This document shows positions 1-64,000 of a stretch of 64,000 bases of DNA, in pieces; positions within the stretch are counted from its first letter, which is position 1; the number at the start of each line of letters is the position of its first letter. Origin of the DNA: Candidatus Scalindua sp. GTDB lineage: Bacteria > Planctomycetota > Brocadiia > Brocadiales > Scalinduaceae. The position numbers were made by a program, and so were the translations under genes. Under the pieces are notes generated by a model. That model worked only from the letters and a program-made list of their open reading frames with translations. It ran no database searches and was not told where the DNA came from. The stretch lies in the NCBI GenBank assembly GCA_021776915.1, contig JAIQZU010000034.1:1-64000 (forward strand), read 5' to 3'.

Positions 1-60
1 AAAGAGTAAATCTGACCTCCTCTCCTAAAGCAGCCTGTTAATACAAGCAAAAGGAATGTA

Positions 61-1584
61 ATGAAGAAGAGGATGTTGATAAATGTTGTAGAACCTGAGG
101 AAAGTAGAATCGCCATATTGGAAGATGGGGTTCTTGAAGAAATATATATTGAAAGGTTTTCTCGTGAGCAAATTGCCGGCAATATATATAAGGGCCGTAT
201 TGTCAATGTAGAACCGAGTATAGAAGCTGCATTTGTAAATATCGGAATATCAAGAAACGGATTCCTTCATGTTTCAGACGTTAAGAATTGCGGTCGTAAT
301 GGCGAGGAACAATTAGATAGCGACAGTACTACAAAAACAAGAGAGAATAAGTCAAGGATCAAGACATTAATAAACCCCGACCAGGAAGTACTAGTACAAG
401 TCATCAAAGAGGGAATTGGTGACAAGGGGCCAAGCTTAACGGCAAATGTCAGTATTCCGGGAAGATTCCTGGTTCTGATGCCGGAATCAAACCTTGTAGG
501 TGTTTCACGAAAGATTATTGATGAAGCCGAAAGGGCAAGACTTAAACAGATAATTGAAGAACTAAAACCTCCCCCAAATTTAGGCCTGATAGTTAGAACT
601 GCCGGGGTAAATCAAACAAAACGTGAACTTTCCAGAGATTTTAATTATCTTCGAAAGCTGTGGAAGGTTATAGAGAATAAAGAAAGAAAAGCTGAAACAC
701 CATCCGTAATATACCAGGAAAGTGATTTAGTAATTCGTACAATTCGGGATATATTATCAACAGATATTGATGAAATAATCATTGATTCCGAAGCTGTCTT
801 TAAAAAGGCAAGATATTTCCTGCGTTTAATAATGCCCAGTTGTGTGAGGAAGCTAAAACTTTATAATGAACATGAACCATTATTTCACAAATACAACATT
901 GAAAGAGAAATAGAGAAAATCAATAAAAGGGAAGTCCGTCTTCCAAGAGGAGGCTCCATTGTAATTGAACAAACCGAAGCTCTGGTAGCAATAGACGTAA
1001 ACAGTGGTAAATATAGAGAAGAAAGTGATCCGGAAAAAACAGCGTTCAAAACAAACATTAAAGCAGCAAAAGAAATTGCTCGTCAAGTCAGGTTAAGGGA
1101 TATTGGTGGAGTCGTAATAGTTGACTTCATTGATATGAAAGAAGAGAGGCATATGAGAGCGGTTGAAAAGGTTATGGAAGACGCTCTAAAAAGAGACCGC
1201 GCCAGAAAAAAGATGTTAAAAATATCTAAATTTGGTATTATCCAGATGACACGGCAGAGGATCAGACCGAGTCTAAAGTCTGTAATTTATGAAAATTGTA
1301 AAAATTGTGAGGGTACCGGAGAAATAAAGACAATCGAAAGTACCTGTCTGGATTTAATGAGGCAGATAAAATCAACGGTAAATAATCCTAAAACCAAAAA
1401 GATAGAGATTACTGCCAATGATGTAGTTGCAGGATATCTACTAAATAACAAAAGAAAACGACTTGCAGAACTTGAGGAGAAATTTTCAAAGGATATTATA
1501 ATCAAAGGCGTAATCGGCCAGAAAACAGCTGAAACCACAATCCATAGCATTGACAGCGAAGGAAACCGCATTGCGACTAGATAA
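61..1584 (+). CDS. rng: Ribonuclease G (RNase E/G family endoribonuclease)
   Basis: Single-strand-specific endoribonuclease for rRNA maturation and mRNA turnover in the cytoplasm. The 507-aa length fits RNase G rather than the much longer RNase E. An S1-type RNA-binding segment lies near residues 40-130 (IYKGRIVNVEPSIEAAFVNI). The catalytic DNase-I-like part carries the two metal-binding aspartate motifs AIDVNSGK and VIVDFIDM. Near the C-terminus CKNCEGTGE is the zinc-link CxxC that holds the dimer together. The ATG at 61 follows an AAAAGGA Shine-Dalgarno at about 50-56. It sits upstream of rplU-rpmA-obgE, a common bacterial arrangement. The gene before it is outside the window. Family assignment is very secure; substrates are inferred from the family. 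Confidence 0.95.
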   Translation: MKKRMLINVVEPEESRIAILEDGVLEEIYIERFSREQIAGNIYKGRIVNVEPSIEAAFVNIGISRNGFLHVSDVKNCGRNGEEQLDSDSTTKTRENKSRIKTLINPDQEVLVQVIKEGIGDKGPSLTANVSIPGRFLVLMPESNLVGVSRKIIDEAERARLKQIIEELKPPPNLGLIVRTAGVNQTKRELSRDFNYLRKLWKVIENKERKAETPSVIYQESDLVIRTIRDILSTDIDEIIIDSEAVFKKARYFLRLIMPSCVRKLKLYNEHEPLFHKYNIEREIEKINKREVRLPRGGSIVIEQTEALVAIDVNSGKYREESDPEKTAFKTNIKAAKEIARQVRLRDIGGVVIVDFIDMKEERHMRAVEKVMEDALKRDRARKKMLKISKFGIIQMTRQRIRPSLKSVIYENCKNCEGTGEIKTIESTCLDLMRQIKSTVNNPKTKKIEITANDVVAGYLLNNKRKRLAELEEKFSKDIIIKGVIGQKTAETTIHSIDSEGNRIATR

Positions 1585-1697
1585 ATTTTCTTTAATTGTA
1601 AACCGTTCTGACTTTCACTTGAATGACATCAATAGAACGGGTTAAAGTAAGCCAACTTAAAATACTCACTAACAAGAATGTTGAAAGGAGAAATGTA

Positions 1698-2012
1698 ATG
1701 TATGCCGTTATAAAAGAAGGCGGAAAACAATACAAGGTTGAACCGGGCGAAAGTATAGAGATAGACTTAAAAGACAATGTCAAAAAAGGCTATACGCTTG
1801 AACTAACAGATGTATTAATGGTCTCGAAAGAGGGAAAAACACAAATAGGAACACCCACTGTTGAGAATGCGAAAGTAATATCTGAAGTTCAAAGTCATAC
1901 AAAAGGCAAAAAACTGGTAGTAATGAAATTCCGTCGCCGCAAAGACTCCAGGACAAAACGGGGACACAGACAGAAATATACAAAAATTAAAATAAAAGAA
2001 ATTATTTCCTGA
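1698..2012 (+). CDS. rplU: 50S ribosomal protein L21
   Basis: Large-subunit ribosomal protein that binds 23S rRNA. The 104-aa product starts MYAVIKEGGKQYKVEPGE and ends with the basic RRRKDSRTKRGHRQKYTKI block typical of L21. The open frame extends upstream to 1623, but the ATG at 1698 has an AAAGGAG Shine-Dalgarno at 1684-1690 and starts exactly where L21 proteins start, so I chose it. It is followed by rpmA and obgE as in most bacteria, except that a 113-bp hairpin repeat separates rplU from rpmA. Confidence 0.97.
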   Translation: MYAVIKEGGKQYKVEPGESIEIDLKDNVKKGYTLELTDVLMVSKEGKTQIGTPTVENAKVISEVQSHTKGKKLVVMKFRRRKDSRTKRGHRQKYTKIKIKEIIS

Positions 2013-2125
2013 TACACTAAAACCGTTTTGGTTTTTGGCTTTTCAAAAAACCAAAACCTGGTTGCAGTTATACTCGAATAGTTTTTTCTCGGAATTTCTA
2101 TAAAAACTATTTTGAAATGAGTATA
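2013..2125. repeat. 113-bp twin-hairpin dispersed repeat, copy 1
   Basis: Directly visible: a first hairpin with arms TTTTGGTTTTT and AAAAACCAAAA (about 2026-2058), a spacer GGTTGCAGT, then a second hairpin bounded by TATACTC and GAGTATA (about 2069-2125) with inner arms AATAGTTTTT and AAAAACTATT. The same sequence, diverged by substitutions, occurs in reverse orientation at 52611-52723. It begins directly after the rplU stop and may also act as a terminator or processing structure between rplU and rpmA. Confidence 0.85.
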
Positions 2126-2168
2126 TTCAAGTTAAAATATAATCTTTCTGGCAAAAAAGGAGTTAACA

Positions 2169-2411
2169 ATGGCTCATAAAAAAGGACAAAGCTCGACAAG
2201 AAACGGAAGAGACAGCAATGCTCAATACCGTGGTATCAAACATTACGGCGGAGAACTGGTGAAGGCCGGTGCTATTATTGTTCGACAATGCGGTACAAAA
2301 TTCAAACCAGGCACAAATGTAGGGTGTGGTAAGGACTACACACTATTCACAAAGATAGAGGGGAAAGTTGCATTTGAATCTGGCCGCAAGGTCAGTGTTC
2401 ATCCTGTATAA
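2169..2411 (+). CDS. rpmA: 50S ribosomal protein L27
   Basis: Large-subunit protein close to the peptidyl-transferase centre. The 80-aa product [20 protein letters not shown] has the canonical L27 start (AHKKG, with G-SS-NGRDS) and the internal [21 protein letters not shown] block. There is no N-terminal extension needing cleavage, unlike the Firmicutes form. An AAAAAAGGAG Shine-Dalgarno lies about 8 nt upstream. It is followed by an intrinsic terminator and then obgE. Confidence 0.97.
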
Positions 2412-2452
2412 AAACTTTTTATGTTATACCACAAAATATTAATAGTAATGGG

Positions 2453-2478
2453 AAGGGAGCTTAAACGCTCCCTTTTTT
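2453..2478 (+). terminator. Rho-independent terminator after rpmA
   Basis: Arms AGGGAGC and GCTCCCT around the loop TTAAAC, followed at once by a T run. It ends the rplU-rpmA transcript 15 bp before the obgE start, so obgE probably needs its own promoter or read-through. Confidence 0.85.
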
Positions 2479-2492
2479 CATAAATACATACA

Positions 2493-3587
2493 ATGTTTAT
2501 AGATGAAGCAACGGTTTATGTAAAAGGCGGCGATGGTGGAGATGGCGGCGTGAGTTTCCGCAGGGAAAAATATGTTCCTCGTGGCGGCCCCAACGGTGGA
2601 AATGGAGGCAAAGGGGGCAGCGTCATCCTGTATGTAAACGAAAAGGTCGATACGTTGCTGGACATAACATCAAAGGTAAAATTCATTGCTGAGGATGGCG
2701 GGAACGGAAAAAACAATAACAAAAATGGTAAAGACGGAAAAGACTTAATCATCAATATACCTAAGGGAACGCTGGTAAAAGACCTGAAAACAGGGCGAGT
2801 AATTAAAGATTTAAAAGAATTTGAAGAGTCTATAAGGATTGCAAGAGGCGGGAAGAAAGGCAAGGGTAATGCCCACTTCAAATCCCCAACCAATCAGGCT
2901 CCGCGTTTTGCTGAAGAAGGAGGAAGAGGCCAGGAACGTTGGATTAAACTTGAACTGAAGCTAATCGCAGATGTTGGTATAATTGGCTTACCCAATGCCG
3001 GAAAGTCTACGTTCCTTGCAAGAATATCTTCGGCACGGCCTAAAATCGCGGACTATCCATTCACCACACTACAACCGCAATTAGGAATTGTGGAATTGGA
3101 GGATTATAAAAGGTTAGTATTTGCAGACATACCCGGCCTTATAGAAGGTGCGCATATCGGTTCCGGCTTGGGTAACACATTTTTACGGCATATAGAAAGG
3201 ACAAGAGTAATTGTTCATTTAATAGATATTTCCGCAGCCGACCCTTTAGAAACATACCACCTGGTCAGGAAGGAACTAACTCTTTTCAGTTCCAAATTAA
3301 GTGAGAAAGCAGAAATAATAGTCCTAAACAAAGCTGACATTCTGGACATGGAAACCGGTTTTAACGTAGCAGAGGACTTGAGCAGTAAATTGTCTAAACC
3401 CGTATACACAATCTCAGCAGTAACTGGCATGAATGTGAAAGATATAATTAAAAAGGCTGCCGATTTAGTTGATAAAGAAAATGCAGAGGGGCATTCCTCT
3501 CAACCTGACCGGCAAAGCCTTTCAGCCGAAAACAAGTCATCTGAAACTGATAAACTATTATCTTCTCAAAATTCTAAATCATTATGA
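2493..3587 (+). CDS. obgE: GTPase Obg/CgtA
   Basis: Ribosome-associated GTPase involved in 50S assembly and stress responses. The 364-aa product has the glycine-rich Obg fold at residues 1-158 (VKGGDGGDGGVSFRREKYVP, then PRGGPNGGNGGKGG). The G domain carries GLPNAGKSTF (G1), the DYPFTTLQP switch, DIPGLIEGA (G3) and NKAD (G4). The tail is serine-rich and poorly conserved (SSQPDRQSLSAENKSS). The stop codon overlaps the coaX start by 4 nt (ATGA), indicating translational coupling. ATG at 2493 is the only start that matches the family N-terminus MFIDEA. Confidence 0.96.
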   Translation: MFIDEATVYVKGGDGGDGGVSFRREKYVPRGGPNGGNGGKGGSVILYVNEKVDTLLDITSKVKFIAEDGGNGKNNNKNGKDGKDLIINIPKGTLVKDLKTGRVIKDLKEFEESIRIARGGKKGKGNAHFKSPTNQAPRFAEEGGRGQERWIKLELKLIADVGIIGLPNAGKSTFLARISSARPKIADYPFTTLQPQLGIVELEDYKRLVFADIPGLIEGAHIGSGLGNTFLRHIERTRVIVHLIDISAADPLETYHLVRKELTLFSSKLSEKAEIIVLNKADILDMETGFNVAEDLSSKLSKPVYTISAVTGMNVKDIIKKAADLVDKENAEGHSSQPDRQSLSAENKSSETDKLLSSQNSKSL

Positions 3588-4333
3588 TCCTGGCAGTAGA
3601 TATTGGCAACACAAACATTAATATAGGCAGCTTTCAAGGAAAGAAGCTTATTTCACATTACTGTGTAGATAAAAAAAGTTTAACTAATCAAAAAGCAGCC
3701 TTTCCCCTTAGTTCATCCCTTCTGAATCAAGCCCAAAATATATTAGTCGCCTCAGTAAACCCGAAAACAGAAGCAGTTTTTTACAAATACCTGGGCAAAA
3801 AATATAAAAAGAAGGTACTAAAGATAGGTAAAGAAATAAAACCAGAGATGCCTATACTTGTTGACAACCCTCAAAAGGTTGGGATTGATAGAGTACTTAA
3901 TGCACTTGCCGCATATAGGCGAACTAAAAAAGCTACAATTGTTATCGATTTTGGCACGGCAATCACAATCGATATAGTGTCAAGAAAAGGCGAGTTTCTG
4001 GGTGGGTTGATACTGCCCGGAATAAGGACAAGCGCTTATGCCCTGAAAAAACAAACCGCCCTTTTGCCAGAGGTTGACATAAAGAAACCCAAAAAAGTAA
4101 TTGGAAAAAATGTGGAAAATGCCATAAAAGCAGGAATCTATTTCGGAACGACGGGATCCATAATTCACATAATAAGAAAGATTCGGAAGGTTTATGAGGG
4201 TGTGCAATATATTATTGCAACTGGTGGAGATGCAAAAACATTCAAAAAGGATATTTCTGAAATTGATAAGGTTATTCCGCGCTTAACACTGGAAGGAATC
4301 AGGATAGCTTTTACAGAAAGCGTTAATCCATAG
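3584..4333 (+). CDS. coaX: Type III pantothenate kinase
   Basis: First enzyme of coenzyme A synthesis, phosphorylating pantothenate. The 249-aa length is normal. Motifs of the ASKHA-fold CoaX family are visible: DIGNTNINIGSF at the N-terminus (phosphate 1), GIDRVLNALAAY, DFGTAITIDIV with GGLILPGI in the middle, and IATGGDA near the C-terminus. It begins on the obgE stop (4-nt ATGA overlap). Its 3' end overlaps by 11 nt the convergent TPR gene. Confidence 0.95.
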   Translation: MILAVDIGNTNINIGSFQGKKLISHYCVDKKSLTNQKAAFPLSSSLLNQAQNILVASVNPKTEAVFYKYLGKKYKKKVLKIGKEIKPEMPILVDNPQKVGIDRVLNALAAYRRTKKATIVIDFGTAITIDIVSRKGEFLGGLILPGIRTSAYALKKQTALLPEVDIKKPKKVIGKNVENAIKAGIYFGTTGSIIHIIRKIRKVYEGVQYIIATGGDAKTFKKDISEIDKVIPRLTLEGIRIAFTESVNP

Positions 4334-4766
4334 GGCTTTGTTCAACAAGTTTTTTTGCCGATTTTTTCAACTTATTAATTAACATTTCATAGCCTGCCTC
4401 ATCTCTCAACCCATCCAGATCGCTGTCATTCTCCAGATGCCTTATGTCGTTATAGCCTAAATTTATTGCTATACCTAAAGATCCCAGTGATTTATCAACA
4501 CTTCCCAACAATGAATAACTGCATGCAAGATTATAATGAACTAATGGATCACAGGGTTTAAGTTTCGATAACTTCACGTCTACCCTTAGCCCCTTCTCGT
4601 ACATCCCATTAGCAGTATATAAATTGCCAAGGAACATCAGGCACTCGGCATAGGCCGGATATATTTCGAGAACACCTTCCAAAAACCAGATCTCAAATTC
4701 ATCATCAGTTTTTCGGAATTCCGGTGTCTTCAAATCAAACTTATATTCTGGAATTCTCAATGTCAT
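4323..4766 (-). CDS. TPR-repeat protein, small cytoplasmic
   Basis: 147-aa product without signal peptide. About two to three tetratricopeptide-like helices are visible: YAECLMFLGNLYTANGMYEKGL, then PLVHYNLACSYSLLGSVDKSL, then LGYNDIRHLENDSDLDGLRD. The last block resembles the C-terminal half repeat common in planctomycete TPR proteins. Such modules bind partner proteins. Partner and role are unknown. It is convergent with coaX and transcribed alone. The reading frame is clean and matches a known fold, so I regard it as real. Confidence 0.8.
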   Translation of the reverse strand: MTLRIPEYKFDLKTPEFRKTDDEFEIWFLEGVLEIYPAYAECLMFLGNLYTANGMYEKGLRVDVKLSKLKPCDPLVHYNLACSYSLLGSVDKSLGSLGIAINLGYNDIRHLENDSDLDGLRDEAGYEMLINKLKKSAKKLVEQSPMD

Positions 4767-4967
4767 TTTAATAAACGGCTATCTTGCTATAAAATAAACC
4801 GAAACTCGCTATTCAACTAATTTTAGTTTATTGTAAATTGATTTATTGTCAAGTATGATTTTTCAAGTTGATTGCCTATAGCGTTTGTGATCAATTTGTC
4901 ATTTTTTATTTTGATAATTACTTGTTAATAGATTAGGATACATGCCTAACCCAGCCAAGCTGGAAAA

Positions 4968-5079
4968 TCCGAAATCCTAAGCACGAAATTCGAAACAAAT
5001 ACAAATTTTCAAATGTTCAAAACTTTTTATTTTGGTCATTCGATATTGTTTCGGATTTCGACATTCGAATTTCGAATTT
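4968..5079. repeat. Dispersed palindromic AT-rich repeat (GAAATTCGAAACAAAT family), copy A
   Basis: Contains GCACGAAATTCGAAACAAAT, a middle with TTTCAAATGTTCAAAAC, and a mirrored arm GTTTCGGATTTCGACATTCG. Together these make an imperfect long palindrome. A related copy lies at 63508-63638 beside pta. The rest of the 4767-5133 gap is AT-rich and shows no gene. Confidence 0.75.
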
Positions 5080-5133
5080 ATTTTTTGTCAAAAAAAGCAA
5101 GAAATTGTTACCTTATAGAATATGGGTTTATAA

Positions 5134-5757
5134 ATGTCTAAGTTTTATCCAATACATTTAGATGTTAAAGATAAGAAATGCGTTATTGTTGGAGGCGGGA
5201 AGGTGGCATACCGGAAGGTATGCAGCTTGAAAGAGGCGGGCGCTGAAGTAGTTGTGGTCAGTCCTGAAATTTGCCCTGAAATTGCGGACAAGAAAGGCAT
5301 TGCCTTAATAAAAAAGAATTATGATGAGACTGTTTTAGATGGCGCCTTACTTGTTATTGCAGCAACGGATAACGAGGCAGTTAACAAAAAGGCGGCGTTG
5401 GATGCAGGGAAAAGGAACATAATTGTAAACGTGGTTGATCATCCGGAACTTTGCTCCTTTATTGTTCCTTCAACAATAAATAGAGGAGACCTTTGTATAA
5501 GTATTTCGACCGGAGGCGCAAGTCCCGCTGTTTCTAAAAGCGTTAGAGAGGAATTAGAGGATGTCTTTGGTACAGAATATGAAGAGTACCTGAATCTGCT
5601 GACTAAAATGCGCAGTATTGCAATGTCGGATATCAAGGACAGTGCTATACGCAGAAAGGCACTCCAGCGCCTGGCAGAAAAAGATATTCTGGATATTGTG
5701 AAGAACAAAGGAGTCAAGGAGGCAGAGGCAAAAATAAGGGAGATCATGTTTGAGTGA
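5134..5757 (+). CDS. Precorrin-2 dehydrogenase / sirohydrochlorin ferrochelatase (CysG N-terminal/Met8 type)
   Basis: Catalyses NAD-dependent oxidation of precorrin-2 and probably iron insertion to give siroheme. The 207-aa product lacks the CysG methyltransferase half, so it is of the stand-alone Met8/CysG-N type. A Rossmann GGGKVAYRK motif starts near residue 20 (VIVGGGKVA). The conserved VNVVDHPELCSFIVPSTI and ISISTGGASPAVSK motifs follow. The siroheme product is exactly the cofactor needed by the sulfite reductase-like gene 130 bp downstream, which supports a joint role. The ATG at 5134 matches the usual N-terminus (FYPIHLDVKDKKC). Confidence 0.92.
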   Translation: MSKFYPIHLDVKDKKCVIVGGGKVAYRKVCSLKEAGAEVVVVSPEICPEIADKKGIALIKKNYDETVLDGALLVIAATDNEAVNKKAALDAGKRNIIVNVVDHPELCSFIVPSTINRGDLCISISTGGASPAVSKSVREELEDVFGTEYEEYLNLLTKMRSIAMSDIKDSAIRRKALQRLAEKDILDIVKNKGVKEAEAKIREIMFE

Positions 5758-5887
5758 GGTTGAATTACCTCTCTCAAGGCTTTTTCTGCTTGAAACATTT
5801 CTCCTTCAGTGATAACATGAAATCCGACTAATTTTATAATCTTTTTAAACAAAACGTACTATTTATTATAGTCTTAAGGAGTAATCT

Positions 5888-6778
5888 ATGTCTAAAAATA
5901 CGGATGCCGGAAAAATTGACTTTAATGAATTGAAATCCGGCGGGTTTATAAAACAGAACCAGAAAGACCTTTTTACGGTTCGTCTAAGGGTGCCGGGAGG
6001 CAGACTTGACGTCGATAAGATGGCCAAGATTGCGGCAGTCGCTAAAAAATACAGCAAAATGGGTTATTGCCACCTTAGTTTCAGACAATCAGTTGAAATT
6101 ATTGGTGTACACATAGATGATTTTGATGCAGCGGTAAAAGAATTGGCAGCGTTCGGGCAACCAATAGCGTCCTGTGGTCCCAGAATCCGTGTTCCGACAG
6201 CCTGTGGCGGCAATGAATATAATCCTAATGGGATTATGGACGCCCAGAAAAAGGCGCTGGAAGTAGACAAAGTGCTTTTTGGTACAACCTGTCATCATAA
6301 ATTCAAAATTTCATTTTCTGCCTGTCCAATAGACTGCGCCAGGACCAGAGGAATGGATTTAGGGTTTCAGGGCATGGTGGAGCCGCATTGGGAGGACGAC
6401 CCATGTACCGGATGTACTCTGTGTGAAAAGGCGTGTCTGGAAGGAGCTATAGTATCTGATGAAGATGGAAAGCCTATCTTTTACAGGGAAAAATGCGTAT
6501 ATTGCGGAGACTGTATAAAGGCATGCCCTACAGATGCGTGGACCCCAAAGCGAAAAGGCTGGGCTGTCCGTGCAGGCGGAAAACATGGGAGGCATCCAAG
6601 GACGGCAGATAATATTATGCTGTTTCTGCCGGATGAAAAGGTGCTGGACTTTATTAGCAAGACCGTCGAATGGTATAATGCAAATGGCACGAAAGGGGAG
6701 AGGATCGGAACAACTTTTGACCGTGTCGGAGTGGAAAAATACAAAGAAGAGGTTGCGCGTCCTTTTATTACAGATTAG
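5888..6778 (+). CDS. Small siroheme sulfite/nitrite reductase-like protein with 2x[4Fe-4S] ferredoxin domain
   Basis: Probably reduces sulfite to sulfide, or a related siroheme reaction. The 296-aa protein has the half-ferredoxin-like NIR/SIR N-terminus (TVRLRVPGGRLDVDKMAKIA), the siroheme/4Fe-4S part with C106 (PTACGGNEYN) and C146-x3-C150 (SACPIDC), and two ferredoxin clusters: C173xxCxxCxxxC183 and C203xxCxxCxxxC213. This matches small DsrAB-like, AsrC-like proteins rather than full-length CysI. Oddity: the usual C-x5-C that completes the siroheme-coupled cluster is not seen; only C106 is present, with C96 and C135 nearby. SD TTAAGGAG precedes the ATG. The next ORF starts at the base after the stop. 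Confidence 0.85.
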   Translation: MSKNTDAGKIDFNELKSGGFIKQNQKDLFTVRLRVPGGRLDVDKMAKIAAVAKKYSKMGYCHLSFRQSVEIIGVHIDDFDAAVKELAAFGQPIASCGPRIRVPTACGGNEYNPNGIMDAQKKALEVDKVLFGTTCHHKFKISFSACPIDCARTRGMDLGFQGMVEPHWEDDPCTGCTLCEKACLEGAIVSDEDGKPIFYREKCVYCGDCIKACPTDAWTPKRKGWAVRAGGKHGRHPRTADNIMLFLPDEKVLDFISKTVEWYNANGTKGERIGTTFDRVGVEKYKEEVARPFITD

Positions 6779-7195
6779 ATGGAAGAGAAAAAATTTATAC
6801 TATTTCTGCATAGTGGTAATTACGACAAATTATATCAGGCAGTAATGCTGGCTATTACATCAGCCTCTATGGGGAATAAGGTCTACATTTTTTTATTCTT
6901 TTGGGCTTTAAGGAAGTTTGTAACTGATAAGATAGATGTTATTGAATTTCCCGACGGAATGCATGAGGAAGATAAACGCCTGCTAGGAGCCGTACCACAG
7001 GGGCAGCCGGACATGCTGAAGGAATTACTGAGTGAAGTAAGCAAGATGGGCAACCTGGAGATCTATGCATGCAGTGGTGCTGTAAAGTTAATGGAGCTAG
7101 ATGAAGAGTTGGTAAAAAGTAAGGTCAAAGAGATTATAGGACTGCCGACAATGTTAAAGATGGCGGAAGGCGCAGAAACCCAACTCTTTATTTAG
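6779..7195 (+). CDS. DsrE/DsrF-like sulfur-transfer family protein
   Basis: 138-aa protein of the DsrE/DsrF/DrsH-like fold, small proteins that carry persulfide sulfur on a cysteine. Visible: the N-terminal beta strand FILFLHSGNYDKLYQAVMLA, the hydrophobic VYIFLFFWAL typical of the DrsE-like peroxiredoxin group, and a conserved cysteine C98 in EIYACSGAVKLM. Start is the ATG immediately after the reductase stop (no gap), so it is translationally linked. Together with TusA and sulfite reductase it suggests a relay for sulfane sulfur. The direction (assimilation or oxidation) cannot be read from sequence. Confidence 0.85.
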   Translation: MEEKKFILFLHSGNYDKLYQAVMLAITSASMGNKVYIFLFFWALRKFVTDKIDVIEFPDGMHEEDKRLLGAVPQGQPDMLKELLSEVSKMGNLEIYACSGAVKLMELDEELVKSKVKEIIGLPTMLKMAEGAETQLFI

Positions 7196-7204
7196 GGGAA
7201 GATT

Positions 7205-7864
7205 GTGATTTATATTAATCAGCATTTAATCAACAGGATGCTAAAGGAGGCAAAGAATGCTTATCCTTATGAATGTTGCGGTTTAATTGTAGGCAATAAT
7301 AATGATACAGGGAAGGTAGTACATGAAATCTATCCTGTTGAAAATAAGAATAAAGTGAGGGCAGAGGATAGATATGAGATAGACCCAAAAGAATTCGATA
7401 AGACAGATCGAGAAGCAACAAAAAAAGGATTGAATATAATAGGTATATATCATTCACATCCTGACCATCCTGCTGCGCCATCAGCATTTGATAAAGAGTG
7501 TGCAAATGTATGGACAGAATATTCGTACATAATAATATCTGTTAAAAACGGAGTAGAAGAAGAACTGAAATCATGGCGTTTTGATTCTGAAAAGCAGGAG
7601 ATCGAGGAAGAAGAAGTAAAAATAAAAAGACGTGACTTTGTAATAGGCACGTCGCTTATAGCATTCAGCTTTACTGTCTGGCTTATCATCCCGTTGATAT
7701 TTGCCCTTCCTTTATCCTTGAAAGTGAAAACCAGTTCAGCATCCATAAGCTATTTCTTTAGTTGGGGTTTAACCGGCATAGGTATTTATTTTGCAGGCAG
7801 GGAAGGCTATGAGTACATAAAGCAAGAGGTGTTAAAAGGATTTTTTAGAAAAATAGTAGGCTGA
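7205..7864 (+). CDS. M67-family JAMM metallopeptidase with C-terminal transmembrane hairpin
   Basis: 219-aa zinc metallopeptidase of the Mov34/MPN/JAMM (M67) family. Catalytic set: E23 (YPYECCGLIVG) and H83-S-H85-P-x6-S93-x2-D96 (IYHSHPDHPAAPSAFD), all present. In CysO/HcyS-type pathways such peptidases cut the C-terminus of a ubiquitin-like sulfur carrier or release amino acid from it; JAMM, TusA, DsrE and sulfite reductase genes cluster in that context. Unusual: after the usual ~140 residues there is an acidic linker, KRRDF, and two hydrophobic segments (about 146-170 and 180-197), which would tether the catalytic domain to the membrane. GTG start with AGGGGAAG upstream. No ThiS/MoaD carrier or ThiF/E1 partner is seen in the window. 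Confidence 0.88.
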   Translation: MIYINQHLINRMLKEAKNAYPYECCGLIVGNNNDTGKVVHEIYPVENKNKVRAEDRYEIDPKEFDKTDREATKKGLNIIGIYHSHPDHPAAPSAFDKECANVWTEYSYIIISVKNGVEEELKSWRFDSEKQEIEEEEVKIKRRDFVIGTSLIAFSFTVWLIIPLIFALPLSLKVKTSSASISYFFSWGLTGIGIYFAGREGYEYIKQEVLKGFFRKIVG

Positions 7865-7868
7865 AAAA

Positions 7869-8105
7869 ATGAGTGAAAATACAGCAGATGAAAAAATTGA
7901 TTTAAGGAATGTTCTTTGTCCTATTAATTTTGTGAAAACAAAATTAAAACTGGAGGCGATGGAGAGTGGACAGGTTTTAGAAGTGACTCTTGATGATGGA
8001 GAACCAATGAGAAATGTCCCCAGGAGCATTAAAGAGGAAGGGCATAAAGTCATAAAGGTTGAACAGTTTGATGATGGGTACAGAATATTTGTTAAAAAAA
8101 GCTGA
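7869..8105 (+). CDS. TusA-family sulfurtransferase
   Basis: 78-aa TusA/SirA-like sulfur carrier. The persulfide cysteine C17 sits in NVLCPINFVKTKLKLE, matching the CPxPxxxxK pattern with N-F in place of the usual P. The C-terminal beta-alpha part is VTLDDGEPMRNVPRSIKEEG. It accepts or donates sulfane sulfur. It begins 4 bp after the JAMM gene, is last in the sulfur operon, and is followed by a strong terminator. Confidence 0.92.
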   Translation: MSENTADEKIDLRNVLCPINFVKTKLKLEAMESGQVLEVTLDDGEPMRNVPRSIKEEGHKVIKVEQFDDGYRIFVKKS

Positions 8106-8183
8106 CAGTTAACTTAGAACCGTTGCCTTCTGTATGGCATAATAAATATACCACCTGATTCATTTTTCTGATTTTGAGAGAGA

Positions 8184-8212
8184 AAGGCGCTTAAGCATAA
8201 GCGCCTTTTTTT
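8184..8212 (+). terminator. Rho-independent terminator closing the sulfur operon
   Basis: Arms AAGGCGCTTA and TAAGCGCCTT around a four-base loop, then seven T. It lies about 80 bp after the tusA stop. Confidence 0.9.
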
Positions 8213-8296
8213 ATGCCTTGATTTATATAATAATTAAGAATAGAATTTACAATAAGGAACGATAGCGACTCTTCTTTAATTGTAAATTAAAAAGCC

Positions 8297-9697
8297 ATGT
8301 TCAAAATAAGCAATAATAATTTGTTCCTCAGAAATGGTTCTAAAATTGCGATAATTGGAGGGGGCCCTGCAGGCAGTTTTTTTGCGCATTTTGCATCGCG
8401 GTATGCGGAAGAAATGGGCATTGACGTGTCTATAAAAATATTTGACATAAAGAGCTTCTGCCAGAGAGGCCCTCGTGGTTGTAATATGTGCGCCGGAGTC
8501 ATTTCAGAAAACCTCTTTAATAAACTGGAAGAAGAAGAAATAAATATTGCACAATATTGTGTACAGAGAAAAATTGAATGTTACTACTTCCAGATGCAGG
8601 CAGACGGTGTGCTTCTCCACCACCCTGTTTCAGGGCACACGCCAAGAATTGTTACTGTGTTTCGTGGAAATGGCCCTGTAAAATCTCTTCATGAAGGCAA
8701 TATCAGTTTTGACGATTTTCTCTTAAATCACGTAAAAGAACGAGGGGTAGAGATTGTCTCTGAGGTTGTAAAAGAGCTTAGTTTGCCTGCTAAAAAAGGA
8801 GATTCTGTAAAAGTAATTTATGGCAGTGGAGATTCAAGGAATGAATTTAATGCAGACCTCGTGGTTGGCGCCTTTGGCGTGAATACCGGGATGATGGAGA
8901 AGGTCGGCAAGATGGGCTTTGGCTATAAACCGCCAAAGACCGTTCGAACGTGCCAGTGTGAAATAATGTTAAGTCCTGAATATATCGAGAAGACATTCGG
9001 CAATAATGTTTTTGTTTTTGCATTAGCCAAAGAAAAACTTAAATTTGCTTCCATTACACCAAAGGCGGACTATGTGACTGTCAGCCTGGTAGGCAAAACA
9101 GATTTAACCAGAAATAATCTGATAGACTTTCTTAATCATCCGACAGTGAGAAAATTAATGCCGGAAGATTGGGAAATTCCTAAGAGTTTCTGTATGTGTA
9201 TCTCAAAGATTCCAGTAACCTATGCAAAACATCCTTATACAGACAGAATAGTTATATTAGGAGATGCAAGCATTTCAAGGTCTTATAAAAGCGGTATGGA
9301 ATCGGCCTTTAATATGGCAAAGTTATCGGCTTATACAGCTTTTAATCACGGAGTATCCGGGAGAGCGTTTATGAATGGCTACTTTAAACCGGCGAAAAGA
9401 CTTCTGGCTCGTGATAATTTATACGGTATTATAATGCTGAAAATAAACGATTATTTATCATCCCAGAAGCAAATTGCAAATACAAATATAAAGATTATCA
9501 AATCCGGCAAGGACAAAAAAACTGCCGAGCAAATTAATGAAATATTATGGAACATGTTAACGGGAAACCGGCCTTACAAAGAAATACTTTATATGGCAAT
9601 GAATCCGCGCCTTGTTTTAAAGATGTTACCTATTAATACGTTTGCCTGGGCAAGACAAAAAAAGGATGATGTCAGCGCCTGGTTTAAGAGGAATTAA
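8297..9697 (+). CDS. FAD-dependent geranylgeranyl-reductase-like oxidoreductase
   Basis: 466-aa flavoprotein of the geranylgeranyl reductase (GGR)/FAD_binding_3 type. The dinucleotide motif is KIAIIGGGPAGSFFAHFA (about residues 16-33). A cysteine motif RGCNMCAGVIS stands where GGR proteins usually have their CGGG(V)S. The second FAD motif is DRIVILGDASISRSYKSG. GGRs reduce isoprenoid double bonds of lipids, quinones or chlorophyll; the substrate here is unknown. The next gene encodes two more copies of the module. No signal peptide. Start ATG at 8297 precedes the motif by a normal distance. The terminator at 8184-8212 separates it from the sulfur operon. Confidence 0.82.
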   Translation: MFKISNNNLFLRNGSKIAIIGGGPAGSFFAHFASRYAEEMGIDVSIKIFDIKSFCQRGPRGCNMCAGVISENLFNKLEEEEINIAQYCVQRKIECYYFQMQADGVLLHHPVSGHTPRIVTVFRGNGPVKSLHEGNISFDDFLLNHVKERGVEIVSEVVKELSLPAKKGDSVKVIYGSGDSRNEFNADLVVGAFGVNTGMMEKVGKMGFGYKPPKTVRTCQCEIMLSPEYIEKTFGNNVFVFALAKEKLKFASITPKADYVTVSLVGKTDLTRNNLIDFLNHPTVRKLMPEDWEIPKSFCMCISKIPVTYAKHPYTDRIVILGDASISRSYKSGMESAFNMAKLSAYTAFNHGVSGRAFMNGYFKPAKRLLARDNLYGIIMLKINDYLSSQKQIANTNIKIIKSGKDKKTAEQINEILWNMLTGNRPYKEILYMAMNPRLVLKMLPINTFAWARQKKDDVSAWFKRN

Positions 9698-9704
9698 AAG
9701 TACT

Positions 9705-12437
9705 ATGAATGATAGAGATATTTTCTTAAAAGATGGTTCTAAGATTGCCATAATAGGCGGTGGGCCCGCAGGGTGTTTCTTTGCTCATTTTGCATCAAAG
9801 GTCGCGCTGAAAAGAGGCATAAAAATTGACATAACTATATTTGAAGGAAAAGACTTTTGTCAAAAAGGCCCCCGGGGCTGCAATATGTGCGCTGGCGTCA
9901 TCTCCGAGAAACTTTATGCAGAACTAAAAGAGAATGGAATCCTCCTCCCTGACAAGTGTATCCAGAAGGAGATTAAAGGCTATTATTTCCAGACTCAGGA
10001 CGGTTGTATAGAAGTCAAAAATCCGAGACCATCTTCAGAGAAGAAAATTGTTACGGTTTACAGAGGCGATGGTCCGATGTTCTCACAACAGTCAGAAACT
10101 ATAAGTTTTGACCACTTCCTTTTGAAGCATGTAGAGAACATGGGAGTTAACATCAGCTCTGACATTGTGAGTGATGTAATTTTACCGGCAAATACGAAAG
10201 AACAGGTAAAGGTTGTGTTTGGAAAGAGAGGTTCAAGAGAAGAAATAGACGTAGATCTGGTAGTAGGCGCATTTGGATTGAATACCGGTATGCTGGAAAA
10301 AATTAAGAGACTGGGATTTGGTTATATTCCACCCCGTACTGTCAGAGCTTGTCAGGCAGAGATTTATATAGGAAACCGTAATGGTAATAAATCCCGTGAC
10401 AGTAAGATTCGCATTTTTTCACTAGGCATAAAACCGATTACCTATGCCTCTTTTACACCAAGAGGAGACTATATTACCGTTACTCTGGTTGGCAAAACTG
10501 ACCTGAATAAGGCTCATTTAGTTGAATTCCTTAACCATCCTGTTGTACGCCGCACGTTCCCTGAAGAAGGCTGGAGATTGCCCAAGAACTATTGTATCTG
10601 TTTCCCCAAGATACAAATCACACAGGCAAAGCAACCATTTGCTGATCGATTTGTTATTTTAGGAAGTGCAGGAATATCAAGATATTATAAGCACGGTATT
10701 GAATCAGCCTTTATTACCTCCAGAATGGCAGTGAATAGCGTATTTGAATCCGGCGTATCTGAAAGGGCTTTTTGTAGAGGATATTATAAACCTGTAATGA
10801 AACTTTTTGGATCAGACAACTCATATGGAAGAAAGGTTTTTGGCCTTAATGATTATATAACTTCTCGAAGGCGTATCTCGTCCGGATATTTATCAGTACT
10901 CGAATCTGGCAAGAAATTACCCGTTGCCAAAATGCAATTAGATGTTTTATGGAATATGTTTACGGGTAGCATACCATTTAAGAAACTATTCCTAAGGGTA
11001 TTCGATCCTATTCTACAGTTCAGACTACTACCTGTTACTGTAACCGCCTGGACAAAACAGGCTGTAGAGTCTACAGTTGGAGGCAGGAAGTTAAGGCGTG
11101 CAGGAAAACTGAAACGTTTAGCAAACAAAGGGCTTGGCCCTCTTGAGGATGGCCAGACGGTTGTTGTTATAGGAGGAGGGCCAGGTGGGACAAGTTGTGC
11201 AATTACGCTTAGCAGATTGGCAAAAAAGCGTAATATGGATTTGGACATAGTGCTGTATGAAGGTAAGGATTTTGGAAAAAGCGGACAGTTTAATCCTTGT
11301 GTGGGAGTGCTGTCTCCACCTATAGAAGAAATATTAGAAAAGGATTTGGGGATTCCATTTCCTCGTGATCTTGTACTGGAGAAAATACCCGGATACTACC
11401 TGCATTCTGATGACGAAGACATAAAGCTGGAAGGTAATGGTGAGATATCGTGTGCAGTACATAGAATGTTATTTGATAATTACCTGATACATAAAGCTAA
11501 AGATGCAGGAGTAAAAGTGATACAATGCCGTGTGACAAATATTGATGTTGAACCGAGTGGAGTAATGGTTTATAGTGAAAAGGACAATAGGAGAGCTGAT
11601 GTTGTAGTAGGGGCATTTGGCCTGGATGAGGGTGCCTGTAAAGTTTTCGAAACGGCAACACGTTATCAGACAGCCAGTTATATGAGTACTATTTTGACCA
11701 AATTTTATCCGGAAAAAGAAGAAATGGAAAAATTTGGAAATTGTATACATGCATTTCTTCCTTCACTGAGGGGAATAGAGTTTGGCGCCATAACTCCAAA
11801 AATCGACCATCTTGATATAAATATTGCCGGCGCAAAGGTTAATTGGCGCTGGATGGATAATTTTCTATTGTTGCCTCAGGTTACCAGGGTTTTGCCCTCA
11901 AACTTTGCCATGCAAAGGCATGAATTATTCTACAGTCGTTGGCAATTCCCAACGTCCCCGGCAAAGAATCTCTTTGGAGACAGATATGTTACAGTAGGTG
12001 ATGCCGCTGGTATAATTCGAGCCTTTAAGGGCAAAGGTGTGAATACTGCATGCACTACCGGGATAAAGGCGGCAGAGGTCATGATGAACGTGGGTATATC
12101 AAAAGAAGCTTTTAAGGATTACTATAATAGTTTTTCTTACATCACTGGTGATCGTCCTTATGGGAAAGCGGTTAGACTCCTTGCAACTTTCAGTGCGCAT
12201 TTTGGACTGTTTTCTCCCATGATTAAACTGGCAAAGGAAGACAAGAGATTTAGAACAGCTTTTTTCGATTCTGTTGCAGGCAGTAAAATGTTTAAGAAAA
12301 TAATATATGATACTATTAGTCTGCAATTATCCTGGAAAATAATAAAAATTCTTATTTCATGGTTCTTAAGACAATTCTCATTTATGTCATGGATGACAAA
12401 ACACGTAAGCAAGATTATTTCTGATAAGCGAACTTAA
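9705..12437 (+). CDS. Two-module fusion of geranylgeranyl-reductase-like FAD oxidoreductases
   Basis: 910-aa protein made of two FAD modules. Module A (about 1-470) is a close paralogue of the gene just upstream (KIAIIGGGPAGCFFAHFASK, then PRGCNMCAGVISEKLY). Module B (about 478-910) starts with VVVIGGGPGGTSCAITLSRL, has FNPCVGVLSPPIEEIL in place of the CNMCAGV motif, and carries GDRYVTVGDAAGIIRAFKGKG as its second FAD motif. The open frame extends back to 9642 inside the previous gene, but the ATG at 9705, 7 bp after that stop, gives the paralogue-like N-terminus MNDRDIFLKDGSK. Substrate unknown; an isoprenoid, quinone or lipid double-bond reduction is the family expectation. Tandem duplication followed by fusion is inferred. 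Confidence 0.82.
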   Translation: MNDRDIFLKDGSKIAIIGGGPAGCFFAHFASKVALKRGIKIDITIFEGKDFCQKGPRGCNMCAGVISEKLYAELKENGILLPDKCIQKEIKGYYFQTQDGCIEVKNPRPSSEKKIVTVYRGDGPMFSQQSETISFDHFLLKHVENMGVNISSDIVSDVILPANTKEQVKVVFGKRGSREEIDVDLVVGAFGLNTGMLEKIKRLGFGYIPPRTVRACQAEIYIGNRNGNKSRDSKIRIFSLGIKPITYASFTPRGDYITVTLVGKTDLNKAHLVEFLNHPVVRRTFPEEGWRLPKNYCICFPKIQITQAKQPFADRFVILGSAGISRYYKHGIESAFITSRMAVNSVFESGVSERAFCRGYYKPVMKLFGSDNSYGRKVFGLNDYITSRRRISSGYLSVLESGKKLPVAKMQLDVLWNMFTGSIPFKKLFLRVFDPILQFRLLPVTVTAWTKQAVESTVGGRKLRRAGKLKRLANKGLGPLEDGQTVVVIGGGPGGTSCAITLSRLAKKRNMDLDIVLYEGKDFGKSGQFNPCVGVLSPPIEEILEKDLGIPFPRDLVLEKIPGYYLHSDDEDIKLEGNGEISCAVHRMLFDNYLIHKAKDAGVKVIQCRVTNIDVEPSGVMVYSEKDNRRADVVVGAFGLDEGACKVFETATRYQTASYMSTILTKFYPEKEEMEKFGNCIHAFLPSLRGIEFGAITPKIDHLDINIAGAKVNWRWMDNFLLLPQVTRVLPSNFAMQRHELFYSRWQFPTSPAKNLFGDRYVTVGDAAGIIRAFKGKGVNTACTTGIKAAEVMMNVGISKEAFKDYYNSFSYITGDRPYGKAVRLLATFSAHFGLFSPMIKLAKEDKRFRTAFFDSVAGSKMFKKIIYDTISLQLSWKIIKILISWFLRQFSFMSWMTKHVSKIISDKRT

Positions 12438-12448
12438 GGTTATTTAAG

Positions 12449-14902
12449 ATGAGGAAAAAAGAAATATTTATTTTAGACCACTTTAGAGAAAACATGTATC
12501 CGGCCATCATTGAAAAAGGAAAAGCCTTACTCAATTCCTTCGAAATTAAATCAATAAAGACAAAAACAATTCTCTTGTTCATAGTATTGGCTCTTATCCC
12601 ATTGTTAGTGATGAGGCTGATAGTATATCCTAAAGCACAGAAGGCATTACAGGAATCTTTAATACAGAATCTGCAAAGTGTTGGGCACAAGCAGGCGGAA
12701 CTCATAAAAGGTTGGACGGAAGAAAGAAAGGGTGATGTACGGGTCTTTGCAGAAAACCCCTTTACGCTCCTTGCTACAAGAATAACAATGGAAGATAAGC
12801 GGTTTTGGCGCATTTCGAGATATACCCACTATATAAGATATGAGTATGGCTATAAGGACATTCTTATAAGTGATGCGGAAGGCATTATTCACGTATCAAC
12901 CACAAAGGGAAGAGAAGGAGAAGATATCTCTGAACACGAATATTTTAAAAAGTCAATGAGCGGGGAAACATTCGTATCACAGATAATGCCTTCAAATATC
13001 CCGATTGAAAATGAATTTGGAAAATTGGAAACAGGTATTCCAACCATGGTGTTCTCCGCTCCAATTACTGACCAGAATAGAATTATGGGTGTTGCGTGTA
13101 TCCGGGTTGATGTAAATAAGATAAGTGAATTCATGAGAAGCATAATGTTAGGCGAAAGCGGGGAAACATATCTTATTAATAAGCAGGGGTATATGATAAC
13201 AGAGTCTAGATTTGTGCCTTACTTAAAGAAGGAGGGTTTGATAAAAGAAAGAACTACTCTGGAAATAAAACTGATCAACCCCAAAACAGGAACGTTGACC
13301 AAGTCGGTCTCGGAGTGTTTGAAAGGAAACGAAGGTTATGATGGAGACGGTTACCTGGATTACCGTGGGGTAAAGGTAATAGGCTTCTGGCAATGGATTG
13401 CTGAACTTGACTGGGGAATTGTTGCAGAAATTGATTATGAGGAAGGTTATCAAGAGGTTATTAAGCTACATAGAAATGTTACTACTATTATGGTAATAGT
13501 TACAATAGGTATAATAGTACTTGCCTTTATTATGGGGCAACGAATGGTAGCTCCAATCCTTTATTTGACAGATGCAACAAGAAGAATGTCGTCGGGAGAC
13601 CTCACTCAAAATGTAAACATTAATTCCAAAGACGAAATTGGTGAGCTTGCAAATTCCTTTAACATGATGGCCAGGACTATAGAAAAGAGAAATGAGGAAC
13701 TCCAATCGTCTAATATTTTCATGGAATCAATGTTCGACGCCATAATGGACCCCATGACCGTCCTGGACAAAGAGGGAAATATTCTACAGGTTAATAAAGT
13801 TGCAATGGATACTTACGGCGAGAATATTGTTGGGAAAAAATGCTACTGTGTTTATAAGGGTAGAGAATCTATTTGCGATAATTGTCCTACAATGAAGTCA
13901 ATTGAAACTTTACTGCCGGCTAACGCTGAACACTATGTAAAGAGGGACAACAAACATGTCTTCATCGCTTCTTATCCTATTCTGAATAAAGAGGGGGAGC
14001 TGGAATCCATAATAAAGATTGTCAGAGACATTACTGAACAAAAAAAGCTTGAAAAGGAACTCCAGGATTATACTGCGAATCTGGAAAAAACTGTTGAGGA
14101 AAGAACAAGAGATCTGAAGTCGTCAAATGCCGAACTGGAGCAGAGAAGCCTCCAGATAGAAAGAGCAAATGAGGAATTGCGCGGCCTTGACAAGATGAAA
14201 GACTCAATGATTCGAGATGTAACTCACGAGTTAAAATCACCGGTTGCGCAAGTTCAAATGGCCATTGACCTCTGGACTGCCGAGGTGAATAAAGAACAAA
14301 TGGATAAAGAAAAAGGGAAAAAATTAAATAAAATAATTGATGATAACATACAAAGATTAAAGAAAACTATACAAAGCATATTGGATTTATCAGTATTAGA
14401 ATCAGGCCGGGTAGCGTACCAAAAGGAAAGCTTAGACCTGGAAGAGTTAATAAATCAGGTAACGGCAGGACTAAAATTACTGGCCGAGAAGAAAAGCCTG
14501 TCATTAACAACAAGAATTCCTGACAGGTTACCTGAAATTTCAGGAGACAGAACGGAGATCACAAGGGTCATTTCCAATTTAATAGACAATGCTATAAAAT
14601 ACTCTGAATCCGGAGAGATTGTTGTTTCTGCACTTAAAAGGCCAGGGAAAGTAGAAATATCAGTAAAAGATCAGGGAATAGGCTTAAGCACGCCAAGGGG
14701 AAACTACAACAAACTTTTTGACAGGTTTTTTCAGGAAAGGTCAAGTAGTGACGGTTCCGGCGTAGGCCTTGCCATCTGTAAAAAGATTATAGAAGCGCAT
14801 GGCGGAAAAATATGGGTTGAAAGCGAAGGAAAAGGAAAAGGCACAACATTTAAATTTACATTACCTTCTGACATCGAGAAACAAAAAGGAAAATTATCCT
14901 GA
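12449..14902 (+). CDS. Membrane sensor histidine kinase (dCache-like, HAMP, PAS)
   Basis: 817-aa kinase. TM1 near 40-60 (ILLFIVLALIPLLVMRLIVY), a large extracytoplasmic region of Cache type (about 65-340), TM2 near 348-368, HAMP (APILYLTDATRRMSSGDLTQ), PAS (about 420-530) with cysteine pairs in GKKCYCVYKG and SICDNCPT, a coiled coil, HisKA with phospho-acceptor His593 (RDVTHELKSPV), and HATPase_c with NLIDNAIKY (N box) and GSGVGLAICKKI (G boxes). It starts 11 bp after the FAD fusion gene and is followed by a lone receiver protein. The ligand is unknown. Confidence 0.93.
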   Translation: MRKKEIFILDHFRENMYPAIIEKGKALLNSFEIKSIKTKTILLFIVLALIPLLVMRLIVYPKAQKALQESLIQNLQSVGHKQAELIKGWTEERKGDVRVFAENPFTLLATRITMEDKRFWRISRYTHYIRYEYGYKDILISDAEGIIHVSTTKGREGEDISEHEYFKKSMSGETFVSQIMPSNIPIENEFGKLETGIPTMVFSAPITDQNRIMGVACIRVDVNKISEFMRSIMLGESGETYLINKQGYMITESRFVPYLKKEGLIKERTTLEIKLINPKTGTLTKSVSECLKGNEGYDGDGYLDYRGVKVIGFWQWIAELDWGIVAEIDYEEGYQEVIKLHRNVTTIMVIVTIGIIVLAFIMGQRMVAPILYLTDATRRMSSGDLTQNVNINSKDEIGELANSFNMMARTIEKRNEELQSSNIFMESMFDAIMDPMTVLDKEGNILQVNKVAMDTYGENIVGKKCYCVYKGRESICDNCPTMKSIETLLPANAEHYVKRDNKHVFIASYPILNKEGELESIIKIVRDITEQKKLEKELQDYTANLEKTVEERTRDLKSSNAELEQRSLQIERANEELRGLDKMKDSMIRDVTHELKSPVAQVQMAIDLWTAEVNKEQMDKEKGKKLNKIIDDNIQRLKKTIQSILDLSVLESGRVAYQKESLDLEELINQVTAGLKLLAEKKSLSLTTRIPDRLPEISGDRTEITRVISNLIDNAIKYSESGEIVVSALKRPGKVEISVKDQGIGLSTPRGNYNKLFDRFFQERSSSDGSGVGLAICKKIIEAHGGKIWVESEGKGKGTTFKFTLPSDIEKQKGKLS

Positions 14903-14998
14903 TTTTAAGTCTGGTAAAGGCAGAATAAATCCGTATCATCAAATTATATTGAGAAAAGAGTTGAACAGTGTTTTAATTGATATCTTAAATAAGGGCGT

Positions 14999-15376
14999 AT
15001 GACAATGAGCAAGAAGATAATGATTGTAGAAGATGAAAAAGCCTATCACGATTTATATAGAATAATGTTTGAAGGTAAGGATTATGATATAAATTACGCT
15101 TATGACGGCGGTGAAGCAATGCAGGTATTGGAACAAAATAAACCTGATCTGATAATTCTGGATATGCTTCTGGACATGGTCACAGGAGATACTTTTTTCC
15201 TGCATGTAAAGGGCATGCCGGAGTATGCAGACATACCTGTAATAATAATTAGCGCCTTCTCTGAAAAACAATACAAAAACCTTAAAAAAATAGATCCGAA
15301 TCTTGTTTACATCGAGAAAACCTATCTAACCAAAGAAGAATTACTTAAGGAAGTAGAGGCTAAACTGCTTGAATAG
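14999..15376 (+). CDS. Single-domain response regulator (receiver)
   Basis: 125-aa CheY-like receiver with no output domain. Acidic pocket E11-D12, phospho-acceptor D55 in LIILDMLLDM, T/S region IIISAF. The conserved KP pair is replaced by KT (YIEKTYLTK). It is very similar to the receiver at 17066-17431, sharing the unusual block VTGDTFFLHVKGMPEYADIP apart from one residue. It follows the first histidine kinase, so that kinase is the likely phosphodonor. Start: ATG at 14999; ATG at 15005 is also possible. Confidence 0.92.
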   Translation: MTMSKKIMIVEDEKAYHDLYRIMFEGKDYDINYAYDGGEAMQVLEQNKPDLIILDMLLDMVTGDTFFLHVKGMPEYADIPVIIISAFSEKQYKNLKKIDPNLVYIEKTYLTKEELLKEVEAKLLE

Positions 15377-15410
15377 ATTACCGGATTAATACAATTTTTA
15401 TTTCTTGGAC

Positions 15411-17042
15411 ATGTTTTCTAAAATAAGACTGGCAACAAAACTGTTATGTTTTATCGCACCGATAATGATCGTGGTGATGGGTGCGGTATTCACGTGGATA
15501 ATAAAAAAGGAAGAGAAGTCTATCAGGGAAGAAATAACCAAAAAGGCAGAGATTCTAGCTCAACAATTGGAAATTGTCCGTCAATACATAGCCGAGAAGC
15601 AAGACATAATCAATACCGATCCATTGACTGGAAACGTGACATTTAAGCACTTAAATCCTGCAACGGTCGGCGCTGCAATTTCCAAGAGGTTTACCGGGTC
15701 TACAGACTTTGTAATGAAGCAAACAAGTTTGGAATACAGAAATCCGGAAAATGCCCCTGATGAATTTGAGGTAAGAAAGTTAAAGCAATTCAAAACTACA
15801 AGGGACAAAGAACCCGCATGGGGAGAATACTTTGACAAAGAAGGCAACAAAACAATTCGGTACATTCTACCTTTATATATAAAGGCAGAATGTCTGCCAT
15901 GCCATGGAAAACCTGAATACGAAGGTGAGTTAGACATCACCGGATATAAGAAGGAAGGGTATGAAATAGGTGAATTAAGAGGAGCAATAAGTATTGCGGC
16001 TCCAGCATCACATCTTGATGCAGTAATAAAGACCAATTCAGTAATTCTGCTTATCATAGGAATAGTTACGACTATTTCGGTAATCTTTCTAACGTATTTA
16101 TTAATCAGGAAATTTATAAGAGTTCCGCTTTCCCACACTGTTGCAGCTACAAAAGCTATTACCGAAGGTGATTTAACAAGAAGGGTTGATATAAGGTCAG
16201 GTGATGAATTTGGAGAATTAGCAGAGTCTTTTAATACTATGGCACAATCAATAGAAGAAAAAACCAGGGAACTTGAGAAAACTACTAATAATCTTGAAAT
16301 CGCCAATGAGGAACTCCGTGGCCTGGATAAAGTGAAAGATAATATAATAAGAGATGTTTCTCATGAGTTAAAATCTCCACTTGCCCAGTTAAGACTGGCC
16401 TTGGAATTATGGGGCGAGGGCATAAAAGATGGTAAAGAAGACAAGGACAAGGAGGCTCTTTTTGAAGGAATAATAAAAGATAATATAAAAAGACTTAACG
16501 GCACCATAGAAAGTATTCTTGAATTAACTTCTCTGGAGTTTGGCAGGGAAGATTACGATAAAGAGTCTCTTCAGTTGAGAGATTTAGTTATCCGGGTAAT
16601 CAAGAGTTCAACCCTGTTGGCAAGAGAGAAAGGCTTAACGATAAAGAGTCTATTATCTGAAAAACTGCCAAATGTTACTGTAGACAAACAGGGTATTACT
16701 CGAGTAGTTACAAACTTAATAGATAATGCCATTAAGTATACTGATAAAGGTGAAATACTGGTTTCACTTCAGCAAAGAGATTCCGAATTAGAATTTTCAG
16801 TAAAGGATTCTGGTGTCGGTATTAAGATTCCTCAGAAACAGCACAATAAGTTGTTTGATAGATTCTATCAGGAGAATGTGGCTACACCTGGCACAGGTAT
16901 CGGTCTTTCTATATGCAAGACTATTTTAGAAGCTCATGGTGGTAATATATGGGTGGAAAGTGAAGGTAAAGATAAGGGATCTACCTTTAGGTTTACATTA
17001 CCAATAATAAACGAGAAAGAATCTTTGGTCGCAGATTCATGA
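15411..17042 (+). CDS. Haem-c-type sensor histidine kinase (DUF3365-like, HAMP)
   Basis: 543-aa membrane kinase. TM1 about residues 12-30, extracytoplasmic sensor about 31-205, TM2 about 208-230, HAMP (TRRVDIRSGDEFGELAESFN), HisKA with His318 (RDVSHELKSPL), HATPase_c (NLIDNAIKYT and GTGIGLSICKTI). The sensor resembles the DUF3365/Tll0287-like family and contains C161-LP-C164-H165 in AECLPCHGKPEYEG, a c-type haem attachment motif. This suggests redox or gas sensing outside the inner membrane. The frame opens with TTG at 15405, but ATG at 15411 is the more likely start. Paired with the receiver at 17066. Confidence 0.92.
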   Translation: MFSKIRLATKLLCFIAPIMIVVMGAVFTWIIKKEEKSIREEITKKAEILAQQLEIVRQYIAEKQDIINTDPLTGNVTFKHLNPATVGAAISKRFTGSTDFVMKQTSLEYRNPENAPDEFEVRKLKQFKTTRDKEPAWGEYFDKEGNKTIRYILPLYIKAECLPCHGKPEYEGELDITGYKKEGYEIGELRGAISIAAPASHLDAVIKTNSVILLIIGIVTTISVIFLTYLLIRKFIRVPLSHTVAATKAITEGDLTRRVDIRSGDEFGELAESFNTMAQSIEEKTRELEKTTNNLEIANEELRGLDKVKDNIIRDVSHELKSPLAQLRLALELWGEGIKDGKEDKDKEALFEGIIKDNIKRLNGTIESILELTSLEFGREDYDKESLQLRDLVIRVIKSSTLLAREKGLTIKSLLSEKLPNVTVDKQGITRVVTNLIDNAIKYTDKGEILVSLQQRDSELEFSVKDSGVGIKIPQKQHNKLFDRFYQENVATPGTGIGLSICKTILEAHGGNIWVESEGKDKGSTFRFTLPIINEKESLVADS

Positions 17043-17065
17043 ACTAATGAAAGGAGAATTAGGAA

Positions 17066-17431
17066 ATGGGCAAGGCTATAATGATAGTCGAAGATGAACA
17101 GGCGTTTCATGACCTTTACACAATGATGCTGGAAGACACAGATTATGAGATAATTCGTGCGTATGATGGAGATGAGGCTTTAGCAAAATTAGAGGAAAAG
17201 AAACCTGATTTGATTATTCTCGATATACTGCTAGATCTGGTAACAGGGGATACATTCTTCCTATATGTAAAAGGTATGCCTGAATATGCTGATATTCCGG
17301 TCATTGTATGTAGCAGCTTCTCAGCAAAAGCATATAAGAATCTGAAGGAAATGGACCCAGAGCTTGTTTTTCTTGAGAAACCTTTTACAAAAGAACAAAT
17401 GATTGAAGAAATTAAGGCTAAGATAGGCTAG
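17066..17431 (+). CDS. Single-domain response regulator (receiver), paralogue of 14999-15376
   Basis: 121-aa receiver without output domain: E9-D10 acidic pair, phospho-acceptor D53 (LIILDILLDL), conserved lysine in FLEKPFTKEQ. It has a good Shine-Dalgarno (GAAAGGAG) before the ATG. It differs from the upstream receiver mainly by conservative changes and retains the KP motif lost there. It probably passes phosphate from the CXXCH kinase to a phosphorelay partner elsewhere. It ends 7 bp from the convergent GT39 gene. Confidence 0.93.
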   Translation: MGKAIMIVEDEQAFHDLYTMMLEDTDYEIIRAYDGDEALAKLEEKKPDLIILDILLDLVTGDTFFLYVKGMPEYADIPVIVCSSFSAKAYKNLKEMDPELVFLEKPFTKEQMIEEIKAKIG

Positions 17432-17438
17432 AAACACT

Positions 17439-19109
17439 TTAATTTTCCGGCATGTTCAATTTGTAAATAATAAGCTTATATCCTGGTACATTGTCCAGCT
17501 TATACACTACCTCAAGCTCTCCGGGTACGTTAGACTCATCTAATAAAAAACTTAATTGCGGTCGTACTTTTGTAACAATTTGTTCATCAATAATTATGTA
17601 GTTTACATTTTGATACCTGGCAAATTCTATTATTTGCTTATATTCAGCATAAGGCAACGGAATATTCTTCCTCGCAGAATAGAAACTTATTCTATGAAAC
17701 CTGGACATTAAAATCGAATCTAAGGGAAGATGGCTTTGGATCCATTTACCAGCTTTTTCATAAGGGTGAAATCCGTAATGAGTATCAACTACGGTATATT
17801 GAATTGTCATTGGCAGTAGCGAAAGGATTACGACAGGCATAATTATATAGTTCCTGCAAATTTTCTTTATAAATGGATTGAAATTCAAAAGAGTTGATTT
17901 CTCAAGACTCAGTGTTACCCATTCCTGAAGTTCATATATACCTTTAGACATCCATATAATTAAAATAGGAAGTATAGTTACAAGTCTTCTGTGACCTGAA
18001 GCAAAAAATGGATAAATGAAAAAAGGATATGCTATCATAAGCGTAAGATAAATTTCTTTCTTTAGCCTCATTCGATCCCATGTCGTACTGAATAAACCAA
18101 CACCTATCAACAATATCAACAGTGGTGGAAATATGTGTGGCAAAAGCTTTTTATAATAACAGTAAAAATTGGTCCCGTATGTTTTTATTACTTTGAGAGG
18201 GTTGGATTGCATATATTCTAACAACCCACCACGATACCTGTTTTTTATAAATATGTTATCTTTGCGGCCTCTTAAACTTGTATTCTCTTTGTTCAGACCA
18301 TAGAAGATAGTCTCATATTTAATGTGTTCATCGATCGATTGAATCTCGCTAACCAAAGTTAATGCACTACCTAAATGAGAACCAAAAGGGGAGAAGCTTT
18401 TCGTGTAAGAATGAACTAAAACTAAATACGGCAACAGTATTATGATAAATCCGGAGAACAAGAAAATTATGTGCTTAACCATAGTTTTCTTTTGTGAAAA
18501 TTCAAAGACACAAATAATAAATGCCAAAACAAAGATATAAAGAAAGCAATCTGTTCGGACCAAATATGCCAGTGCAAAAGTAATCCCTGTAATAAAGTAA
18601 ATGAATTTCTTTGCTTTCTGAATGGCAAACCATCCAAAGAGAATACTTGTTGCAAGGAAAAACATATAAGTGGATTCAGTTAGAACGTATATCGAGTACT
18701 CAACCAGTGAGGGATACATAGATATTAGTAAACAACTTATATATCCAACTTTTTTACCATATAATTGTTTGGCCAATAAATAAGCTGGTATTATTAGTAA
18801 AGTACCAAAGGTTACAGAAACCAATAATCCTGCCAGTTCTACGTTTTTGCAGAATGGGATGTATAGCGCTATAAAAAATGGGTATAGAAAATGAGCAACT
18901 ATTGTAGGGAAGTTGGCAAATAACTCTGTAAAATTGAGTCTCAAGATTATGCTTGCCGCATCCGTATACCATATACCGTCTGTTGCTATGTTTCCAAATG
19001 TATAAGGCATCAGTATTAGGCGGATAATCAGTGCTATAAAGAGAATTATCCCCAACTTGATCCACTCTTCAAAGTTACATTTTGAAAAAATCATATTTAA
19101 ATTTAACAA
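17439..19109 (-). CDS. GT39-like membrane glycosyltransferase (ArnT/PMT type)
   Basis: 556-aa polytopic membrane protein. About ten hydrophobic segments start at FILFIALIIRLILMPYTF-like residues 18-36. The first periplasmic loop has the acidic catalytic region DGIWYTDAA used by GT-C enzymes of the dolichyl/undecaprenyl-phosphate-sugar mannosyltransferase family. The soluble C-terminus (about 450-556) follows. It would transfer a sugar from a polyprenyl-phosphate donor outside the membrane. It is the last gene of the minus-strand operon 17439-23243, whose DPM1-like GT2 could supply the lipid-linked donor (inference). Confidence 0.82.
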   Translation of the reverse strand: MLNLNMIFSKCNFEEWIKLGIILFIALIIRLILMPYTFGNIATDGIWYTDAASIILRLNFTELFANFPTIVAHFLYPFFIALYIPFCKNVELAGLLVSVTFGTLLIIPAYLLAKQLYGKKVGYISCLLISMYPSLVEYSIYVLTESTYMFFLATSILFGWFAIQKAKKFIYFITGITFALAYLVRTDCFLYIFVLAFIICVFEFSQKKTMVKHIIFLFSGFIIILLPYLVLVHSYTKSFSPFGSHLGSALTLVSEIQSIDEHIKYETIFYGLNKENTSLRGRKDNIFIKNRYRGGLLEYMQSNPLKVIKTYGTNFYCYYKKLLPHIFPPLLILLIGVGLFSTTWDRMRLKKEIYLTLMIAYPFFIYPFFASGHRRLVTILPILIIWMSKGIYELQEWVTLSLEKSTLLNFNPFIKKICRNYIIMPVVILSLLPMTIQYTVVDTHYGFHPYEKAGKWIQSHLPLDSILMSRFHRISFYSARKNIPLPYAEYKQIIEFARYQNVNYIIIDEQIVTKVRPQLSFLLDESNVPGELEVVYKLDNVPGYKLIIYKLNMPEN

Positions 19110-19162
19110 TTACTGTTAGCAGTCTCTTGACAGATATTATTGCGGATAGTTATTAATAGTAA

Positions 19163-20341
19163 TCAATACAATTTTTGAATAGAGTTTATTGTTTTGAATA
19201 CATCTTCAAGATCTAAGTCCATATCAATAGTTTCCAGATACCATTTTATAGATTCAAATCTATGCCTGTTTTCTTCTCTGACAAGATTTAGCGCATCCTC
19301 CCTTGTTATCAGGCCTGCTCTGATTTGATTACTGCGGAATGTATCGTTTTCGGTAAATCCTGCAACAGTATAATATATATAATTATAAAAGGCTGCGGTA
19401 CCATCACCAATTCGCCAGGTTGATTTTGTATCAGTTGCAACTTCCCAATTATATTCGCTAATAAGCGTTGATACTATTTCCTCCTCATTCCAATGAATAA
19501 ACCTGTATAAATTCAAGTAATCACGCTTTATCAGATAATAACAGGCATAAGCAAATAAAGTATCTGGTATTGAAGAATTGAGATATGATGGATTTAAAAG
19601 ATGTTGTTTGCTGAAAAATGCGGCAATTTTTATCTTGTTGAGCAACGACAAAGAATAATGATAATCTTCATCTATATATTCCGGCTTAATACCGGCAAAG
19701 CCGGTTTTAAAGTCAGTCCTCTCCAGCACGTTTTCGCACAAGAATACCACTTCAACACCGGTTTGTTTTTTTAACTTATTTGCATGGTAAAAATACTCAT
19801 GCCCTCCCGCCATAAACAATGGAATCATACCTAAGTCAGGTTTTTTAAGCCAGGCTGTTACATTTTTTTTAATAAAACTTCTTTTTTGGGAAATATCTGA
19901 AGACGCCAGAATATGTTTAACTCCCAATTTGTCACATATTCTCGAAATATTTCTGTGAGCAAGGCTTGTTGCCATACCCCAGTCATAGGTAAATGCAACA
20001 GGATTCATCTTAAGAATGTTTTTTATATAATGTAGCCCGTAGACGCTATCTCGCCCCCCACTGATTCCAACAAGACAGTCCGCCTCACCATTTTTTTTTC
20101 GATATTTAGAAGTAATTGCCCATAAGACATCTTTCCCTTTTACATCTAATTTCCTATAATTTCTACAGTAGTTACAAACCCCTTCATTGTCAAATTTGAT
20201 AAATGGCATTGTCTCCGGTAATATACATTTCTTGCAGCGTTTAAGAGAATCTATGGAGAATTCATCATTACGAAATTGGTCTGGGGTCGCTGAGGAAAAC
20301 ATAACGGAACTGTTAGTGTTTTTTCTGTGGAGGTTATCCAT
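19163..20341 (-). CDS. N-acetyl sugar amidotransferase-like PP-loop protein (WbpG/PseA-like)
   Basis: 392-aa ATP-pyrophosphatase. Zinc cysteines C36xxC39 (RCKKCILPETMPF) and C56xxC59 (GVCNYCRNY) precede the PP-loop SGGRDS at 94-99. RCxxCILP...GVCNYC followed by a PP-loop is the signature of WbpG/PseA/LegI-type enzymes, which convert an acetamido sugar to an acetamidino form during O-antigen or nonulosonate synthesis. WbpG normally works with HisH/HisF-like ammonia partners; none is visible here. 27 bp upstream lies the methyltransferase gene, in the same operon. ATG at 20341. Confidence 0.82.
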   Translation of the reverse strand: MDNLHRKNTNSSVMFSSATPDQFRNDEFSIDSLKRCKKCILPETMPFIKFDNEGVCNYCRNYRKLDVKGKDVLWAITSKYRKKNGEADCLVGISGGRDSVYGLHYIKNILKMNPVAFTYDWGMATSLAHRNISRICDKLGVKHILASSDISQKRSFIKKNVTAWLKKPDLGMIPLFMAGGHEYFYHANKLKKQTGVEVVFLCENVLERTDFKTGFAGIKPEYIDEDYHYSLSLLNKIKIAAFFSKQHLLNPSYLNSSIPDTLFAYACYYLIKRDYLNLYRFIHWNEEEIVSTLISEYNWEVATDTKSTWRIGDGTAAFYNYIYYTVAGFTENDTFRSNQIRAGLITREDALNLVREENRHRFESIKWYLETIDMDLDLEDVFKTINSIQKLY

Positions 20342-20368
20342 TTACTTTTTTTAGAACAAATTACATCT

Positions 20369-21244
20369 TTACAATTTTTGTGCAACCAAATATTGAATGT
20401 CACCGGTTGGGACATATAAAAATAATTTGTTAAGTATTTTAAATCTCTTGTCTTGTAAGGTATTTAGAAAGGAAAAGGCGGGAAATATTCTTGAGATTTT
20501 GCCCATTAAAAATCCTATATTACTCCATGCCCCAACTGATTTCCAACTTAGCACCTTAAAACCATTCTTCTCCATTAACAATCTCAAAGCATAAGGACTG
20601 AAAAAACTTAAATGCTCTGGTACCGTCATTAGAGGCCAGTACTTTCCTGTCAGTCTGGCGAACAAAGCATTTGTATTAGGTGTGCTTATTACCAGAATTC
20701 CTCCAGGTTTAAGAAAATCTACTAATCTGGACACGACTTTCACAGGCTCCCGGAGATGTTCGATAACATCCCAGAGAACAACAGCATCAAAGTATCCTTC
20801 AGAAGATGTATAGTCTTCAATCATTTGGCAGTCAATATTCCCTGAAACTTCAGGATTATTCTTTTTCGCTACCTCTATTGCATATTCAGAGATGTCAACT
20901 CCCCATATGTTAAAATGGACTTTGGCTGATTTGATAAAGTCACCGGTTGCACATCCCACATCCAGCACTTTTGCTCCATCAGAAAGGTCGTTCTTCCTTA
21001 GCAACTCAACTCTACGTTTACAAGATTTCTCTATTGCTTTGTCTTCAATATATTTTCCGCGTTTAAAATAAGTATCAGCATAAAGAAAATACAAATCGTT
21101 TTTCTTCGGGAGGTTGTAAACCTGAGCAAAACCACACTGTTTACATCGTACTAAAAGGTGGCAAGAGAATTTATATAATGGAATAAGCCTCCTTTCTGCA
21201 CATAAACCACACTTGTTATCAAGATGAATATCAAATTTTTCCAT
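20369..21244 (-). CDS. SAM-dependent methyltransferase with N-terminal zinc ribbon
   Basis: 291-aa protein. The N-terminal zinc-ribbon-like cysteines are C12xxC15 and C34xxC37 (VRCKQCGFAQV), typical of Methyltransf_13/23 sugar-modifying enzymes. Motif I is KVLDVGCATGDF (about 92-103), followed by DAVVLWDVIEHLREP and PGGILVISTPNT. It probably C-, N- or O-methylates a nucleotide sugar or glycan precursor. Position in a glycan operon supports this. Substrate not identifiable from sequence. Confidence 0.85.
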   Translation of the reverse strand: MEKFDIHLDNKCGLCAERRLIPLYKFSCHLLVRCKQCGFAQVYNLPKKNDLYFLYADTYFKRGKYIEDKAIEKSCKRRVELLRKNDLSDGAKVLDVGCATGDFIKSAKVHFNIWGVDISEYAIEVAKKNNPEVSGNIDCQMIEDYTSSEGYFDAVVLWDVIEHLREPVKVVSRLVDFLKPGGILVISTPNTNALFARLTGKYWPLMTVPEHLSFFSPYALRLLMEKNGFKVLSWKSVGAWSNIGFLMGKISRIFPAFSFLNTLQDKRFKILNKLFLYVPTGDIQYLVAQKL

Positions 21245-21268
21245 ATATAAACATTAAGGATAAATCTG

Positions 21269-22333
21269 CTAAAAGACTCCCCTCCAGATATCTCCGGTAT
21301 AAATAGCGCTGACTATTGACTCACAACTTTGCCAACAGCCGGAACACTTATTAACCCAATCTCTCTGTTTATCTATTTTGTCATTTTTATACCATAGTTC
21401 ATTAAAAGGCTGGCGCAGAAGATTCCCTACTATGGTACCGTTAAAGAGACATACAGGAACGTCTCCGTTTGGTAATATTCGTATATGGTTTGTAAGTGCA
21501 ACACATCTGGGATTCGGGGTTTTTAAATTAAACAATAAACGATTTCGTAAGCCCTTAAGATGATATCTGTCAACTATCTTTTCCCGGATATTAGTGATTT
21601 TACCGGCATCTCTTATAAGTTGGTGCATGAATTTGATAAGAGACTCGCTTGAGAAACTTCCGAAAGGCTCAACAGATCTTTCAGGTGAAACAATTTTCTT
21701 GTTACTGTAAAGAGCATTTGTGGGATGGTTTGCTATTACAGGATACACAGGAACTCTATTTCTTGAGAACATATACTTAAGCCTGTAATAGCTGTCAACA
21801 TCGCTCTCATTGACAATGGCTTGATTTATACCAAGATGAAAATCCAGATGAGAGCGCAAGCCGATCAGTTCTTTTACTGTATTGACCGCCTTCTTATAAG
21901 CGCCACTAACTCCCCTGAGTTCATCATGCCTTTCACCTATGCCGTCAATAGATACTTTGATATGAATCTTCTTAGGATTTTCAACCTCCTGCAAACATTT
22001 CACTGTCTTATTAGTTAATGTGCCGTTAGTTGTGATGTGGATCATATGAGGGGAAGCTGTTTTGTCAATACTGTTAATAACTTCCGGCAAATCCTTTCTT
22101 AAGAATGGTTCGCCGCCACTGATCCGCAATACGTCGATTCTATGAAGTTTGCTAAACAGCTTTTTAATTTCATTCGGAGCCAATTCCTTGTCAGCAGTAT
22201 GTTGGTTTTTCCAGATATGACAAAAAACACATTTCAGATTACACTTTTTAGTAACAAAATAGGTTGCAAAATATGGATAGGCAACGATTCCTAATTTCTG
22301 ACTTATAATAGATTTAAGAATGTGATAAATCAT
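21269..22333 (-). CDS. Radical SAM protein with SPASM-like C-terminus
   Basis: 354 aa. The radical SAM cluster motif is C31xxxC35xxC38 (KKCNLKCVFCHIW), followed by RISGGEPFLRKDLPEV. The C-terminal cysteine-rich region CVALTNHIRILPNGDVPVC ... KCSGCWQSC resembles the SPASM/auxiliary cluster region of MoaA/PqqE-like enzymes. The reaction is unknown; in this operon a sugar or lipid-carrier modification is plausible. The gene overlaps the end of the GT2 gene upstream by 20 bp, indicating co-translation. Confidence 0.87.
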   Translation of the reverse strand: MIYHILKSIISQKLGIVAYPYFATYFVTKKCNLKCVFCHIWKNQHTADKELAPNEIKKLFSKLHRIDVLRISGGEPFLRKDLPEVINSIDKTASPHMIHITTNGTLTNKTVKCLQEVENPKKIHIKVSIDGIGERHDELRGVSGAYKKAVNTVKELIGLRSHLDFHLGINQAIVNESDVDSYYRLKYMFSRNRVPVYPVIANHPTNALYSNKKIVSPERSVEPFGSFSSESLIKFMHQLIRDAGKITNIREKIVDRYHLKGLRNRLLFNLKTPNPRCVALTNHIRILPNGDVPVCLFNGTIVGNLLRQPFNELWYKNDKIDKQRDWVNKCSGCWQSCESIVSAIYTGDIWRGVF

Positions 22334-23243
22334 TTTCTATTTTTTCATCTACAGATCTGTTAGTAAGAGTGGAATGTTGTCTGCGCAATAGAGCGATTTG
22401 ATCTGCAAGGATGCCAAAGAGGAATAAAAAGATTCCGCCCGATAACAGTGAAATACCTGTTTTGGATGCACTGCCGTAGAAGATGATGTTGTATATTATA
22501 AGAAATATCCCGATAAACCCGAAAATTGCAGAAGCAGGCACGAAAACCTTCAGTGGATTAAATAGAGAAACAGTTCTGATTATTAATATTAAGGCATTAA
22601 ATCCATCCCTTAATATGCGGACATCACTTTTCCCGCCTATCCGTTTATGAGTTATGACAGGTACAAATTTCACATTATAACCATTTCCAATAAATGCCAA
22701 AGTCATTGTAGTGGAAATAGAATAACCGTTAGGATATATTGGAGTAAATTCAGAAAAAACACTTTTCCGAAAAAAACGTATTCCACAATTTATATCACAA
22801 ATCTTTTCATTAGCCAAATAACCCGCTACAAGCTGCATGATCCATTTACCCGGCTGCCTCCACCATAATTTATGAGAATTTTTATGTCTTTGCCCAATAG
22901 TTAAATCATAGCCCTCTTTTTGAGCCTCTAAAAAGTAAGCAAGATTATCTATGTTTTGCTGCCCATCACCATCGAATGTAAGTACCCATTCATTCCTGGC
23001 CACCCGTACTCCTGCTTTTAAGGCGGCTCCATAACCTTGATTATAAGGTTTCTTTATTACTTTTATCTCTTTAAAGGTTCTAGCGATTTGAGTTGTATTA
23101 TCAGTGGAGCCATCGTCAACAACTATGATTTCATCGCAGTTATAAGGCTTTCCAATCTTTTCAAGAACATGTCCAATTGCGTCCTCTTCGTTATAAACCG
23201 GGATCACAAGTGAGTAAAGCAAACTGTTATTATTTGCATTCAT
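22314..23243 (-). CDS. GT2 polyprenyl-phosphate glycosyltransferase (DPM1/GtrB-like)
   Basis: 309 aa. GT-A fold: SLVIPVYNEEDAIGHVLEK, IIVVDDGSTDNTTQIA, and DxD-like FDGDGQQ. The C-terminus has two transmembrane helices (about 230-255 and 262-285), the layout of GtrB/DPM-like enzymes that load sugar onto undecaprenyl phosphate. It is first in the minus-strand operon GT2 - radical SAM - methyltransferase - amidotransferase - GT39, and probably makes the lipid-linked donor for the GT39 enzyme (inference). Confidence 0.88.
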   Translation of the reverse strand: MNANNNSLLYSLVIPVYNEEDAIGHVLEKIGKPYNCDEIIVVDDGSTDNTTQIARTFKEIKVIKKPYNQGYGAALKAGVRVARNEWVLTFDGDGQQNIDNLAYFLEAQKEGYDLTIGQRHKNSHKLWWRQPGKWIMQLVAGYLANEKICDINCGIRFFRKSVFSEFTPIYPNGYSISTTMTLAFIGNGYNVKFVPVITHKRIGGKSDVRILRDGFNALILIIRTVSLFNPLKVFVPASAIFGFIGIFLIIYNIIFYGSASKTGISLLSGGIFLFLFGILADQIALLRRQHSTLTNRSVDEKIENDLSHS

Positions 23244-23380
23244 AATTCTTCATGATTTAAAGCATGAGTATTGAGCGCTGTCTGTATGAGACTATAAAAA
23301 CCAGGGAGCCTTGACTCCGCTTATAGTACATTTGAGTAGTTTGTTATAACCATGACTCTGATTAGACATTTATGACCTGA

Positions 23381-23884
23381 TCAGATTTTATAAAAAAAGA
23401 GGCATTTGCGTAATAATCTTAAGAACCGTCTGGGAATGTACAAATATGATCTTTCTACAGTTATTTTGTCATCAACGCGAAGTTCCCCTCCTTCAATTAC
23501 CCTGCAGCGGATACCGCCACTGTCATTCATTGCTTCCTTTGCACCAGGGCCAATCTTTTCTTCCATATTATTGCATGGGTGACATTTTTCTTCTACCAGA
23601 ACAAGGACAGTCCCAAGGCGTAGATTCCTGTCTACTAACTTGTTCAGTGAAATATTCTTTACCACTACCTGTCGCCTGCTTGCACCGGCAGGTATATCAT
23701 AACCAAGCTTACGTGACACAGTTTCTATTACTTCAGTTTCTATTATGGTGATCTGTCCTGCTTTATTCTTTCCTGAACGATAATCACCTTCGATCCCGAA
23801 ATTTGTTCGCACCATAACCTGGTTACAAGATTCGGTGGGGGCGTTTTGCTCCGGCACAATATGAATTGAAATAACTTCAGCCAT
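23381..23884 (-). CDS. MOSC domain protein
   Basis: 167-aa MOSC (molybdenum cofactor sulfurase C-terminal) domain protein. Visible: FGIEGDYRSGKNKAGQITIIE, RRQVVVKNISLN and the conserved cysteine region EEKCHPCNNME, which matches the sulfur-binding cysteine of stand-alone MOSC proteins such as YiiM. ASRRQ and GGIRCRVIEGG support the family. Role: probable metal-sulfur or molybdenum cofactor-dependent reduction; substrate unknown. Co-oriented with the DUF2809 gene 19 bp upstream. Confidence 0.88.
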   Translation of the reverse strand: MAEVISIHIVPEQNAPTESCNQVMVRTNFGIEGDYRSGKNKAGQITIIETEVIETVSRKLGYDIPAGASRRQVVVKNISLNKLVDRNLRLGTVLVLVEEKCHPCNNMEEKIGPGAKEAMNDSGGIRCRVIEGGELRVDDKITVERSYLYIPRRFLRLLRKCLFFYKI

Positions 23885-23903
23885 TTTTAATTTATTCCTG
23901 TTT

Positions 23904-24290
23904 TTATTTTCTAACGATTGATTTTATCATGAGCCAACCCGCAAAGCAACCGATAACATAATGAGGAAGGTCCCACCATATAAAGGTGGTTCCAATTAAG
24001 GTACTGCCTAAAAATGTAGAACGAACAGATTCCAGGAATGGAGGGTGCCATAATTGCAGGAATTCAAGGAAACAGGTGGTTGCCAGAACTGAACACGCTA
24101 CCCGGAAGGCAGAAGCATTAGGCAAGAACAAAATCACTACGAAACACCAGAATATTTCGTAAAAGATGCCTCCTCCATAATTATTAAACCACCAGGCGCC
24201 AGGCCCGGTATAAAACTTACTGGCAAAGCCGATTGGAGTTACTATTAACAATGAGATGAGACTGCGCAAACGAGGAGTACTCAAAAACAT
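23904..24290 (-). CDS. DUF2809 family membrane protein
   Basis: 128 aa, almost wholly hydrophobic, with about four transmembrane segments. Motifs typical of DUF2809: TPIGFASKFYTGPGAWWFNN, GGGIFYEIFWCFVV, and FLEFLQLWHPPFLESVR followed by LGSTLIGTTFIWWD. Function unknown. It lies upstream of MOSC in the same direction. Upstream 24291-24470 shows no gene. Confidence 0.85.
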   Translation of the reverse strand: MFLSTPRLRSLISLLIVTPIGFASKFYTGPGAWWFNNYGGGIFYEIFWCFVVILFLPNASAFRVACSVLATTCFLEFLQLWHPPFLESVRSTFLGSTLIGTTFIWWDLPHYVIGCFAGWLMIKSIVRK

Positions 24291-24472
24291 GAATGTCCTT
24301 ATAAATCATTCTCTTCTTTTCTTGGAGTGCAGTGACCGTGTCACTGCTTTAATACACATCATCATGCCTGCCCGCCAAGCGTTCGGGTGGGAACGATGTA
24401 CTCCGTAGACTTTAATTTGTGAATGACGCTCAAAGAAATAGTAATTAAGATTGGCCTGTTTCTTTTGAGCTA

Positions 24473-24855
24473 TGTCTTTCTCTTTTCAAGAAACGCAGAA
24501 ATTCTTTCTCTCCAATCTTCAGTTTCATATATTTTGTCGAAAACACTGCTTTCTGCTTTTAATTCTTTTTCAAAATCTTTTATACATTCCTGCATAGTCA
24601 TTCTTAAAACCGACGAGACTGCTATAAACCCTTTTCCAGCAATAGTGCTCGCAATCGCTTTCGTTTCCGGAGGGACCAGTCTGGCGCTAACGGTTGCAAC
24701 TCTAATATGACAAGCCATTGCCGGTTCCAAACCACCACCAAAGGCAGACGTTATTAACTGCGGCTATCAAAGGCTTATGTGAGTTCAGCATCTTATTTAT
24801 AAGTTCTCTGTCCTCAGATAGCTTATTGATTTGCAAGATTGCAATATTATCTCAT
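24473..24855 (-). pseudogene. Decayed enoyl-CoA hydratase/isomerase (crotonase) fragment
   Basis: Minus-strand remnant. From about 24855 the frame reads INKLSEDRELINKML then HKPLIAAVNNV, the crotonase core strand, and then must shift by one base to continue AFGGGLEPAMACHIRVAT and SARLVPPE. A 70-residue-scale segment that should follow (GGG-GLP to helix region) is missing. The frame resumes with the C-terminal ETEDWRERISAFLEKRK typical of crotonases. The N-terminal third is also absent. So there is 5' truncation, one frameshift and an internal deletion. No intact crotonase is nearby. Confidence 0.82.
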
Positions 24856-24898
24856 ATGCCACAGGTAATATAATGTGCTTTCATTCTTGATTTGTGTT

Positions 24899-25102
24899 CT
24901 AACCCTCTAAAACAAAAGTCACGTCTATTGTCACTCGATACTCGGTAATTTTTCCGTCAACAATCTTTGCCTTTTGACTTACCACTTCCAACCCTGTTAA
25001 ACCCCTGAGAGTTTTGTTCGCCCTGCCAATTGCCTCTTGAACTGCATCCTGCCAGCTTGTCGGTGATGCAGCCGTTAACCTGGTTACCCTTGCTACTGCC
25101 AT
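24899..25102 (-). CDS. Dodecin (flavin-binding)
   Basis: 67-aa dodecin, a small dodecameric flavin-storage protein. MAVARVTRLTAASPTSWQDA, AIGRANKTLRGLTGLEV and DGKITEYRVTIDVTFVLE match the family over the full length. The frame is open from a GTG at 25111, but a perfect AAAGGAGGTG Shine-Dalgarno overlaps that codon; the ATG at 25102 is correctly spaced and gives the standard N-terminus. Single gene. Confidence 0.95.
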   Translation of the reverse strand: MAVARVTRLTAASPTSWQDAVQEAIGRANKTLRGLTGLEVVSQKAKIVDGKITEYRVTIDVTFVLEG

Positions 25103-25272
25103 TAGAATCACCTCCTTTCAAATGATTTTGAATAAAATTTCAAAATGGTATTATATCGTGCAATGCATAATTTTGAAGAATTATCTTTTTTTATATTTAC
25201 AGTTGATTCATCGGCAAGGATTTTCTAGAATTGTATAAAGTTAAATTTTAATAAAAGCTACAATATATAAAG

Positions 25273-25476
25273 ATGGGTAAAATCATAATTAATGAAGATA
25301 GATGCAAAGGTTGTGAACTTTGCATTGATGTATGCCCTTACGGGCTTTTAAAAATGTCTGTAGAGGTAAATCATTTTGGCTATCATATTGCACAATTTAT
25401 AAATGGTGACAAATGCACTGCATGTAAATTTTGTGGTATGATGTGTCCGGACTTTGCTATCGATGTCTACAAATAG
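25273..25476 (+). CDS. Orphan 2x[4Fe-4S] ferredoxin, KorD/OorD-like
   Basis: 67-aa ferredoxin with two clusters: C11xxCxxCxxxC21 (RCKGCELCIDVCPYG) and a second CTACKFCGMMCPD set. INEDRCKGCELC...CPYGLL followed by GYHIAQF matches the delta subunit of 2-oxoglutarate/2-ketoacid:ferredoxin oxidoreductase. No KorA/B/C gene follows, so it is either a free electron carrier or the surviving piece of a lost operon. Frame intact. Confidence 0.85.
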   Translation: MGKIIINEDRCKGCELCIDVCPYGLLKMSVEVNHFGYHIAQFINGDKCTACKFCGMMCPDFAIDVYK

Positions 25477-25631
25477 CCTGTCCCCAAACAATCCGTTTAA
25501 AATATCACATTAACACTTTGGACATAATCCAGCCTCTTCGTCATCTCCAACCTTTTAAGTAAAAGTTCCTTGCCTTGCCAATATTTATTGATATGATTAT
25601 TTATCCAAAATTTCTTTTGAATTAAGCAGTA

Positions 25632-25844
25632 ATGATTGACAAGATTTACAGGTATATTAAAGACAATAACAGGACAATCTCTGCATGTGAGTTAGTAGAG
25701 ATGGTATTGAATATTAAAGGTGCAGATGATGAGGTGTCTAACAGATTGATCATAACCGCTATCGGAAATGATAATAGATTTAAAAGAGATAAAACAGGTT
25801 GGTCAGTCCTTAAGATTAAAAAACATGCAGTACCCATTCAGTAA
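25632..25844 (+). CDS. Short winged-helix (HARE-HTH-like) protein, possibly a truncated N-terminal module
   Basis: 70-aa ORF, MIDKIYRYIKDNNRTISACE then LVEMVLNIKGADDEV and RLIITAIGNDNRFKRDKTGW. The helix-helix-strand pattern ending in NxRFKRxxxGWSVLK resembles the HARE-HTH domain found in front of DnaQ-type exonucleases and some UvrC-like proteins. Nothing catalytic follows, so it may be a free DNA-binding domain or what remains of a longer gene. It sits among other gene relics. Family assignment is tentative. Confidence 0.45.
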   Translation: MIDKIYRYIKDNNRTISACELVEMVLNIKGADDEVSNRLIITAIGNDNRFKRDKTGWSVLKIKKHAVPIQ

Positions 25845-25892
25845 ACCGGATTTCCCTCCGATTTTATAGAAAAATACGTTTGTGAGTAAACT

Positions 25893-25982
25893 ATGGTAAA
25901 AATAACTTTTATTGGACACTCCTCTGTTTGTATAAAAGAAGTCAAGACCATTTATATTGATTCGTTATTAAGTGAAATGTGA
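25893..25982 (+). pseudogene. 5' fragment of a UPF0173-type metal-dependent hydrolase
   Basis: A 29-codon reading frame beginning MVKITFIGHSSVCIKE and reaching TIYIDSLLS before a stop. This is the characteristic N-terminus of the UPF0173 metallo-beta-lactamase-fold hydrolases (ITxxGHSxxxIxxxxxxIxIDPxLS). The rest, including the HxHxDH metal site, is absent before hslV. Truncated relic. Confidence 0.7.
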
Positions 25983-26103
25983 GAATAGCGCTTATAATTA
26001 AAAGACTTGATAAGCATAAGGTGTGTTGTTAGTATAAAAACTTTGGGAATTTAAGAATTGAAGAATTCCTTAATTCCTAAATATTACGGGTTAGGTAATT
26101 TAC

Positions 26104-26634
26104 ATGTTTAAGTCTACGACTATATTATCGGTAAGGCATAAAGGAGTTGTTGCCATAGGTGGTGATGGGCAGGTTACCATGAGCTCTTTTATAGTTAAAA
26201 AAAATGCGTGCAAGATACGCAGATTATATCATGAAAAGGTTATTGTAGGGTTTGCAGGATCGGCTGCCGATGCTTTTGCTCTTCTGGAAAGATTTGAATC
26301 AAAACTGGAAAAATTCCAGGGTAATGTACTCAGGAGTGCACATGAGCTTGCCAAGGACTGGCGCACAGACAAGGTATTGAGAAAGTTGGAATCGCTGTTG
26401 ACGGCTGTCGACAAGGATTACTCTCTCCTTATTTCCGGTAATGGTGAGATAATTGAACCTGATGATGGAATAATAGGCATAGGTTCAGGTGGTCAATTTG
26501 CCACCGCCGCGGCAAGAGCCCTTGTAGCACATTCCGAACTCAGCACAAGACAAATAGTGGAAGAGGCGTTAAAGATAACGGCTGAAATATGTGTGTATAC
26601 GAATGCAAATATTCGTGTGGAGGAGATCAAGTGA
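26104..26634 (+). CDS. hslV: ATP-dependent protease peptidase subunit HslV
   Basis: Threonine peptidase of the HslVU (ClpQY) proteasome-like complex in the cytoplasm. 176 aa. After removal of the short propeptide MFKS the catalytic Thr would be first in [10 protein letters not shown]. Conserved [41 protein letters not shown] and the Na/C-terminal region are all present. It overlaps hslU by 4 nt. An imperfect AT-rich inverted repeat at 26045-26076 (GGAATTTAAGAATT / AATTCCTTAATTCC) precedes it. Confidence 0.96.
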
Positions 26635-27992
26635 AGGAACTGACGCCAAAGAAGATAGTTGCAGAACTGGATAAATATATTGTCGGCCAGAAGGATGCGA
26701 AGCGAGCGGTTGCGATAGCAATCAGAAACAGATGGAGGAGGCTGCAGCTTTCTGATGAATTGCGTGAAGAGGTTATGCCAAAAAACATCATAATGATAGG
26801 CCCTACCGGTGTGGGCAAAACAGAAATTGCACGTAGAATTTCAAATTTAGTTAAAGCTCCTTTCTTGAAGGTAGAGGCATCTAAATATACCGAGGTAGGC
26901 TATCATGGACGTGACGTAGAGTCGATGATAAGAGACATCATGGAGATCGCCGTCAATATGGTTAGAACAGAGCAGATGGAGAAAGTAGGTGTAAAGGCAG
27001 AGATGAATACTGAGGAAAGATTGCTGGACCTGCTCCTGCCGTTACCTGAAAACAAAGAGGAGATAAAAGAAGTTAAAGAAGCAGGCGCAGAGGAAGAGAA
27101 AGCAGTAATTGAGAGGCAAGAAACAACTCGTGAGAAATTTAGAAACAAGTTGAGACAAGGCAACCTCGAAGACCGTATGGTAGAAATAAAAACCCAGGAG
27201 AAGCCTGTAGTAATGCAGGGCATTATTGCCGGAATTGAGGATATAGGTGTTGATTTTCAGAATGTAATCGAAAAGATGATTCCTCCACGGACACAGACAA
27301 AGAAAACTCCAATAAGTGAGGCAAGGAAAATTCTTAAACAGGAAGAGGCTGAAAAACTGATCGACAAGGACAAGGTTATTAAAGACGCATTGTATCGTGC
27401 AGAGAATACTGGAATAATATTTATAGATGAATTGGATAAGGTCGCAAGTCGTGAATCGGGCCACGGGCCTGATATATCGCGTGAGGGTGTGCAAAGAGAT
27501 ATTTTGCCCATTGTAGAGGGTTCTACAGTTGTTACCAGATACGGCATGGTCAAAACGGATAGGATACTTTTCATAGCTGCCGGCGCGTTTCATGTTTCAA
27601 AACCCTCAGATTTAATACCTGAACTACAAGGCAGATTCCCTATCAGGGTCGAACTGAAAGATTTAGGCAAAGAAGAGTTTGTAAGAATTCTCACAGAGCC
27701 TAAGAATGCACTTATAAAACAATATACCGAACTACTGAAGACTGAGGAAGTAAATCTCCAGTTTGAAAAAGACGCAATTGATGAAATAACCGATATTGCG
27801 GTTAAGATAAACAAAAGAAGTCAAAGTATCGGAGCAAGAAGACTGCATACGGTTATGGAGAAATTGTTGGAAGACGCGTCTTTTGATGCTCCTGACTTAA
27901 AAGATAAGGATATAGTAGTTGATGCTGAGTACGTGCGGGATAAGATGAAAGAGATTGTAAAGGATGAGGATTTAACTAAATATATACTATAA
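26631..27992 (+). CDS. hslU: ATP-dependent protease ATPase subunit HslU
   Basis: AAA+ unfoldase partner of HslV. From the GTG at 26631 the product is 453 aa, starting [20 protein letters not shown] as in the family; GTGA overlaps the hslV stop and AGGAG lies just upstream. The open frame continues to 26589 but those residues do not match HslU. Walker [10 protein letters not shown], the long charged I-domain (about 110-240), Walker [12 protein letters not shown] and sensor-2 region [17 protein letters not shown] are present. Translation is coupled to hslV. Confidence 0.96.
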
Positions 27993-28225
27993 TCTTAAAG
28001 TTCTTTAATATTGAATCTGAGAAAAGGACAATGTTTCCGTTTGCCGCCTGAGAAAAGATTCATTACTCACTTCATAGTAAGACAACAGAAAATTGGAAAG
28101 GCTGTTATCTGCCACATGCTTTTCAGCCCTCTCTCCTATTGGGCTTTTACCAGGCTTCAGCCTCTTAATCCACTTCGAGGCACCTCACCTTCCCCATCAA
28201 CAATTATTGAGAAATCTTGATTAAA

Positions 28226-29173
28226 ATGAGCAATATGCTTACTACACCATTAATCAGTGTTGTTCTCCCCACATTCAACAGAGAAAAACACTTACCCAGG
28301 GCAATAAACAGTGTTTTGAATCAAACATACAAGAACCTTGAGTTAATCATTGTAGATGACGGCTCAACTGATAATACCGAAGCAATTGTGAAAAGTTATT
28401 CTGATACGAGAATACGTTATTATAAACAAGAACTTAATAAAGGCGGCTCAGCTGCGCGGAATGTTGGCATTAAATTAGCCAGGGGAGAACTAATCTCGTT
28501 CCAGGACAGTGATGACGAATGGCTGCCTGAGAAACTTGAAAGGCAAGCAAGAAAGTTTAGTGACGTAGGCGATGACGTAGGTGTAATTTATTGCGGCTAT
28601 GAAACAGTCTTTGAAAGAACCAATGAGGTTGTGTCAAAATCAATTCCTAATGAAAAAGGAAACGTTTACAAAAGAATGTTTATAGGGTGCATAACAGGAG
28701 CACTTACGGTGATTGCAAGGGCTTCCTGTTTTGAAAAAGCAGGTTTGTTTGACGAAAAAATGCAAAGTTGTCATGATTGGGATTTGTGGATTAGAGTTGC
28801 GAAATATTATAAATTTGACTATGTACCGGAAATATTGGCAAAGGCATATATTCACGGCAAACAGTTATCGACTAACCTGGAGGTAAAGATTAAGGGTAAG
28901 GAGAAAATTCTTGAAAAATATAGAGAAGAATTGATTAAAGATCCTTCATTTTATAAAAGATATCTTATGGGCCTGTATTTACAACATGCTATGATTGGAA
29001 ATATTAGCAAAGGGCGTATATATTTACTGGATGTTTTGAAATTATATCCGCAACACCTGAAAGGTTATGTCCATCTTGTTTTTTCGTTTGCTATTCCATG
29101 GATATACCGCAGAGTATTAAAATCGTATTATGCCAAAAGCAGGGACGGTATAACTTACTACATAATTAATTGA
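28226..29173 (+). CDS. GT2 family glycosyltransferase
   Basis: 315 aa from ATG 28226 (a TTG at 28217 also opens the frame). GT-A signature PLISVVLPTFNREKHLPRAI, LELIIVDDGSTDNTEAI, RNVGIKLARGE, DxD-like DSDDEWLPEKL, and the C-terminal SCHDWDLWIRVAKYY. Soluble, no TM. Transfers a sugar in cell-surface glycan synthesis; specificity unknown. It is followed 33 bp later by a GT4-like gene in the same direction. The 27993-28225 gap upstream shows no supported gene. Confidence 0.9.
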   Translation: MSNMLTTPLISVVLPTFNREKHLPRAINSVLNQTYKNLELIIVDDGSTDNTEAIVKSYSDTRIRYYKQELNKGGSAARNVGIKLARGELISFQDSDDEWLPEKLERQARKFSDVGDDVGVIYCGYETVFERTNEVVSKSIPNEKGNVYKRMFIGCITGALTVIARASCFEKAGLFDEKMQSCHDWDLWIRVAKYYKFDYVPEILAKAYIHGKQLSTNLEVKIKGKEKILEKYREELIKDPSFYKRYLMGLYLQHAMIGNISKGRIYLLDVLKLYPQHLKGYVHLVFSFAIPWIYRRVLKSYYAKSRDGITYYIIN

Positions 29174-29206
29174 TTTGTACATTCATTATCTAAAGGAAAA
29201 ACCTGC

Positions 29207-30259
29207 ATGAGGATGTTAGTTTTTGCAAATAGAATGCAAAATGCAAAATTAAGCGTTAGAGAGTCTCATATACATAAGCATTTACAGAGAAATGGTGTAA
29301 AAATAATCTATTTTTATAACTTTTACTACAGGTATATTAATCTTGAAATGCTTGTAAATTATTTTAAGTTATTATTCTGCTTTTTAACGAAGAAAAAGGG
29401 AGATTTGATTTTAATCGCAAATGACAGGTCTGTCAATTTTCTAAGTTTTTTTAAGAAAATTGGATATAAACTTGTGATTGATATCATTGATAACCGTGCA
29501 TTACAACGTTTGGCTTATAAGGTAGATGACTCTCCTGAGAAGATAGCTTTTTTACAAGATCTTCTTTTGAAAAACATAGATATTTGTGACTACATTTTTC
29601 CGGTTTCACAATCCTGTAAAGAGCTTTACCCTGAAAAATATCATAATAAAATTTTTGTAATAGAAAATGCTGCGGATCCGGTCTGGTTCAAATACAGTAA
29701 ACTCCCGGAGGAGTTGTCAATAGGTTTTATTTCCGGAATTGCACCTGGAAGAGGAATAGAATTCTTAATTAAAGCGGGAGAAATAATTAAAGAAAAAGTG
29801 CCCGGTGTTAAGCTTTATATTGCGGGGACACCGGCAAAAAGATCGGAACAGTATTATGAAGACTTGAAAAACAGATATGAATCTTCCTGGATTTCTTTCT
29901 TTGATGATATTTCTTATAGTGTAAATGTCAATCAGTTTATTAGTAAATGTTTCTTAACTGTAATCCCTAACCCTGATCATATCTATTATCAAACAACTTT
30001 GCATTTAAAGTTATTTGACTCATTAGCATGTGGACGTCCCGTAGTTTCTACCAACTGTAAAGAGACTGCCAAAATCTTAAATACATATCATTGTGGATTA
30101 GCAAGTGATTTTACTGAACAGGACTTTGCAGGGAAGATTACTCGGCTACTTTTGGATCGAGAAGAGGCATCGGCAATGGGGAATAATGGGCGCAGGATAG
30201 TTGAAGATATTTACAACTGGGATAATATGGCCAGGAAGATAATTCATTACACAAGCTAA
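29207..30259 (+). CDS. GT4-like glycosyltransferase (GT-B fold)
   Basis: 350 aa. The C-terminal Rossmann half has IGFISGIAPGRGIEFLIKA, GVKLYIAGTP, and the nucleotide-sugar-binding region HLKLFDSLACGRPVVSTN with E in SCKETAK-like context, typical of GT4. The N-terminus is short and less conserved (MRMLVFANRMQNAKLSVRES). No signal peptide. Probably acts with the preceding GT2. Ends by overlapping the convergent acyltransferase by 4 nt. Confidence 0.85.
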   Translation: MRMLVFANRMQNAKLSVRESHIHKHLQRNGVKIIYFYNFYYRYINLEMLVNYFKLLFCFLTKKKGDLILIANDRSVNFLSFFKKIGYKLVIDIIDNRALQRLAYKVDDSPEKIAFLQDLLLKNIDICDYIFPVSQSCKELYPEKYHNKIFVIENAADPVWFKYSKLPEELSIGFISGIAPGRGIEFLIKAGEIIKEKVPGVKLYIAGTPAKRSEQYYEDLKNRYESSWISFFDDISYSVNVNQFISKCFLTVIPNPDHIYYQTTLHLKLFDSLACGRPVVSTNCKETAKILNTYHCGLASDFTEQDFAGKITRLLLDREEASAMGNNGRRIVEDIYNWDNMARKIIHYTS

Positions 30260-30906
30260 AGTCTCTTCTTTATAACCTTTGCAGGCACACCAACCGCTAT
30301 AGAATAGGGAGGAATATCTTTTGTCACAACAGCGCCGGCGCCAATAACTGATCCCTTACCTATTGTAACACCGTCTAAAACAGTACTGCCAACGCCGAGC
30401 CATACGTCATCTTCAATCTTAATTCCAATAGCTTTTATTTTCTGTAAGCGAATAGGTGTTTTTGGGTCTTCGTATATATGATTCATCGGAACAATCCTTA
30501 CATGTGCTGCAATCCTCACATCATTGCCAATTTCTAACCCACCATCCCCTAATCCACCTCCTCCAAACAGGATAGCAAATTCGTTAACAGAACAATCATT
30601 GCCAATCTTTATCCAGCCATCAGATGCTTTTATAACACAATTTGAATAAAAGTGTGAATTAGCGCCAATATCTATAAACGATTTTCCTTCACGATCGACT
30701 GAAAGTGTCGCTCCCCTCTCCACAACAACGTTATTACCAAGCCGTATCTTATAGCCATGCCTGACTATCGCCATTGGTGATATAAAAACATTTGTACCGG
30801 TCTTCCTTACACCGTGGAAAAGACATAATATCTTCTTAGCAAGGTGTTTTATTGGAGTATACAATTTGAGTCCGATAATATTTATCATGAGGTCACACAT
30901 AGGCAC
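30256..30906 (-). CDS. Left-handed beta-helix (hexapeptide) acyltransferase
   Basis: 216 aa. Repeated hexapeptides with I/V at every sixth position: KIRLGNNVVVERGATL, WIKIGNDCSVNEFAIL, LEIGNDVRIAAHVRI, IKIEDDVWLGVGSTVL, VTIGKGSVIGAGAVVTKDIP. The catalytic His region is PMNHIYED, and the ending PPYSIAVGVPAKVIKKR is characteristic of WbbJ/NodL/CatB-like O-acetyltransferases. It probably acetylates a surface sugar. It ends where the next minus-strand gene set begins: CgeB-like lies 1 bp upstream in the same direction. Confidence 0.9.
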   Translation of the reverse strand: MPMCDLMINIIGLKLYTPIKHLAKKILCLFHGVRKTGTNVFISPMAIVRHGYKIRLGNNVVVERGATLSVDREGKSFIDIGANSHFYSNCVIKASDGWIKIGNDCSVNEFAILFGGGGLGDGGLEIGNDVRIAAHVRIVPMNHIYEDPKTPIRLQKIKAIGIKIEDDVWLGVGSTVLDGVTIGKGSVIGAGAVVTKDIPPYSIAVGVPAKVIKKRL

Positions 30907-30907
30907 T

Positions 30908-31927
30908 CTACCCCTTTTTTATTGTTCTAAGCATTTCATCCACTCTGTGTCTGAAAGTGTGGTTTTCTAAAACATTTTTCCTGCCTTGCTGTGCTATCTT
31001 CCTTGCTTCATCTGGATGTTCAAGATAATAATGGACAACCTCTTTTAACTCTTTATGGTTACGGTAAACAACCAGGTGCCGCCCTGACTCAAATAAACTT
31101 AAGACGTCCTTTTGGTCGTCAACTACCAAAAAAGCCCCACAGGCAAGGGCCTCAAAGACCTTCGGACTTGCCTGGTAACAAGGCACATTTCCTTTCATAT
31201 CTTGATAATGTACAATAATAGCAATCATGGCAGCAGAATATATCTTAATCCACTCTTCAGGTTTCGTGTGATAACCCCTGATAAATTTTTTCAAATTTGA
31301 TTCAACAGGTAAATTATTCCAGCCTGGTCCCCATATACCGAGGTCGTAGCCTGTCAGGCATTCCATCACTGCCTGCCTTTTTGCATAATCAGAAGTCCAT
31401 GAACCCACACAACAGGCCTGAGTTTCATACTTCCTTCTTTCTGAGGTTGTCAATTCAACCGGCCTGTGGAAATCAGGATCACACGCAAACGGTAACCAGT
31501 GAAGGTTTGTAACGTTATATTCTTTCAAAATTTGCACTGCCTCTGTGCCTTGACAAAACACAAAATCATAGTATGGAGCAGCCTTAATTATTGATTTAAA
31601 CGTATGTGGAGGATCTACTGTCCAAAGGACTGTTTTTACGCCCATACTCTTTAATTTCTCTATAGTATCCGGTAATATATTCCAACCACCGGCCTCTACA
31701 TATATCTGCGGCTTAAACTCCGCAGCTTTTTCAAGAAGTATTTTGTTCAGTCTTCTTAAGTCCCAGTCTTGAAGAAAAGCAAACCGATCTCTCAGCCTTC
31801 CCGGTAAAGCAAAAGCTCTATTCTCAAAAAAGCAGGTTTCGCATCCGGCTTCTCTAAAGGCTTTTTCAATATAATCTGAAAAAGTTTTAAAATGTGGATT
31901 TATGTTCGAGGAAAAGAGCGTCTTCAT
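30908..31927 (-). CDS. CgeB-like glycosyltransferase family protein
   Basis: 339 aa of the CgeB/DUF3880 plus Glyco_trans_1_2 type: MKTLFSSNINPHFKTFSDYI, then VKTVLWTVDPPHTFKSII, LPFACDPDFHRP, and the C-terminal YQASPKVFEALACGAFLVVD with RKNVLENHTFRHRVDEML. Such proteins occur in spore coat and capsule/glycan loci as GT-B-like transferases. Upstream of the acyltransferase by 1 bp, so co-transcribed. Activity not proven for the family in general. Confidence 0.83.
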   Translation of the reverse strand: MKTLFSSNINPHFKTFSDYIEKAFREAGCETCFFENRAFALPGRLRDRFAFLQDWDLRRLNKILLEKAAEFKPQIYVEAGGWNILPDTIEKLKSMGVKTVLWTVDPPHTFKSIIKAAPYYDFVFCQGTEAVQILKEYNVTNLHWLPFACDPDFHRPVELTTSERRKYETQACCVGSWTSDYAKRQAVMECLTGYDLGIWGPGWNNLPVESNLKKFIRGYHTKPEEWIKIYSAAMIAIIVHYQDMKGNVPCYQASPKVFEALACGAFLVVDDQKDVLSLFESGRHLVVYRNHKELKEVVHYYLEHPDEARKIAQQGRKNVLENHTFRHRVDEMLRTIKKG

Positions 31928-32309
31928 TTATCCTTAAAGTTGAAGATGGTTATCAATAATACCTTTTAACCATATGTTCTTTTAACATAAAATATTTCTA
32001 TTATTATTGAATTGTTAAATGTCACAATCAATAAGGAAGGAAATCAAACGGTTCTTGCAATTTATTCCATAATAGGTATATTTCTTAACATTTACGGTTA
32101 AACTTTTCAACAAAAATGAGATCTTTCCAGTTTTCGGAGGATAACTATCTTACCTGAAACCATTTCGAAAAAAGTTTACCAGAAAAATGACCTGTTAATT
32201 CAGTTAAATTCTTTTGCCGTTACCATGAGTTTCTTTCTCACACATTATTATCCACATAATTTAAATTTAAAGATTTACAAATAATTGTAAACAGACAAAA
32301 CTTAGGATT
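31928..32309. other. 382-bp AT-rich divergent intergenic region
   Basis: Lies between the CgeB-like gene (minus) and the FemAB-like gene (plus), so it should hold two promoters. I see runs of A/T and no ORF, hairpin terminator, RNA gene or repeat shared with other parts of the window. Confidence 0.5.
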
Positions 32310-33308
32310 ATGCCATCTTACACAACAAGATACCTTACCAATGAAGAATACAAAGAGTGGGACACGTTGGTTTTACAATCTCCCAATTACAGTATATTTG
32401 ATACTCTACTTTGGCTTGGCACTATATCATCCGTTCTAAAATGTAACATTAAGTTTTTAGGAGTATTTAAGAATAATAATCTGGTTGGTGGCATAGCCAT
32501 TAACGTGACTGAAAGATTTGGAATAAAGATAGCAAAGACTCCATATATGTGCAATTTTAATAGTTGCCATTACATTCCCAGAAAGACACTGATTAAAAGC
32601 AAGCAGGAAAGGCACATTCACAGTGTTATTACGTCAATCTCTGAAAGACTGCAAAATGATTATCATTCTATTGTTATTACGAATCATCCTGAGCTTAAGG
32701 ATGTAAGAGGTTTTAGGTTAAAAGACTGGAGACAAAACATACTTTATTCTTATCGGGTATGTCTCAGGAAAGTGGATTTTTCTTTAATACCACCAACAAA
32801 AAGAAGACAGATAAAAAAGGCAAAGAAAAACCGGATTGTAACTGAAGAAGTGAATGGCGTAAAGTCCACTTATAGTATAATAAATCGTACATACGTCAGG
32901 CAGAACAAAAAATGCCCACTGACCTTTGATGAATTGTCTGAAATATACAAAATAATAAATGATGATATTATTATTCTGGCTGCCAGGGAACAGGAGAAGG
33001 AAAGGTATATAGCAGTATACGTGTCTCTTATTGATAAAAAAAAGAATTGCGTTTACGGTCTTTTTAATGGGTATGACACGGAATTCGCAGATTCAGGGGC
33101 GAATTCGCTTTTGCTCTGGGAGGCAATAGAATATTTCAGAGATAATGAGTTTGAATTTTTTGATACCGGTGAGGCTCTGATGCCGTCTAAAGCCAATTTT
33201 AAAAGTGAATTTTCTGCTGATTTAGTACCATATTATCAGGTTTCAAAATCAAATTTGCTGTTTAAGCTCCTGTGGCATTTTACTAGAGGCAAGATTGCAC
33301 AGCGATAA
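32310..33308 (+). CDS. FemAB/GNAT-like acyltransferase of a glycan cluster
   Basis: 332 aa. Two GNAT-like halves as in FemAB-related proteins: NYSIFDTLLWLGTISSVLKC, FLGVFKNNNLVGGIAIN, then YIAVYVSLIDKKKNCVYGLF and GANSLLLWEAIEYFRDNEFE with FFDTGEALMPS. A basic segment PTKRRQIKKAKKNR sits mid-protein. These proteins accompany EPS and exosortase-type loci and transfer an acyl or aminoacyl group; the donor is unknown. Single gene between divergent and convergent neighbours. Confidence 0.75.
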   Translation: MPSYTTRYLTNEEYKEWDTLVLQSPNYSIFDTLLWLGTISSVLKCNIKFLGVFKNNNLVGGIAINVTERFGIKIAKTPYMCNFNSCHYIPRKTLIKSKQERHIHSVITSISERLQNDYHSIVITNHPELKDVRGFRLKDWRQNILYSYRVCLRKVDFSLIPPTKRRQIKKAKKNRIVTEEVNGVKSTYSIINRTYVRQNKKCPLTFDELSEIYKIINDDIIILAAREQEKERYIAVYVSLIDKKKNCVYGLFNGYDTEFADSGANSLLLWEAIEYFRDNEFEFFDTGEALMPSKANFKSEFSADLVPYYQVSKSNLLFKLLWHFTRGKIAQR

Positions 33309-33358
33309 TATACAAAAGAACTTCCCTTGCAAGAGAGATTACAGAATAGTTTTCATTA

Positions 33359-34450
33359 TTATCTTTGCCTTTTCATTTTATGATAAAGGTTTCTAAAAAA
33401 AAGATATACCCTGGCATTGAAGGAATTTAATACAAAAACATCAACCTCTTCTCTCTTCTTATCAGTTAATTGAGTTTTGTAGAGTTCAGTTCCACGTAAG
33501 AAATCGTACTCTGAATACCCTTTATTTATTGCGTCTTCAATTGCAAGGCTTGTCAGTATATTCCCAACACGATCCTTGGACCACTTCGGATCCCATCCTC
33601 CTTGATAGTAAAAAAGTTTGTTATTATATTTAAAGGTGTATAATGTGGCCACATAGTCTTCACGTACTCTAAGAAAATATAGTCTTAGCATATCTGAGTT
33701 CAGGAATATCCTGGCAATTTTCTTGTGAAATTTCCTGATATCATTTCTAATAAAATGTCCTTTATGCTTCACAATCACCCATCTTTTTTCATGTAGTTCG
33801 AACAACCTTTCCATTGCATCGTCTATTTCATCTGGATTTTCCCATATCACCAACTCAAAATCATCGTATTTCTTGTGTAAACTCCGTCTCTTTCTCTTGA
33901 TCGTGTTCCTAATATTCCCACTTAAAGAGGAGTAGAAATCTTCAATTTGGTCTGGTAAAGGTATATAGGGGCAGACCTGAGATATCTCTGATTGAAAAGG
34001 CCTGTTCCCCATAATCTCTTTAAGCAATCTACCGGTTAAAGAAGTTGCGGGTATGTTGCTCAGGAGGCAAAAGTCCCATCTGTTCTCCTTAAACAGGTAC
34101 TCAACTATTGCCTCCAGGGCCTCTTTCTCCCTCCCTTGATAAAGAATAAAATCAAGGTGATCTGAAGAGACAGGCATTGTCCCGAGAAACCTTATATAAT
34201 TCAGGACAGAAATAATACTTATCTTTTTTTTATCTTTACACAATGGTGCAAGACCAACCAGGTTTTCATTTTCATCATATACGGCTAAAATAAAGAGTTG
34301 CTTGTCTTCCTGAAAACACTCCCACCATGTATGCATCCACTCCCATGTAAGGAAGATTGTGTCGCATTTACTCTTCTCCAGTAGCGATGTCCAGTCTTCT
34401 TTTAATCTCAAAAACCCATCCTGGTCATTGATTCTTTTGATGAAAAGCAT
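33359..34450 (-). CDS. BioF2/CelD-like GNAT acetyltransferase
   Basis: 363 aa of the CelD/BcsL (BioF2-like, Acetyltransf_6) family. FLTWEWMHTWWECFQEDKQ and LVGLAPLCKD at the N-terminus, GNIRNTIKRKRRSLHKKYDD, then YVATLYTFKYNNKLFYYQGG and GYSEYDFLRGTELYKTQLT. Members occur in polysaccharide loci. The start overlaps the 3' end of the DUF2334 gene by 43 nt, so the two are translationally linked. Confidence 0.83.
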   Translation of the reverse strand: MLFIKRINDQDGFLRLKEDWTSLLEKSKCDTIFLTWEWMHTWWECFQEDKQLFILAVYDENENLVGLAPLCKDKKKISIISVLNYIRFLGTMPVSSDHLDFILYQGREKEALEAIVEYLFKENRWDFCLLSNIPATSLTGRLLKEIMGNRPFQSEISQVCPYIPLPDQIEDFYSSLSGNIRNTIKRKRRSLHKKYDDFELVIWENPDEIDDAMERLFELHEKRWVIVKHKGHFIRNDIRKFHKKIARIFLNSDMLRLYFLRVREDYVATLYTFKYNNKLFYYQGGWDPKWSKDRVGNILTSLAIEDAINKGYSEYDFLRGTELYKTQLTDKKREEVDVFVLNSFNARVYLFFRNLYHKMKRQR

Positions 34451-35208
34451 AGTGAAGAGTTGTTTTCTTTGTTGTTTTCAAGAAAATCATATTCATGGAA
34501 TAGAACAACGATAACAGGCTGTCTGTCCGAGGCACGCCTTGCTGATTTAACTGTCTGGCGTAGTTCAATAAGATCGCATGTTGCCGGCACGAATTTCAGT
34601 AGAGAGGATTTCATTGCTTCAATTGATTCATTTGCTGAAAAGCAATTGAATCCAAGCTTTTCTACTGCCCGTATAGTATTCAAGTCATAAGTGTTCCACG
34701 GCGGAACAAAGGTAGCTATTCTTATATCAAGCATCTCCTCCAGATAATCTTGCCCTATTGCTATCTTTTCCATCTGACTGTTTAAATCAAGCCCTGAAAA
34801 CTCTGTATAGTCAAAGTCCGCCTTTTTGCGAATTGCCTGATGGGAATAACCGTGAAGGGCTACTTCCAGAATCTCTTCCTTGACCGCGTTTTTCAGTATA
34901 GCCGCTTTCTTTAGAGTTAATGGTACAACTTCCTGAGGGCGGATATCATGTTCGTCTCCAGCGCATGCATATGGAATAACTCCAAATGTACATGCAGCAT
35001 TGTATTTTCGAAAAGTATTGATCAATTTAACTTCAAATTCAGTTGAGCTAAGGCTGGAATAATCATCAAATCGAAACACTACCGTAATCTGCTTTTCTGG
35101 AGGAGCTCCCTCAACCTCGGTGTTGAGCGAAAGAAATAATATAACCGGTATTGCAATTAAAGCGCTTTTTATTATCTTCTTTCGGAGAAATTCTAATTGC
35201 CACATCAA
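34408..35208 (-). CDS. DUF2334/polysaccharide-deacetylase-like secreted protein
   Basis: 266 aa with an N-terminal membrane/signal segment (about 12-34). The NodB-like fold is visible: VVFRFDDYSSLSS (metal Asp pair D48-D49), TFGVIPYACAG, ALHGYSHQAI (H-x3-H) and TFVPPWNTYDLNTIRAVEKL. This is the DUF2334 variant of the deacetylases, expected to remove acyl groups from an exported glycan. Its last codons overlap the downstream GNAT gene by 43 nt, longer than usual for coupling, so the C-terminus may be extended. Confidence 0.82.
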   Translation of the reverse strand: MMWQLEFLRKKIIKSALIAIPVILFLSLNTEVEGAPPEKQITVVFRFDDYSSLSSTEFEVKLINTFRKYNAACTFGVIPYACAGDEHDIRPQEVVPLTLKKAAILKNAVKEEILEVALHGYSHQAIRKKADFDYTEFSGLDLNSQMEKIAIGQDYLEEMLDIRIATFVPPWNTYDLNTIRAVEKLGFNCFSANESIEAMKSSLLKFVPATCDLIELRQTVKSARRASDRQPVIVVLFHEYDFLENNKENNSSLCFSSKESMTRMGF

Positions 35209-35609
35209 TATCTCCCCACATAATAAACATCGATTCTGATAATGGGTTTTCCAGGACTCATCGCCATCTTAATCAATTGGCTGCTTACTTTCCATAATAT
35301 TAAACATATATTTTTATATCATCAAGAATATTCGTTTTGTCAAATTGTGAATGAACCATGTAGAAAATAAAAGTTGAAATCTTATGGTATCTTGTTTTAA
35401 TGCTTTTCTGAGTGCAAAAAGTATTTTTCTTATCGTCTGCCAGCATCACAAGTTTATGGCTTTACTAAGTGGAAAATACCACAGCTTCCCCAGGATATAT
35501 GCAGAAGAAAGATTAAAATAAATATGAAACAGGTTTAGCGAATATTCTGAGTTCATAATCTTTTTGCTGTAATATTGACATTAACTATCATTAATAGTAC
35601 GATGAATTC
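35209..35609. other. 401-bp divergent intergenic region
   Basis: Between DUF2334 (minus) and the DegT gene (plus). AT-rich, without an ORF or hairpin terminator. A TTGACA at 35575-35580 with TACGAT 17 bp later could be a promoter for the DegT gene, but it would leave only about 6 nt of leader, so this is weak. Confidence 0.4.
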
Positions 35610-36764
35610 ATGCGGAAAGATTTTTTAGTATTCGGAAGCCCGCTGATTGGGGAAGAGGAGATCAAGGAGGTAGTGGACTCGTTAAGATCCGGATGGATTG
35701 GAACGGGACCTAAGGTGGCAAAGTTTGAAAAGATGTTTCGTGAATACAAAGGTGTCCCCTTTGCCGTGGCCCTGAATTCATGCACGGCGGCTCTGCATCT
35801 CTCCCTTCTTGCGATTGGCTTAAAACCGGGGGACGAAGTAATCACAACTACGATGACTTTCTGTGCCTCTGTAAACGCCATTATACACGCAAAGGCCACT
35901 CCAGTATTTGTAGATTGTCAACGAGACACGATGAATGTCGATCCCCGGGAAATTGAAAAAAACATTACCCATAAAACCAGAGCTATCCTCCCAGTCCACT
36001 TTGCGGGACGCCCCTGCGATATGGACGCTATTATGGATATAGCGAAAAAACATAAACTGAAAGTAATTGAAGATTGCGCCCATGCCATTGAAGCTGAATA
36101 TAAAGGGAATAAGACCGGTACTTTTGGAGATCTGGCATGTTTCAGCTTCTATGTAACGAAAAATATTATTACTGGTGAGGGAGGAATGGTTATAACGCTG
36201 CACGAGGAGTATGCGGATACAATAAAAGTACTCGGGCTTCACGGGATGTCGAGAGATGCCTGGAAGAGATTCAGCGATGATGGATATAAGCACTATCAAG
36301 TTGTTTATCCCGGTTTTAAATATAATATGATGGATCTGCAGGCAAGCATCGGTATCCACCAGCTTAAAAAAGTACAGGCAAACTGGAAAAAACGAAAAGC
36401 TATATGGAGCGCCTACAACAAAGCTTTCAAGGACATGCCAGTCGAAACCCCTGCCCCTGTCGAGGGTAATACAAAACACGCTTTCCACCTATACACAATC
36501 CTGGTTGATAAAGAGAAGACTGGCATATCAAGAGATGCATTTCTTGACGCCATGACGCTTGAAAATATTGGTGTTGGCGTCCACTACCGCAGTATTTTGA
36601 CACACCCTTATTATCAACAGACATTTAAATTGAATCCCGAGGACTACCCTAACTCATACTATATTGGCGAAAGAACTGTCAGTCTGCCTTTTTCTGCCAA
36701 ATTGACCGATAAAGACGTTAATGACGTTATTGAGGCGGTTCGGAGGGTATTGGGCAAAGGCTGA
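35610..36764 (+). CDS. DegT/DnrJ/EryC1-family PLP aminotransferase
   Basis: 384-aa sugar aminotransferase. VFGSPLIGEEEIKEVVDSLRSGWIGTGPKV start, ALNSCTAALHLSLLAIG, GDEVITTTMTFCASVNAII, VIEDCAHAIEAEYKG, and PLP lysine K184 in FYVTKNIITGEGGMV. It converts a 3- or 4-keto nucleotide sugar to the amino sugar used by the neighbouring glycosyltransferases. Followed by a flippase in the same orientation. Full-length and intact. Confidence 0.93.
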   Translation: MRKDFLVFGSPLIGEEEIKEVVDSLRSGWIGTGPKVAKFEKMFREYKGVPFAVALNSCTAALHLSLLAIGLKPGDEVITTTMTFCASVNAIIHAKATPVFVDCQRDTMNVDPREIEKNITHKTRAILPVHFAGRPCDMDAIMDIAKKHKLKVIEDCAHAIEAEYKGNKTGTFGDLACFSFYVTKNIITGEGGMVITLHEEYADTIKVLGLHGMSRDAWKRFSDDGYKHYQVVYPGFKYNMMDLQASIGIHQLKKVQANWKKRKAIWSAYNKAFKDMPVETPAPVEGNTKHAFHLYTILVDKEKTGISRDAFLDAMTLENIGVGVHYRSILTHPYYQQTFKLNPEDYPNSYYIGERTVSLPFSAKLTDKDVNDVIEAVRRVLGKG

Positions 36765-36928
36765 TACTCTTTTGCTATCCCTTAGTTCCATGAAAACTAA
36801 TCCGGAATTGTCTCACAAATCTTCCTGCGGGACATAGACTGTACCGTCGTGCAAGGAACCATTTCTACAAATTAAAAGAGGACGCTTCCTTACCATCAGA
36901 AACAAAATGAACAAAACCTGAACGGAAA

Positions 36929-38404
36929 ATGAAAACATCTATTATTGAAGACGAAAATAACGGATTAAGAAATAAGGTAACTAAGGGAACCACATGGAAC
37001 TTTTTCTCTCAAATTTGTGACCAGGGGTTGTCACTTGTGGTTACTATTATACTGGCCAGGATCTTATATCCTTCAGATTTCGGGATAGTGGCGTTGTCTG
37101 TTGTTTTTGTTGGCCTGATGGAGCTTTTTCAGAATCTGGGAATGGGTTCCGCTATAATACAGAAAAAAAATATCGGAGATGATTACCTTTCCACATCCTT
37201 TTGGACAGGCATATTTACCGGTATATGTATTGCCGTAATACTCGTAATCATTTCACCATTTGCAGCAAATTTTTACAAAAAAGAGATTCTCAAGTACATT
37301 ATAATTGTTTCATCCGCCGGTTTTCTGGTTGGGCCTTTCACCTCCATCCACATTACTATTCTTACCAAGAAATTAGATTTTCGTAAAATCGCTTATATTA
37401 AGATAAGTACGAAAATGATATCCGGGATTATATCTGTTTGCCTGGCGCTATCCGGCTCCGGGGTCTGGAGCCTGGTACTTGGAAGCCTGATGGCACAGGC
37501 ATTAATGACTCCGATAATCTGGTACATTGTAGGATGGCGCCCTTCTTTAATCTTCAGCAGAAAGTGCTTTAAGGATCTTTTCAGTTTTAGTTCGAACATA
37601 CTTGCTTTCGATTTCTTTAACTATTTTGCAAGAAATTTTGATAACCTTATTATTGGAAAGATTCTCGGAGCAAAATCACTGGGATACTACTCTCTCGCCT
37701 ATAACCTTATGTTGAAACCGCTTCAATACATTTCGTGGTCTATTACCAGAGTATTATTTCCTGCATTTTCTAATATACAGGAGGAGAAAGAACGGGTTCG
37801 TGATATATATATTAAAGTCATACGATCAATATCGTTAATTACCTTTCCAATGATGGGAGGTCTTATGATGGTTTCAAACGAAGTTGTTTTAACATTGTAT
37901 GGGTCCACATGGGCGCCCGTTATTATCCTGGTTCAACTATTATGTGTTGTCGGCGCTATGCAATCAATAGGTACGACTGTCGGGACTATTTATAACTCTC
38001 AGGGAAGGCCGGATCTATTATTAAAAACCGGCTTGGTATCATCCGCAATTGATGTGATATCTTTTATTATCGGAATTAAGTGGGGTTTAAACGGTTTAAT
38101 TAGTGGGTATATTATTGCAACTGTTCTTACTACCATTCTTTGTCAGTATTTTGCCAACAGATTAATCTCCCTTAAGATGTTAACTTTTTTAAAGGCATTA
38201 GTGCCTGCCGCATTATGTTCTTTATTCATGATTTCGGGGTTAATATTATTTAAATATTTAAATTTTACGGTTTTTCAGTTGAGTGTCGTACCAACACTTA
38301 TTCTATCCATAGTGTTAGGCATGGTTTTCTATACTGTTTTACTGCTTTCAATTTTCAAAACTCCAGAAGTTGAAGAGGTAGTAAAGCTGTTAAGGAAAAA
38401 ATAG
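36929..38404 (+). CDS. MOP-superfamily polysaccharide flippase (Wzx-like)
   Basis: 491-aa polytopic membrane protein with about 12-14 helices. KGTTWNFFSQICDQGLSLVV at the N-terminus, ARILYPSDFGIVALSVVFVG, LGMGSAIIQKK and ARNFDNLIIGKILGAKSLGYYSLAYNLML identify the Polysacc_synt_C/Wzx type. It would flip undecaprenyl-linked repeat units across the inner membrane. No Wzy polymerase is recognisable in the window. Upstream 36765-36928 is non-coding. Confidence 0.9.
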   Translation: MKTSIIEDENNGLRNKVTKGTTWNFFSQICDQGLSLVVTIILARILYPSDFGIVALSVVFVGLMELFQNLGMGSAIIQKKNIGDDYLSTSFWTGIFTGICIAVILVIISPFAANFYKKEILKYIIIVSSAGFLVGPFTSIHITILTKKLDFRKIAYIKISTKMISGIISVCLALSGSGVWSLVLGSLMAQALMTPIIWYIVGWRPSLIFSRKCFKDLFSFSSNILAFDFFNYFARNFDNLIIGKILGAKSLGYYSLAYNLMLKPLQYISWSITRVLFPAFSNIQEEKERVRDIYIKVIRSISLITFPMMGGLMMVSNEVVLTLYGSTWAPVIILVQLLCVVGAMQSIGTTVGTIYNSQGRPDLLLKTGLVSSAIDVISFIIGIKWGLNGLISGYIIATVLTTILCQYFANRLISLKMLTFLKALVPAALCSLFMISGLILFKYLNFTVFQLSVVPTLILSIVLGMVFYTVLLLSIFKTPEVEEVVKLLRKK

Positions 38405-38521
38405 AAATGTGAATGTATTGCTTATTAGCAAACTTCCTTAAATGAACCCGTATCATCCTTTAATAGCACACCTTATACATTTGACTTCCCTTTTTAAGTA
38501 CATATAATATTGAAGGAGAAG

Positions 38522-39370
38522 ATGTTTAAAATGCTTGGAAAACTGAAATATTGGGTTAAAACAAAAAGAGGTGTTTATCCAAACATTAAGGAAATACGCC
38601 ATTTTGTCCGGCTACAACAACCCGTAACCATGCTAATGGGACCTCAATATAAACGAAGCCGCAAATCCATTGAAATTAATATTACCGATCGGTGTAACCT
38701 GAGATGCATCAACTGTGATATGTCATGCAGACAGGCTCCTTCCAGGGAACAAATGACAGTTGAACAAATAGCAAAATTTGTTAAGGAAAGCATAGATAAT
38801 AATATGAAATGGGGGAAAATAAGGTTGTTGGGGGGAGAACCCACTTTGCATCCTGATATATTAAGAATATTTGATTTGTTGCTAGGTTACAAAGATAACC
38901 ATTCCCGGGAGTGTAGTATTCAACTTGTTACAAACGGTTTTGGCAAAACAGCCAGAAAAATTTTGTCCGAAATTCCCGAAGGGATTGAAGTCGAAAATTC
39001 ACAAAAAGAATCTAACTATCAACTTTTTCATCCATTTAATATGGCTCCTGTAGATAACAGACTAAACAGGTTTGTTGATTATTCAAACGGATGCAGGATT
39101 ACTACTTTTGTCTGTGGAATGGGCTTAACTTCCCATGGCTATTATCCATGCATGGTTGCTGGGGGTATAGATAGAATTTTCAGATTTAACTGTGGGAGGA
39201 AAACAATCCCTTCTGCCGATGATTCAATGATCGACTTGCTTAGGATTTTTTGTAAGTTTTGTGGACATTTCATGCCTCTAAAACCTACAGATAAGGAAAT
39301 AATGTCCCCAACCTGGGCAAAGGCTTATGAAAAATATATAAACAGGAAGTCAGACCTTTCTTTGTATTGA
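38522..39370 (+). CDS. Radical SAM protein
   Basis: 282 aa from ATG 38522, preceded by GAAGGAG; the frame also opens with a TTG at 38510 that overlaps the ribosome-binding site. Cluster motif C58xxxC62xxC65 (DRCNLRCINCDMSC), then RLLGGEPTLHPDI. Cysteines near the C-terminus (FNCGRKT, RIFCKFCGHFMP) could bind an auxiliary cluster. The substrate is unknown. It ends just before a GT4 gene, suggesting a role in surface glycan or lipid-carrier synthesis. Confidence 0.85.
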   Translation: MFKMLGKLKYWVKTKRGVYPNIKEIRHFVRLQQPVTMLMGPQYKRSRKSIEINITDRCNLRCINCDMSCRQAPSREQMTVEQIAKFVKESIDNNMKWGKIRLLGGEPTLHPDILRIFDLLLGYKDNHSRECSIQLVTNGFGKTARKILSEIPEGIEVENSQKESNYQLFHPFNMAPVDNRLNRFVDYSNGCRITTFVCGMGLTSHGYYPCMVAGGIDRIFRFNCGRKTIPSADDSMIDLLRIFCKFCGHFMPLKPTDKEIMSPTWAKAYEKYINRKSDLSLY

Positions 39371-39372
39371 AT

Positions 39373-40512
39373 ATGATTAAAATAGCCCATGTAATGCGGG
39401 TCTATCTTGAACAACCAGAGACATTCATCTGGCAGTACATCCACAACTTCACCAGAGTAACGCCAGTCGTTATTGCCAGAAGAACCATGAATCTTGACCA
39501 GTTCCCGGTTGCCAACGGTTTTATCAAACCGACTTATGGCCCTAAATTAAGTTATCCATGGACCATGGATAACATATACAGGAGGATATTTCATGATCCT
39601 TCTGGGTATGCGGCAAGTATAATAAAGAGAAACAATGTTAAGGCCATTCATGCCCACTTTGGTCCTTTAGGCTTTTCTTATTTACCTCTTTCTATATCTT
39701 TAAATATTCCGTTGATTGTTAATTTTTATGGCTATGATTTATCCAGAAATGATATAATTTTAGAAAACAGAACAGCTTATACTGAACTGTTTGAACATGG
39801 GACCAGATTTCTCGTGGAAGGCCCTGTCATGCGCAAGAAGCTAACGTCCATCGGGTGTCCGGATGAAAAAATATCCATTCAGAGAATTGCCATAAACCTG
39901 GAAAATTATAAATTTAAAGTCCGCTCATGGGATGAGAAAAGACCTGTCAGACTATTGTTTGCTGGAAGATTTGTTGAAAAAAAAGGACTGGAATTTGCGC
40001 TGCGTGCCCTTGCAAAGGTTAAAAAAGACTTCGTATTCCGGTTCAGGATTATCGGTGCGGGAGAACTGGAAGAACAACTCCACTCACTCGCCAACACCCT
40101 CGGCTTTGATAAAGAAATAGAGTGGCTTGGGATGAAAACTCATAGAGACGTAATTGAGGAAATAAATAATTGTGACATACTGATTCAGCCCAGTGTAACT
40201 GCCAGAAACGGCGATAGCGAGGGCGGCGCACCTACCGTAATTCTCGAGGCCCAGGCATGCGGAGTTCCGGTTATAACCACAACTCACGCCGACATTCCAT
40301 ATATTACAGTCAATTCCAAGAGTGCCATGTTATCATCAGAGAGGGACGTGGAACACCTTGAGAGAAATATTCGTTACCTTCTCAACACATCTGCTGTATG
40401 GGCCGAAATGGGTACGTTGGGAAGAAAGCATGTTGAATGTTACCATGATGTAAAAAAAGAGGTTATCGCTCTGGAGAATATGTATAAAGAAATATTAATG
40501 AAAAACAGTTGA
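39373..40512 (+). CDS. GT4 family glycosyltransferase
   Basis: 379 aa from ATG 39373, 2 bp after the radical SAM stop. GT-B: IKAIHAHFGPLGFSYLPL (His motif), RLLFAGRFVEKKGLEFALRA (donor side), IIGAGELEEQLHSLA, EIEWLGMKTHRDV and the donor-binding SEGGAPTVILEAQACGVPVI with two glutamates. Typical capsule/EPS transferase that uses a nucleotide sugar. Specificity cannot be told. Confidence 0.92.
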   Translation: MIKIAHVMRVYLEQPETFIWQYIHNFTRVTPVVIARRTMNLDQFPVANGFIKPTYGPKLSYPWTMDNIYRRIFHDPSGYAASIIKRNNVKAIHAHFGPLGFSYLPLSISLNIPLIVNFYGYDLSRNDIILENRTAYTELFEHGTRFLVEGPVMRKKLTSIGCPDEKISIQRIAINLENYKFKVRSWDEKRPVRLLFAGRFVEKKGLEFALRALAKVKKDFVFRFRIIGAGELEEQLHSLANTLGFDKEIEWLGMKTHRDVIEEINNCDILIQPSVTARNGDSEGGAPTVILEAQACGVPVITTTHADIPYITVNSKSAMLSSERDVEHLERNIRYLLNTSAVWAEMGTLGRKHVECYHDVKKEVIALENMYKEILMKNS

Positions 40513-40631
40513 AATCTTGTGGTTTTCTGATTCATAAGTTAAAAACTCTGTTTCTTATTACTATATGAGCATCTATGTGTTACTGGTTTTCGAAATAAAA
40601 ACATTTTTTCGTTATTACAGAAACAGGTATC

Positions 40632-41357
40632 ATGAATATCCAATTAAATTTTAATCCGGTAAAGATCACTAAATATTTAACTGTGTCCGTCTGCTTTCTT
40701 TTATTAGCACATGCCGCGGTGCAATTTTCCGTTTTTTATCTGGACCACAATGATGTATTTGGTCTTGTTGAAATGTTTGATGTTGACAGTGAAAAGAACA
40801 TTCCTACTTTTTACTCTTTTTTGACACTGTTGTTTTCCTCAGCCCTTTTATCAATTATTGCCTTTGGCAAGAAAGTAAATAATTCAGGCTATTGGCTGCA
40901 CTGGACAGGCATGGCAGCTATTTTTCTATTTTTGTCTATAGATGAATTCGCGTCAATTCATGAGTTATTCAACCGGCCCATTAGCCTGGCACTTAATGTA
41001 TCAAGGCACATTAACATGGAGGACGCAAGTGATTATCCACGCTATCTATGGGTAATTCCTTACGGTATTCTTGTAATAGTTTTTTTCCTTACTTATTTAA
41101 GATTTTTATTAGATCTACCCGGGGAAGTGAAGTTATTGTTTTTCATTGCGGGGTTAATTTTTGTTTCAGGAGCCATAGGATGTGAATTGATTTGGGAAAT
41201 ATGGTACGATCCGGGAGTCAGTCATACCATCGGTGACGAAATTATTACAACTGTTGAGGAAATGTTAGAAATGGCAGGAATAATTGTTTTTATTTACGCC
41301 CTGTTATCGTATATAAAATCCGAATACAGAAAACTGACGATTACAATATCGTTATAG
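40632..41357 (+). CDS. Conserved multi-pass membrane protein of unknown function
   Basis: 241 aa with six predicted hydrophobic segments (about 14-33, 57-77, 87-105, 133-153, 160-182, 210-230). A polar motif sits between them: FLSIDEFASIHELFNR. Acidic residues D-E and H in that motif, plus CELIWEIWYDPG, could form a site, but I do not recognise a family with certainty. Proteins with the DEFxxxHE motif are found near polysaccharide genes. It overlaps the convergent gene by 6 bp. Confidence 0.65.
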   Translation: MNIQLNFNPVKITKYLTVSVCFLLLAHAAVQFSVFYLDHNDVFGLVEMFDVDSEKNIPTFYSFLTLLFSSALLSIIAFGKKVNNSGYWLHWTGMAAIFLFLSIDEFASIHELFNRPISLALNVSRHINMEDASDYPRYLWVIPYGILVIVFFLTYLRFLLDLPGEVKLLFFIAGLIFVSGAIGCELIWEIWYDPGVSHTIGDEIITTVEEMLEMAGIIVFIYALLSYIKSEYRKLTITISL

Positions 41358-43790
41358 GAAGGTGAAAACCCCTTTAGCCCGCAACTTTAGATAGCACGGA
41401 TATAAATAATCAGTGAAAGCTGAGACAATAGAGAACGAACATATTAAAATGAACGAGAATCCGAAAAGAATTGTCAGTTTCGCAAACAGGCCCCAGGGAT
41501 AATCGACAAAGGTAGTTGAAGTCCATATTGCCAGGCATATGCCGATTCCAGATACTACCGGTAACAGTGTAATAGAAAACATTGATAGTAGTGACGTATG
41601 CGGAACCGTTTGTTTCATCATCCAGATAAGAATAGCTACAGGAATGATGTATCTGCTGCCAATTACTATGACAGTCATTTCTATTTGTTTGGCTATAACT
41701 GAACCCATAATAAACTTGTCTCTCAATTCGAAGATTTTCAGGTCAAACTCGTTTCCGGGCAAAAGATATAGAACCCAGACTACCAGAGTTACCATGCTCC
41801 CTTTCGCTACGACAGATGTCTTTTCAGAAATAGCCCATACGGCCACCAGAAGGGGAAAGGCAACTACGTGTGATGCATGATTGATACTACCGGACGTTCC
41901 AAGATAGAAAAAAACAACCCACAAGGCCAACCATACACCAACTGCTTTTGGCGTCCGCCGGCTTACAATAATCAAGGGAATAAGGCTTAATAGCAGTAAT
42001 ATGGTTTTTACTCCCGCACTGGCAGGCCATGCAACAATCACGATACAAGGAAGAACACCAAGTATTCCATAACCTGTAATGGTCACCCTTCTTTTGTCCA
42101 GTCGTAATCTCCACAAAAGAAAAGTGATTCCCATGAACAGAACGATTAATGTCAAAACCCATCTGTCCGGCATGACTATCTGATGGTAAACGTTGTAGAA
42201 TGTCAGCCGTCTGATAGCCATACCGGTTAATATTGCGAAGAAAATAACCAGCCAGCCCGGGTGACGCATCACTCCCCAGGCAAACAAAGGTATGATCACC
42301 ACCGCCCAGTTTAAAGGATGATATGGATTAGTTGCTACAAAAATCACAGAAAAGATGAGCGTTATAAAAAACGCCAGAGAAGGATCTTTGGTACCGAGGC
42401 TTCTTTTTCTAATAATCTGATAGTATAACCTTGGTAAGGTTACCATCAAGGTTAAGGCCAGACCAACTTTTGTGGGATTATCAAGAATATTATTAGCACT
42501 AAAGGGGAAGTTATTGGATATATAGTCTAAGATTCCGGAATACAATTCAATACCAGTCAATGCACAGATCCCTCCGATCCAGAACGCAATATATTTGATC
42601 CTGGAACGTATTCCCCATTTATATTCATCATTGGATAGAGCAACAAACGCAAAAAGTGTTAAAGAACATAAAGTTGCCAGAACAACAAGTATACATAAGA
42701 GAGGGGATCTCTCTCTTCCCATTTTAGCGAGACGTATCTTACGAAGTTCATTCAGGTCCGATATATCAGGATTTCCGGCAATAATCTGGGAAAATCTACT
42801 TAACAAAATAGACCGATATTCAGGAGTCAAGGAGAGCAAGTCAAGAGCAGGCAAAGCAGTGGATTTGTAAAACGGAGAAACACCGGCTAAAATAGAGAGA
42901 GTTGGCGCCCAATCGATCTGGAGGACTTTTCTGGGTCCACCGCTTTTAACGTTTTGGCCTGAAAGAATAAATGGGGTGTCTATAACAAATTCTGTGCGGT
43001 CTACATGAAAACCGTTATCGTCCATACCATGCTCAGCAGTAATTAAGACTATATCCTCCTCAGTAGTTAATTCCACAAGCTGACGCACATAATTATCAAG
43101 CAATTTAAGAGTGGACAAATAGTTGGATGAAAGCGGCGTTTCAAGATGCCCGATAGAATCCATTGTAACAAATTGAACTGCTGCAATGTCCCACTTCTCG
43201 TTCTTCAGGAAATCGCAGGCTTGGTCAAAAATATATTTTGCGTCTTCCCTGTATTGACTGAAAAGGAAGCCTTTAGGAACAAATGCAGAAAGGTCTGTGT
43301 CTCTGCCATAAGCGCCGCGTAGACAATCAGAACTGAAGATTATCGCACGCTTTTTTTGTTGAGTTACACGCTTGAAAAGATTGTCATAGGCTGAAGGTTT
43401 TACTGAATCTGAAAAATCGTCAACAATAGATAAAGGGCTTAATATAACCCCGGAGAATATTGCATGGTCTCCCGCGACTGACAACGGTGCTGAAACTACC
43501 CTGGAAATTCCCCAGGCCCCCTGCCTGCGAAGGCTGGAAATAAATGGCATTTTTTCACTGAACATGGAATCCTTACGTGTGGAATCGAGGAGTATCACGA
43601 GCATCCGTCCATTCGATGCAGGCGGAGATGCGGGATCTTTAATTTCCTGAATATCTACTCCGGTTTCAACCGATAGTAGCTCGAAACTGATAAAGCCGGC
43701 AGCAGAAAAAAAGATTAACAGTGCCAGTATAAAACAAATAGGTTTTGAACATTTAGCCCATGGAAAGTTGTTTATGAGAGAAGTTTTCAA
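41352..43790 (-). CDS. Alkaline-phosphatase-superfamily phosphotransferase with polytopic C-terminus (GPI ethanolamine phosphate transferase-like)
   Basis: 812 aa. TM near 18-38, then an extracytoplasmic AlkP-like domain (about 60-320): D69-ST-R-K-D74 nucleophile region (LLDSTRKDSMF), D211-SIG-H215, and TAEHGMDDNGFH (E253, H254, H262). About twelve transmembrane helices follow (about 365-800). The order and the D-x-x-G-H / HGM..G.H motifs resemble eukaryotic PIG-N/O/G ethanolamine phosphate transferases. The metal-ligand Asp of the usual DHG is Glu here. It may add phosphoethanolamine or a similar group to a surface glycolipid. Substrate is inferred. Confidence 0.72.
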   Translation of the reverse strand: MKTSLINNFPWAKCSKPICFILALLIFFSAAGFISFELLSVETGVDIQEIKDPASPPASNGRMLVILLDSTRKDSMFSEKMPFISSLRRQGAWGISRVVSAPLSVAGDHAIFSGVILSPLSIVDDFSDSVKPSAYDNLFKRVTQQKKRAIIFSSDCLRGAYGRDTDLSAFVPKGFLFSQYREDAKYIFDQACDFLKNEKWDIAAVQFVTMDSIGHLETPLSSNYLSTLKLLDNYVRQLVELTTEEDIVLITAEHGMDDNGFHVDRTEFVIDTPFILSGQNVKSGGPRKVLQIDWAPTLSILAGVSPFYKSTALPALDLLSLTPEYRSILLSRFSQIIAGNPDISDLNELRKIRLAKMGRERSPLLCILVVLATLCSLTLFAFVALSNDEYKWGIRSRIKYIAFWIGGICALTGIELYSGILDYISNNFPFSANNILDNPTKVGLALTLMVTLPRLYYQIIRKRSLGTKDPSLAFFITLIFSVIFVATNPYHPLNWAVVIIPLFAWGVMRHPGWLVIFFAILTGMAIRRLTFYNVYHQIVMPDRWVLTLIVLFMGITFLLWRLRLDKRRVTITGYGILGVLPCIVIVAWPASAGVKTILLLLSLIPLIIVSRRTPKAVGVWLALWVVFFYLGTSGSINHASHVVAFPLLVAVWAISEKTSVVAKGSMVTLVVWVLYLLPGNEFDLKIFELRDKFIMGSVIAKQIEMTVIVIGSRYIIPVAILIWMMKQTVPHTSLLSMFSITLLPVVSGIGICLAIWTSTTFVDYPWGLFAKLTILFGFSFILICSFSIVSAFTDYLYPCYLKLRAKGVFTFL

Positions 43791-44065
43791 TTTTAATTAT
43801 AAAAGATGGTTTTATAGAAGATTGCTTTTTTGTACTTTGTAGAATAATAGTATTACAATCAGGAAAAAACAATCTCTTTCTCTAACTTTGATCCTGGCAG
43901 AATCTTCTATATGTATAGATATGCAGGAAAATATAAAGAAGGTTTGAATAGTATAGCCAAAATAGCGGAAGGATATTATAATATCCGTTTGATACTTTCC
44001 GGAGTTGTATGTCAGGAGAAAAAGAATATCCTTTAATAAATATCGAGAAGCGGCCTTTTTAATTG

Positions 44066-45013
44066 ATGGATAATATCTCCCTACTTAAAATAGCCTTTAT
44101 TTATAATCCTGCTTCGGGCGCCGGTAAGGCTTTGCTTCATCTGGATTACTTCAAGAGATTGATTAATAAAAGATGGGAGTTTAAGTCTTTTAGTACGGAT
44201 AAAGACTTTGTTTCAGAGCAGGTAAGGAACTTGTGCGAGCAGGGTTACAACCGTATAATTGTTTCCGGCGGAGATGGAACAGTAAGGGAAGTAATAAACG
44301 GAATCATGATCTCTAAAAGAGACCCGATTGTTGGAATCATACCAGAGGGCACCGGTAATGATCTTGCAAGGGCATTGGGTTACTATAAAAAGTTTGTGGA
44401 TAATCCAACAAGATATCTGAATGATCTTGTAACGGGAATAGAAGAATCTCAATACCAATTTTGCCGCATATTATCACTGAATGGTAAAGTCTATTTTGCA
44501 AATTATCTTGGAATTGGTTTTGATGCCAGAGTCGCCAGAAAATTTCATGAAAAAAGATCCCTGCCTCTTTTTAGCCGTTTAATTTATCTGATTTGTATTA
44601 TCAATAGCCTTCCCTTTAAAGTAAAAGAACAGATAAGCATCTCTTTTAAAGATACAGAATCACGGCATTACGAAAAATCAATTAAAAATTTTAGAAATCT
44701 GTTATTGATCAACATACCCTCTTACGCGGGTGGTCTTGTAAAAATAAGAGATATAGACCTGAAGGGAAGCGCTTTTCATTTAATGTTGATGAACGGAATC
44801 CTGGGAATGCTTTTCTTTCTGCTCAGAGACAAGCTGCCGGAAGCCCTTTTACCCGGAAGAGGATTTGATGTTTATAAAACAGACGAAGTGGAAATCAGCC
44901 TGCCTCACAACAAGGTCTTGATCCAGATTGATGGAGAGGACTTTACAGATTGCCTTGGCAGCCTGAAAAAACTCATAATCAAGACTGCCGGCAGAATAAG
45001 GTTCTTTCTGTAG
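44066..45013 (+). CDS. Diacylglycerol kinase-family lipid kinase (YegS/DgkB-like)
   Basis: 315 aa. DAGK catalytic motifs: IAFIYNPASGAGKALL, RIIVSGGDGTVREVINGI and GIIPEGTGNDLARALG (phosphate and Mg binding). C-terminal beta sandwich with IPSYAGGLVKIRDI and VLIQIDGEDF. Soluble, probably membrane-associated; phosphorylates diacylglycerol or a related lipid. The frame opens at a TTG at 44063; ATG at 44066 is the natural start. Gap 43791-44065 has no supported gene. Confidence 0.9.
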   Translation: MDNISLLKIAFIYNPASGAGKALLHLDYFKRLINKRWEFKSFSTDKDFVSEQVRNLCEQGYNRIIVSGGDGTVREVINGIMISKRDPIVGIIPEGTGNDLARALGYYKKFVDNPTRYLNDLVTGIEESQYQFCRILSLNGKVYFANYLGIGFDARVARKFHEKRSLPLFSRLIYLICIINSLPFKVKEQISISFKDTESRHYEKSIKNFRNLLLINIPSYAGGLVKIRDIDLKGSAFHLMLMNGILGMLFFLLRDKLPEALLPGRGFDVYKTDEVEISLPHNKVLIQIDGEDFTDCLGSLKKLIIKTAGRIRFFL

Positions 45014-45202
45014 CACATAGAGACCAACATGACAAACTGGTTCTATGTGGCCTGATACTTTAATGCAATACTTTATGTTCTTTTACGGAAGATAGGATTA
45101 GAATTTGGAAGTAGCCTCAAACCAATTTGATTTCTAAACTGATTACAATATATGCTGAGAGTAGAGAAAAGAATTATTTAAAGAAAGGGTTACCATGTTT
45201 CT

Positions 45203-46153
45203 ATGAAAAAAATATTTCTTTGTCTTTTTATTTCACTACTTATCGGTTTAATTTTATGTGAATTAATAACCCGGCCGATATTCTTAAAGAGATTTACTAC
45301 TGGAAAATTTGATAAAGCGGAGCCAACCGTACTGATTTTAGGGGATTCTCAATCTTTATTTTATCCAGATATGTTGAGAAAACAGATGTCCCCGTTTAAT
45401 GTGATTAATGTGAGTGAAAGCGGAACAACGTTTGATCATTATCTTGCAAAAATGAAAAGAATCATAAGTGTTTTTCATCCGAATGTTATTGTTGTTGCTG
45501 TTAATGCAGATAATGATGTTTTGGATATTAGGGATTTTCTGTACGCTCCGCGGCTGGAAGCTTTAAAGCTTTTTTTACTAGAGCGTTTTTCTCTGTGTCA
45601 TATCCTTGAAGAGAGTTATGTTAATTATAAATATCGAAAATACCGAAATTTCAAAATGGATCTTGAAGGAAATACATTCAAAAAACCGAATCCCATGCTG
45701 AAAGAAGAAGCCAGTAATAGTCCGGATATTGTTTTGGAGAATATTTTAATCAGTACGCCAGAATTGGAAAAATGTTGGATACTTGTTGGTAAATTTTTAT
45801 GGAAAATGAAAAGGGTTGCGGACAAACATGATACACAATTAGTTGTATTCGTGATTCCAGCCTCGGTTCAAGTCCACCGTAAGTATGAAATGATTTTTAC
45901 TCAAGCAGGATATAATATTCCAAATGAGGGACTAATGCAGAATAAAATCCAAAACCGTCTTAAGGAAATAGCAATACGTTATGATATTCATTTTTTTGAC
46001 CCATTAGAGCAAATGCAGAGTTTGTCTGATAAATACTTGTTTTATACAAATGACACTCATCTAAATAAGGAGGGTCGGAAGGTTATAAGTGAACTTTTAG
46101 CAGCATATTTGAAAGGAATCTTCGAGTCTCGTCACTTGACAAACTCTTTTTAA
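45203..46153 (+). CDS. Membrane-anchored SGNH-hydrolase-like protein
   Basis: 316 aa with one N-terminal signal anchor (about 3-22) and an extracytoplasmic domain. Block I VLILGDSQSLFYPDML (nucleophile Ser) and block V NDTHLNKEGRKVI (catalytic D-x-H) are clear. This resembles DltD/AlgX-like SGNH proteins that act on acetylated or phosphorylated surface glycans. Lone gene downstream of the lipid kinase. Specific activity unknown. Confidence 0.75.
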   Translation: MKKIFLCLFISLLIGLILCELITRPIFLKRFTTGKFDKAEPTVLILGDSQSLFYPDMLRKQMSPFNVINVSESGTTFDHYLAKMKRIISVFHPNVIVVAVNADNDVLDIRDFLYAPRLEALKLFLLERFSLCHILEESYVNYKYRKYRNFKMDLEGNTFKKPNPMLKEEASNSPDIVLENILISTPELEKCWILVGKFLWKMKRVADKHDTQLVVFVIPASVQVHRKYEMIFTQAGYNIPNEGLMQNKIQNRLKEIAIRYDIHFFDPLEQMQSLSDKYLFYTNDTHLNKEGRKVISELLAAYLKGIFESRHLTNSF

Positions 46154-46348
46154 TTTCATAATGCCCTCTCTCTTAAGTATGGTATTATGATAGAGTAAAA
46201 TACCCTAAAATACACATGATTACTTAATGAGGTACAATATAGACAAATGACTATTATTATTGCATTTATTTTAAAATCTTGCTAAAGAAAACAAGGCTTT
46301 ACAGATTTGTATTATAGATAACTGCATGTCAGGTTTCAGGATAATTAT

Positions 46349-47251
46349 ATGACAGTTGAAACTAATAAAAAATACAAGTCAGGATTTGTGACGATATGGG
46401 GACGGCCTAATGTAGGCAAGTCAACACTGCTCAATATACTTGTTGGTGAAAAGGTAGCGATTGTTACTCCGAGACCGCAAACAACACGTAACAGGATCTC
46501 AGGTATCTGCGAGACGGAGGACGGGCAGATTGTTTTTCTTGATACACCGGGAATATTGAAACCTAAGCAGAAACTGGATGAGTATCTGGTTAAGTCCGCA
46601 CGCTCCTGCCTTAGAGATGCGGATGTGGTCTTATTTGTTGTAGACGGCACAACTCCACCGCACAGCGATGACAAACGTGCTGCCAAACTGATACGCAATA
46701 TTAATAAGGATATCCTGCTGGTAATCAATAAACTGGATATTGCCGATGTGCCAAATCTCGATGCTATTATTGCAGAATATAAAAAGCTTGGAAATTTTAA
46801 AGGTGGTGTTGCTGTTTCTGCCATAACACAAGTTAATCTTCCGATACTGATCAAAAAGATACTTGAACTATTGCCGGAAAATCCAGCCTACTATCCTGAA
46901 GGTACAGTTACAGATCAGCAGGAGAAGCTGGCAATTGCAGAGCTTATCCGTGAGCAGGTACTGCTTTCTGTAAGACAGGAAATTCCACATGGAGTGGCGG
47001 TAGTAATAAAGGAGGTTGTGTCAAGGAGTAACGAACTTGATTACATATCGGCGAATGTATACGTTGAAAAGCAAAGCCATAAATTGATTGTTGTTGGTCA
47101 AGGCGGACAAATGTTAAAGGAAATAGGAAGAAAGTCACGGGAAGGGATCCAGGAGCTTTTAGGTAAAAAGGTTTATCTGGACCTCTGGGTCAAGGTCAGC
47201 AAAAACTGGCGAAAAGATGAAGCAGCGTTAGACCGCTTTGGATATAAGTAG
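46349..47251 (+). CDS. era: GTPase Era
   Basis: 300-aa GTPase for 16S rRNA maturation and 30S assembly. G1 GRPNVGKSTLL, G3 DTPGILKPKQ, G4 NKLD, and the C-terminal KH domain (about 200-290: EIPHGVAVVIKEVVSR, then LIVVGQGGQMLKEIGRKSR with the GxxG loop). ATG at 46349; full length. Upstream 46154-46348 is AT-rich and empty. Confidence 0.97.
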   Translation: MTVETNKKYKSGFVTIWGRPNVGKSTLLNILVGEKVAIVTPRPQTTRNRISGICETEDGQIVFLDTPGILKPKQKLDEYLVKSARSCLRDADVVLFVVDGTTPPHSDDKRAAKLIRNINKDILLVINKLDIADVPNLDAIIAEYKKLGNFKGGVAVSAITQVNLPILIKKILELLPENPAYYPEGTVTDQQEKLAIAELIREQVLLSVRQEIPHGVAVVIKEVVSRSNELDYISANVYVEKQSHKLIVVGQGGQMLKEIGRKSREGIQELLGKKVYLDLWVKVSKNWRKDEAALDRFGYK

Positions 47252-47293
47252 AAGAATGGATTTAGTCTTCACTAAACATCAGAGGATTATGGT

Positions 47294-48427
47294 ATGCATA
47301 CAATTCAAATTGAATATTTCAGGCAATATATAATAAGCAGTATCTTTTCCGTGACATTAATGATGGTGACGTATGTCGCTATCATGTCAGTCGTGTTTGC
47401 ACAGGAAAAAGAACTACCGCCAGAAATACAGGCTGACATATTAATTAGTGCGGCGAAAAAGGATATACAGGCTGGAAAATGGAAAGATGCGGTAGAGGGC
47501 CTTGAAAAAGCGCTGAAACTGGGAGTGAAACTTCCCGGTGAATTTCATTTCTATTACGGCAAGGCTCTTTTCAAAATTGGAAATTACGATGAGTCACTGT
47601 CAAGTCTTACCAGTTATCTCACACTGGTAGGAAAGGATGGGGAACATTACGAAGAGGCTATTACATTGGTCGTGGATGCCAGGGACGAGCAAGAGGATGC
47701 AAAACTGCGGTCGTTAGAATCAACACATCAGAGAACAGAAGCCTCTGACGAAACCGAGAAAGATATGCAGTTTATAAAAGGTGGTTGTTTTGACATGGGT
47801 GATATCTTTGGTGATGGAAGCGGTGATGAGAAGCCGGTGCACAAAGTATGCGTAAGTGATTTTTACATGGGTAAGACTGAGGTAACTCAAAAACAATGGA
47901 TTGACGTAATGGGCAATAATCCGTCTAAATTCAAATGTGATGACTGCCCGGTTGAAAGAGTCAACTGGGACGATGTTCAGGATTTTATGAAAAAGTTGAA
48001 TAAGGCAACAGGCATGAATTACCGCCTTCCTACGGAAGCGGAGTGGGAATACGCAGCAAGGAGTGGAGGCTCGAATGAGAAATGGGTTGGAACCGGCAAG
48101 GAATCTGAACTTGGCACATACGCATGGTATAGTGGTAATTCAAGATCCAGCACTCATGCTGTGGCCGGAAAGGAACCAAACGGACTAGGCCTTTATGATA
48201 TGATGGGAAATGTCTGGGAATGGTGCTCGGACCTGTATGACAGTGACTATTATGAAAACAGTCCGGCAAAGAACCCGCAAGGGCCTTCGGACGGCCTGCA
48301 CCGTGTTATACGCGGCGGCGGCTGGCGCAGCAAAGCAAAGTCCTTACGCACAACAGAACGCAACTATTTTGATCCAAGTAGCAAAAAATTCAGTGACATA
48401 GGCTTCCGTCTTGCCAGGAGTCCTTAA
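47294..48427 (+). CDS. Secreted TPR plus formylglycine-generating-enzyme-like (SUMF1) protein
   Basis: 377 aa. N-terminal hydrophobic stretch (about 18-36) as signal peptide or anchor, TPR-like helices (about 45-140: AGKWKDAVEGLEKALKLGVK, FYYGKALFKIGNYDESLSSL), then an FGE-sulfatase domain (about 155-377): MQFIKGGCFDMGD, FYMGKTEVTQKQW, RLPTEAEWEYAARSGG, GLYDMMGNVWEWC and RVIRGGGW. The two-cysteine active site of true FGE is not clearly kept; many bacterial relatives bind rather than oxidise. Planctomycetes carry many such proteins. Partner unknown. Confidence 0.87.
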   Translation: MHTIQIEYFRQYIISSIFSVTLMMVTYVAIMSVVFAQEKELPPEIQADILISAAKKDIQAGKWKDAVEGLEKALKLGVKLPGEFHFYYGKALFKIGNYDESLSSLTSYLTLVGKDGEHYEEAITLVVDARDEQEDAKLRSLESTHQRTEASDETEKDMQFIKGGCFDMGDIFGDGSGDEKPVHKVCVSDFYMGKTEVTQKQWIDVMGNNPSKFKCDDCPVERVNWDDVQDFMKKLNKATGMNYRLPTEAEWEYAARSGGSNEKWVGTGKESELGTYAWYSGNSRSSTHAVAGKEPNGLGLYDMMGNVWEWCSDLYDSDYYENSPAKNPQGPSDGLHRVIRGGGWRSKAKSLRTTERNYFDPSSKKFSDIGFRLARSP

Positions 48428-48523
48428 CATTTTCTCTCACTACGAAAGCTAAACTAGTTTTTCATTGTTTTGTTATGAACTGCTTAAACAATGAATAATT
48501 TCCCTCTCAATCCTACCATAATG

Positions 48524-48551
48524 GGTATTATAGTCCGTGGATTTATATTCA
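48524..48551 (+). promoter_or_regulatory. C-box: controller-protein operator upstream of the C gene
   Basis: Two pseudo-symmetric half-sites flank CGTG: ATTATAGTC and GATTTATATTC. The 12-mer TTATAGTCCGTG and the 15-bp spacing of the TATAGT-like cores (48529 and 48544) are those of the canonical controller operators of C-regulated type II systems (for example Esp1396I). It ends 23 bp before the GTG of the controller-like gene. Confidence 0.8.
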
Positions 48552-48573
48552 CCAATTAATTAAGCTGCTTTTT

Positions 48574-48810
48574 GTGAAGAAATTCAAAAACAATGCTGGC
48601 CTTTTAAAACTTGGCTCAAATATTAGAAAACAAAGAAATAAATTGGAAATGACCCAAGAAAGTCTTTCTTTTGAAGCAGGACTTGATAGGTCATACATTG
48701 GTGGGGCGGAAAGAGGTGAAAGAAATTTAAGTATTTTGACACTATCTAAAATTGCAAAATGCTTAAAGTGCGATATTTCAACGCTGACAAAGGGAATACC
48801 AAATGAATGA
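48574..48810 (+). CDS. XRE-family controller (C) protein of a restriction-modification-type module
   Basis: 78-aa helix-turn-helix protein: LGSNIRKQRNKLEMTQESLS, FEAGLDRSYIGGAERGERNL, SILTLSKIAKCLKCDISTL. Length and the motif LDRSYI-G-ERG-RN-S match controller proteins of type II restriction systems, which bind C-boxes to time nuclease expression. GTG start at 48574. The operator at 48524-48551 supports autoregulation. It overlaps the next ORF by 8 nt. Confidence 0.88.
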   Translation: MKKFKNNAGLLKLGSNIRKQRNKLEMTQESLSFEAGLDRSYIGGAERGERNLSILTLSKIAKCLKCDISTLTKGIPNE

Positions 48811-49015
48811 TAAAGAACTGACAAATTTAAGTACGAAAATATTAGAGTACTGTAACAAATTTGACATTCCATTAGAATTGCTTTTTGAATTTTACTCTGT
48901 GTCGTCAGATGCAGATTTAATTTCAGCTTGTGAAAAGGATTGGCGGTATTGTATCCCAAAAGATATTGCAGTAAATGAATTCATTCCACAAACTCAAAAT
49001 AAAATTGCTGCATGA
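48803..49015 (+). CDS. Hypothetical 70-aa protein between controller and nuclease
   Basis: 70 aa, MNDKELTNLSTKILEYCNKF, followed by IPLELLFEFYSVSSDADLIS and a C-terminal NEFIPQTQNKIAA. Acidic and alpha-helical by eye; no recognised domain. It overlaps the controller by 8 nt and the nuclease by 4 nt, so it is part of the operon and likely translated. It could be a nuclease subunit or antidote (inference). Confidence 0.65.
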   Translation: MNDKELTNLSTKILEYCNKFDIPLELLFEFYSVSSDADLISACEKDWRYCIPKDIAVNEFIPQTQNKIAA

Positions 49016-49869
49016 ACATGATTGAATTTTACAAAAGACCTTGGAGAAATCATTTTGAAACTTTGCTAGCAAAGACAACTAACGAATTAATAATTACATC
49101 ACCATACATCAAAAAAGCAGAAGCAGAATTCATTTGTGATAGTTTTTCATCTCGGAAAATTTCAGACAAAATAAATTTCACGCTACTTACTGATTTGCGT
49201 TCCCAAAGTATTCTTGATAATTCACTTGATATTGAAGCTCTGCAATTATTTCAAAGCAGAATTCAGAAATTTGAATTGGTTACTTTACCGCGGTTACATG
49301 CTAAAGTTTATTTGTTTGATAATTCTTATGCTGTTATTGGTTCATCAAACTTAACTCCTTCTGGTTTTGAATACAATTATGAATACAATGTTGGGTTCAG
49401 AGAGAAAAAGTATGTTCAAAAAATAAAATCAGATATTTCTGAGTACTCTACTTTTGGAAGTAAGGTTGAAAAAGAAAAAGTAGATGAACTTTCATCTGTT
49501 GCTAAAGAAGTAAAAGAGGAATATCAAGAAGTCATAAAGCCAGCAACATCTGCAATCAGAAAAAGATTTAATGAAACTTTAAAGAAAGCAGATGTAAAAT
49601 TTACTGAAGCATTAGTTGGTAAGAAAACAGCATATTCAATTTTTAAAGAAGCTGTAATTTATTGTTTGACTAAAGAACCGCTATCGACAAAAGATTTGCA
49701 AGCAAGGGTTCAATTTATGCTACCTGATCTATGCGTTGATGTTGAATTGATAATTAACGGACAGAAATTTGGAAAGGTTTGGAAACATCAAGTTAGAACA
49801 GTCCTGAATGACTTGAGGAGAAGAGGGAATTTGAAAGCAATAAATAAAATTTGGAGATTTGAAAAATAA
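49012..49869 (+). CDS. PLD-superfamily nuclease, probable restriction endonuclease
   Basis: 285 aa. One HKD motif with full catalytic set: H96-x-K98-x4-D103-x6-G110-S111-x-N113 (LHAKVYLFDNSYAVIGSSNL). Single-HKD nucleases of the BfiI/NgoFVII restriction type dimerise to form one active site. The C-terminal half (about 150-285) has no clear domain but ends in a wHTH-like segment KVWKHQVRTVLNDLRRRGNL. Overlaps the preceding ORF by 4 nt. Codon use is more AT-rich than the core genes, suggesting transfer. Confidence 0.82.
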   Translation: MNMIEFYKRPWRNHFETLLAKTTNELIITSPYIKKAEAEFICDSFSSRKISDKINFTLLTDLRSQSILDNSLDIEALQLFQSRIQKFELVTLPRLHAKVYLFDNSYAVIGSSNLTPSGFEYNYEYNVGFREKKYVQKIKSDISEYSTFGSKVEKEKVDELSSVAKEVKEEYQEVIKPATSAIRKRFNETLKKADVKFTEALVGKKTAYSIFKEAVIYCLTKEPLSTKDLQARVQFMLPDLCVDVELIINGQKFGKVWKHQVRTVLNDLRRRGNLKAINKIWRFEK

Positions 49870-49881
49870 ATCGAAATAAAA

Positions 49882-50199
49882 ATGGCAACACAAGGAAGTA
49901 TCGCAATTTGGAATTACTCAAAATTAGTTTCAAAATTTCCAGAGATTGAAAATAATGCTTCTCTCAAAGAAATTATTGGAGGAGATATTCATCCTAATCC
50001 ATTTAATAAAGGTGAGCAATTACTCATTTCATATGATGGTGATAATTTAAACTCACCCACAGGATATTACCCAGATTATGAACCTGAAAATTGGGTTCGT
50101 TCTTTTGATTTAAAATCTTTACAAAAGAAAAAAGCAATTCAACTTCTCAAATTCTTAAATGAAAAATGTCTTGTAGCTGATTGGTGTATTTGGGACTAA
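49882..50199 (+). CDS. Hypothetical 105-aa acidic protein of the restriction-like module
   Basis: 105 aa, MATQGSIAIWNYSKLVSKFP ... GGDIHPNPFNKGEQLLISYD ... WVRSFDLKSLQKKKAIQLLK ... LVADWCIWD. Rich in aromatic and acidic residues; no family recognised. It starts 12 bp after the nuclease and ends 4 bp into the convergent truncated methylase. It may be a small partner or immunity protein (inference). Confidence 0.6.
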   Translation: MATQGSIAIWNYSKLVSKFPEIENNASLKEIIGGDIHPNPFNKGEQLLISYDGDNLNSPTGYYPDYEPENWVRSFDLKSLQKKKAIQLLKFLNEKCLVADWCIWD

Positions 50200-50672
50200 G
50201 TGGTTTGCTTTGGTTGCATTGAAAATTTGTCCCCATAACCCCAGTACATATTCTGGGTATTCATAATACCACTGTATGAGGTTCGGTTTAGATAATACCA
50301 TCGACCTGCCCTATCCAAATCGTTTAGCGGAACAAATTCATTTTTAAAAAAACCATGCAATTCTTTTGATGCTGGCAAAGGATTGCCGTTTTCAACACCA
50401 TCAATTAATGAGGGGGGAATCCTGCAACTATTATCGTTTTGTACTTTTAAAAAATTAATTAATTCATCAGGATTATCTCTAATAGCTAAATATACATTTA
50501 CTAAATCATTATCCAGGTCATTCAATTGATTATAGATAGCCTTATTCTTTGCAAAGAATATGCTTCCTCCACCTGCAAAGGGTTCTATGTAATGATTATG
50601 AATAGGAACATGCTCTAAAATGAGTTTTCTCGCATAAAACTTTCCTCCTGCATACCTAAACGGACTGTTCAT
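50196..50672 (-). pseudogene. 3'-truncated D12-class DNA adenine methyltransferase
   Basis: N-terminal two thirds of a Dam/DpnII-type N6-adenine methylase. SPFRYAGGK (SAM-binding FxGGK motif) is near the start and HYIEPFAGGGSIFFAK is motif I. GRWYYLNRTSYSGIMN precedes the catalytic region, but the frame stops at YGDKFSMQPKQTT before motif IV (DPPY). No methylase continuation is seen in any frame downstream. The start is probably ATG 50672 (upstream ATGs at 50690 and 50711 fall inside the operator-like site). As it stands it should be inactive. Confidence 0.82.
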
Positions 50673-50687
50673 GGCATGTGTATTTCT

Positions 50688-50720
50688 CATGATGGGTATT
50701 ATAGTACTCATGCTATAGTT
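50688..50720 (-). promoter_or_regulatory. Second C-box-like site in front of the methylase
   Basis: Shares 17 of 18 bases (CATGATGGGTATTATAGT) with 48517-48534 in front of the controller gene, and carries a second TATAGT core 14 bp further (50700 and 50714). On the minus strand it sits just before the methylase start, as operators do at M promoters in controller-regulated systems. Confidence 0.68.
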
Positions 50721-50771
50721 GTCAAATTAAATTTTTCTGCACTTATCTGCGAAAATCAGCACTCTATTAAA

Positions 50772-52457
50772 TTACCCCCTCGTTAACTGCCTGTATTTGA
50801 TCCGATGCGGTTGCTCGGCGGCCTTTCCGAGCCTCTTTTTTCTGTCTGCTTCGTATTCTGAAAAGTTACCTTCAAACCACCTGACGGTGCTGTCTCCCTC
50901 AAAGGCAAGTATATGACTGGCGATGCGGTCGAGAAACCATCGGTCGTGAGAAATGATGACTGCACATCCTCCAAAATGATCCAGGGCCTCTTCCAGGGCG
51001 CGCATGGTGTTGACGTCCAGATCGTTTGTGGGTTCGTCCAGAAGCAATACATTGGCGCCGTCCTTGAGCATACATGCAAGGTGAACACGGTTACGCTCTC
51101 CGCCTGAAAGCACGTTTACCTTCTTCTGCTGGTCTGACCCGGAAAAATTAAAACGTGCAACGTATGCACGGGAGTTTACTTCGTGATTTCCGAGTTCAAT
51201 CGAGTCCCTGCCTCCGGAAACAATCTCCCATATTGTCTTTTTCGGATCGAGTGTATCGCGTTCCTGATCGACGTAGGCAAGCTTGGTAGTGTCGCCAACC
51301 TTAAGTGTGCCGGAATCAGGCTTTTCCATACCGGTAATCATTTTAAAGAGTGTCGTCTTCCCGGCGCCGTTCGGGCCTATTATGCCGACAATACCACCAG
51401 CAGGAAGAGAGAATGACATACCCTCAAAGAGGAGGCGGTCTCCATACCCCTTGCTGACATTTTCCGCTTCAATCACTACTGTTCCAAGGCGCGGTCCGGG
51501 CGGGATATACAACTCAAGGTCTTTTTCCTCTTTTGCAGAGTCCTGATTTAAGAGAGATTCGTAGGAATTAATGCGCGCCTTTGCCTTAGCATGGCGTCCT
51601 TTAGTGGACATGTGAATCCATTCCAGTTCCCGCTGCAGGGTTTTCTGCCGTTCCGTTTCACTCTTCTCTTCCTGTTTGAGTCGATTCTGTTTCTGTTCAA
51701 GCCAGGAAGAGTAGTTGCCCTTCCAGGGGACACCCATCCCCCGATCAAGCTCTAAAATCCAGCCGGCTACATTGTCCAGGAAATAACGGTCGTGCGTTAT
51801 GGCAATCACAGTACCTGCATACTGCTGAAGATGATGTTCCAGCCATGCCACGGTTTCGGCATCAAGATGATTGGTAGGTTCGTCCAGAAGCAGGATATCA
51901 GGTTTCTGTAATAAAAGCCTGCACAATGCCACGCGTCTTTTTTCACCTCCGGAAATAACCTTAATTTGTGTATCTCCGGGAGGACAGCGCAGTGCATCCA
52001 TGGCCATTTCCAGACGTGACTCAATATCCCAGGCGTTCTGTTTCTCGATCTCTTCCTGCAGCTCACCCTGGCGTTCCAGAAGTTTATTCATTTCGTCATC
52101 AGACACGGGTTCGGCAAATTTCTCGCTGATTTCGTTGTATTCCTTGACGATATCAACGATTTCCTGCAGACCTTCTTCCACAACGGCCTTGACGGTTTTC
52201 TCTGAATCAACTAGCGGCTCCTGTTCCAGATACCCTACGGTGTATCCTTCAGAGAGTGAGGCATCTCCATTAAATTCCTTATCAACACCCGCCATAATAC
52301 GCAAAAGCGAACTCTTCCCTGATCCGTTTAATCCCAGGACGCCTATTTTAGCGCCATAAAAATATGAGAGGGATATATCCTTAATCACGGTTTTCTTCTC
52401 GTAAGATTTACTGACCTTCATCATTGAATATATAATCTTTTCAGACGTATTGCTCAT
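50772..52457 (-). CDS. ettA: ABC-F protein EttA (energy-dependent translational throttle)
   Basis: 561-aa ABC-F ATPase acting at the ribosomal E site, gating the first steps of elongation by ADP/ATP ratio. Two ATP cassettes: Walker A GLNGSGKSS and GPNGAGKTT, signatures SGGEKRRVAL and SGGERNRVHL, Walker B LLLDEPTNHLD and LLLDEPTNDLD. The PtIM linker and arm region (NRLKQEEKSETERQKTLQRE) lies between them. No transmembrane domain. Full-length. Confidence 0.94.
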   Translation of the reverse strand: MSNTSEKIIYSMMKVSKSYEKKTVIKDISLSYFYGAKIGVLGLNGSGKSSLLRIMAGVDKEFNGDASLSEGYTVGYLEQEPLVDSEKTVKAVVEEGLQEIVDIVKEYNEISEKFAEPVSDDEMNKLLERQGELQEEIEKQNAWDIESRLEMAMDALRCPPGDTQIKVISGGEKRRVALCRLLLQKPDILLLDEPTNHLDAETVAWLEHHLQQYAGTVIAITHDRYFLDNVAGWILELDRGMGVPWKGNYSSWLEQKQNRLKQEEKSETERQKTLQRELEWIHMSTKGRHAKAKARINSYESLLNQDSAKEEKDLELYIPPGPRLGTVVIEAENVSKGYGDRLLFEGMSFSLPAGGIVGIIGPNGAGKTTLFKMITGMEKPDSGTLKVGDTTKLAYVDQERDTLDPKKTIWEIVSGGRDSIELGNHEVNSRAYVARFNFSGSDQQKKVNVLSGGERNRVHLACMLKDGANVLLLDEPTNDLDVNTMRALEEALDHFGGCAVIISHDRWFLDRIASHILAFEGDSTVRWFEGNFSEYEADRKKRLGKAAEQPHRIKYRQLTRG

Positions 52458-52610
52458 TGGCTTTTTCCTCGAAGTTTTTGTTATTAAAGTACCGTACGGT
52501 TTTTCTCTTTATTTTCAGATGGAACATTGCAATCCAACAAGGTACTTTGATTTTGTCAGTAATCTTTTTCTGTCCATAAACAGTTATTCCTAAATCCGGT
52601 TTGTATATTT

Positions 52611-52723
52611 ATACTCATCTCAAAATAGTTTTCGGAGAAAACCAAAAAACAATTTTGCCCGAGTATAACTGCAACCAAGATTTGGTTTTCTGAAAGGCCA
52701 AAAACCAAACCGGTTTTAGTATA
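52611..52723. repeat. 113-bp twin-hairpin dispersed repeat, copy 2 (inverted)
   Basis: Reverse complement of the repeat at 2013-2125 with substitutions and one internal change. It keeps both hairpins: TTTGGTTTTT / AGAAAACCAAA, and the TATACTC ... GAGTAT bounded hairpin, and the core GGTTGCAGTTATACTC identically. Located upstream of ettA. Confidence 0.85.
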
Positions 52724-52820
52724 ATATCTATACAGGGTGAATTTTAACAATATAAGAGACAGAACGCATCTGAATAAAATATCTTATCTAATCATAGATT
52801 CCAGATAAAAGTCAGCGTCA

Positions 52821-52972
52821 TCCGGTTAGGTTTTTGCTTATGCTGTTTTTGTCATACCCGAATGCCTTAATCGGGTATCTAAAAGGTCAGTTCAAACTAG
52901 ATTCCCGCTAAAAGAATGCGGGAATGACATGTTTAGAACAATAAATAGAGTACCAGCAAAAACCTAACCGGA
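52821..52972. mobile_element. 152-bp MITE-like element with 18-bp perfect terminal inverted repeats
   Basis: TCCGGTTAGGTTTTTGCT at 52821-52838 is repeated inverted at 52955-52972. Inside are two more palindromes: ATACCCGA/TCGGGTAT (about 52854-52878) and ATTCCCGC/GCGGGAAT (about 52901-52926). No ORF. Size and structure fit a non-autonomous miniature element; the autonomous parent is not in the window. Confidence 0.85.
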
Positions 52973-53005
52973 CACTACTGAATAAAAGTATAATAATATA
53001 TTAAG

Positions 53006-53023
53006 GCGACAGCATGTTGTCGG
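53006..53023. promoter_or_regulatory. Palindromic operator candidate 1 upstream of the WYL gene
   Basis: GCGACA-N6-TGTCGG, 43 bp before the WYL start. An identical half-site arrangement, GCGACA-N6-TGTCGC, lies at 54232-54249 upstream of the next operon. The shared spacing suggests a common dimeric regulator, most simply the WYL protein. Confidence 0.55.
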
Positions 53024-53065
53024 TTTCATGTTTACAATATATACGTACATTGATAATATTCCAAT

Positions 53066-54007
53066 ATGTCTACCAAAAACACGAGCTACGACAAAAAGGT
53101 CTTTCGGCTTTTTTTCATCCTGAATCAATTAGACTCACGTAAGAAGGTGTCCACAAGTGAACTGGCACAGGAGTTTAGTGTATCTCCCCGTACAGTTCAA
53201 AGGGATATTGTACTTCTGAATACTACAGGGTTTCCAATCATATCATTGGAGAAAGGATACCATTCCTTTATGGAAGGTTTTTCACTGAAGAAGATGATGC
53301 TCACAAGGGAAGAAGCGTCCCTTCTTTCTTTTCTCCACGATATTTCAAAATCACTGGGGGGAAAGTTTGAAGATTCCTTTTCCAGCATTTTAAAGAAGGT
53401 TATTTCAAATGAGCAGGATTCTGCTTTTTATGTAAAAATTCCGAACGGTTTAAAAATCAGTAAAGATTATCCATTTATTAATGATATAGAAGAAGCCATC
53501 AGTGACAACAGAAAAATAGCCTTACACTATAAAACTCCGGAGAAAAAGCGTGACTATAAAGTCTGTCCACTGAAAATTACATTCTTTGATGGATTCTGGT
53601 ATCTTTTGTCCCAGGCAGACGGCAAAGAGTGGTTAAGAACGTTCAGGCTGGAGAATATAAAAAGATTAGAGATGCTAAACGAATATTTTAATCCTCCTGA
53701 AAACATTAATACTATTTTACAAGAAAGCGTTAATATCTGGTTTTCAGAGAAAAAAGATAAAAAAGTTGTTTTAAAGATTGATAAAGAAGTAGCAAGTTTT
53801 TTTAAACAACGAGTATATTTTCCATTACAGAAGATTAAGAAAGAAAACAGGGATGGGTCTTTAAGGATAGAAACAAAAATCTCTCAATATGAAGAGATAA
53901 TTTATACAATTCTTCAATGGGTTCCTCATGTACATGTTATTGAGCCGAAATGTCTAAAGGGTGAAATAAAGGAAAAACTTATTGAGTATTTAAAAAGGTT
54001 TGAATAA
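53066..54007 (+). CDS. WYL-domain transcriptional regulator
   Basis: 313 aa. N-terminal HTH_11/DeoR-like wHTH (FILNQLDSRKKVSTSELAQE, FSVSPRTVQRDIVLLNTTGF), central WYL domain (about 145-225: AISDNRKIALHYKT, FFDGFWYLLSQAD, RTFRLENIKRLE) and a WCX C-terminus (KVVLKIDKEVASFF ... ILQWVPHVHVIEP). WYL proteins sense nucleic-acid or nucleotide ligands and often repress phage-defence loci. The gene lies immediately upstream of a nuclease-rich accessory set and is bracketed by matching palindromes. Confidence 0.9.
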   Translation: MSTKNTSYDKKVFRLFFILNQLDSRKKVSTSELAQEFSVSPRTVQRDIVLLNTTGFPIISLEKGYHSFMEGFSLKKMMLTREEASLLSFLHDISKSLGGKFEDSFSSILKKVISNEQDSAFYVKIPNGLKISKDYPFINDIEEAISDNRKIALHYKTPEKKRDYKVCPLKITFFDGFWYLLSQADGKEWLRTFRLENIKRLEMLNEYFNPPENINTILQESVNIWFSEKKDKKVVLKIDKEVASFFKQRVYFPLQKIKKENRDGSLRIETKISQYEEIIYTILQWVPHVHVIEPKCLKGEIKEKLIEYLKRFE

Positions 54008-54011
54008 TAAA

Positions 54012-54217
54012 ACCTGCATATGCAGATGACACCACCATAGGCTATATGTCACATAAGCAGGTATGAAAAGCAATCAAGTTCTGAACAAGATATCGTGTGT
54101 ATATCTACAGTCTCTTAGGTGGCCAGAATGCCTTATAATTACTCCTGTTCATGTGAAAGATTTAACCCCGTGACCTACGATATTTTGTACGTGGTGGCGT
54201 CAACTGCATATGCAGGT
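54012..54217. mobile_element. 206-bp MITE-like element with ~27-bp imperfect terminal inverted repeats
   Basis: Left end ACCTGCATATGCAG-TGAC-CCACCA and right end, read inverted, ACCTGCATATGCAG-TGAC-CCACCA, with four mismatches over about 27 bp. The first 14 bp are identical. AATAAA flanks both ends (54006-54011 and 54218-54223) as a possible target-site duplication, though AT-rich. No ORF inside. It abuts the WYL stop codon. Confidence 0.78.
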
Positions 54218-54231
54218 AATAAAATTCCATA

Positions 54232-54249
54232 GCGACACAACCCTGTCGC
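54232..54249. promoter_or_regulatory. Palindromic operator candidate 2, downstream of the WYL gene
   Basis: GCGACA-CAACCC-TGTCGC, a perfect 6+6 palindrome with the same spacing as 53006-53023. About 210 bp before the 191-aa ORF. A second weak hairpin, GGGGTT/AACCCC at 54290-54310, follows. Confidence 0.55.
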
Positions 54250-54460
54250 CTTCAAATATTATAATAAGAGAATCAAAAAGTAATCACACGGGGTTTGGGA
54301 AAATAACCCCTTGGCGTTCTTAGCGTCTTGGCGAGAGGAAGAAAGAAGTTATCACGCAGAGCCGCAAAAGACGCGAAGAGAACAAAATAGGAGTTGATAT
54401 TTACTCTTTGAGGATTAGTATTTTAATATCCAGATTATTAAAAAGGGGGTAATTCAAATA

Positions 54461-55036
54461 ATGTGGGAGATTGGTATTGTTATTGTAATGAGGAAGGAAA
54501 AATTGCACGGACTTATTACAAATATTATTAAAATCTTTGGAAACGAATTCAGCTTAAAGGATCTTTTATTAAGTAAATCTTTATCCCTGAATACAAAAAA
54601 AGAAATGAATAGGATATTTGGAGGTGACTATCAATCCGTTGGCAGCCATGATTTTCACTTTGAAAACAGAGATGGAATGTGGACGAATACACATGCTGAT
54701 TTTAATCACAAGTATACAATGAAAATCCTGAACTCATTACAAAAAAATAGAACATTTCCCGTAGGAGCTGAAATTTCTCCCGGTAATCTTGAGTTAACAG
54801 AAACTCTCATTAATAAACTTAACGATATTTTACAAAAGGAGTCAGACTATCCCGATCTGTACTCCGGGTTTGAAACGGATAGAGAGGAAATTGATTTCAT
54901 CTCAAAAAATTTGAGTCTTAAGTTTGGAAAAACCGCTATAGTTGAATATCATTTCATTAAAACATTTATGGAATTATATCATGAATATGATGAAATGATA
55001 TTGGAACGGTGTGTGGAAGAAATGGAAGGGGATTAG
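54461..55036 (+). CDS. Hypothetical 191-aa protein of the WYL-linked set
   Basis: 191 aa (182 if ATG 54488 is used; AAGGGGG lies about 13 nt before ATG 54461). Not recognised. Segments: EKLHGLITNIIKIFGNEFSL, IFGGDYQSVGSHDFHFENRD, HADFNHKYTMKILNSLQKN, ISKNLSLKFGKTAIVEYHFI, and an acidic C-terminus ERCVEEMEGD. Soluble by eye. Histidines and aspartates in GSHDFHFENRDGMW are notable but I cannot assign a motif. First gene after the second WYL-like operator. Confidence 0.6.
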   Translation: MWEIGIVIVMRKEKLHGLITNIIKIFGNEFSLKDLLLSKSLSLNTKKEMNRIFGGDYQSVGSHDFHFENRDGMWTNTHADFNHKYTMKILNSLQKNRTFPVGAEISPGNLELTETLINKLNDILQKESDYPDLYSGFETDREEIDFISKNLSLKFGKTAIVEYHFIKTFMELYHEYDEMILERCVEEMEGD

Positions 55037-55350
55037 AAAATATGGAAAAGGTGTCAGTCCTTCTTAGATTAATTTCTCTCCTTTGCTTTCTGCTAAATTT
55101 CCACTTTCTATTCTCTTGACTTTAATAATGTGTGGTTTTATCATTTCATCTCATTCGATTCTATCAGTATAAAAACTATACCAAACCTTGAATTTATGTT
55201 TATTTTTACAGGTATGTAGGCACATAAATGTCCTCGATGCTTCTTCATAAAGCAGTAACCTGATTTTCTGGATTTTATTACAACAATAGTATTATCTATA
55301 AACTTTTAAATAGCGTGATCTAACTCGAAATTGAATATGGAGGGATAAAA
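55037..55350. other. 314-bp gap before the GIY-YIG gene
   Basis: AT-rich. The only notable reading frame is a 25-codon hydrophobic ORF at 55042-55119 (MEKVSVLLRLISLLCFLLNF...), preceded by AAGGGG. It would be a single membrane peptide; support is weak. A good GGAGGG Shine-Dalgarno precedes the next gene. Confidence 0.4.
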
Positions 55351-55749
55351 ATGAAATATCAAACTTTTTTCAAGTGCTGGAAGAATTGGCAAGGGTTTAA
55401 GACTCCCGAAATTTCTGAGACGTGCAATGATGGTTTTAACGGGGTTTATGCATTTCGTATGAAAAATAAGTTTGGCAGATTAAAAGGAGAATCAAACGTT
55501 TTGTATATTGGTAAAGTAGAGCAGAATCTTGAAAGGAAGAGGTCTGGTATTTTGCACCGATTAATGAACTACAAACAAAACAATAAGGGGGCTTCAAATC
55601 GTTTAGATGATATAGCAGACAAATTTGGAGAGGAAGCAATTGAATATGCTTATGAAATCTGTGCAACCCCCCGTGATACCGAAAAGGCACTTTTAGATGA
55701 TTATTACAATACACACTTGGAATTCCCACCGCTTAATAGAAGCGCATGA
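55351..55749 (+). CDS. GIY-YIG-like nuclease family protein
   Basis: 132 aa. G31-V-Y33 (NGVYAFRMK) and L51-Y-I-G54 (VLYIGKVEQNLE) are the two strands of a GIY-YIG core, followed by Arg-containing helix LHRLMNY and a conserved-looking Glu111 (DTEKALLDDYYNTH) with terminal PPLNR. This matches small stand-alone GIY-YIG domain proteins. It starts with a strong GGAGGG and is followed after 53 bp by a PD-(D/E)XK gene, so it is likely part of a nuclease operon. Confidence 0.72.
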   Translation: MKYQTFFKCWKNWQGFKTPEISETCNDGFNGVYAFRMKNKFGRLKGESNVLYIGKVEQNLERKRSGILHRLMNYKQNNKGASNRLDDIADKFGEEAIEYAYEICATPRDTEKALLDDYYNTHLEFPPLNRSA

Positions 55750-55802
55750 GCAGTGAAAATTATTTGAAGTAGTAATGAACATAATGAAAGGATGTGATAA
55801 AG

Positions 55803-56951
55803 ATGGCAAAGTTACATTATCAGAGGTGGGTTGAGAAATTTAGTATAGACACATTTTCTTCAGAAGATTCAATGCGAGATTATCTTTTTTCAAACCCTGC
55901 ACTCATTTTTGAAGAAGATACTTGGGTAATCCCAATCGAGGAGGAAAAGTGTTTACCAGAATCGTCCTTTGATAATAAAAATTATGGCAGAGCAGATATA
56001 ATTCTTTGCCGTATATTTAAAGATAAAGAGGAAGTAAAAAGAAAAGAAGAACTATCTCTAGAAGAAATTGAGTTATGGATAGTTGAACTAAAGAAAAACG
56101 AGGTTAGCTATGAGAATGGGTTTAAACAGTTGTTTGATTATATGGCCGTAGTGAAAGAAGACGAAAAAATCCGAGAGAAAATTATAGGCGAAGTGATAAA
56201 CAAAGTTAAGGAACGTCTTGGTCTTTCGAGATTAAAACTTAAAGATTCAGATAAGTATCTCAGTGTGTTTGGAAGTTTAGTTGCTCCATCTTTCGGGTTC
56301 ATTGAAAGAACGACAGAATCTATTGGTGTAGGTGTAACGAAATACAAAGTCTATATAGATTTGAATAAAGTTTTAATAGATAAAGGAAAGATTGAAGAAG
56401 GTTTCACCTTAATAGATGTGGTCGATGCTGCCGGCAAGTTAGATTCTCCTTATTATATATCCCTGGTGAAGTTGATAAGGTTTAAAAGAGGGGATGAAAC
56501 AATAATTTATTCCGAAAATGTATTAGGAAGAAGAGCGACTGCTCAAGTTGCAAGGGTAGACCCTGTTGAATTGTTTCAGAATAATGCTATAAAAGAAGAT
56601 GAAAATTTCTATTTCAGGGACGACAAAGGTACAGTGCATAAAGAATTGGAATTCAGGGTTTTAAACAAAAGAGGGCCAAGCCATTCATTTATGATTAAGA
56701 TTAAATCGATCAAGGGTCATAATTCTATTCTCATTCCCAAGTGGGCAAAAGACCACTATGAATTTAAACACCAGGAACTTCCAATAGAATGCACAGTGAA
56801 AACTTGTAGCATAGCTCTTCATAATCTTTATGAAATTTACAAAGAAGATGAGTTGTTCAAGTACCACTGGAGTTTTGGAGAAAAGAACTTTATTAGAGAA
56901 AGAGAAGACAAGAGTCTTTCGGAGCTAAGGGAAGAACAACGCTTAAGATAA
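55803..56951 (+). CDS. PD-(D/E)XK nuclease-like protein
   Basis: 382 aa from ATG 55803 (GAAAGGA spaced correctly; a GTG at 55794 also opens the frame). The N-terminal nuclease core contains GRADIILC (D65), ELWIVELKK (E95-x-K97) and ENGFKQLFDYM (Q109, Y113), the D...ExK...QxxxY set of restriction-like DUF91/NucS/Shedu-type nucleases. A C-terminal region (about 180-382) has no recognised domain. Between GIY-YIG and HD genes; probably DNA-acting. Confidence 0.75.
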   Translation: MAKLHYQRWVEKFSIDTFSSEDSMRDYLFSNPALIFEEDTWVIPIEEEKCLPESSFDNKNYGRADIILCRIFKDKEEVKRKEELSLEEIELWIVELKKNEVSYENGFKQLFDYMAVVKEDEKIREKIIGEVINKVKERLGLSRLKLKDSDKYLSVFGSLVAPSFGFIERTTESIGVGVTKYKVYIDLNKVLIDKGKIEEGFTLIDVVDAAGKLDSPYYISLVKLIRFKRGDETIIYSENVLGRRATAQVARVDPVELFQNNAIKEDENFYFRDDKGTVHKELEFRVLNKRGPSHSFMIKIKSIKGHNSILIPKWAKDHYEFKHQELPIECTVKTCSIALHNLYEIYKEDELFKYHWSFGEKNFIREREDKSLSELREEQRLR

Positions 56952-56984
56952 TTTAAAAGAGTAATGAAAACAAACGCACTGTAA

Positions 56985-57530
56985 ATGAGTAAGAAAATCT
57001 TGGAAAAATGCTCAAAAATTGATGAAGCGTATAACCTGTTGAAAAAATTAGAAGCACCGGAATGTTTGTTTGTTCATGTAAAGCTGGTTGGTGAGGCATT
57101 AGAAGAGATTATCGGTTTTTTGTCAAAATATAACTTGCCAATTGATTACAATTTTGCGCGTTTGGGTGTCGTCCTTCACGATGCGGGTAAAATTGTTAAT
57201 CCTCTGGAATTTTCTGATTCAGGAAACAAGCATGAATCAGAAGGGAACATGCTACTCCTGGAAAATGGAGTAGCACCGGAACTCGCCCAATGTTGTATTT
57301 CCCATGCACAACATGACGGGAAAGACTGTTCGATTGAAGAATTGTTAGTCGCATTATCAGACAGTCTCTGGAAAGGGACAAGGGTGGAAAAGCTCGAATT
57401 AAAAATAGTTGATAAGATTGCAGCTTTGATGGGGAAAGAACGTTGGGATATTTTTCTGAAATTAGATGACTGTTTTGAGTCAGTAGCATCATCGGGTAGT
57501 ATAAGGCTGGAACGAAGTAAAATAGCATAG
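56985..57530 (+). CDS. HD-domain phosphohydrolase
   Basis: 181 aa. Metal ligands H31 (FVHVKLVGEAL), H65-D66 (VVLHDAGKI) and D126 (ALSDSLWKG), with H83 and H107 (SHAQHDGK) as extra ligands, as in nucleotidase/phosphodiesterase HD proteins. The 3' end of this gene (57441-57522) is the source of the repeated chimeric spacers at 58538-58620 and 60292-60376. Starts 33 bp after the PD-(D/E)XK gene. It may process nucleotides or cyclic nucleotides in the same system (inference). Confidence 0.85.
   Translation: MSKKILEKCSKIDEAYNLLKKLEAPECLFVHVKLVGEALEEIIGFLSKYNLPIDYNFARLGVVLHDAGKIVNPLEFSDSGNKHESEGNMLLLENGVAPELAQCCISHAQHDGKDCSIEELLVALSDSLWKGTRVEKLELKIVDKIAALMGKERWDIFLKLDDCFESVASSGSIRLERSKIA
57441..57522 (+). 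repeat. HD-gene 3' segment duplicated downstream
   Basis: Source copy. From CGTTGGGATATTTTT to GGAACGAAGTAAAA the sequence recurs at 58538-58620 and 60292-60376 with about a dozen substitutions, each time joined upstream to pta-derived sequence at the shared CGTT. Confidence 0.9.
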
Positions 57531-57723
57531 TGCGGCATAGCCGCAACCAAGTTTGAAGTGCCTTAAGTGAACTAAAATGCCTAAAGTTAAAAAATAAAAG
57601 ATTTGTTTTTTACCACAACTTTAGCTCACTTCAAACTTCCCCGAATATTTTGGCAGCAAAGTCAGGATGCTTTCTGACGGAAATCCTGCCGAACTGGAAA
57701 TCCCCATTTATTTAAGCGAGTTG
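57531..57723. other. Intergenic region with short inverted/semi-repetitive motif
   Basis: AAGTTTGAAGTG near 57550 is matched inverted by CACTTCAAACTT near 57630, with AAGTGCC / TAAAGT motifs between. Possible hairpin between HD and VapC genes. No ORF. Confidence 0.45.
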
Positions 57724-58101
57724 TTACGGTCTAAATTTCTTAATCCGGATATCTGTAATAATTTTGTAATGTTTGTCATTGCCTGTCAGAATCGGCAAAC
57801 CGTATGCCACCGCCGTTGCGCCAATTAAGGCATCAGGCAGTTGTAGTGAGTGGCTTAAGAAATGTTGTTCTACATAAAACATCGCCTTGCTGGAAATTTC
57901 CTCAGATATATATAAAACTTGTGCATTCCAATTGCGAAGTGATTTTCTAAAGCAATTTAACTCCTTTTTGTTTCTCATTCCCTGAACAAGCTCAATATAA
58001 GTGACAACAGACAGGGAAAATCCTTTTTCACTTTCTATGATGTTATATGCCTTTCTGCTTCCCCTTAAGTACCAGATCAGCACATCGGTATCAATAAGCA
58101 T
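57724..58101 (-). CDS. vapC: VapC-type PIN-domain toxin
   Basis: 125-aa PIN-domain ribonuclease. Acidic residues D4 and D6 (MLIDTDVLIWYLRG), E37 (VTYIELVQGMR), D90 (LQLPDALIGATAVAYG) and a C-terminal D109 (TGNDKHYK) form the expected site. Starts on the antitoxin stop (TAATG, 1-nt overlap). Expected to cleave specific RNAs when the antitoxin is degraded. Confidence 0.92.
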   Translation of the reverse strand: MLIDTDVLIWYLRGSRKAYNIIESEKGFSLSVVTYIELVQGMRNKKELNCFRKSLRNWNAQVLYISEEISSKAMFYVEQHFLSHSLQLPDALIGATAVAYGLPILTGNDKHYKIITDIRIKKFRP

Positions 58102-58337
58102 TAAAATCTGCCTTTTCTTAAATTTCTTACATAGCCTTCAACGTTTCTGGTTTCGTCGTAATCTTTCCAGATACCAAACAGTTCGTTCTTGCCTGAGTTT
58201 TCTGCTGCCTCATGTTTAATGGGGACAAGCTTCGCGCAAGGTTTTCCTCGATAAGTGATAACCACCTCTTCGCCTCTCTTTACGGTATCAAGTAACTCTT
58301 TTGACTGAAATCTTAAGTCTTTTGCCGTTGCTTTCAT
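58101..58337 (-). CDS. Phd/YefM-family antitoxin (VapB partner)
   Basis: 78 aa from ATG 58337, with GGGAGG 5 nt upstream; a GTG at 58340 also opens the frame. KATAKDLRFQSKELLDTVKR then GEEVVITYRGKPCAKLVPIK are the Phd/YefM DNA-binding fold. The C-terminal half (WKDYDETRNVEGYVRNLRKG) would wrap the toxin. Binds its own promoter and neutralises the PIN toxin. Confidence 0.9.
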   Translation of the reverse strand: MKATAKDLRFQSKELLDTVKRGEEVVITYRGKPCAKLVPIKHEAAENSGKNELFGIWKDYDETRNVEGYVRNLRKGRF

Positions 58338-58423
58338 CACAACCTCCCGATAATCTGAATTTATACTTCAAAGTGTAAACTTTACTGCGTGTGATGTCAA
58401 ATAAATTATACAACTCTTTTTGT

Positions 58424-58754
58424 TGTTTACTGGTTTCTTAAGCCCCTGCAGCACAGGGCATATGGTGATGGCCCCGGAGGATCTCTGCACAGTTTTATAG
58501 GTATTATTACCTGTAGTTAGATCAGAAAATATAAAGACCGTTAGGATATTTTTCTGGAATTAGATGACTGCTTTGAGTCTGTAGCATCAACGGGTGGTAT
58601 AAGGCTGGAACGAAGTAAAAACTTTTCAAATAGCCTCTGAGGAAAACATGAAAATCAGGAATTTGGGTTAAATAAAAATGTATAGAAGATTACACTCTTA
58701 TTTGTATAATACGATTAACTTTCAACATAAAGAAGCTGAATAAATTGGTTTTGA
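58424..58754. repeat. Chimeric spacer repeat, copy 1 (pta 3' end joined to HD-gene 3' end)
   Basis: 58424-58541 resembles the 3' end of pta (61380-61497), 58538-58620 resembles the 3' end of the HD gene (57441-57522), and 58621-58754 is shared only with copy 2 at 60377-60508. Same junction in both copies at CGTT, so both derive from one rearranged ancestor. No reading frame is kept. Confidence 0.9.
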
Positions 58755-58802
58755 CCCTCTGAAACTCACATTGTCGGCAGATCAAAAGCCAAACTTTTGC
58801 GT

Positions 58803-59027
58803 ATGTTTGGATTTAACGAGGCGAATTTAGACTCATTGGAACAAGGCTTAATCACAATAGCTCAAACTCAGGAGGTAAGCGAAGTTACACCGTCACAACA
58901 TGGTAAAAAGTATATAATTGATGGGTTACTATATACTCCCATCAATAAGTCTATAAAAGTTAGAACTGTCTGGATTATTGATAAGGGTCAAGATAAACCA
59001 CGTTTTGTAACGGCATATCCGAGTTGA
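58803..59027 (+). CDS. DUF6883-like protein, apparently 5'-truncated
   Basis: 74 aa from ATG 58803. FGFNEANLDSLEQGLITIAQ, EVTPSQHGKKYIIDGLLYTP, VRTVWIIDKGQDKPRFVTAYP match DUF6883. In-frame codons upstream, back to the stop at 58758, read HIVGRSKAKLLRMFGFNEA, which also fits the family, but no start codon occurs there. The N-terminus was apparently cut off by the spacer repeat ending at 58754. It pairs with the DUF4926 gene downstream as a toxin-antitoxin-like unit. Probably damaged. Confidence 0.7.
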   Translation: MFGFNEANLDSLEQGLITIAQTQEVSEVTPSQHGKKYIIDGLLYTPINKSIKVRTVWIIDKGQDKPRFVTAYPS

Positions 59028-59046
59028 CCTGAGAAAGGAGTATAAT

Positions 59047-59274
59047 ATGATTAAAGAATTAGACTTGGTCGTGTTAAAGCATGATATTGAAGACCACAGC
59101 CTTAAATCAGGTGACGTGGGAACAGTAGTGCACTGTTATGAAGATGATGAAGGGATCGAAGTAGAATTTGTTACGGCAGAAGGTAAAACTGTTGGTGTGC
59201 TCACACTAACAACAGCAGATGTTCGCCCTTTTGAAAATACCGAAATATTACATGTCAGAAATGTTCCTCACTAG
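59047..59274 (+). CDS. DUF4926 domain protein
   Basis: 75 aa, small SH3-like beta protein. IKELDLVVLKHDIEDHSLKS, GDVGTVVHCYEDDEGIEVEF, LTLTTADVRPF fit DUF4926, which is regularly encoded next to DUF6883 proteins and is thought to be the immunity/antitoxin partner. AGAAAGGAG precedes the ATG. Intact. Confidence 0.82.
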   Translation: MIKELDLVVLKHDIEDHSLKSGDVGTVVHCYEDDEGIEVEFVTAEGKTVGVLTLTTADVRPFENTEILHVRNVPH

Positions 59275-59340
59275 CGGTCTGATAAAGCTTAGGGAAAGAA
59301 TATTTTTGAAGTAATTCCAAATACCTCTGGCCAGGAATTG

Positions 59341-59382
59341 ATCATTTGCCTACTCCCCCTGTGCCTGTATTGCCGTTATGGT
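59341..59382. repeat. Third, short fragment of the pta 3' end
   Basis: ATCATTT followed after a 7-bp insertion by CCCCTGTGCCTGTATTGCCG and TTATGG, identical to the last bases of pta (61301-61332 region). It lies between the DUF4926 and BrnA genes. Confidence 0.8.
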
Positions 59383-59418
59383 TCTTTTTCATATTTACAT
59401 AGAATGTCTGATATCACC

Positions 59419-59652
59419 CTAAGATACTTTAACCCATTTGGTTAAAGGTTTCTTTCCACTTTTTACACAATCTCTAAGATACAAATTGATTAATGATTGA
59501 TATGAGATATCATTTGCCTCGCCAATACCTTTAAAATAATCAATGATTTCTGAGTCTAATCTAATGGTGATCTGCTTTTTAAGTCTTTTGGCGTAAGGGT
59601 TCTTCTTAAATTTTAATCTCGATAAATCATATTCCTTTCTCATCTTACCCAC
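59419..59652 (-). CDS. brnA: BrnA-type antitoxin (CopG/ribbon-helix-helix-like)
   Basis: 77 aa. KKQITIRLDSEIIDYFKGIG and YQSLINLYLRDCVKSGKK are the ribbon-helix-helix of BrnA antitoxins (typical xxVTIRLD..VL.xFK). Overlaps the BrnT stop by 13 nt. Represses the operon and neutralises BrnT. Confidence 0.88.
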   Translation of the reverse strand: MGKMRKEYDLSRLKFKKNPYAKRLKKQITIRLDSEIIDYFKGIGEANDISYQSLINLYLRDCVKSGKKPLTKWVKVS

Positions 59653-59921
59653 CTCCTATTGAACTCTCTCATCTCTTTCTTAGTTAAATTTCTTGCTGAT
59701 ATAATTCTAATTGTATTGCCATTGTTTCTTTCACAAAAGCAGACTAAAATAAGACGGCCAAATGAACTGAAACCAATTATAACATATCTGTCTTCATTTA
59801 TTGAGTGATCTGGATCATGAGCAATAGCTGCATTCTCATCTAAGAATACTGTTTCTGCTTCTTCAAATGATATTTTGTGCTTTTTAAGATTAAATACATT
59901 TTTTTCCGGGATCCCATTCAA
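59640..59921 (-). CDS. brnT: BrnT-type ribonuclease toxin, frameshifted at its N-terminus
   Basis: 93 aa as an open frame from ATG 59921: NLKKHKISFEEAETVFLDEN, DRYVIIGFSSFGRLILVCFC, IRIISARNLTKKEMREF. The family N-terminus is FEWDPEKNxxNLKKHG. That sequence is present, but MSKLRFEWDP is encoded in another frame from ATG 59937, and one extra base at CCCGGAAAAAAA breaks it. Either a mutated toxin or a short start at 59921 without the first strand. Upstream of brnA. Confidence 0.8.
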   Translation of the reverse strand: MNGIPEKNVFNLKKHKISFEEAETVFLDENAAIAHDPDHSINEDRYVIIGFSSFGRLILVCFCERNNGNTIRIISARNLTKKEMREFNRRWVR

Positions 59922-60086
59922 AACGTAGTTTGCTCATAGATCAAACCGTATCACAACTACAATATAATTACAATGTGATTCATTATAAACAGATAAACTA
60001 ATTGATCAATTAAAATATATACTTTTTCATGCTTCCCGACTAAGTTGGTCTTTGAATAAGCTCCGAGGGATGCCAAGAGAGGGTTA

Positions 60087-60508
60087 CTTCAATCGTAAAT
60101 CATTTCCCCTGTGCCTGTATTGCCGTTATGGCTATGATGTATACTATGTCTTCAACTGTGCACCCTCTACTGAGATCGTTTACTGGTTTCTTCAATCCCT
60201 GCAGCACCGGGCCTATGGCAATTGCCCCGGGAGATTTCTGCACAGCTTTATAGGTATTATTACCTGTAGTTAGATCAGAAAATATAAAGACCGTTAGGAT
60301 ATTTTTCTGGAATTAGATAACAGCTTTGAGTCTGTAGCATCATCTGGTGGTATAAGGCTGGAACGAAGTAAAAACATTTCAAATAGCCTCTGAGGAAAGC
60401 ATGAAAACCAGGAATTTGGGTTAAATAAAAATGTATAGAAGATTACACTCTTATTTGTATAATACGATTGCCTTTCAACATAAAGGAACTTAAGAAATTT
60501 GGTTTTGA
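60087..60508. repeat. Chimeric spacer repeat, copy 2
   Basis: 60087-60295 resembles 61290-61497 (the last ~196 bp of pta plus its trailer), 60292-60376 resembles the 3' end of the HD gene, and 60377-60508 is shared with copy 1 only. The pta part is longer than in copy 1. Frames are broken, so no protein is made. Bounded on the right by the MNT gene. Confidence 0.92.
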
Positions 60509-60534
60509 AAAGCTTATGAGTATGAGGATTGGTT

Positions 60535-60864
60535 ATGAATGATAAAGACAGAGAATTAATATTGAAGTTTAAAAACAGACTCCCTTCTGATGTAAAAGGA
60601 CATTTAAAACGGATTATCGTTTTTGGTTCCAGGGCAAGAGGTGAAGCCAAAGAGGAATCAGACATTGATGTTGTTGCCCTTGTGGATAAAAAAACTTCTG
60701 AGATAGAAAGAAAACTTGAGGATGTAGCTTATCAGGTCATGTGGGATCACGACTTTAAGCCGATTATATCTCTTAAAGTTTTTGCAGAACCACGGTTTAA
60801 TAGTGCTATTAAAAGAAGGATCTCTTTCTATGAAAATGTGCAGAAAGAAGGTGTTTCTGTATGA
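60535..60864 (+). CDS. MNT-type minimal nucleotidyltransferase (antitoxin, MntA-like)
   Basis: 109 aa from ATG 60535 (GAGG 7 nt upstream; a TTG at 60529 also opens the frame). The nucleotidyltransferase motif is VFGSRARGEAKEESDIDVVA (GSxARG...SDIDV). Pairs with a HEPN protein, with a 4-nt overlap. In MntA-HepT systems the nucleotidyltransferase adds AMP to the HEPN toxin to inactivate it. Confidence 0.92.
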   Translation: MNDKDRELILKFKNRLPSDVKGHLKRIIVFGSRARGEAKEESDIDVVALVDKKTSEIERKLEDVAYQVMWDHDFKPIISLKVFAEPRFNSAIKRRISFYENVQKEGVSV

Positions 60865-61256
60865 CTGACGAGGTTAACAAGCTAATTAAAAAGGCAGAAC
60901 ATGCACTTGAAGTAGCAGAAGTTCTCATGAAAAGTGATTATCCTTCTGATGCTGCCAGCAAAATTTATTACTCCATGTTCTATGCTGCACAAGCTCTTTT
61001 GAAATCAGAGGGAATTAATGTTGTAAAACATTCAGCAGTAGAGTCGGCTATTGGATATCATTTTGCCAAGCAGGGAAGAATAGATTCTAAACTTCACAGG
61101 ATGCTCATGGATGCCAGGAAGGTCAGAGAAATTGCAGATTATGATATTGAAGAAGAAATTGTAGAACCAACTGCAACCCTGAAGATAGAAGAGGGAAAAG
61201 CATTCTTAACAGCAATCAAAAATTTTATTAAAATCCCCCCAAATCTAAAATCGTAA
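60861..61256 (+). CDS. HEPN-domain protein (toxin partner, PF05168-like)
   Basis: 131 aa. KKAEHALEVAEVLMKSDYPS, AASKIYYSMFYAAQALLKSE, KQGRIDSKLHRMLMDARKVREIADYDIEEE are typical of HEPN proteins paired with MNT enzymes (YYxMFYAAxALL and R-x-IADYD). The Rx4-6H RNase motif is not evident; this subfamily often lacks it. Stop lies 45 bp from the end of the convergent pta gene. Confidence 0.9.
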   Translation: MTDEVNKLIKKAEHALEVAEVLMKSDYPSDAASKIYYSMFYAAQALLKSEGINVVKHSAVESAIGYHFAKQGRIDSKLHRMLMDARKVREIADYDIEEEIVEPTATLKIEEGKAFLTAIKNFIKIPPNLKS

Positions 61257-61289
61257 TTCCTTAATCCCTCAACCCCTCAATCTTCAATC

Positions 61290-61497
61290 TTCAATCGTAA
61301 ATCATTTCCCCTGTGCCTGTATTGCCGTTATGGCTATGGTGTATACGATGTCCTCAACTGTGCACCCTCTGCTGAGGTCGTTTACCGGTTTCTTCAATCC
61401 CTGTATCACAGGGCCAATGGCTATGGCCCCGGAAGATCTCTGTACGGCTTTATAAGTATTGTTGCCTGTATTCAGGTCAGGAAAGATAAAGACCGTT
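61290..61497. repeat. pta 3'-end segment, source of the duplicated spacers
   Basis: Source copy of the sequence found at 60087-60295 (whole), 58424-58541 (internal part) and 59341-59382 (short terminal part). It runs from the trailer CTTCAATCGTAAATCATTTC to GATAAAGACCGTT inside pta. Confidence 0.9.
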
Positions 61498-63404
61498 GCC
61501 CTGCCTGCTACTTTGCTGTCGGGAAGCTTGATCATGGCGACGCCAGGATCAATTGCGGCATCGTACTGTATCGGGCCCTCAATAAGCAGGTCAGGCCTCT
61601 TGCTCCTTGCCATCTCTGTCGCCTCTCTCACCTTCTCAACCTCCGGCCCCTTTCCTGACTTACCTGTCGAATATGAGAGCATGGCAACGTACGGGTCTAT
61701 GCCAAAGTCCTTAGCTGTATCTGCGCTTGTAATGGCGATATCAGCGAGCTGTTCTGCAGTTGGAATAGGAATTATTGCACAATCTCCATATACAAGCACC
61801 CTGTCTTTCAGACACATGAGGAATATACTGGAGGCATTTGCTATGCCAGGCTTTGTCTTGACTATTTCAAATGCCGGCCTGATTGTGTGCTGTGTTGTGT
61901 TAACGGCGCCGGAAACCAATCCATCGGCATCCCCCTTGTATATCATCATTGTGCCGTAGTAGATTGTGTCATGCATCCGGTCTTGTGCGACATCTATTGT
62001 GTAAATCTTATGTTTTCTCAGATCAAAATAGGTATTAACATAATCCTCAAACTTATGTGATTCGACGGGGTTTATGACGTCAATTCCTCCGTCCAGTTTC
62101 AAACCCAATGCAGAGGCTTTTCTTGCAATTTGGTCCTTATCACCAAGGAGTATCAGGTCTGCGATTTCTCTGTCTCTTATCCATTCAGCAGCTTTCAAAG
62201 TCCTCTCTTCCTCTCCCTCCGGAAGAACTATACGTTTCTTTTTCGAACGCGCCCTCTCAAGTATTTCATATTTGAATATCTCGGGTGTTCGTTTTCTGAC
62301 CTTTTCCAGTTTCAGTTTTTCGTTTATCATTTCACAATCAACATGACGGTATATCAAAGACTTCGCAATATCAATCTTCTGGGTGTCATTTGAAGATACG
62401 TGGACAACAAGAGAGTTGATTTTATTCACAGTTTCTATTGTGTTGCACTGAACACTGAGAATGGGAATTGGCAATTCAGATAAAGTCCCAATCAGCTTCA
62501 TTATGTTATCATTCGGCAAAAGGCCTCCTGTTAAAACTATACCTGATATATTCGGGTAAGAGGGAGAGATCAGGGATGTTATACAGCCGAGAAGTATCTC
62601 GCTCCTGTCGCCTCCGGTAATGATGAGTGTTCCGTCATGAATATATTTCAAGGCATTCTCAAAACTCATAGAAGCAATTATAGTTTCAACTGCGATATTC
62701 GAAAGATGGTCCTCGCCAAACAAAACTTCAGCGTCCAGGCTCCTGGCTATATCGTATAAACGTGGTTTTGCCAGGATTGAATCGTATGGAACAGTACCCA
62801 GGTAATCTATTTTTCTCTTCTTAAGTATTTTTCTCAGACCCTGATCAACCTCTTCCAATCTTTCAGTCTCTATTTTATTAACAATAACACCCAGGAAATC
62901 GCAGGACTGTTCATCAAATGATTCTTTTCCTGTCAGCACACCGGAGGATATTTCGTCCATCGATTTTCCATATCCGTCTTCAATAAGAATTATGCCTGCA
63001 TTCAGGTTGTTCGCAATGTCAGCATTTATATCAAACTCAAAAGCGGACTTCATTCCAACATAGTCAGTACCGTCAATTACAACTATATCTTTATCCTTCT
63101 CTATTTTCCTGAAGGATTTCTGAACTTTCTGAAAAAATACTTCTTCATTATTATTTGCAATGTAATGATCTAATTCTTTCATCGAGACAGGATTTATGTG
63201 TTTCAACTCGTCTTCAAGACCAAATGCCTCCTTAATCATTATTGATACTTTATCGTAATCTTCATTCTTTCTGTATTTCTGGCCTATGGGTTTAAAATAA
63301 CTGACATTTGTAGCCATACCCCTGAGAGCACTGATCAGACCCAGACAGATTACGCCTTTGCCGGACTTTGGACTGGTGGAAGCCAGATAGATATTTTTTG
63401 CCAT
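61302..63404 (-). CDS. pta: Phosphate acetyltransferase (DRTGG-containing)
   Basis: 700 aa, converting acetyl-CoA and phosphate to acetyl phosphate. N-terminal BioD-like P-loop (STSPKSGKGVICLGLISALR), DRTGG region (about 210-330: TLIITGGDRSEILLGCI), C-terminal PTA_PTB catalytic domain (about 375-700: [75 protein letters not shown]). Downstream of ackA, 291 bp apart. Its 3' end is copied (in pieces) three times upstream in the toxin-antitoxin array. Confidence 0.95.
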   Translation of the reverse strand: MAKNIYLASTSPKSGKGVICLGLISALRGMATNVSYFKPIGQKYRKNEDYDKVSIMIKEAFGLEDELKHINPVSMKELDHYIANNNEEVFFQKVQKSFRKIEKDKDIVVIDGTDYVGMKSAFEFDINADIANNLNAGIILIEDGYGKSMDEISSGVLTGKESFDEQSCDFLGVIVNKIETERLEEVDQGLRKILKKRKIDYLGTVPYDSILAKPRLYDIARSLDAEVLFGEDHLSNIAVETIIASMSFENALKYIHDGTLIITGGDRSEILLGCITSLISPSYPNISGIVLTGGLLPNDNIMKLIGTLSELPIPILSVQCNTIETVNKINSLVVHVSSNDTQKIDIAKSLIYRHVDCEMINEKLKLEKVRKRTPEIFKYEILERARSKKKRIVLPEGEEERTLKAAEWIRDREIADLILLGDKDQIARKASALGLKLDGGIDVINPVESHKFEDYVNTYFDLRKHKIYTIDVAQDRMHDTIYYGTMMIYKGDADGLVSGAVNTTQHTIRPAFEIVKTKPGIANASSIFLMCLKDRVLVYGDCAIIPIPTAEQLADIAITSADTAKDFGIDPYVAMLSYSTGKSGKGPEVEKVREATEMARSKRPDLLIEGPIQYDAAIDPGVAMIKLPDSKVAGRATVFIFPDLNTGNNTYKAVQRSSGAIAIGPVIQGLKKPVNDLSRGCTVEDIVYTIAITAIQAQGK

Positions 63405-63507
63405 ATTTTGAAACGTTCCTTTTATTTGTTAAAGAATAAATTACTACCGCATAAAGAGTGATAGCCTTGCCGTTCGGCTGTAAGCCGACTAAAGTCAAAC
63501 AATAAAG

Positions 63508-63638
63508 TTCGAAGCACGAAACTCGAATTTCGAAACAAATTCTAAAATTCTAAATTCAAATGTTCCAAACTATTTTGAATTTAATTCATTTGGTATTTGA
63601 AATTGTTTCGGGTTTAGATATTCGTTTTTCGGATTTTT
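63508..63638. repeat. Dispersed palindromic AT-rich repeat, copy B
   Basis: GTTCGAAGCACGAAACTCGA, ATTTCGAAACAAATT, TTCAAATGTTCCAAAC and mirrored GAAATTGTTTCGGGTTT. Related to 4968-5079. It fills the ackA-pta gap. Confidence 0.75.
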
Positions 63639-63695
63639 CAAATTAGAGGCGAAGGTTCTTTTCTCAATCCACAAACAGGACAATAATGCCAGCCG

Positions 63696-64000
63696 TCATT
63701 CTTTATTATCTATTATCCGTGCTGTATCTCTGGCTATTACGAGTTCCTCATTTGTGGGTATGCATAACACCCTGACTTTAGAACCCTGAGCGGTCAGATA
63801 TCCTTCGGTTCCAACAATTTTCTTATTTTTCTCTTCATCAAAGTCAATACCCAGATATTCCATGTCAGTACAGCACATACTCCTGATAAGAACCGCTTTC
63901 TCGCCAACTCCACCGGTAAAGACTATTATATCAACACCGTTCATTGATGCTGCATACATACCAATATATTTCCTGATTCGGTATGAATACATCTGCAAGG
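63696..64000 (-). CDS. ackA: Acetate kinase, C-terminal part (runs off the window)
   Basis: About 100 residues in frame to the window edge: IRKYIGMYAASMNG, DIIVFTGGVGEKAVLIRSM and YLTAQGSKVRVLCIPTNEELVIARD. FTGGVGE and PTNEE are signature motifs of acetate kinase. Upstream neighbour of pta on the minus strand, so ackA-pta form one unit for acetate/ATP metabolism. The N-terminal three quarters lie beyond 64000. Confidence 0.93.
   Translation of the reverse strand, partial: LQMYSYRIRKYIGMYAASMNGVDIIVFTGGVGEKAVLIRSMCCTDMEYLGIDFDEEKNKKIVGTEGYLTAQGSKVRVLCIPTNEELVIARDTARIIDNKE

Follow-up and report, generated by a model that had tools for sequence, protein, structure and literature searches.

In controller-regulated type II restriction-modification (R-M) systems of the Esp1396I type, a controller (C) gene is combined with operators before C/R and M, the genes of the restriction enzyme (R) and the methylase (M) are convergent, and the M operator lies over the promoter. 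A different arrangement is known from Neisseria, where drg, encoding a GmeATC-specific (m6A-dependent) nuclease, is inserted at dam (PMC516771; PMC4269198). Aba4572I and CbaI (Chloroflexi PLD-wH) are candidate m6A-dependent type IV enzymes; in vitro activity could not be demonstrated for the PLD-wH enzymes, and one of them proved toxic in the absence of Dam (PMC11037411). An N-terminal PLD domain is also found in the type II enzymes NgoFVII and BfiI.

The locus reported here lies in a 64,000-nucleotide stretch of a Candidatus Scalindua genome (the window) and shares features with each of these systems. It has the C gene, the operators and the convergent R and M of Esp1396I-type systems, whose full layout is found in an intact related locus (L059) and whose gene order is found in another (L087), but in the window R is without its catalytic core and M without DPPY, and their place is taken by a PLD nuclease. 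As with drg, a nuclease gene occupies an adenine-methylase locus, the methylase is inactivated and the G+C content is lower than that of the host; unlike drg, the nuclease is of the PLD type, the target is a C-controlled R-M cassette and not a solitary dam, and a dependence on m6A is suggested by analogy. With Aba4572I and CbaI, the window enzyme shares an N-terminal PLD domain, a probable C-terminal winged-helix-like domain, relatives in Chloroflexota and the usual lack of a cognate methylase. However, its C-terminal domain is not recognisably DpnI_C and Mrr_N-like at best, and control by a C protein is new. The PLD domain is shared with NgoFVII and BfiI (PF09565, above the cut-off), whereas no type II-like C-terminal DNA-binding domain was recognised and no intact cognate methylase is present in the window. 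With slightly better than even confidence, we propose that a PLD nuclease was captured by a C-controlled operon, that R and M were broken and that the nuclease acts as a type IV-like enzyme on probably adenine-methylated DNA. The architectural and evolutionary part of this statement, taken alone, is held with high confidence.

The cassette and its controller region

The whole cassette (48430..50765, unstranded) is an insertion, with an FGE-sulfatase gene on one side and an ABC-F gene on the other. It is AT-rich, with a GC content of 0.318 versus 0.45-0.48 in the flanking genes. In congeners, the two flanking genes are mostly about 40 to 290 bp apart and the cassette is missing; in one of them (L032), about 880 bp with other sequence separate the two genes, again without the cassette. 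A duplicated ABC-F fragment occurs at this site in the same congener. The ABC-F gene adjoining the R-M cassette looks the same in L059 (7382-9067) and in the window (50772-52457), with the cassette on its 5' side in L059 and on its 3' side in the window. The ABC-F neighbourhood is a possible insertion hot spot. Elsewhere in the window (55351-56951), two ORFs stand in succession: a small one of 132 aa that resembles GIY-YIG nucleases, and one of 385 aa that contains a PD-(D/E)XK-like stretch. Neither has a Pfam match above the cut-off, and from their sequences they are possible further defence genes near the cassette.

The C gene is intact (48574..48810, + strand) and, by homology, encodes a 78-aa controller with a GTG start. 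The protein matches C.AhdI (1.5e-13), C.Esp1396I (1e-8) and the PADLOC family Control_protein (6e-17), and it is 62% identical to the C protein of L059. The earlier note had pointed to a pair of C-box-like sequences before the controller gene and the D12 methylase, as in true type II systems, and this observation holds. Box 1, CATAATGGGTATTATAGT (48517-48534), and box 2, CATGATGGGTATTATAGT (50688-50705), match at 17 of 18 positions, and no further copy with up to three mismatches occurs on either strand of the 64 kb. Box 1 and a second half-site form the predicted C-protein operator before the C gene (48517..48557, + strand), which is kept in L059 as AATGGGTATTATAGTCTGTGG. It resembles the Esp1396I operators, with their central TATA (PMC3758141). 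Operators ahead of both C and M, a feature of C-regulated type II systems, are therefore present in the window as in L059. The same note had considered that the repeats could be insertion boundaries. This reading, as well as that of target-site duplications, was rejected because the boxes lie inside the cassette, are conserved in L059 and are absent from the empty sites of the congeners. As judged from sequence, both boxes are C operators.

Remnants of the original R-M system

L059, from a genome of the same order as the window, carries a whole R-M system with the layout C→R→←M. Its C (6830-7117) and R (6070-6837; PADLOC family PDLC03516) genes are on the minus strand and its M gene (5138-6073), with DPPY present, is on the plus strand. 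R and M end tail to tail, an arrangement also seen in Acinetobacter plasmids, where a PDLC03516 R gene is paired with an M of this kind. The DNA alignment of the window with L059 consists of three blocks. The first (48520-48887) holds the operator, the C gene and the start of R, the second (48874-48995) is a late piece of R, and the third (50208-50711) comprises the first half of M and its operator. About 430 bp are missing from the middle of R in the window. The 70-aa ORF (48803..49015, + strand) is therefore an internally deleted R, in which the N-terminus is joined in frame to the late piece and the catalytic core is deleted, so that no intact restriction endonuclease of this family remains in the cassette. 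For this reason, the suggestion that the 70-aa protein restrains the nuclease, in the manner of an antitoxin, was abandoned. By these sequence comparisons, the PLD nuclease is not the original cognate enzyme of the window methylase; the original enzyme family is PDLC03516.

Between the second and third blocks lies a replacement block of 1,212 bp (48996..50207, + strand), whose counterpart in L059 is 562 bp long and contains the 3' ends of R and M. The block carries the PLD nuclease gene (49012..49869, + strand), which overlaps the stop of the R remnant and encodes a probable C-terminal winged helix, and an orphan 105-aa ORF (49882..50199, + strand). No relative of the latter was found in Pfam, NCBIfam, PADLOC, PHROGs, plasmids, viral contigs or 246 other genomes.

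As in the drg arrangement, the nuclease locus inactivates a methylase, here with a breakpoint at 50208 relative to L059. The D12 adenine methylase (50196..50690, - strand) is truncated: its first 161 codons are homologous to full-length relatives up to SMQPK (window position about 50208) and are followed by QTT-stop. The match to PF02086 (7.5e-17) covers only profile positions 1-124 of 253, and the C-terminal half, comprising DPPY and about 145 aa, is lost, which bears out the statement of the earlier note that the methylase stops before DPPY. Its promoter, TTGACA-16-TATAAT (50691..50725, - strand), is recognised from the sequence and overlaps a C box that is also present in L059. Because of this overlap, the methylase most likely starts at 50690 and not at 50711, which would place the box in the promoter and not in the gene.

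A second cognate methylase did not emerge: no further D12 methylase is clearly above the cut-off in the genome, and one further fragment barely reaches the cut-off together with its neighbours. Other DNA methylases are present in the host. An assembly error or a hidden full methylase was also rejected, as the search for a C-terminal D12 fragment gave nothing in 48-51 kb and nothing clear in the rest of the genome. The independent locus L002 described below argues against it as well, since the same arrangement in two unrelated assemblies makes an assembly error or a chimeric contig unlikely. A full-length methylase of the same family is encoded on a viral contig (L040, 3941-4981) among terminase- and portal-like genes, with no restriction enzyme recognised beside it.

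A second locus with the same nuclease

The closest relative found of the window PLD, with 68% identity, is encoded in a Dehalococcoidia MAG (L002). This gene, too, comes after a C gene and a short ORF, the latter being what is left of the N-terminus of a PDLC03516 restriction enzyme (1.9e-9 over profile positions 2-36). The C protein of L002 is 34% identical to that of the window and 82% identical to that of L087, an intact C-R-M locus without PLD from another genome of the same class as L002. At the DNA level, L002 and L087 are 79.5% identical over 415 bp, with a sharp end at R codon 39, and the R stub is 83-87% identical to the R of L087. The PLD gene of L002 starts about 12 bp past the end of this homology. 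The homology between the window and L002 PLD genes begins at the start codon, which in the window is probably ATG 49018.

The scaffolds are related as ((window, L059), (L002, L087)), with the PLD gene in one member of each pair and intact R and M in the other. Since the same PLD stands behind different R stubs and each scaffold has a PLD-free intact relative, two captures are the simplest history that the sequences suggest.

A 92-aa ORF upstream of C in L002 (1333-1608) is an N-terminal fragment of an EcoRV-like enzyme (PF09233 1.6e-8, PDB EcoRV 1.8e-6), so that remnants of two different restriction enzymes lie on either side of one C gene. An EcoRV-type origin of the system was considered and rejected, as this fragment is found only in L002 and the M of the window pairs with PDLC03516 enzymes.

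The PLD gene of L002 is interrupted by an IS3-type element and was therefore not kept there. Another explanation would be that the locus is a decaying defence cassette without present function, in which the window PLD is still open by chance. The broken R and M genes, the disruption of L002 next to an EcoRV remnant and the absence of the cassette from the congeners of the window host would fit this explanation. However, the window retains an intact C gene, two intact operators and an intact PLD active site (HxKx4D, SxN), and the same arrangement arose twice. In addition, pN is 0.19 and pS 0.78 between the window and L002 PLD genes; with synonymous sites saturated, this comparison of sequences shows constraint on the protein and not at this locus. 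Loss of function is therefore regarded as unlikely.

The PLD family and the proposed mode of action

The window PLD matches PLDc_2 (8e-14) and, above the cut-off, RE_NgoFVII (PF09565, 9e-9). H96, K98, N113 and E124 are invariant in 17 PLD relatives, and D103 is conserved at 90% or more. A winged helix is probable, from sequence, for the last 90 residues at the C-terminus: Mrr_N is detected in 4 of 13 members, with a best value of 1.6e-4 that is below the Pfam cut-off, and an hhalign comparison with DpnI_C yields a probability of 6%. A PDB profile search with the C-terminal domain gave nothing but matches to TAL effectors, which were short, repeat-like and taken as spurious. In L058, L079, L080 and L042, which are distant relatives sharing the PLD part, the winged helix is of the DpnI_C 'Dam-replacing' type (7.7e-26 to 4.7e-13); on sequence evidence, the two C-terminal types are not demonstrably homologous. 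These four solitary PLD-DpnI_C fusions (L058:6221-7030, L079:4408-5238, L080:4676-5506, L042:1087-1911) match the published PLD-wH candidate type IV architecture. A structure model of the window PLD, based on two sequences, has a pLDDT of 58 and of less than 50 at the C-terminus, and its Foldseek matches (NucT, Zucchini, PLDs and the NgoAVII R protein) do not go beyond a confirmation of the PLD fold.

Eleven other full-length relatives (L019, L054-L057, L073-L078) are solitary, mostly amid housekeeping genes. No C gene, PDLC03516 R or methylase was recognised within their flanks of about 3-5 kb, which were judged by eye from ORF translations, and no relatives were found in phages and viral contigs. 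Because these eleven genes stand alone without a recognised methylase, the PLD, as read from its genomic contexts, needs no partner and no cognate methylase. Doing without a methylase sets this family apart from ordinary type II enzymes, and the paradox raised by the earlier note, that an active nuclease next to a broken methylase would be toxic, is thereby removed. Among the ways out that it had listed, action on foreign modified DNA has now gained the most support for the same reason, whereas restraint by the 70-aa protein has dropped out.

Alternatively, the PLD could have replaced R with the same specificity in a hybrid type II system protected by M. In this view, M was broken at a later time, and the PLD is today inactive or unexpressed, or another methylase gives the protection. 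The resemblance of its PLD domain to NgoFVII enzymes would agree with this, as would the repeated capture in the same R-M family and the other methylases of the host, but one replacement block covers the ends of both genes, R and M, which points to a loss of M in the same event. The eleven relatives without a recognised methylase also speak against it, and no intact C-PLD-M locus was found in 1,994 genome look-ups and several collections, although one may exist elsewhere. This history is considered quite improbable.

Two of the solitary relatives have nuclease-like neighbours. In L073, an Mrr_cat-type endonuclease gene of 463 aa (4469-5860) lies 6 bp upstream of the PLD gene, and in L057, the gene of a 205-aa PD-(D/E)XK-nuclease-looking protein (5869-6486) overlaps the end of the PLD gene; from their sequences, these are possible two-nuclease pairs. 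It could be argued that the PLD cuts without specificity or serves in repair, or that it needs a second protein, for instance the 105-aa one, to act, and that its location in the cassette reflects a defence-gene hot spot only. The solitary relatives beside housekeeping genes, the Mrr_cat partner in L073 and the presence of the orphan 105-aa ORF can be cited for this. However, that the capture took place twice at the same position behind C suggests more than chance. Moreover, no relative of the 105-aa ORF was found beside any other PLD. Such a role is held to be very unlikely.

The capture by a C-controlled operon thus remains the preferred explanation. Its starting point was a convergent, controller-regulated type II cassette, C→R→←M, with operators before C and M. 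A block with the PLD gene was swapped in for the 3' ends of both R and M, and the catalytic core of R was lost as well. By its anatomy, the PLD would now be the enzyme of the C operon because C is intact, as are the two operators, and because the PLD gene overlaps the stop of the R remnant; transcription would presumably proceed from the C promoter. The enzyme is most likely type IV-like and would cut foreign, probably adenine-methylated DNA. This preference for methylated DNA can be proposed by analogy only, since there is no DpnI_C match, Mrr_N is below the cut-off and the structure model is poor. As there are other DNA methylases in the host, the PLD would have to ignore their marks. The dead methylase may be the condition for tolerating the PLD, as for drg/dam in Neisseria, and judging from Esp1396I-type systems, C control would hold the nuclease back at first and keep it limited when the genes arrive in a new cell. 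A generalisation is tentative and rated at somewhat below even chances: PLD-wH type IV nucleases may repeatedly take over C-regulated R-M operons, destroying R and M in one stroke and keeping the C timing switch.

The two loci represent a twice-repeated case of an R-M system changing into its apparent opposite, with intact before-states in both lineages, and illustrate nuclease exchange under a C-protein switch. They allow a test of whether the spread of type IV-like enzymes proceeds by destroying the methylase that makes the mark under attack. If the proposed mode of action is true, the window would contain, to our knowledge, the first C-controlled type IV enzyme, and a self-methylating system would have become one that attacks methylated DNA.
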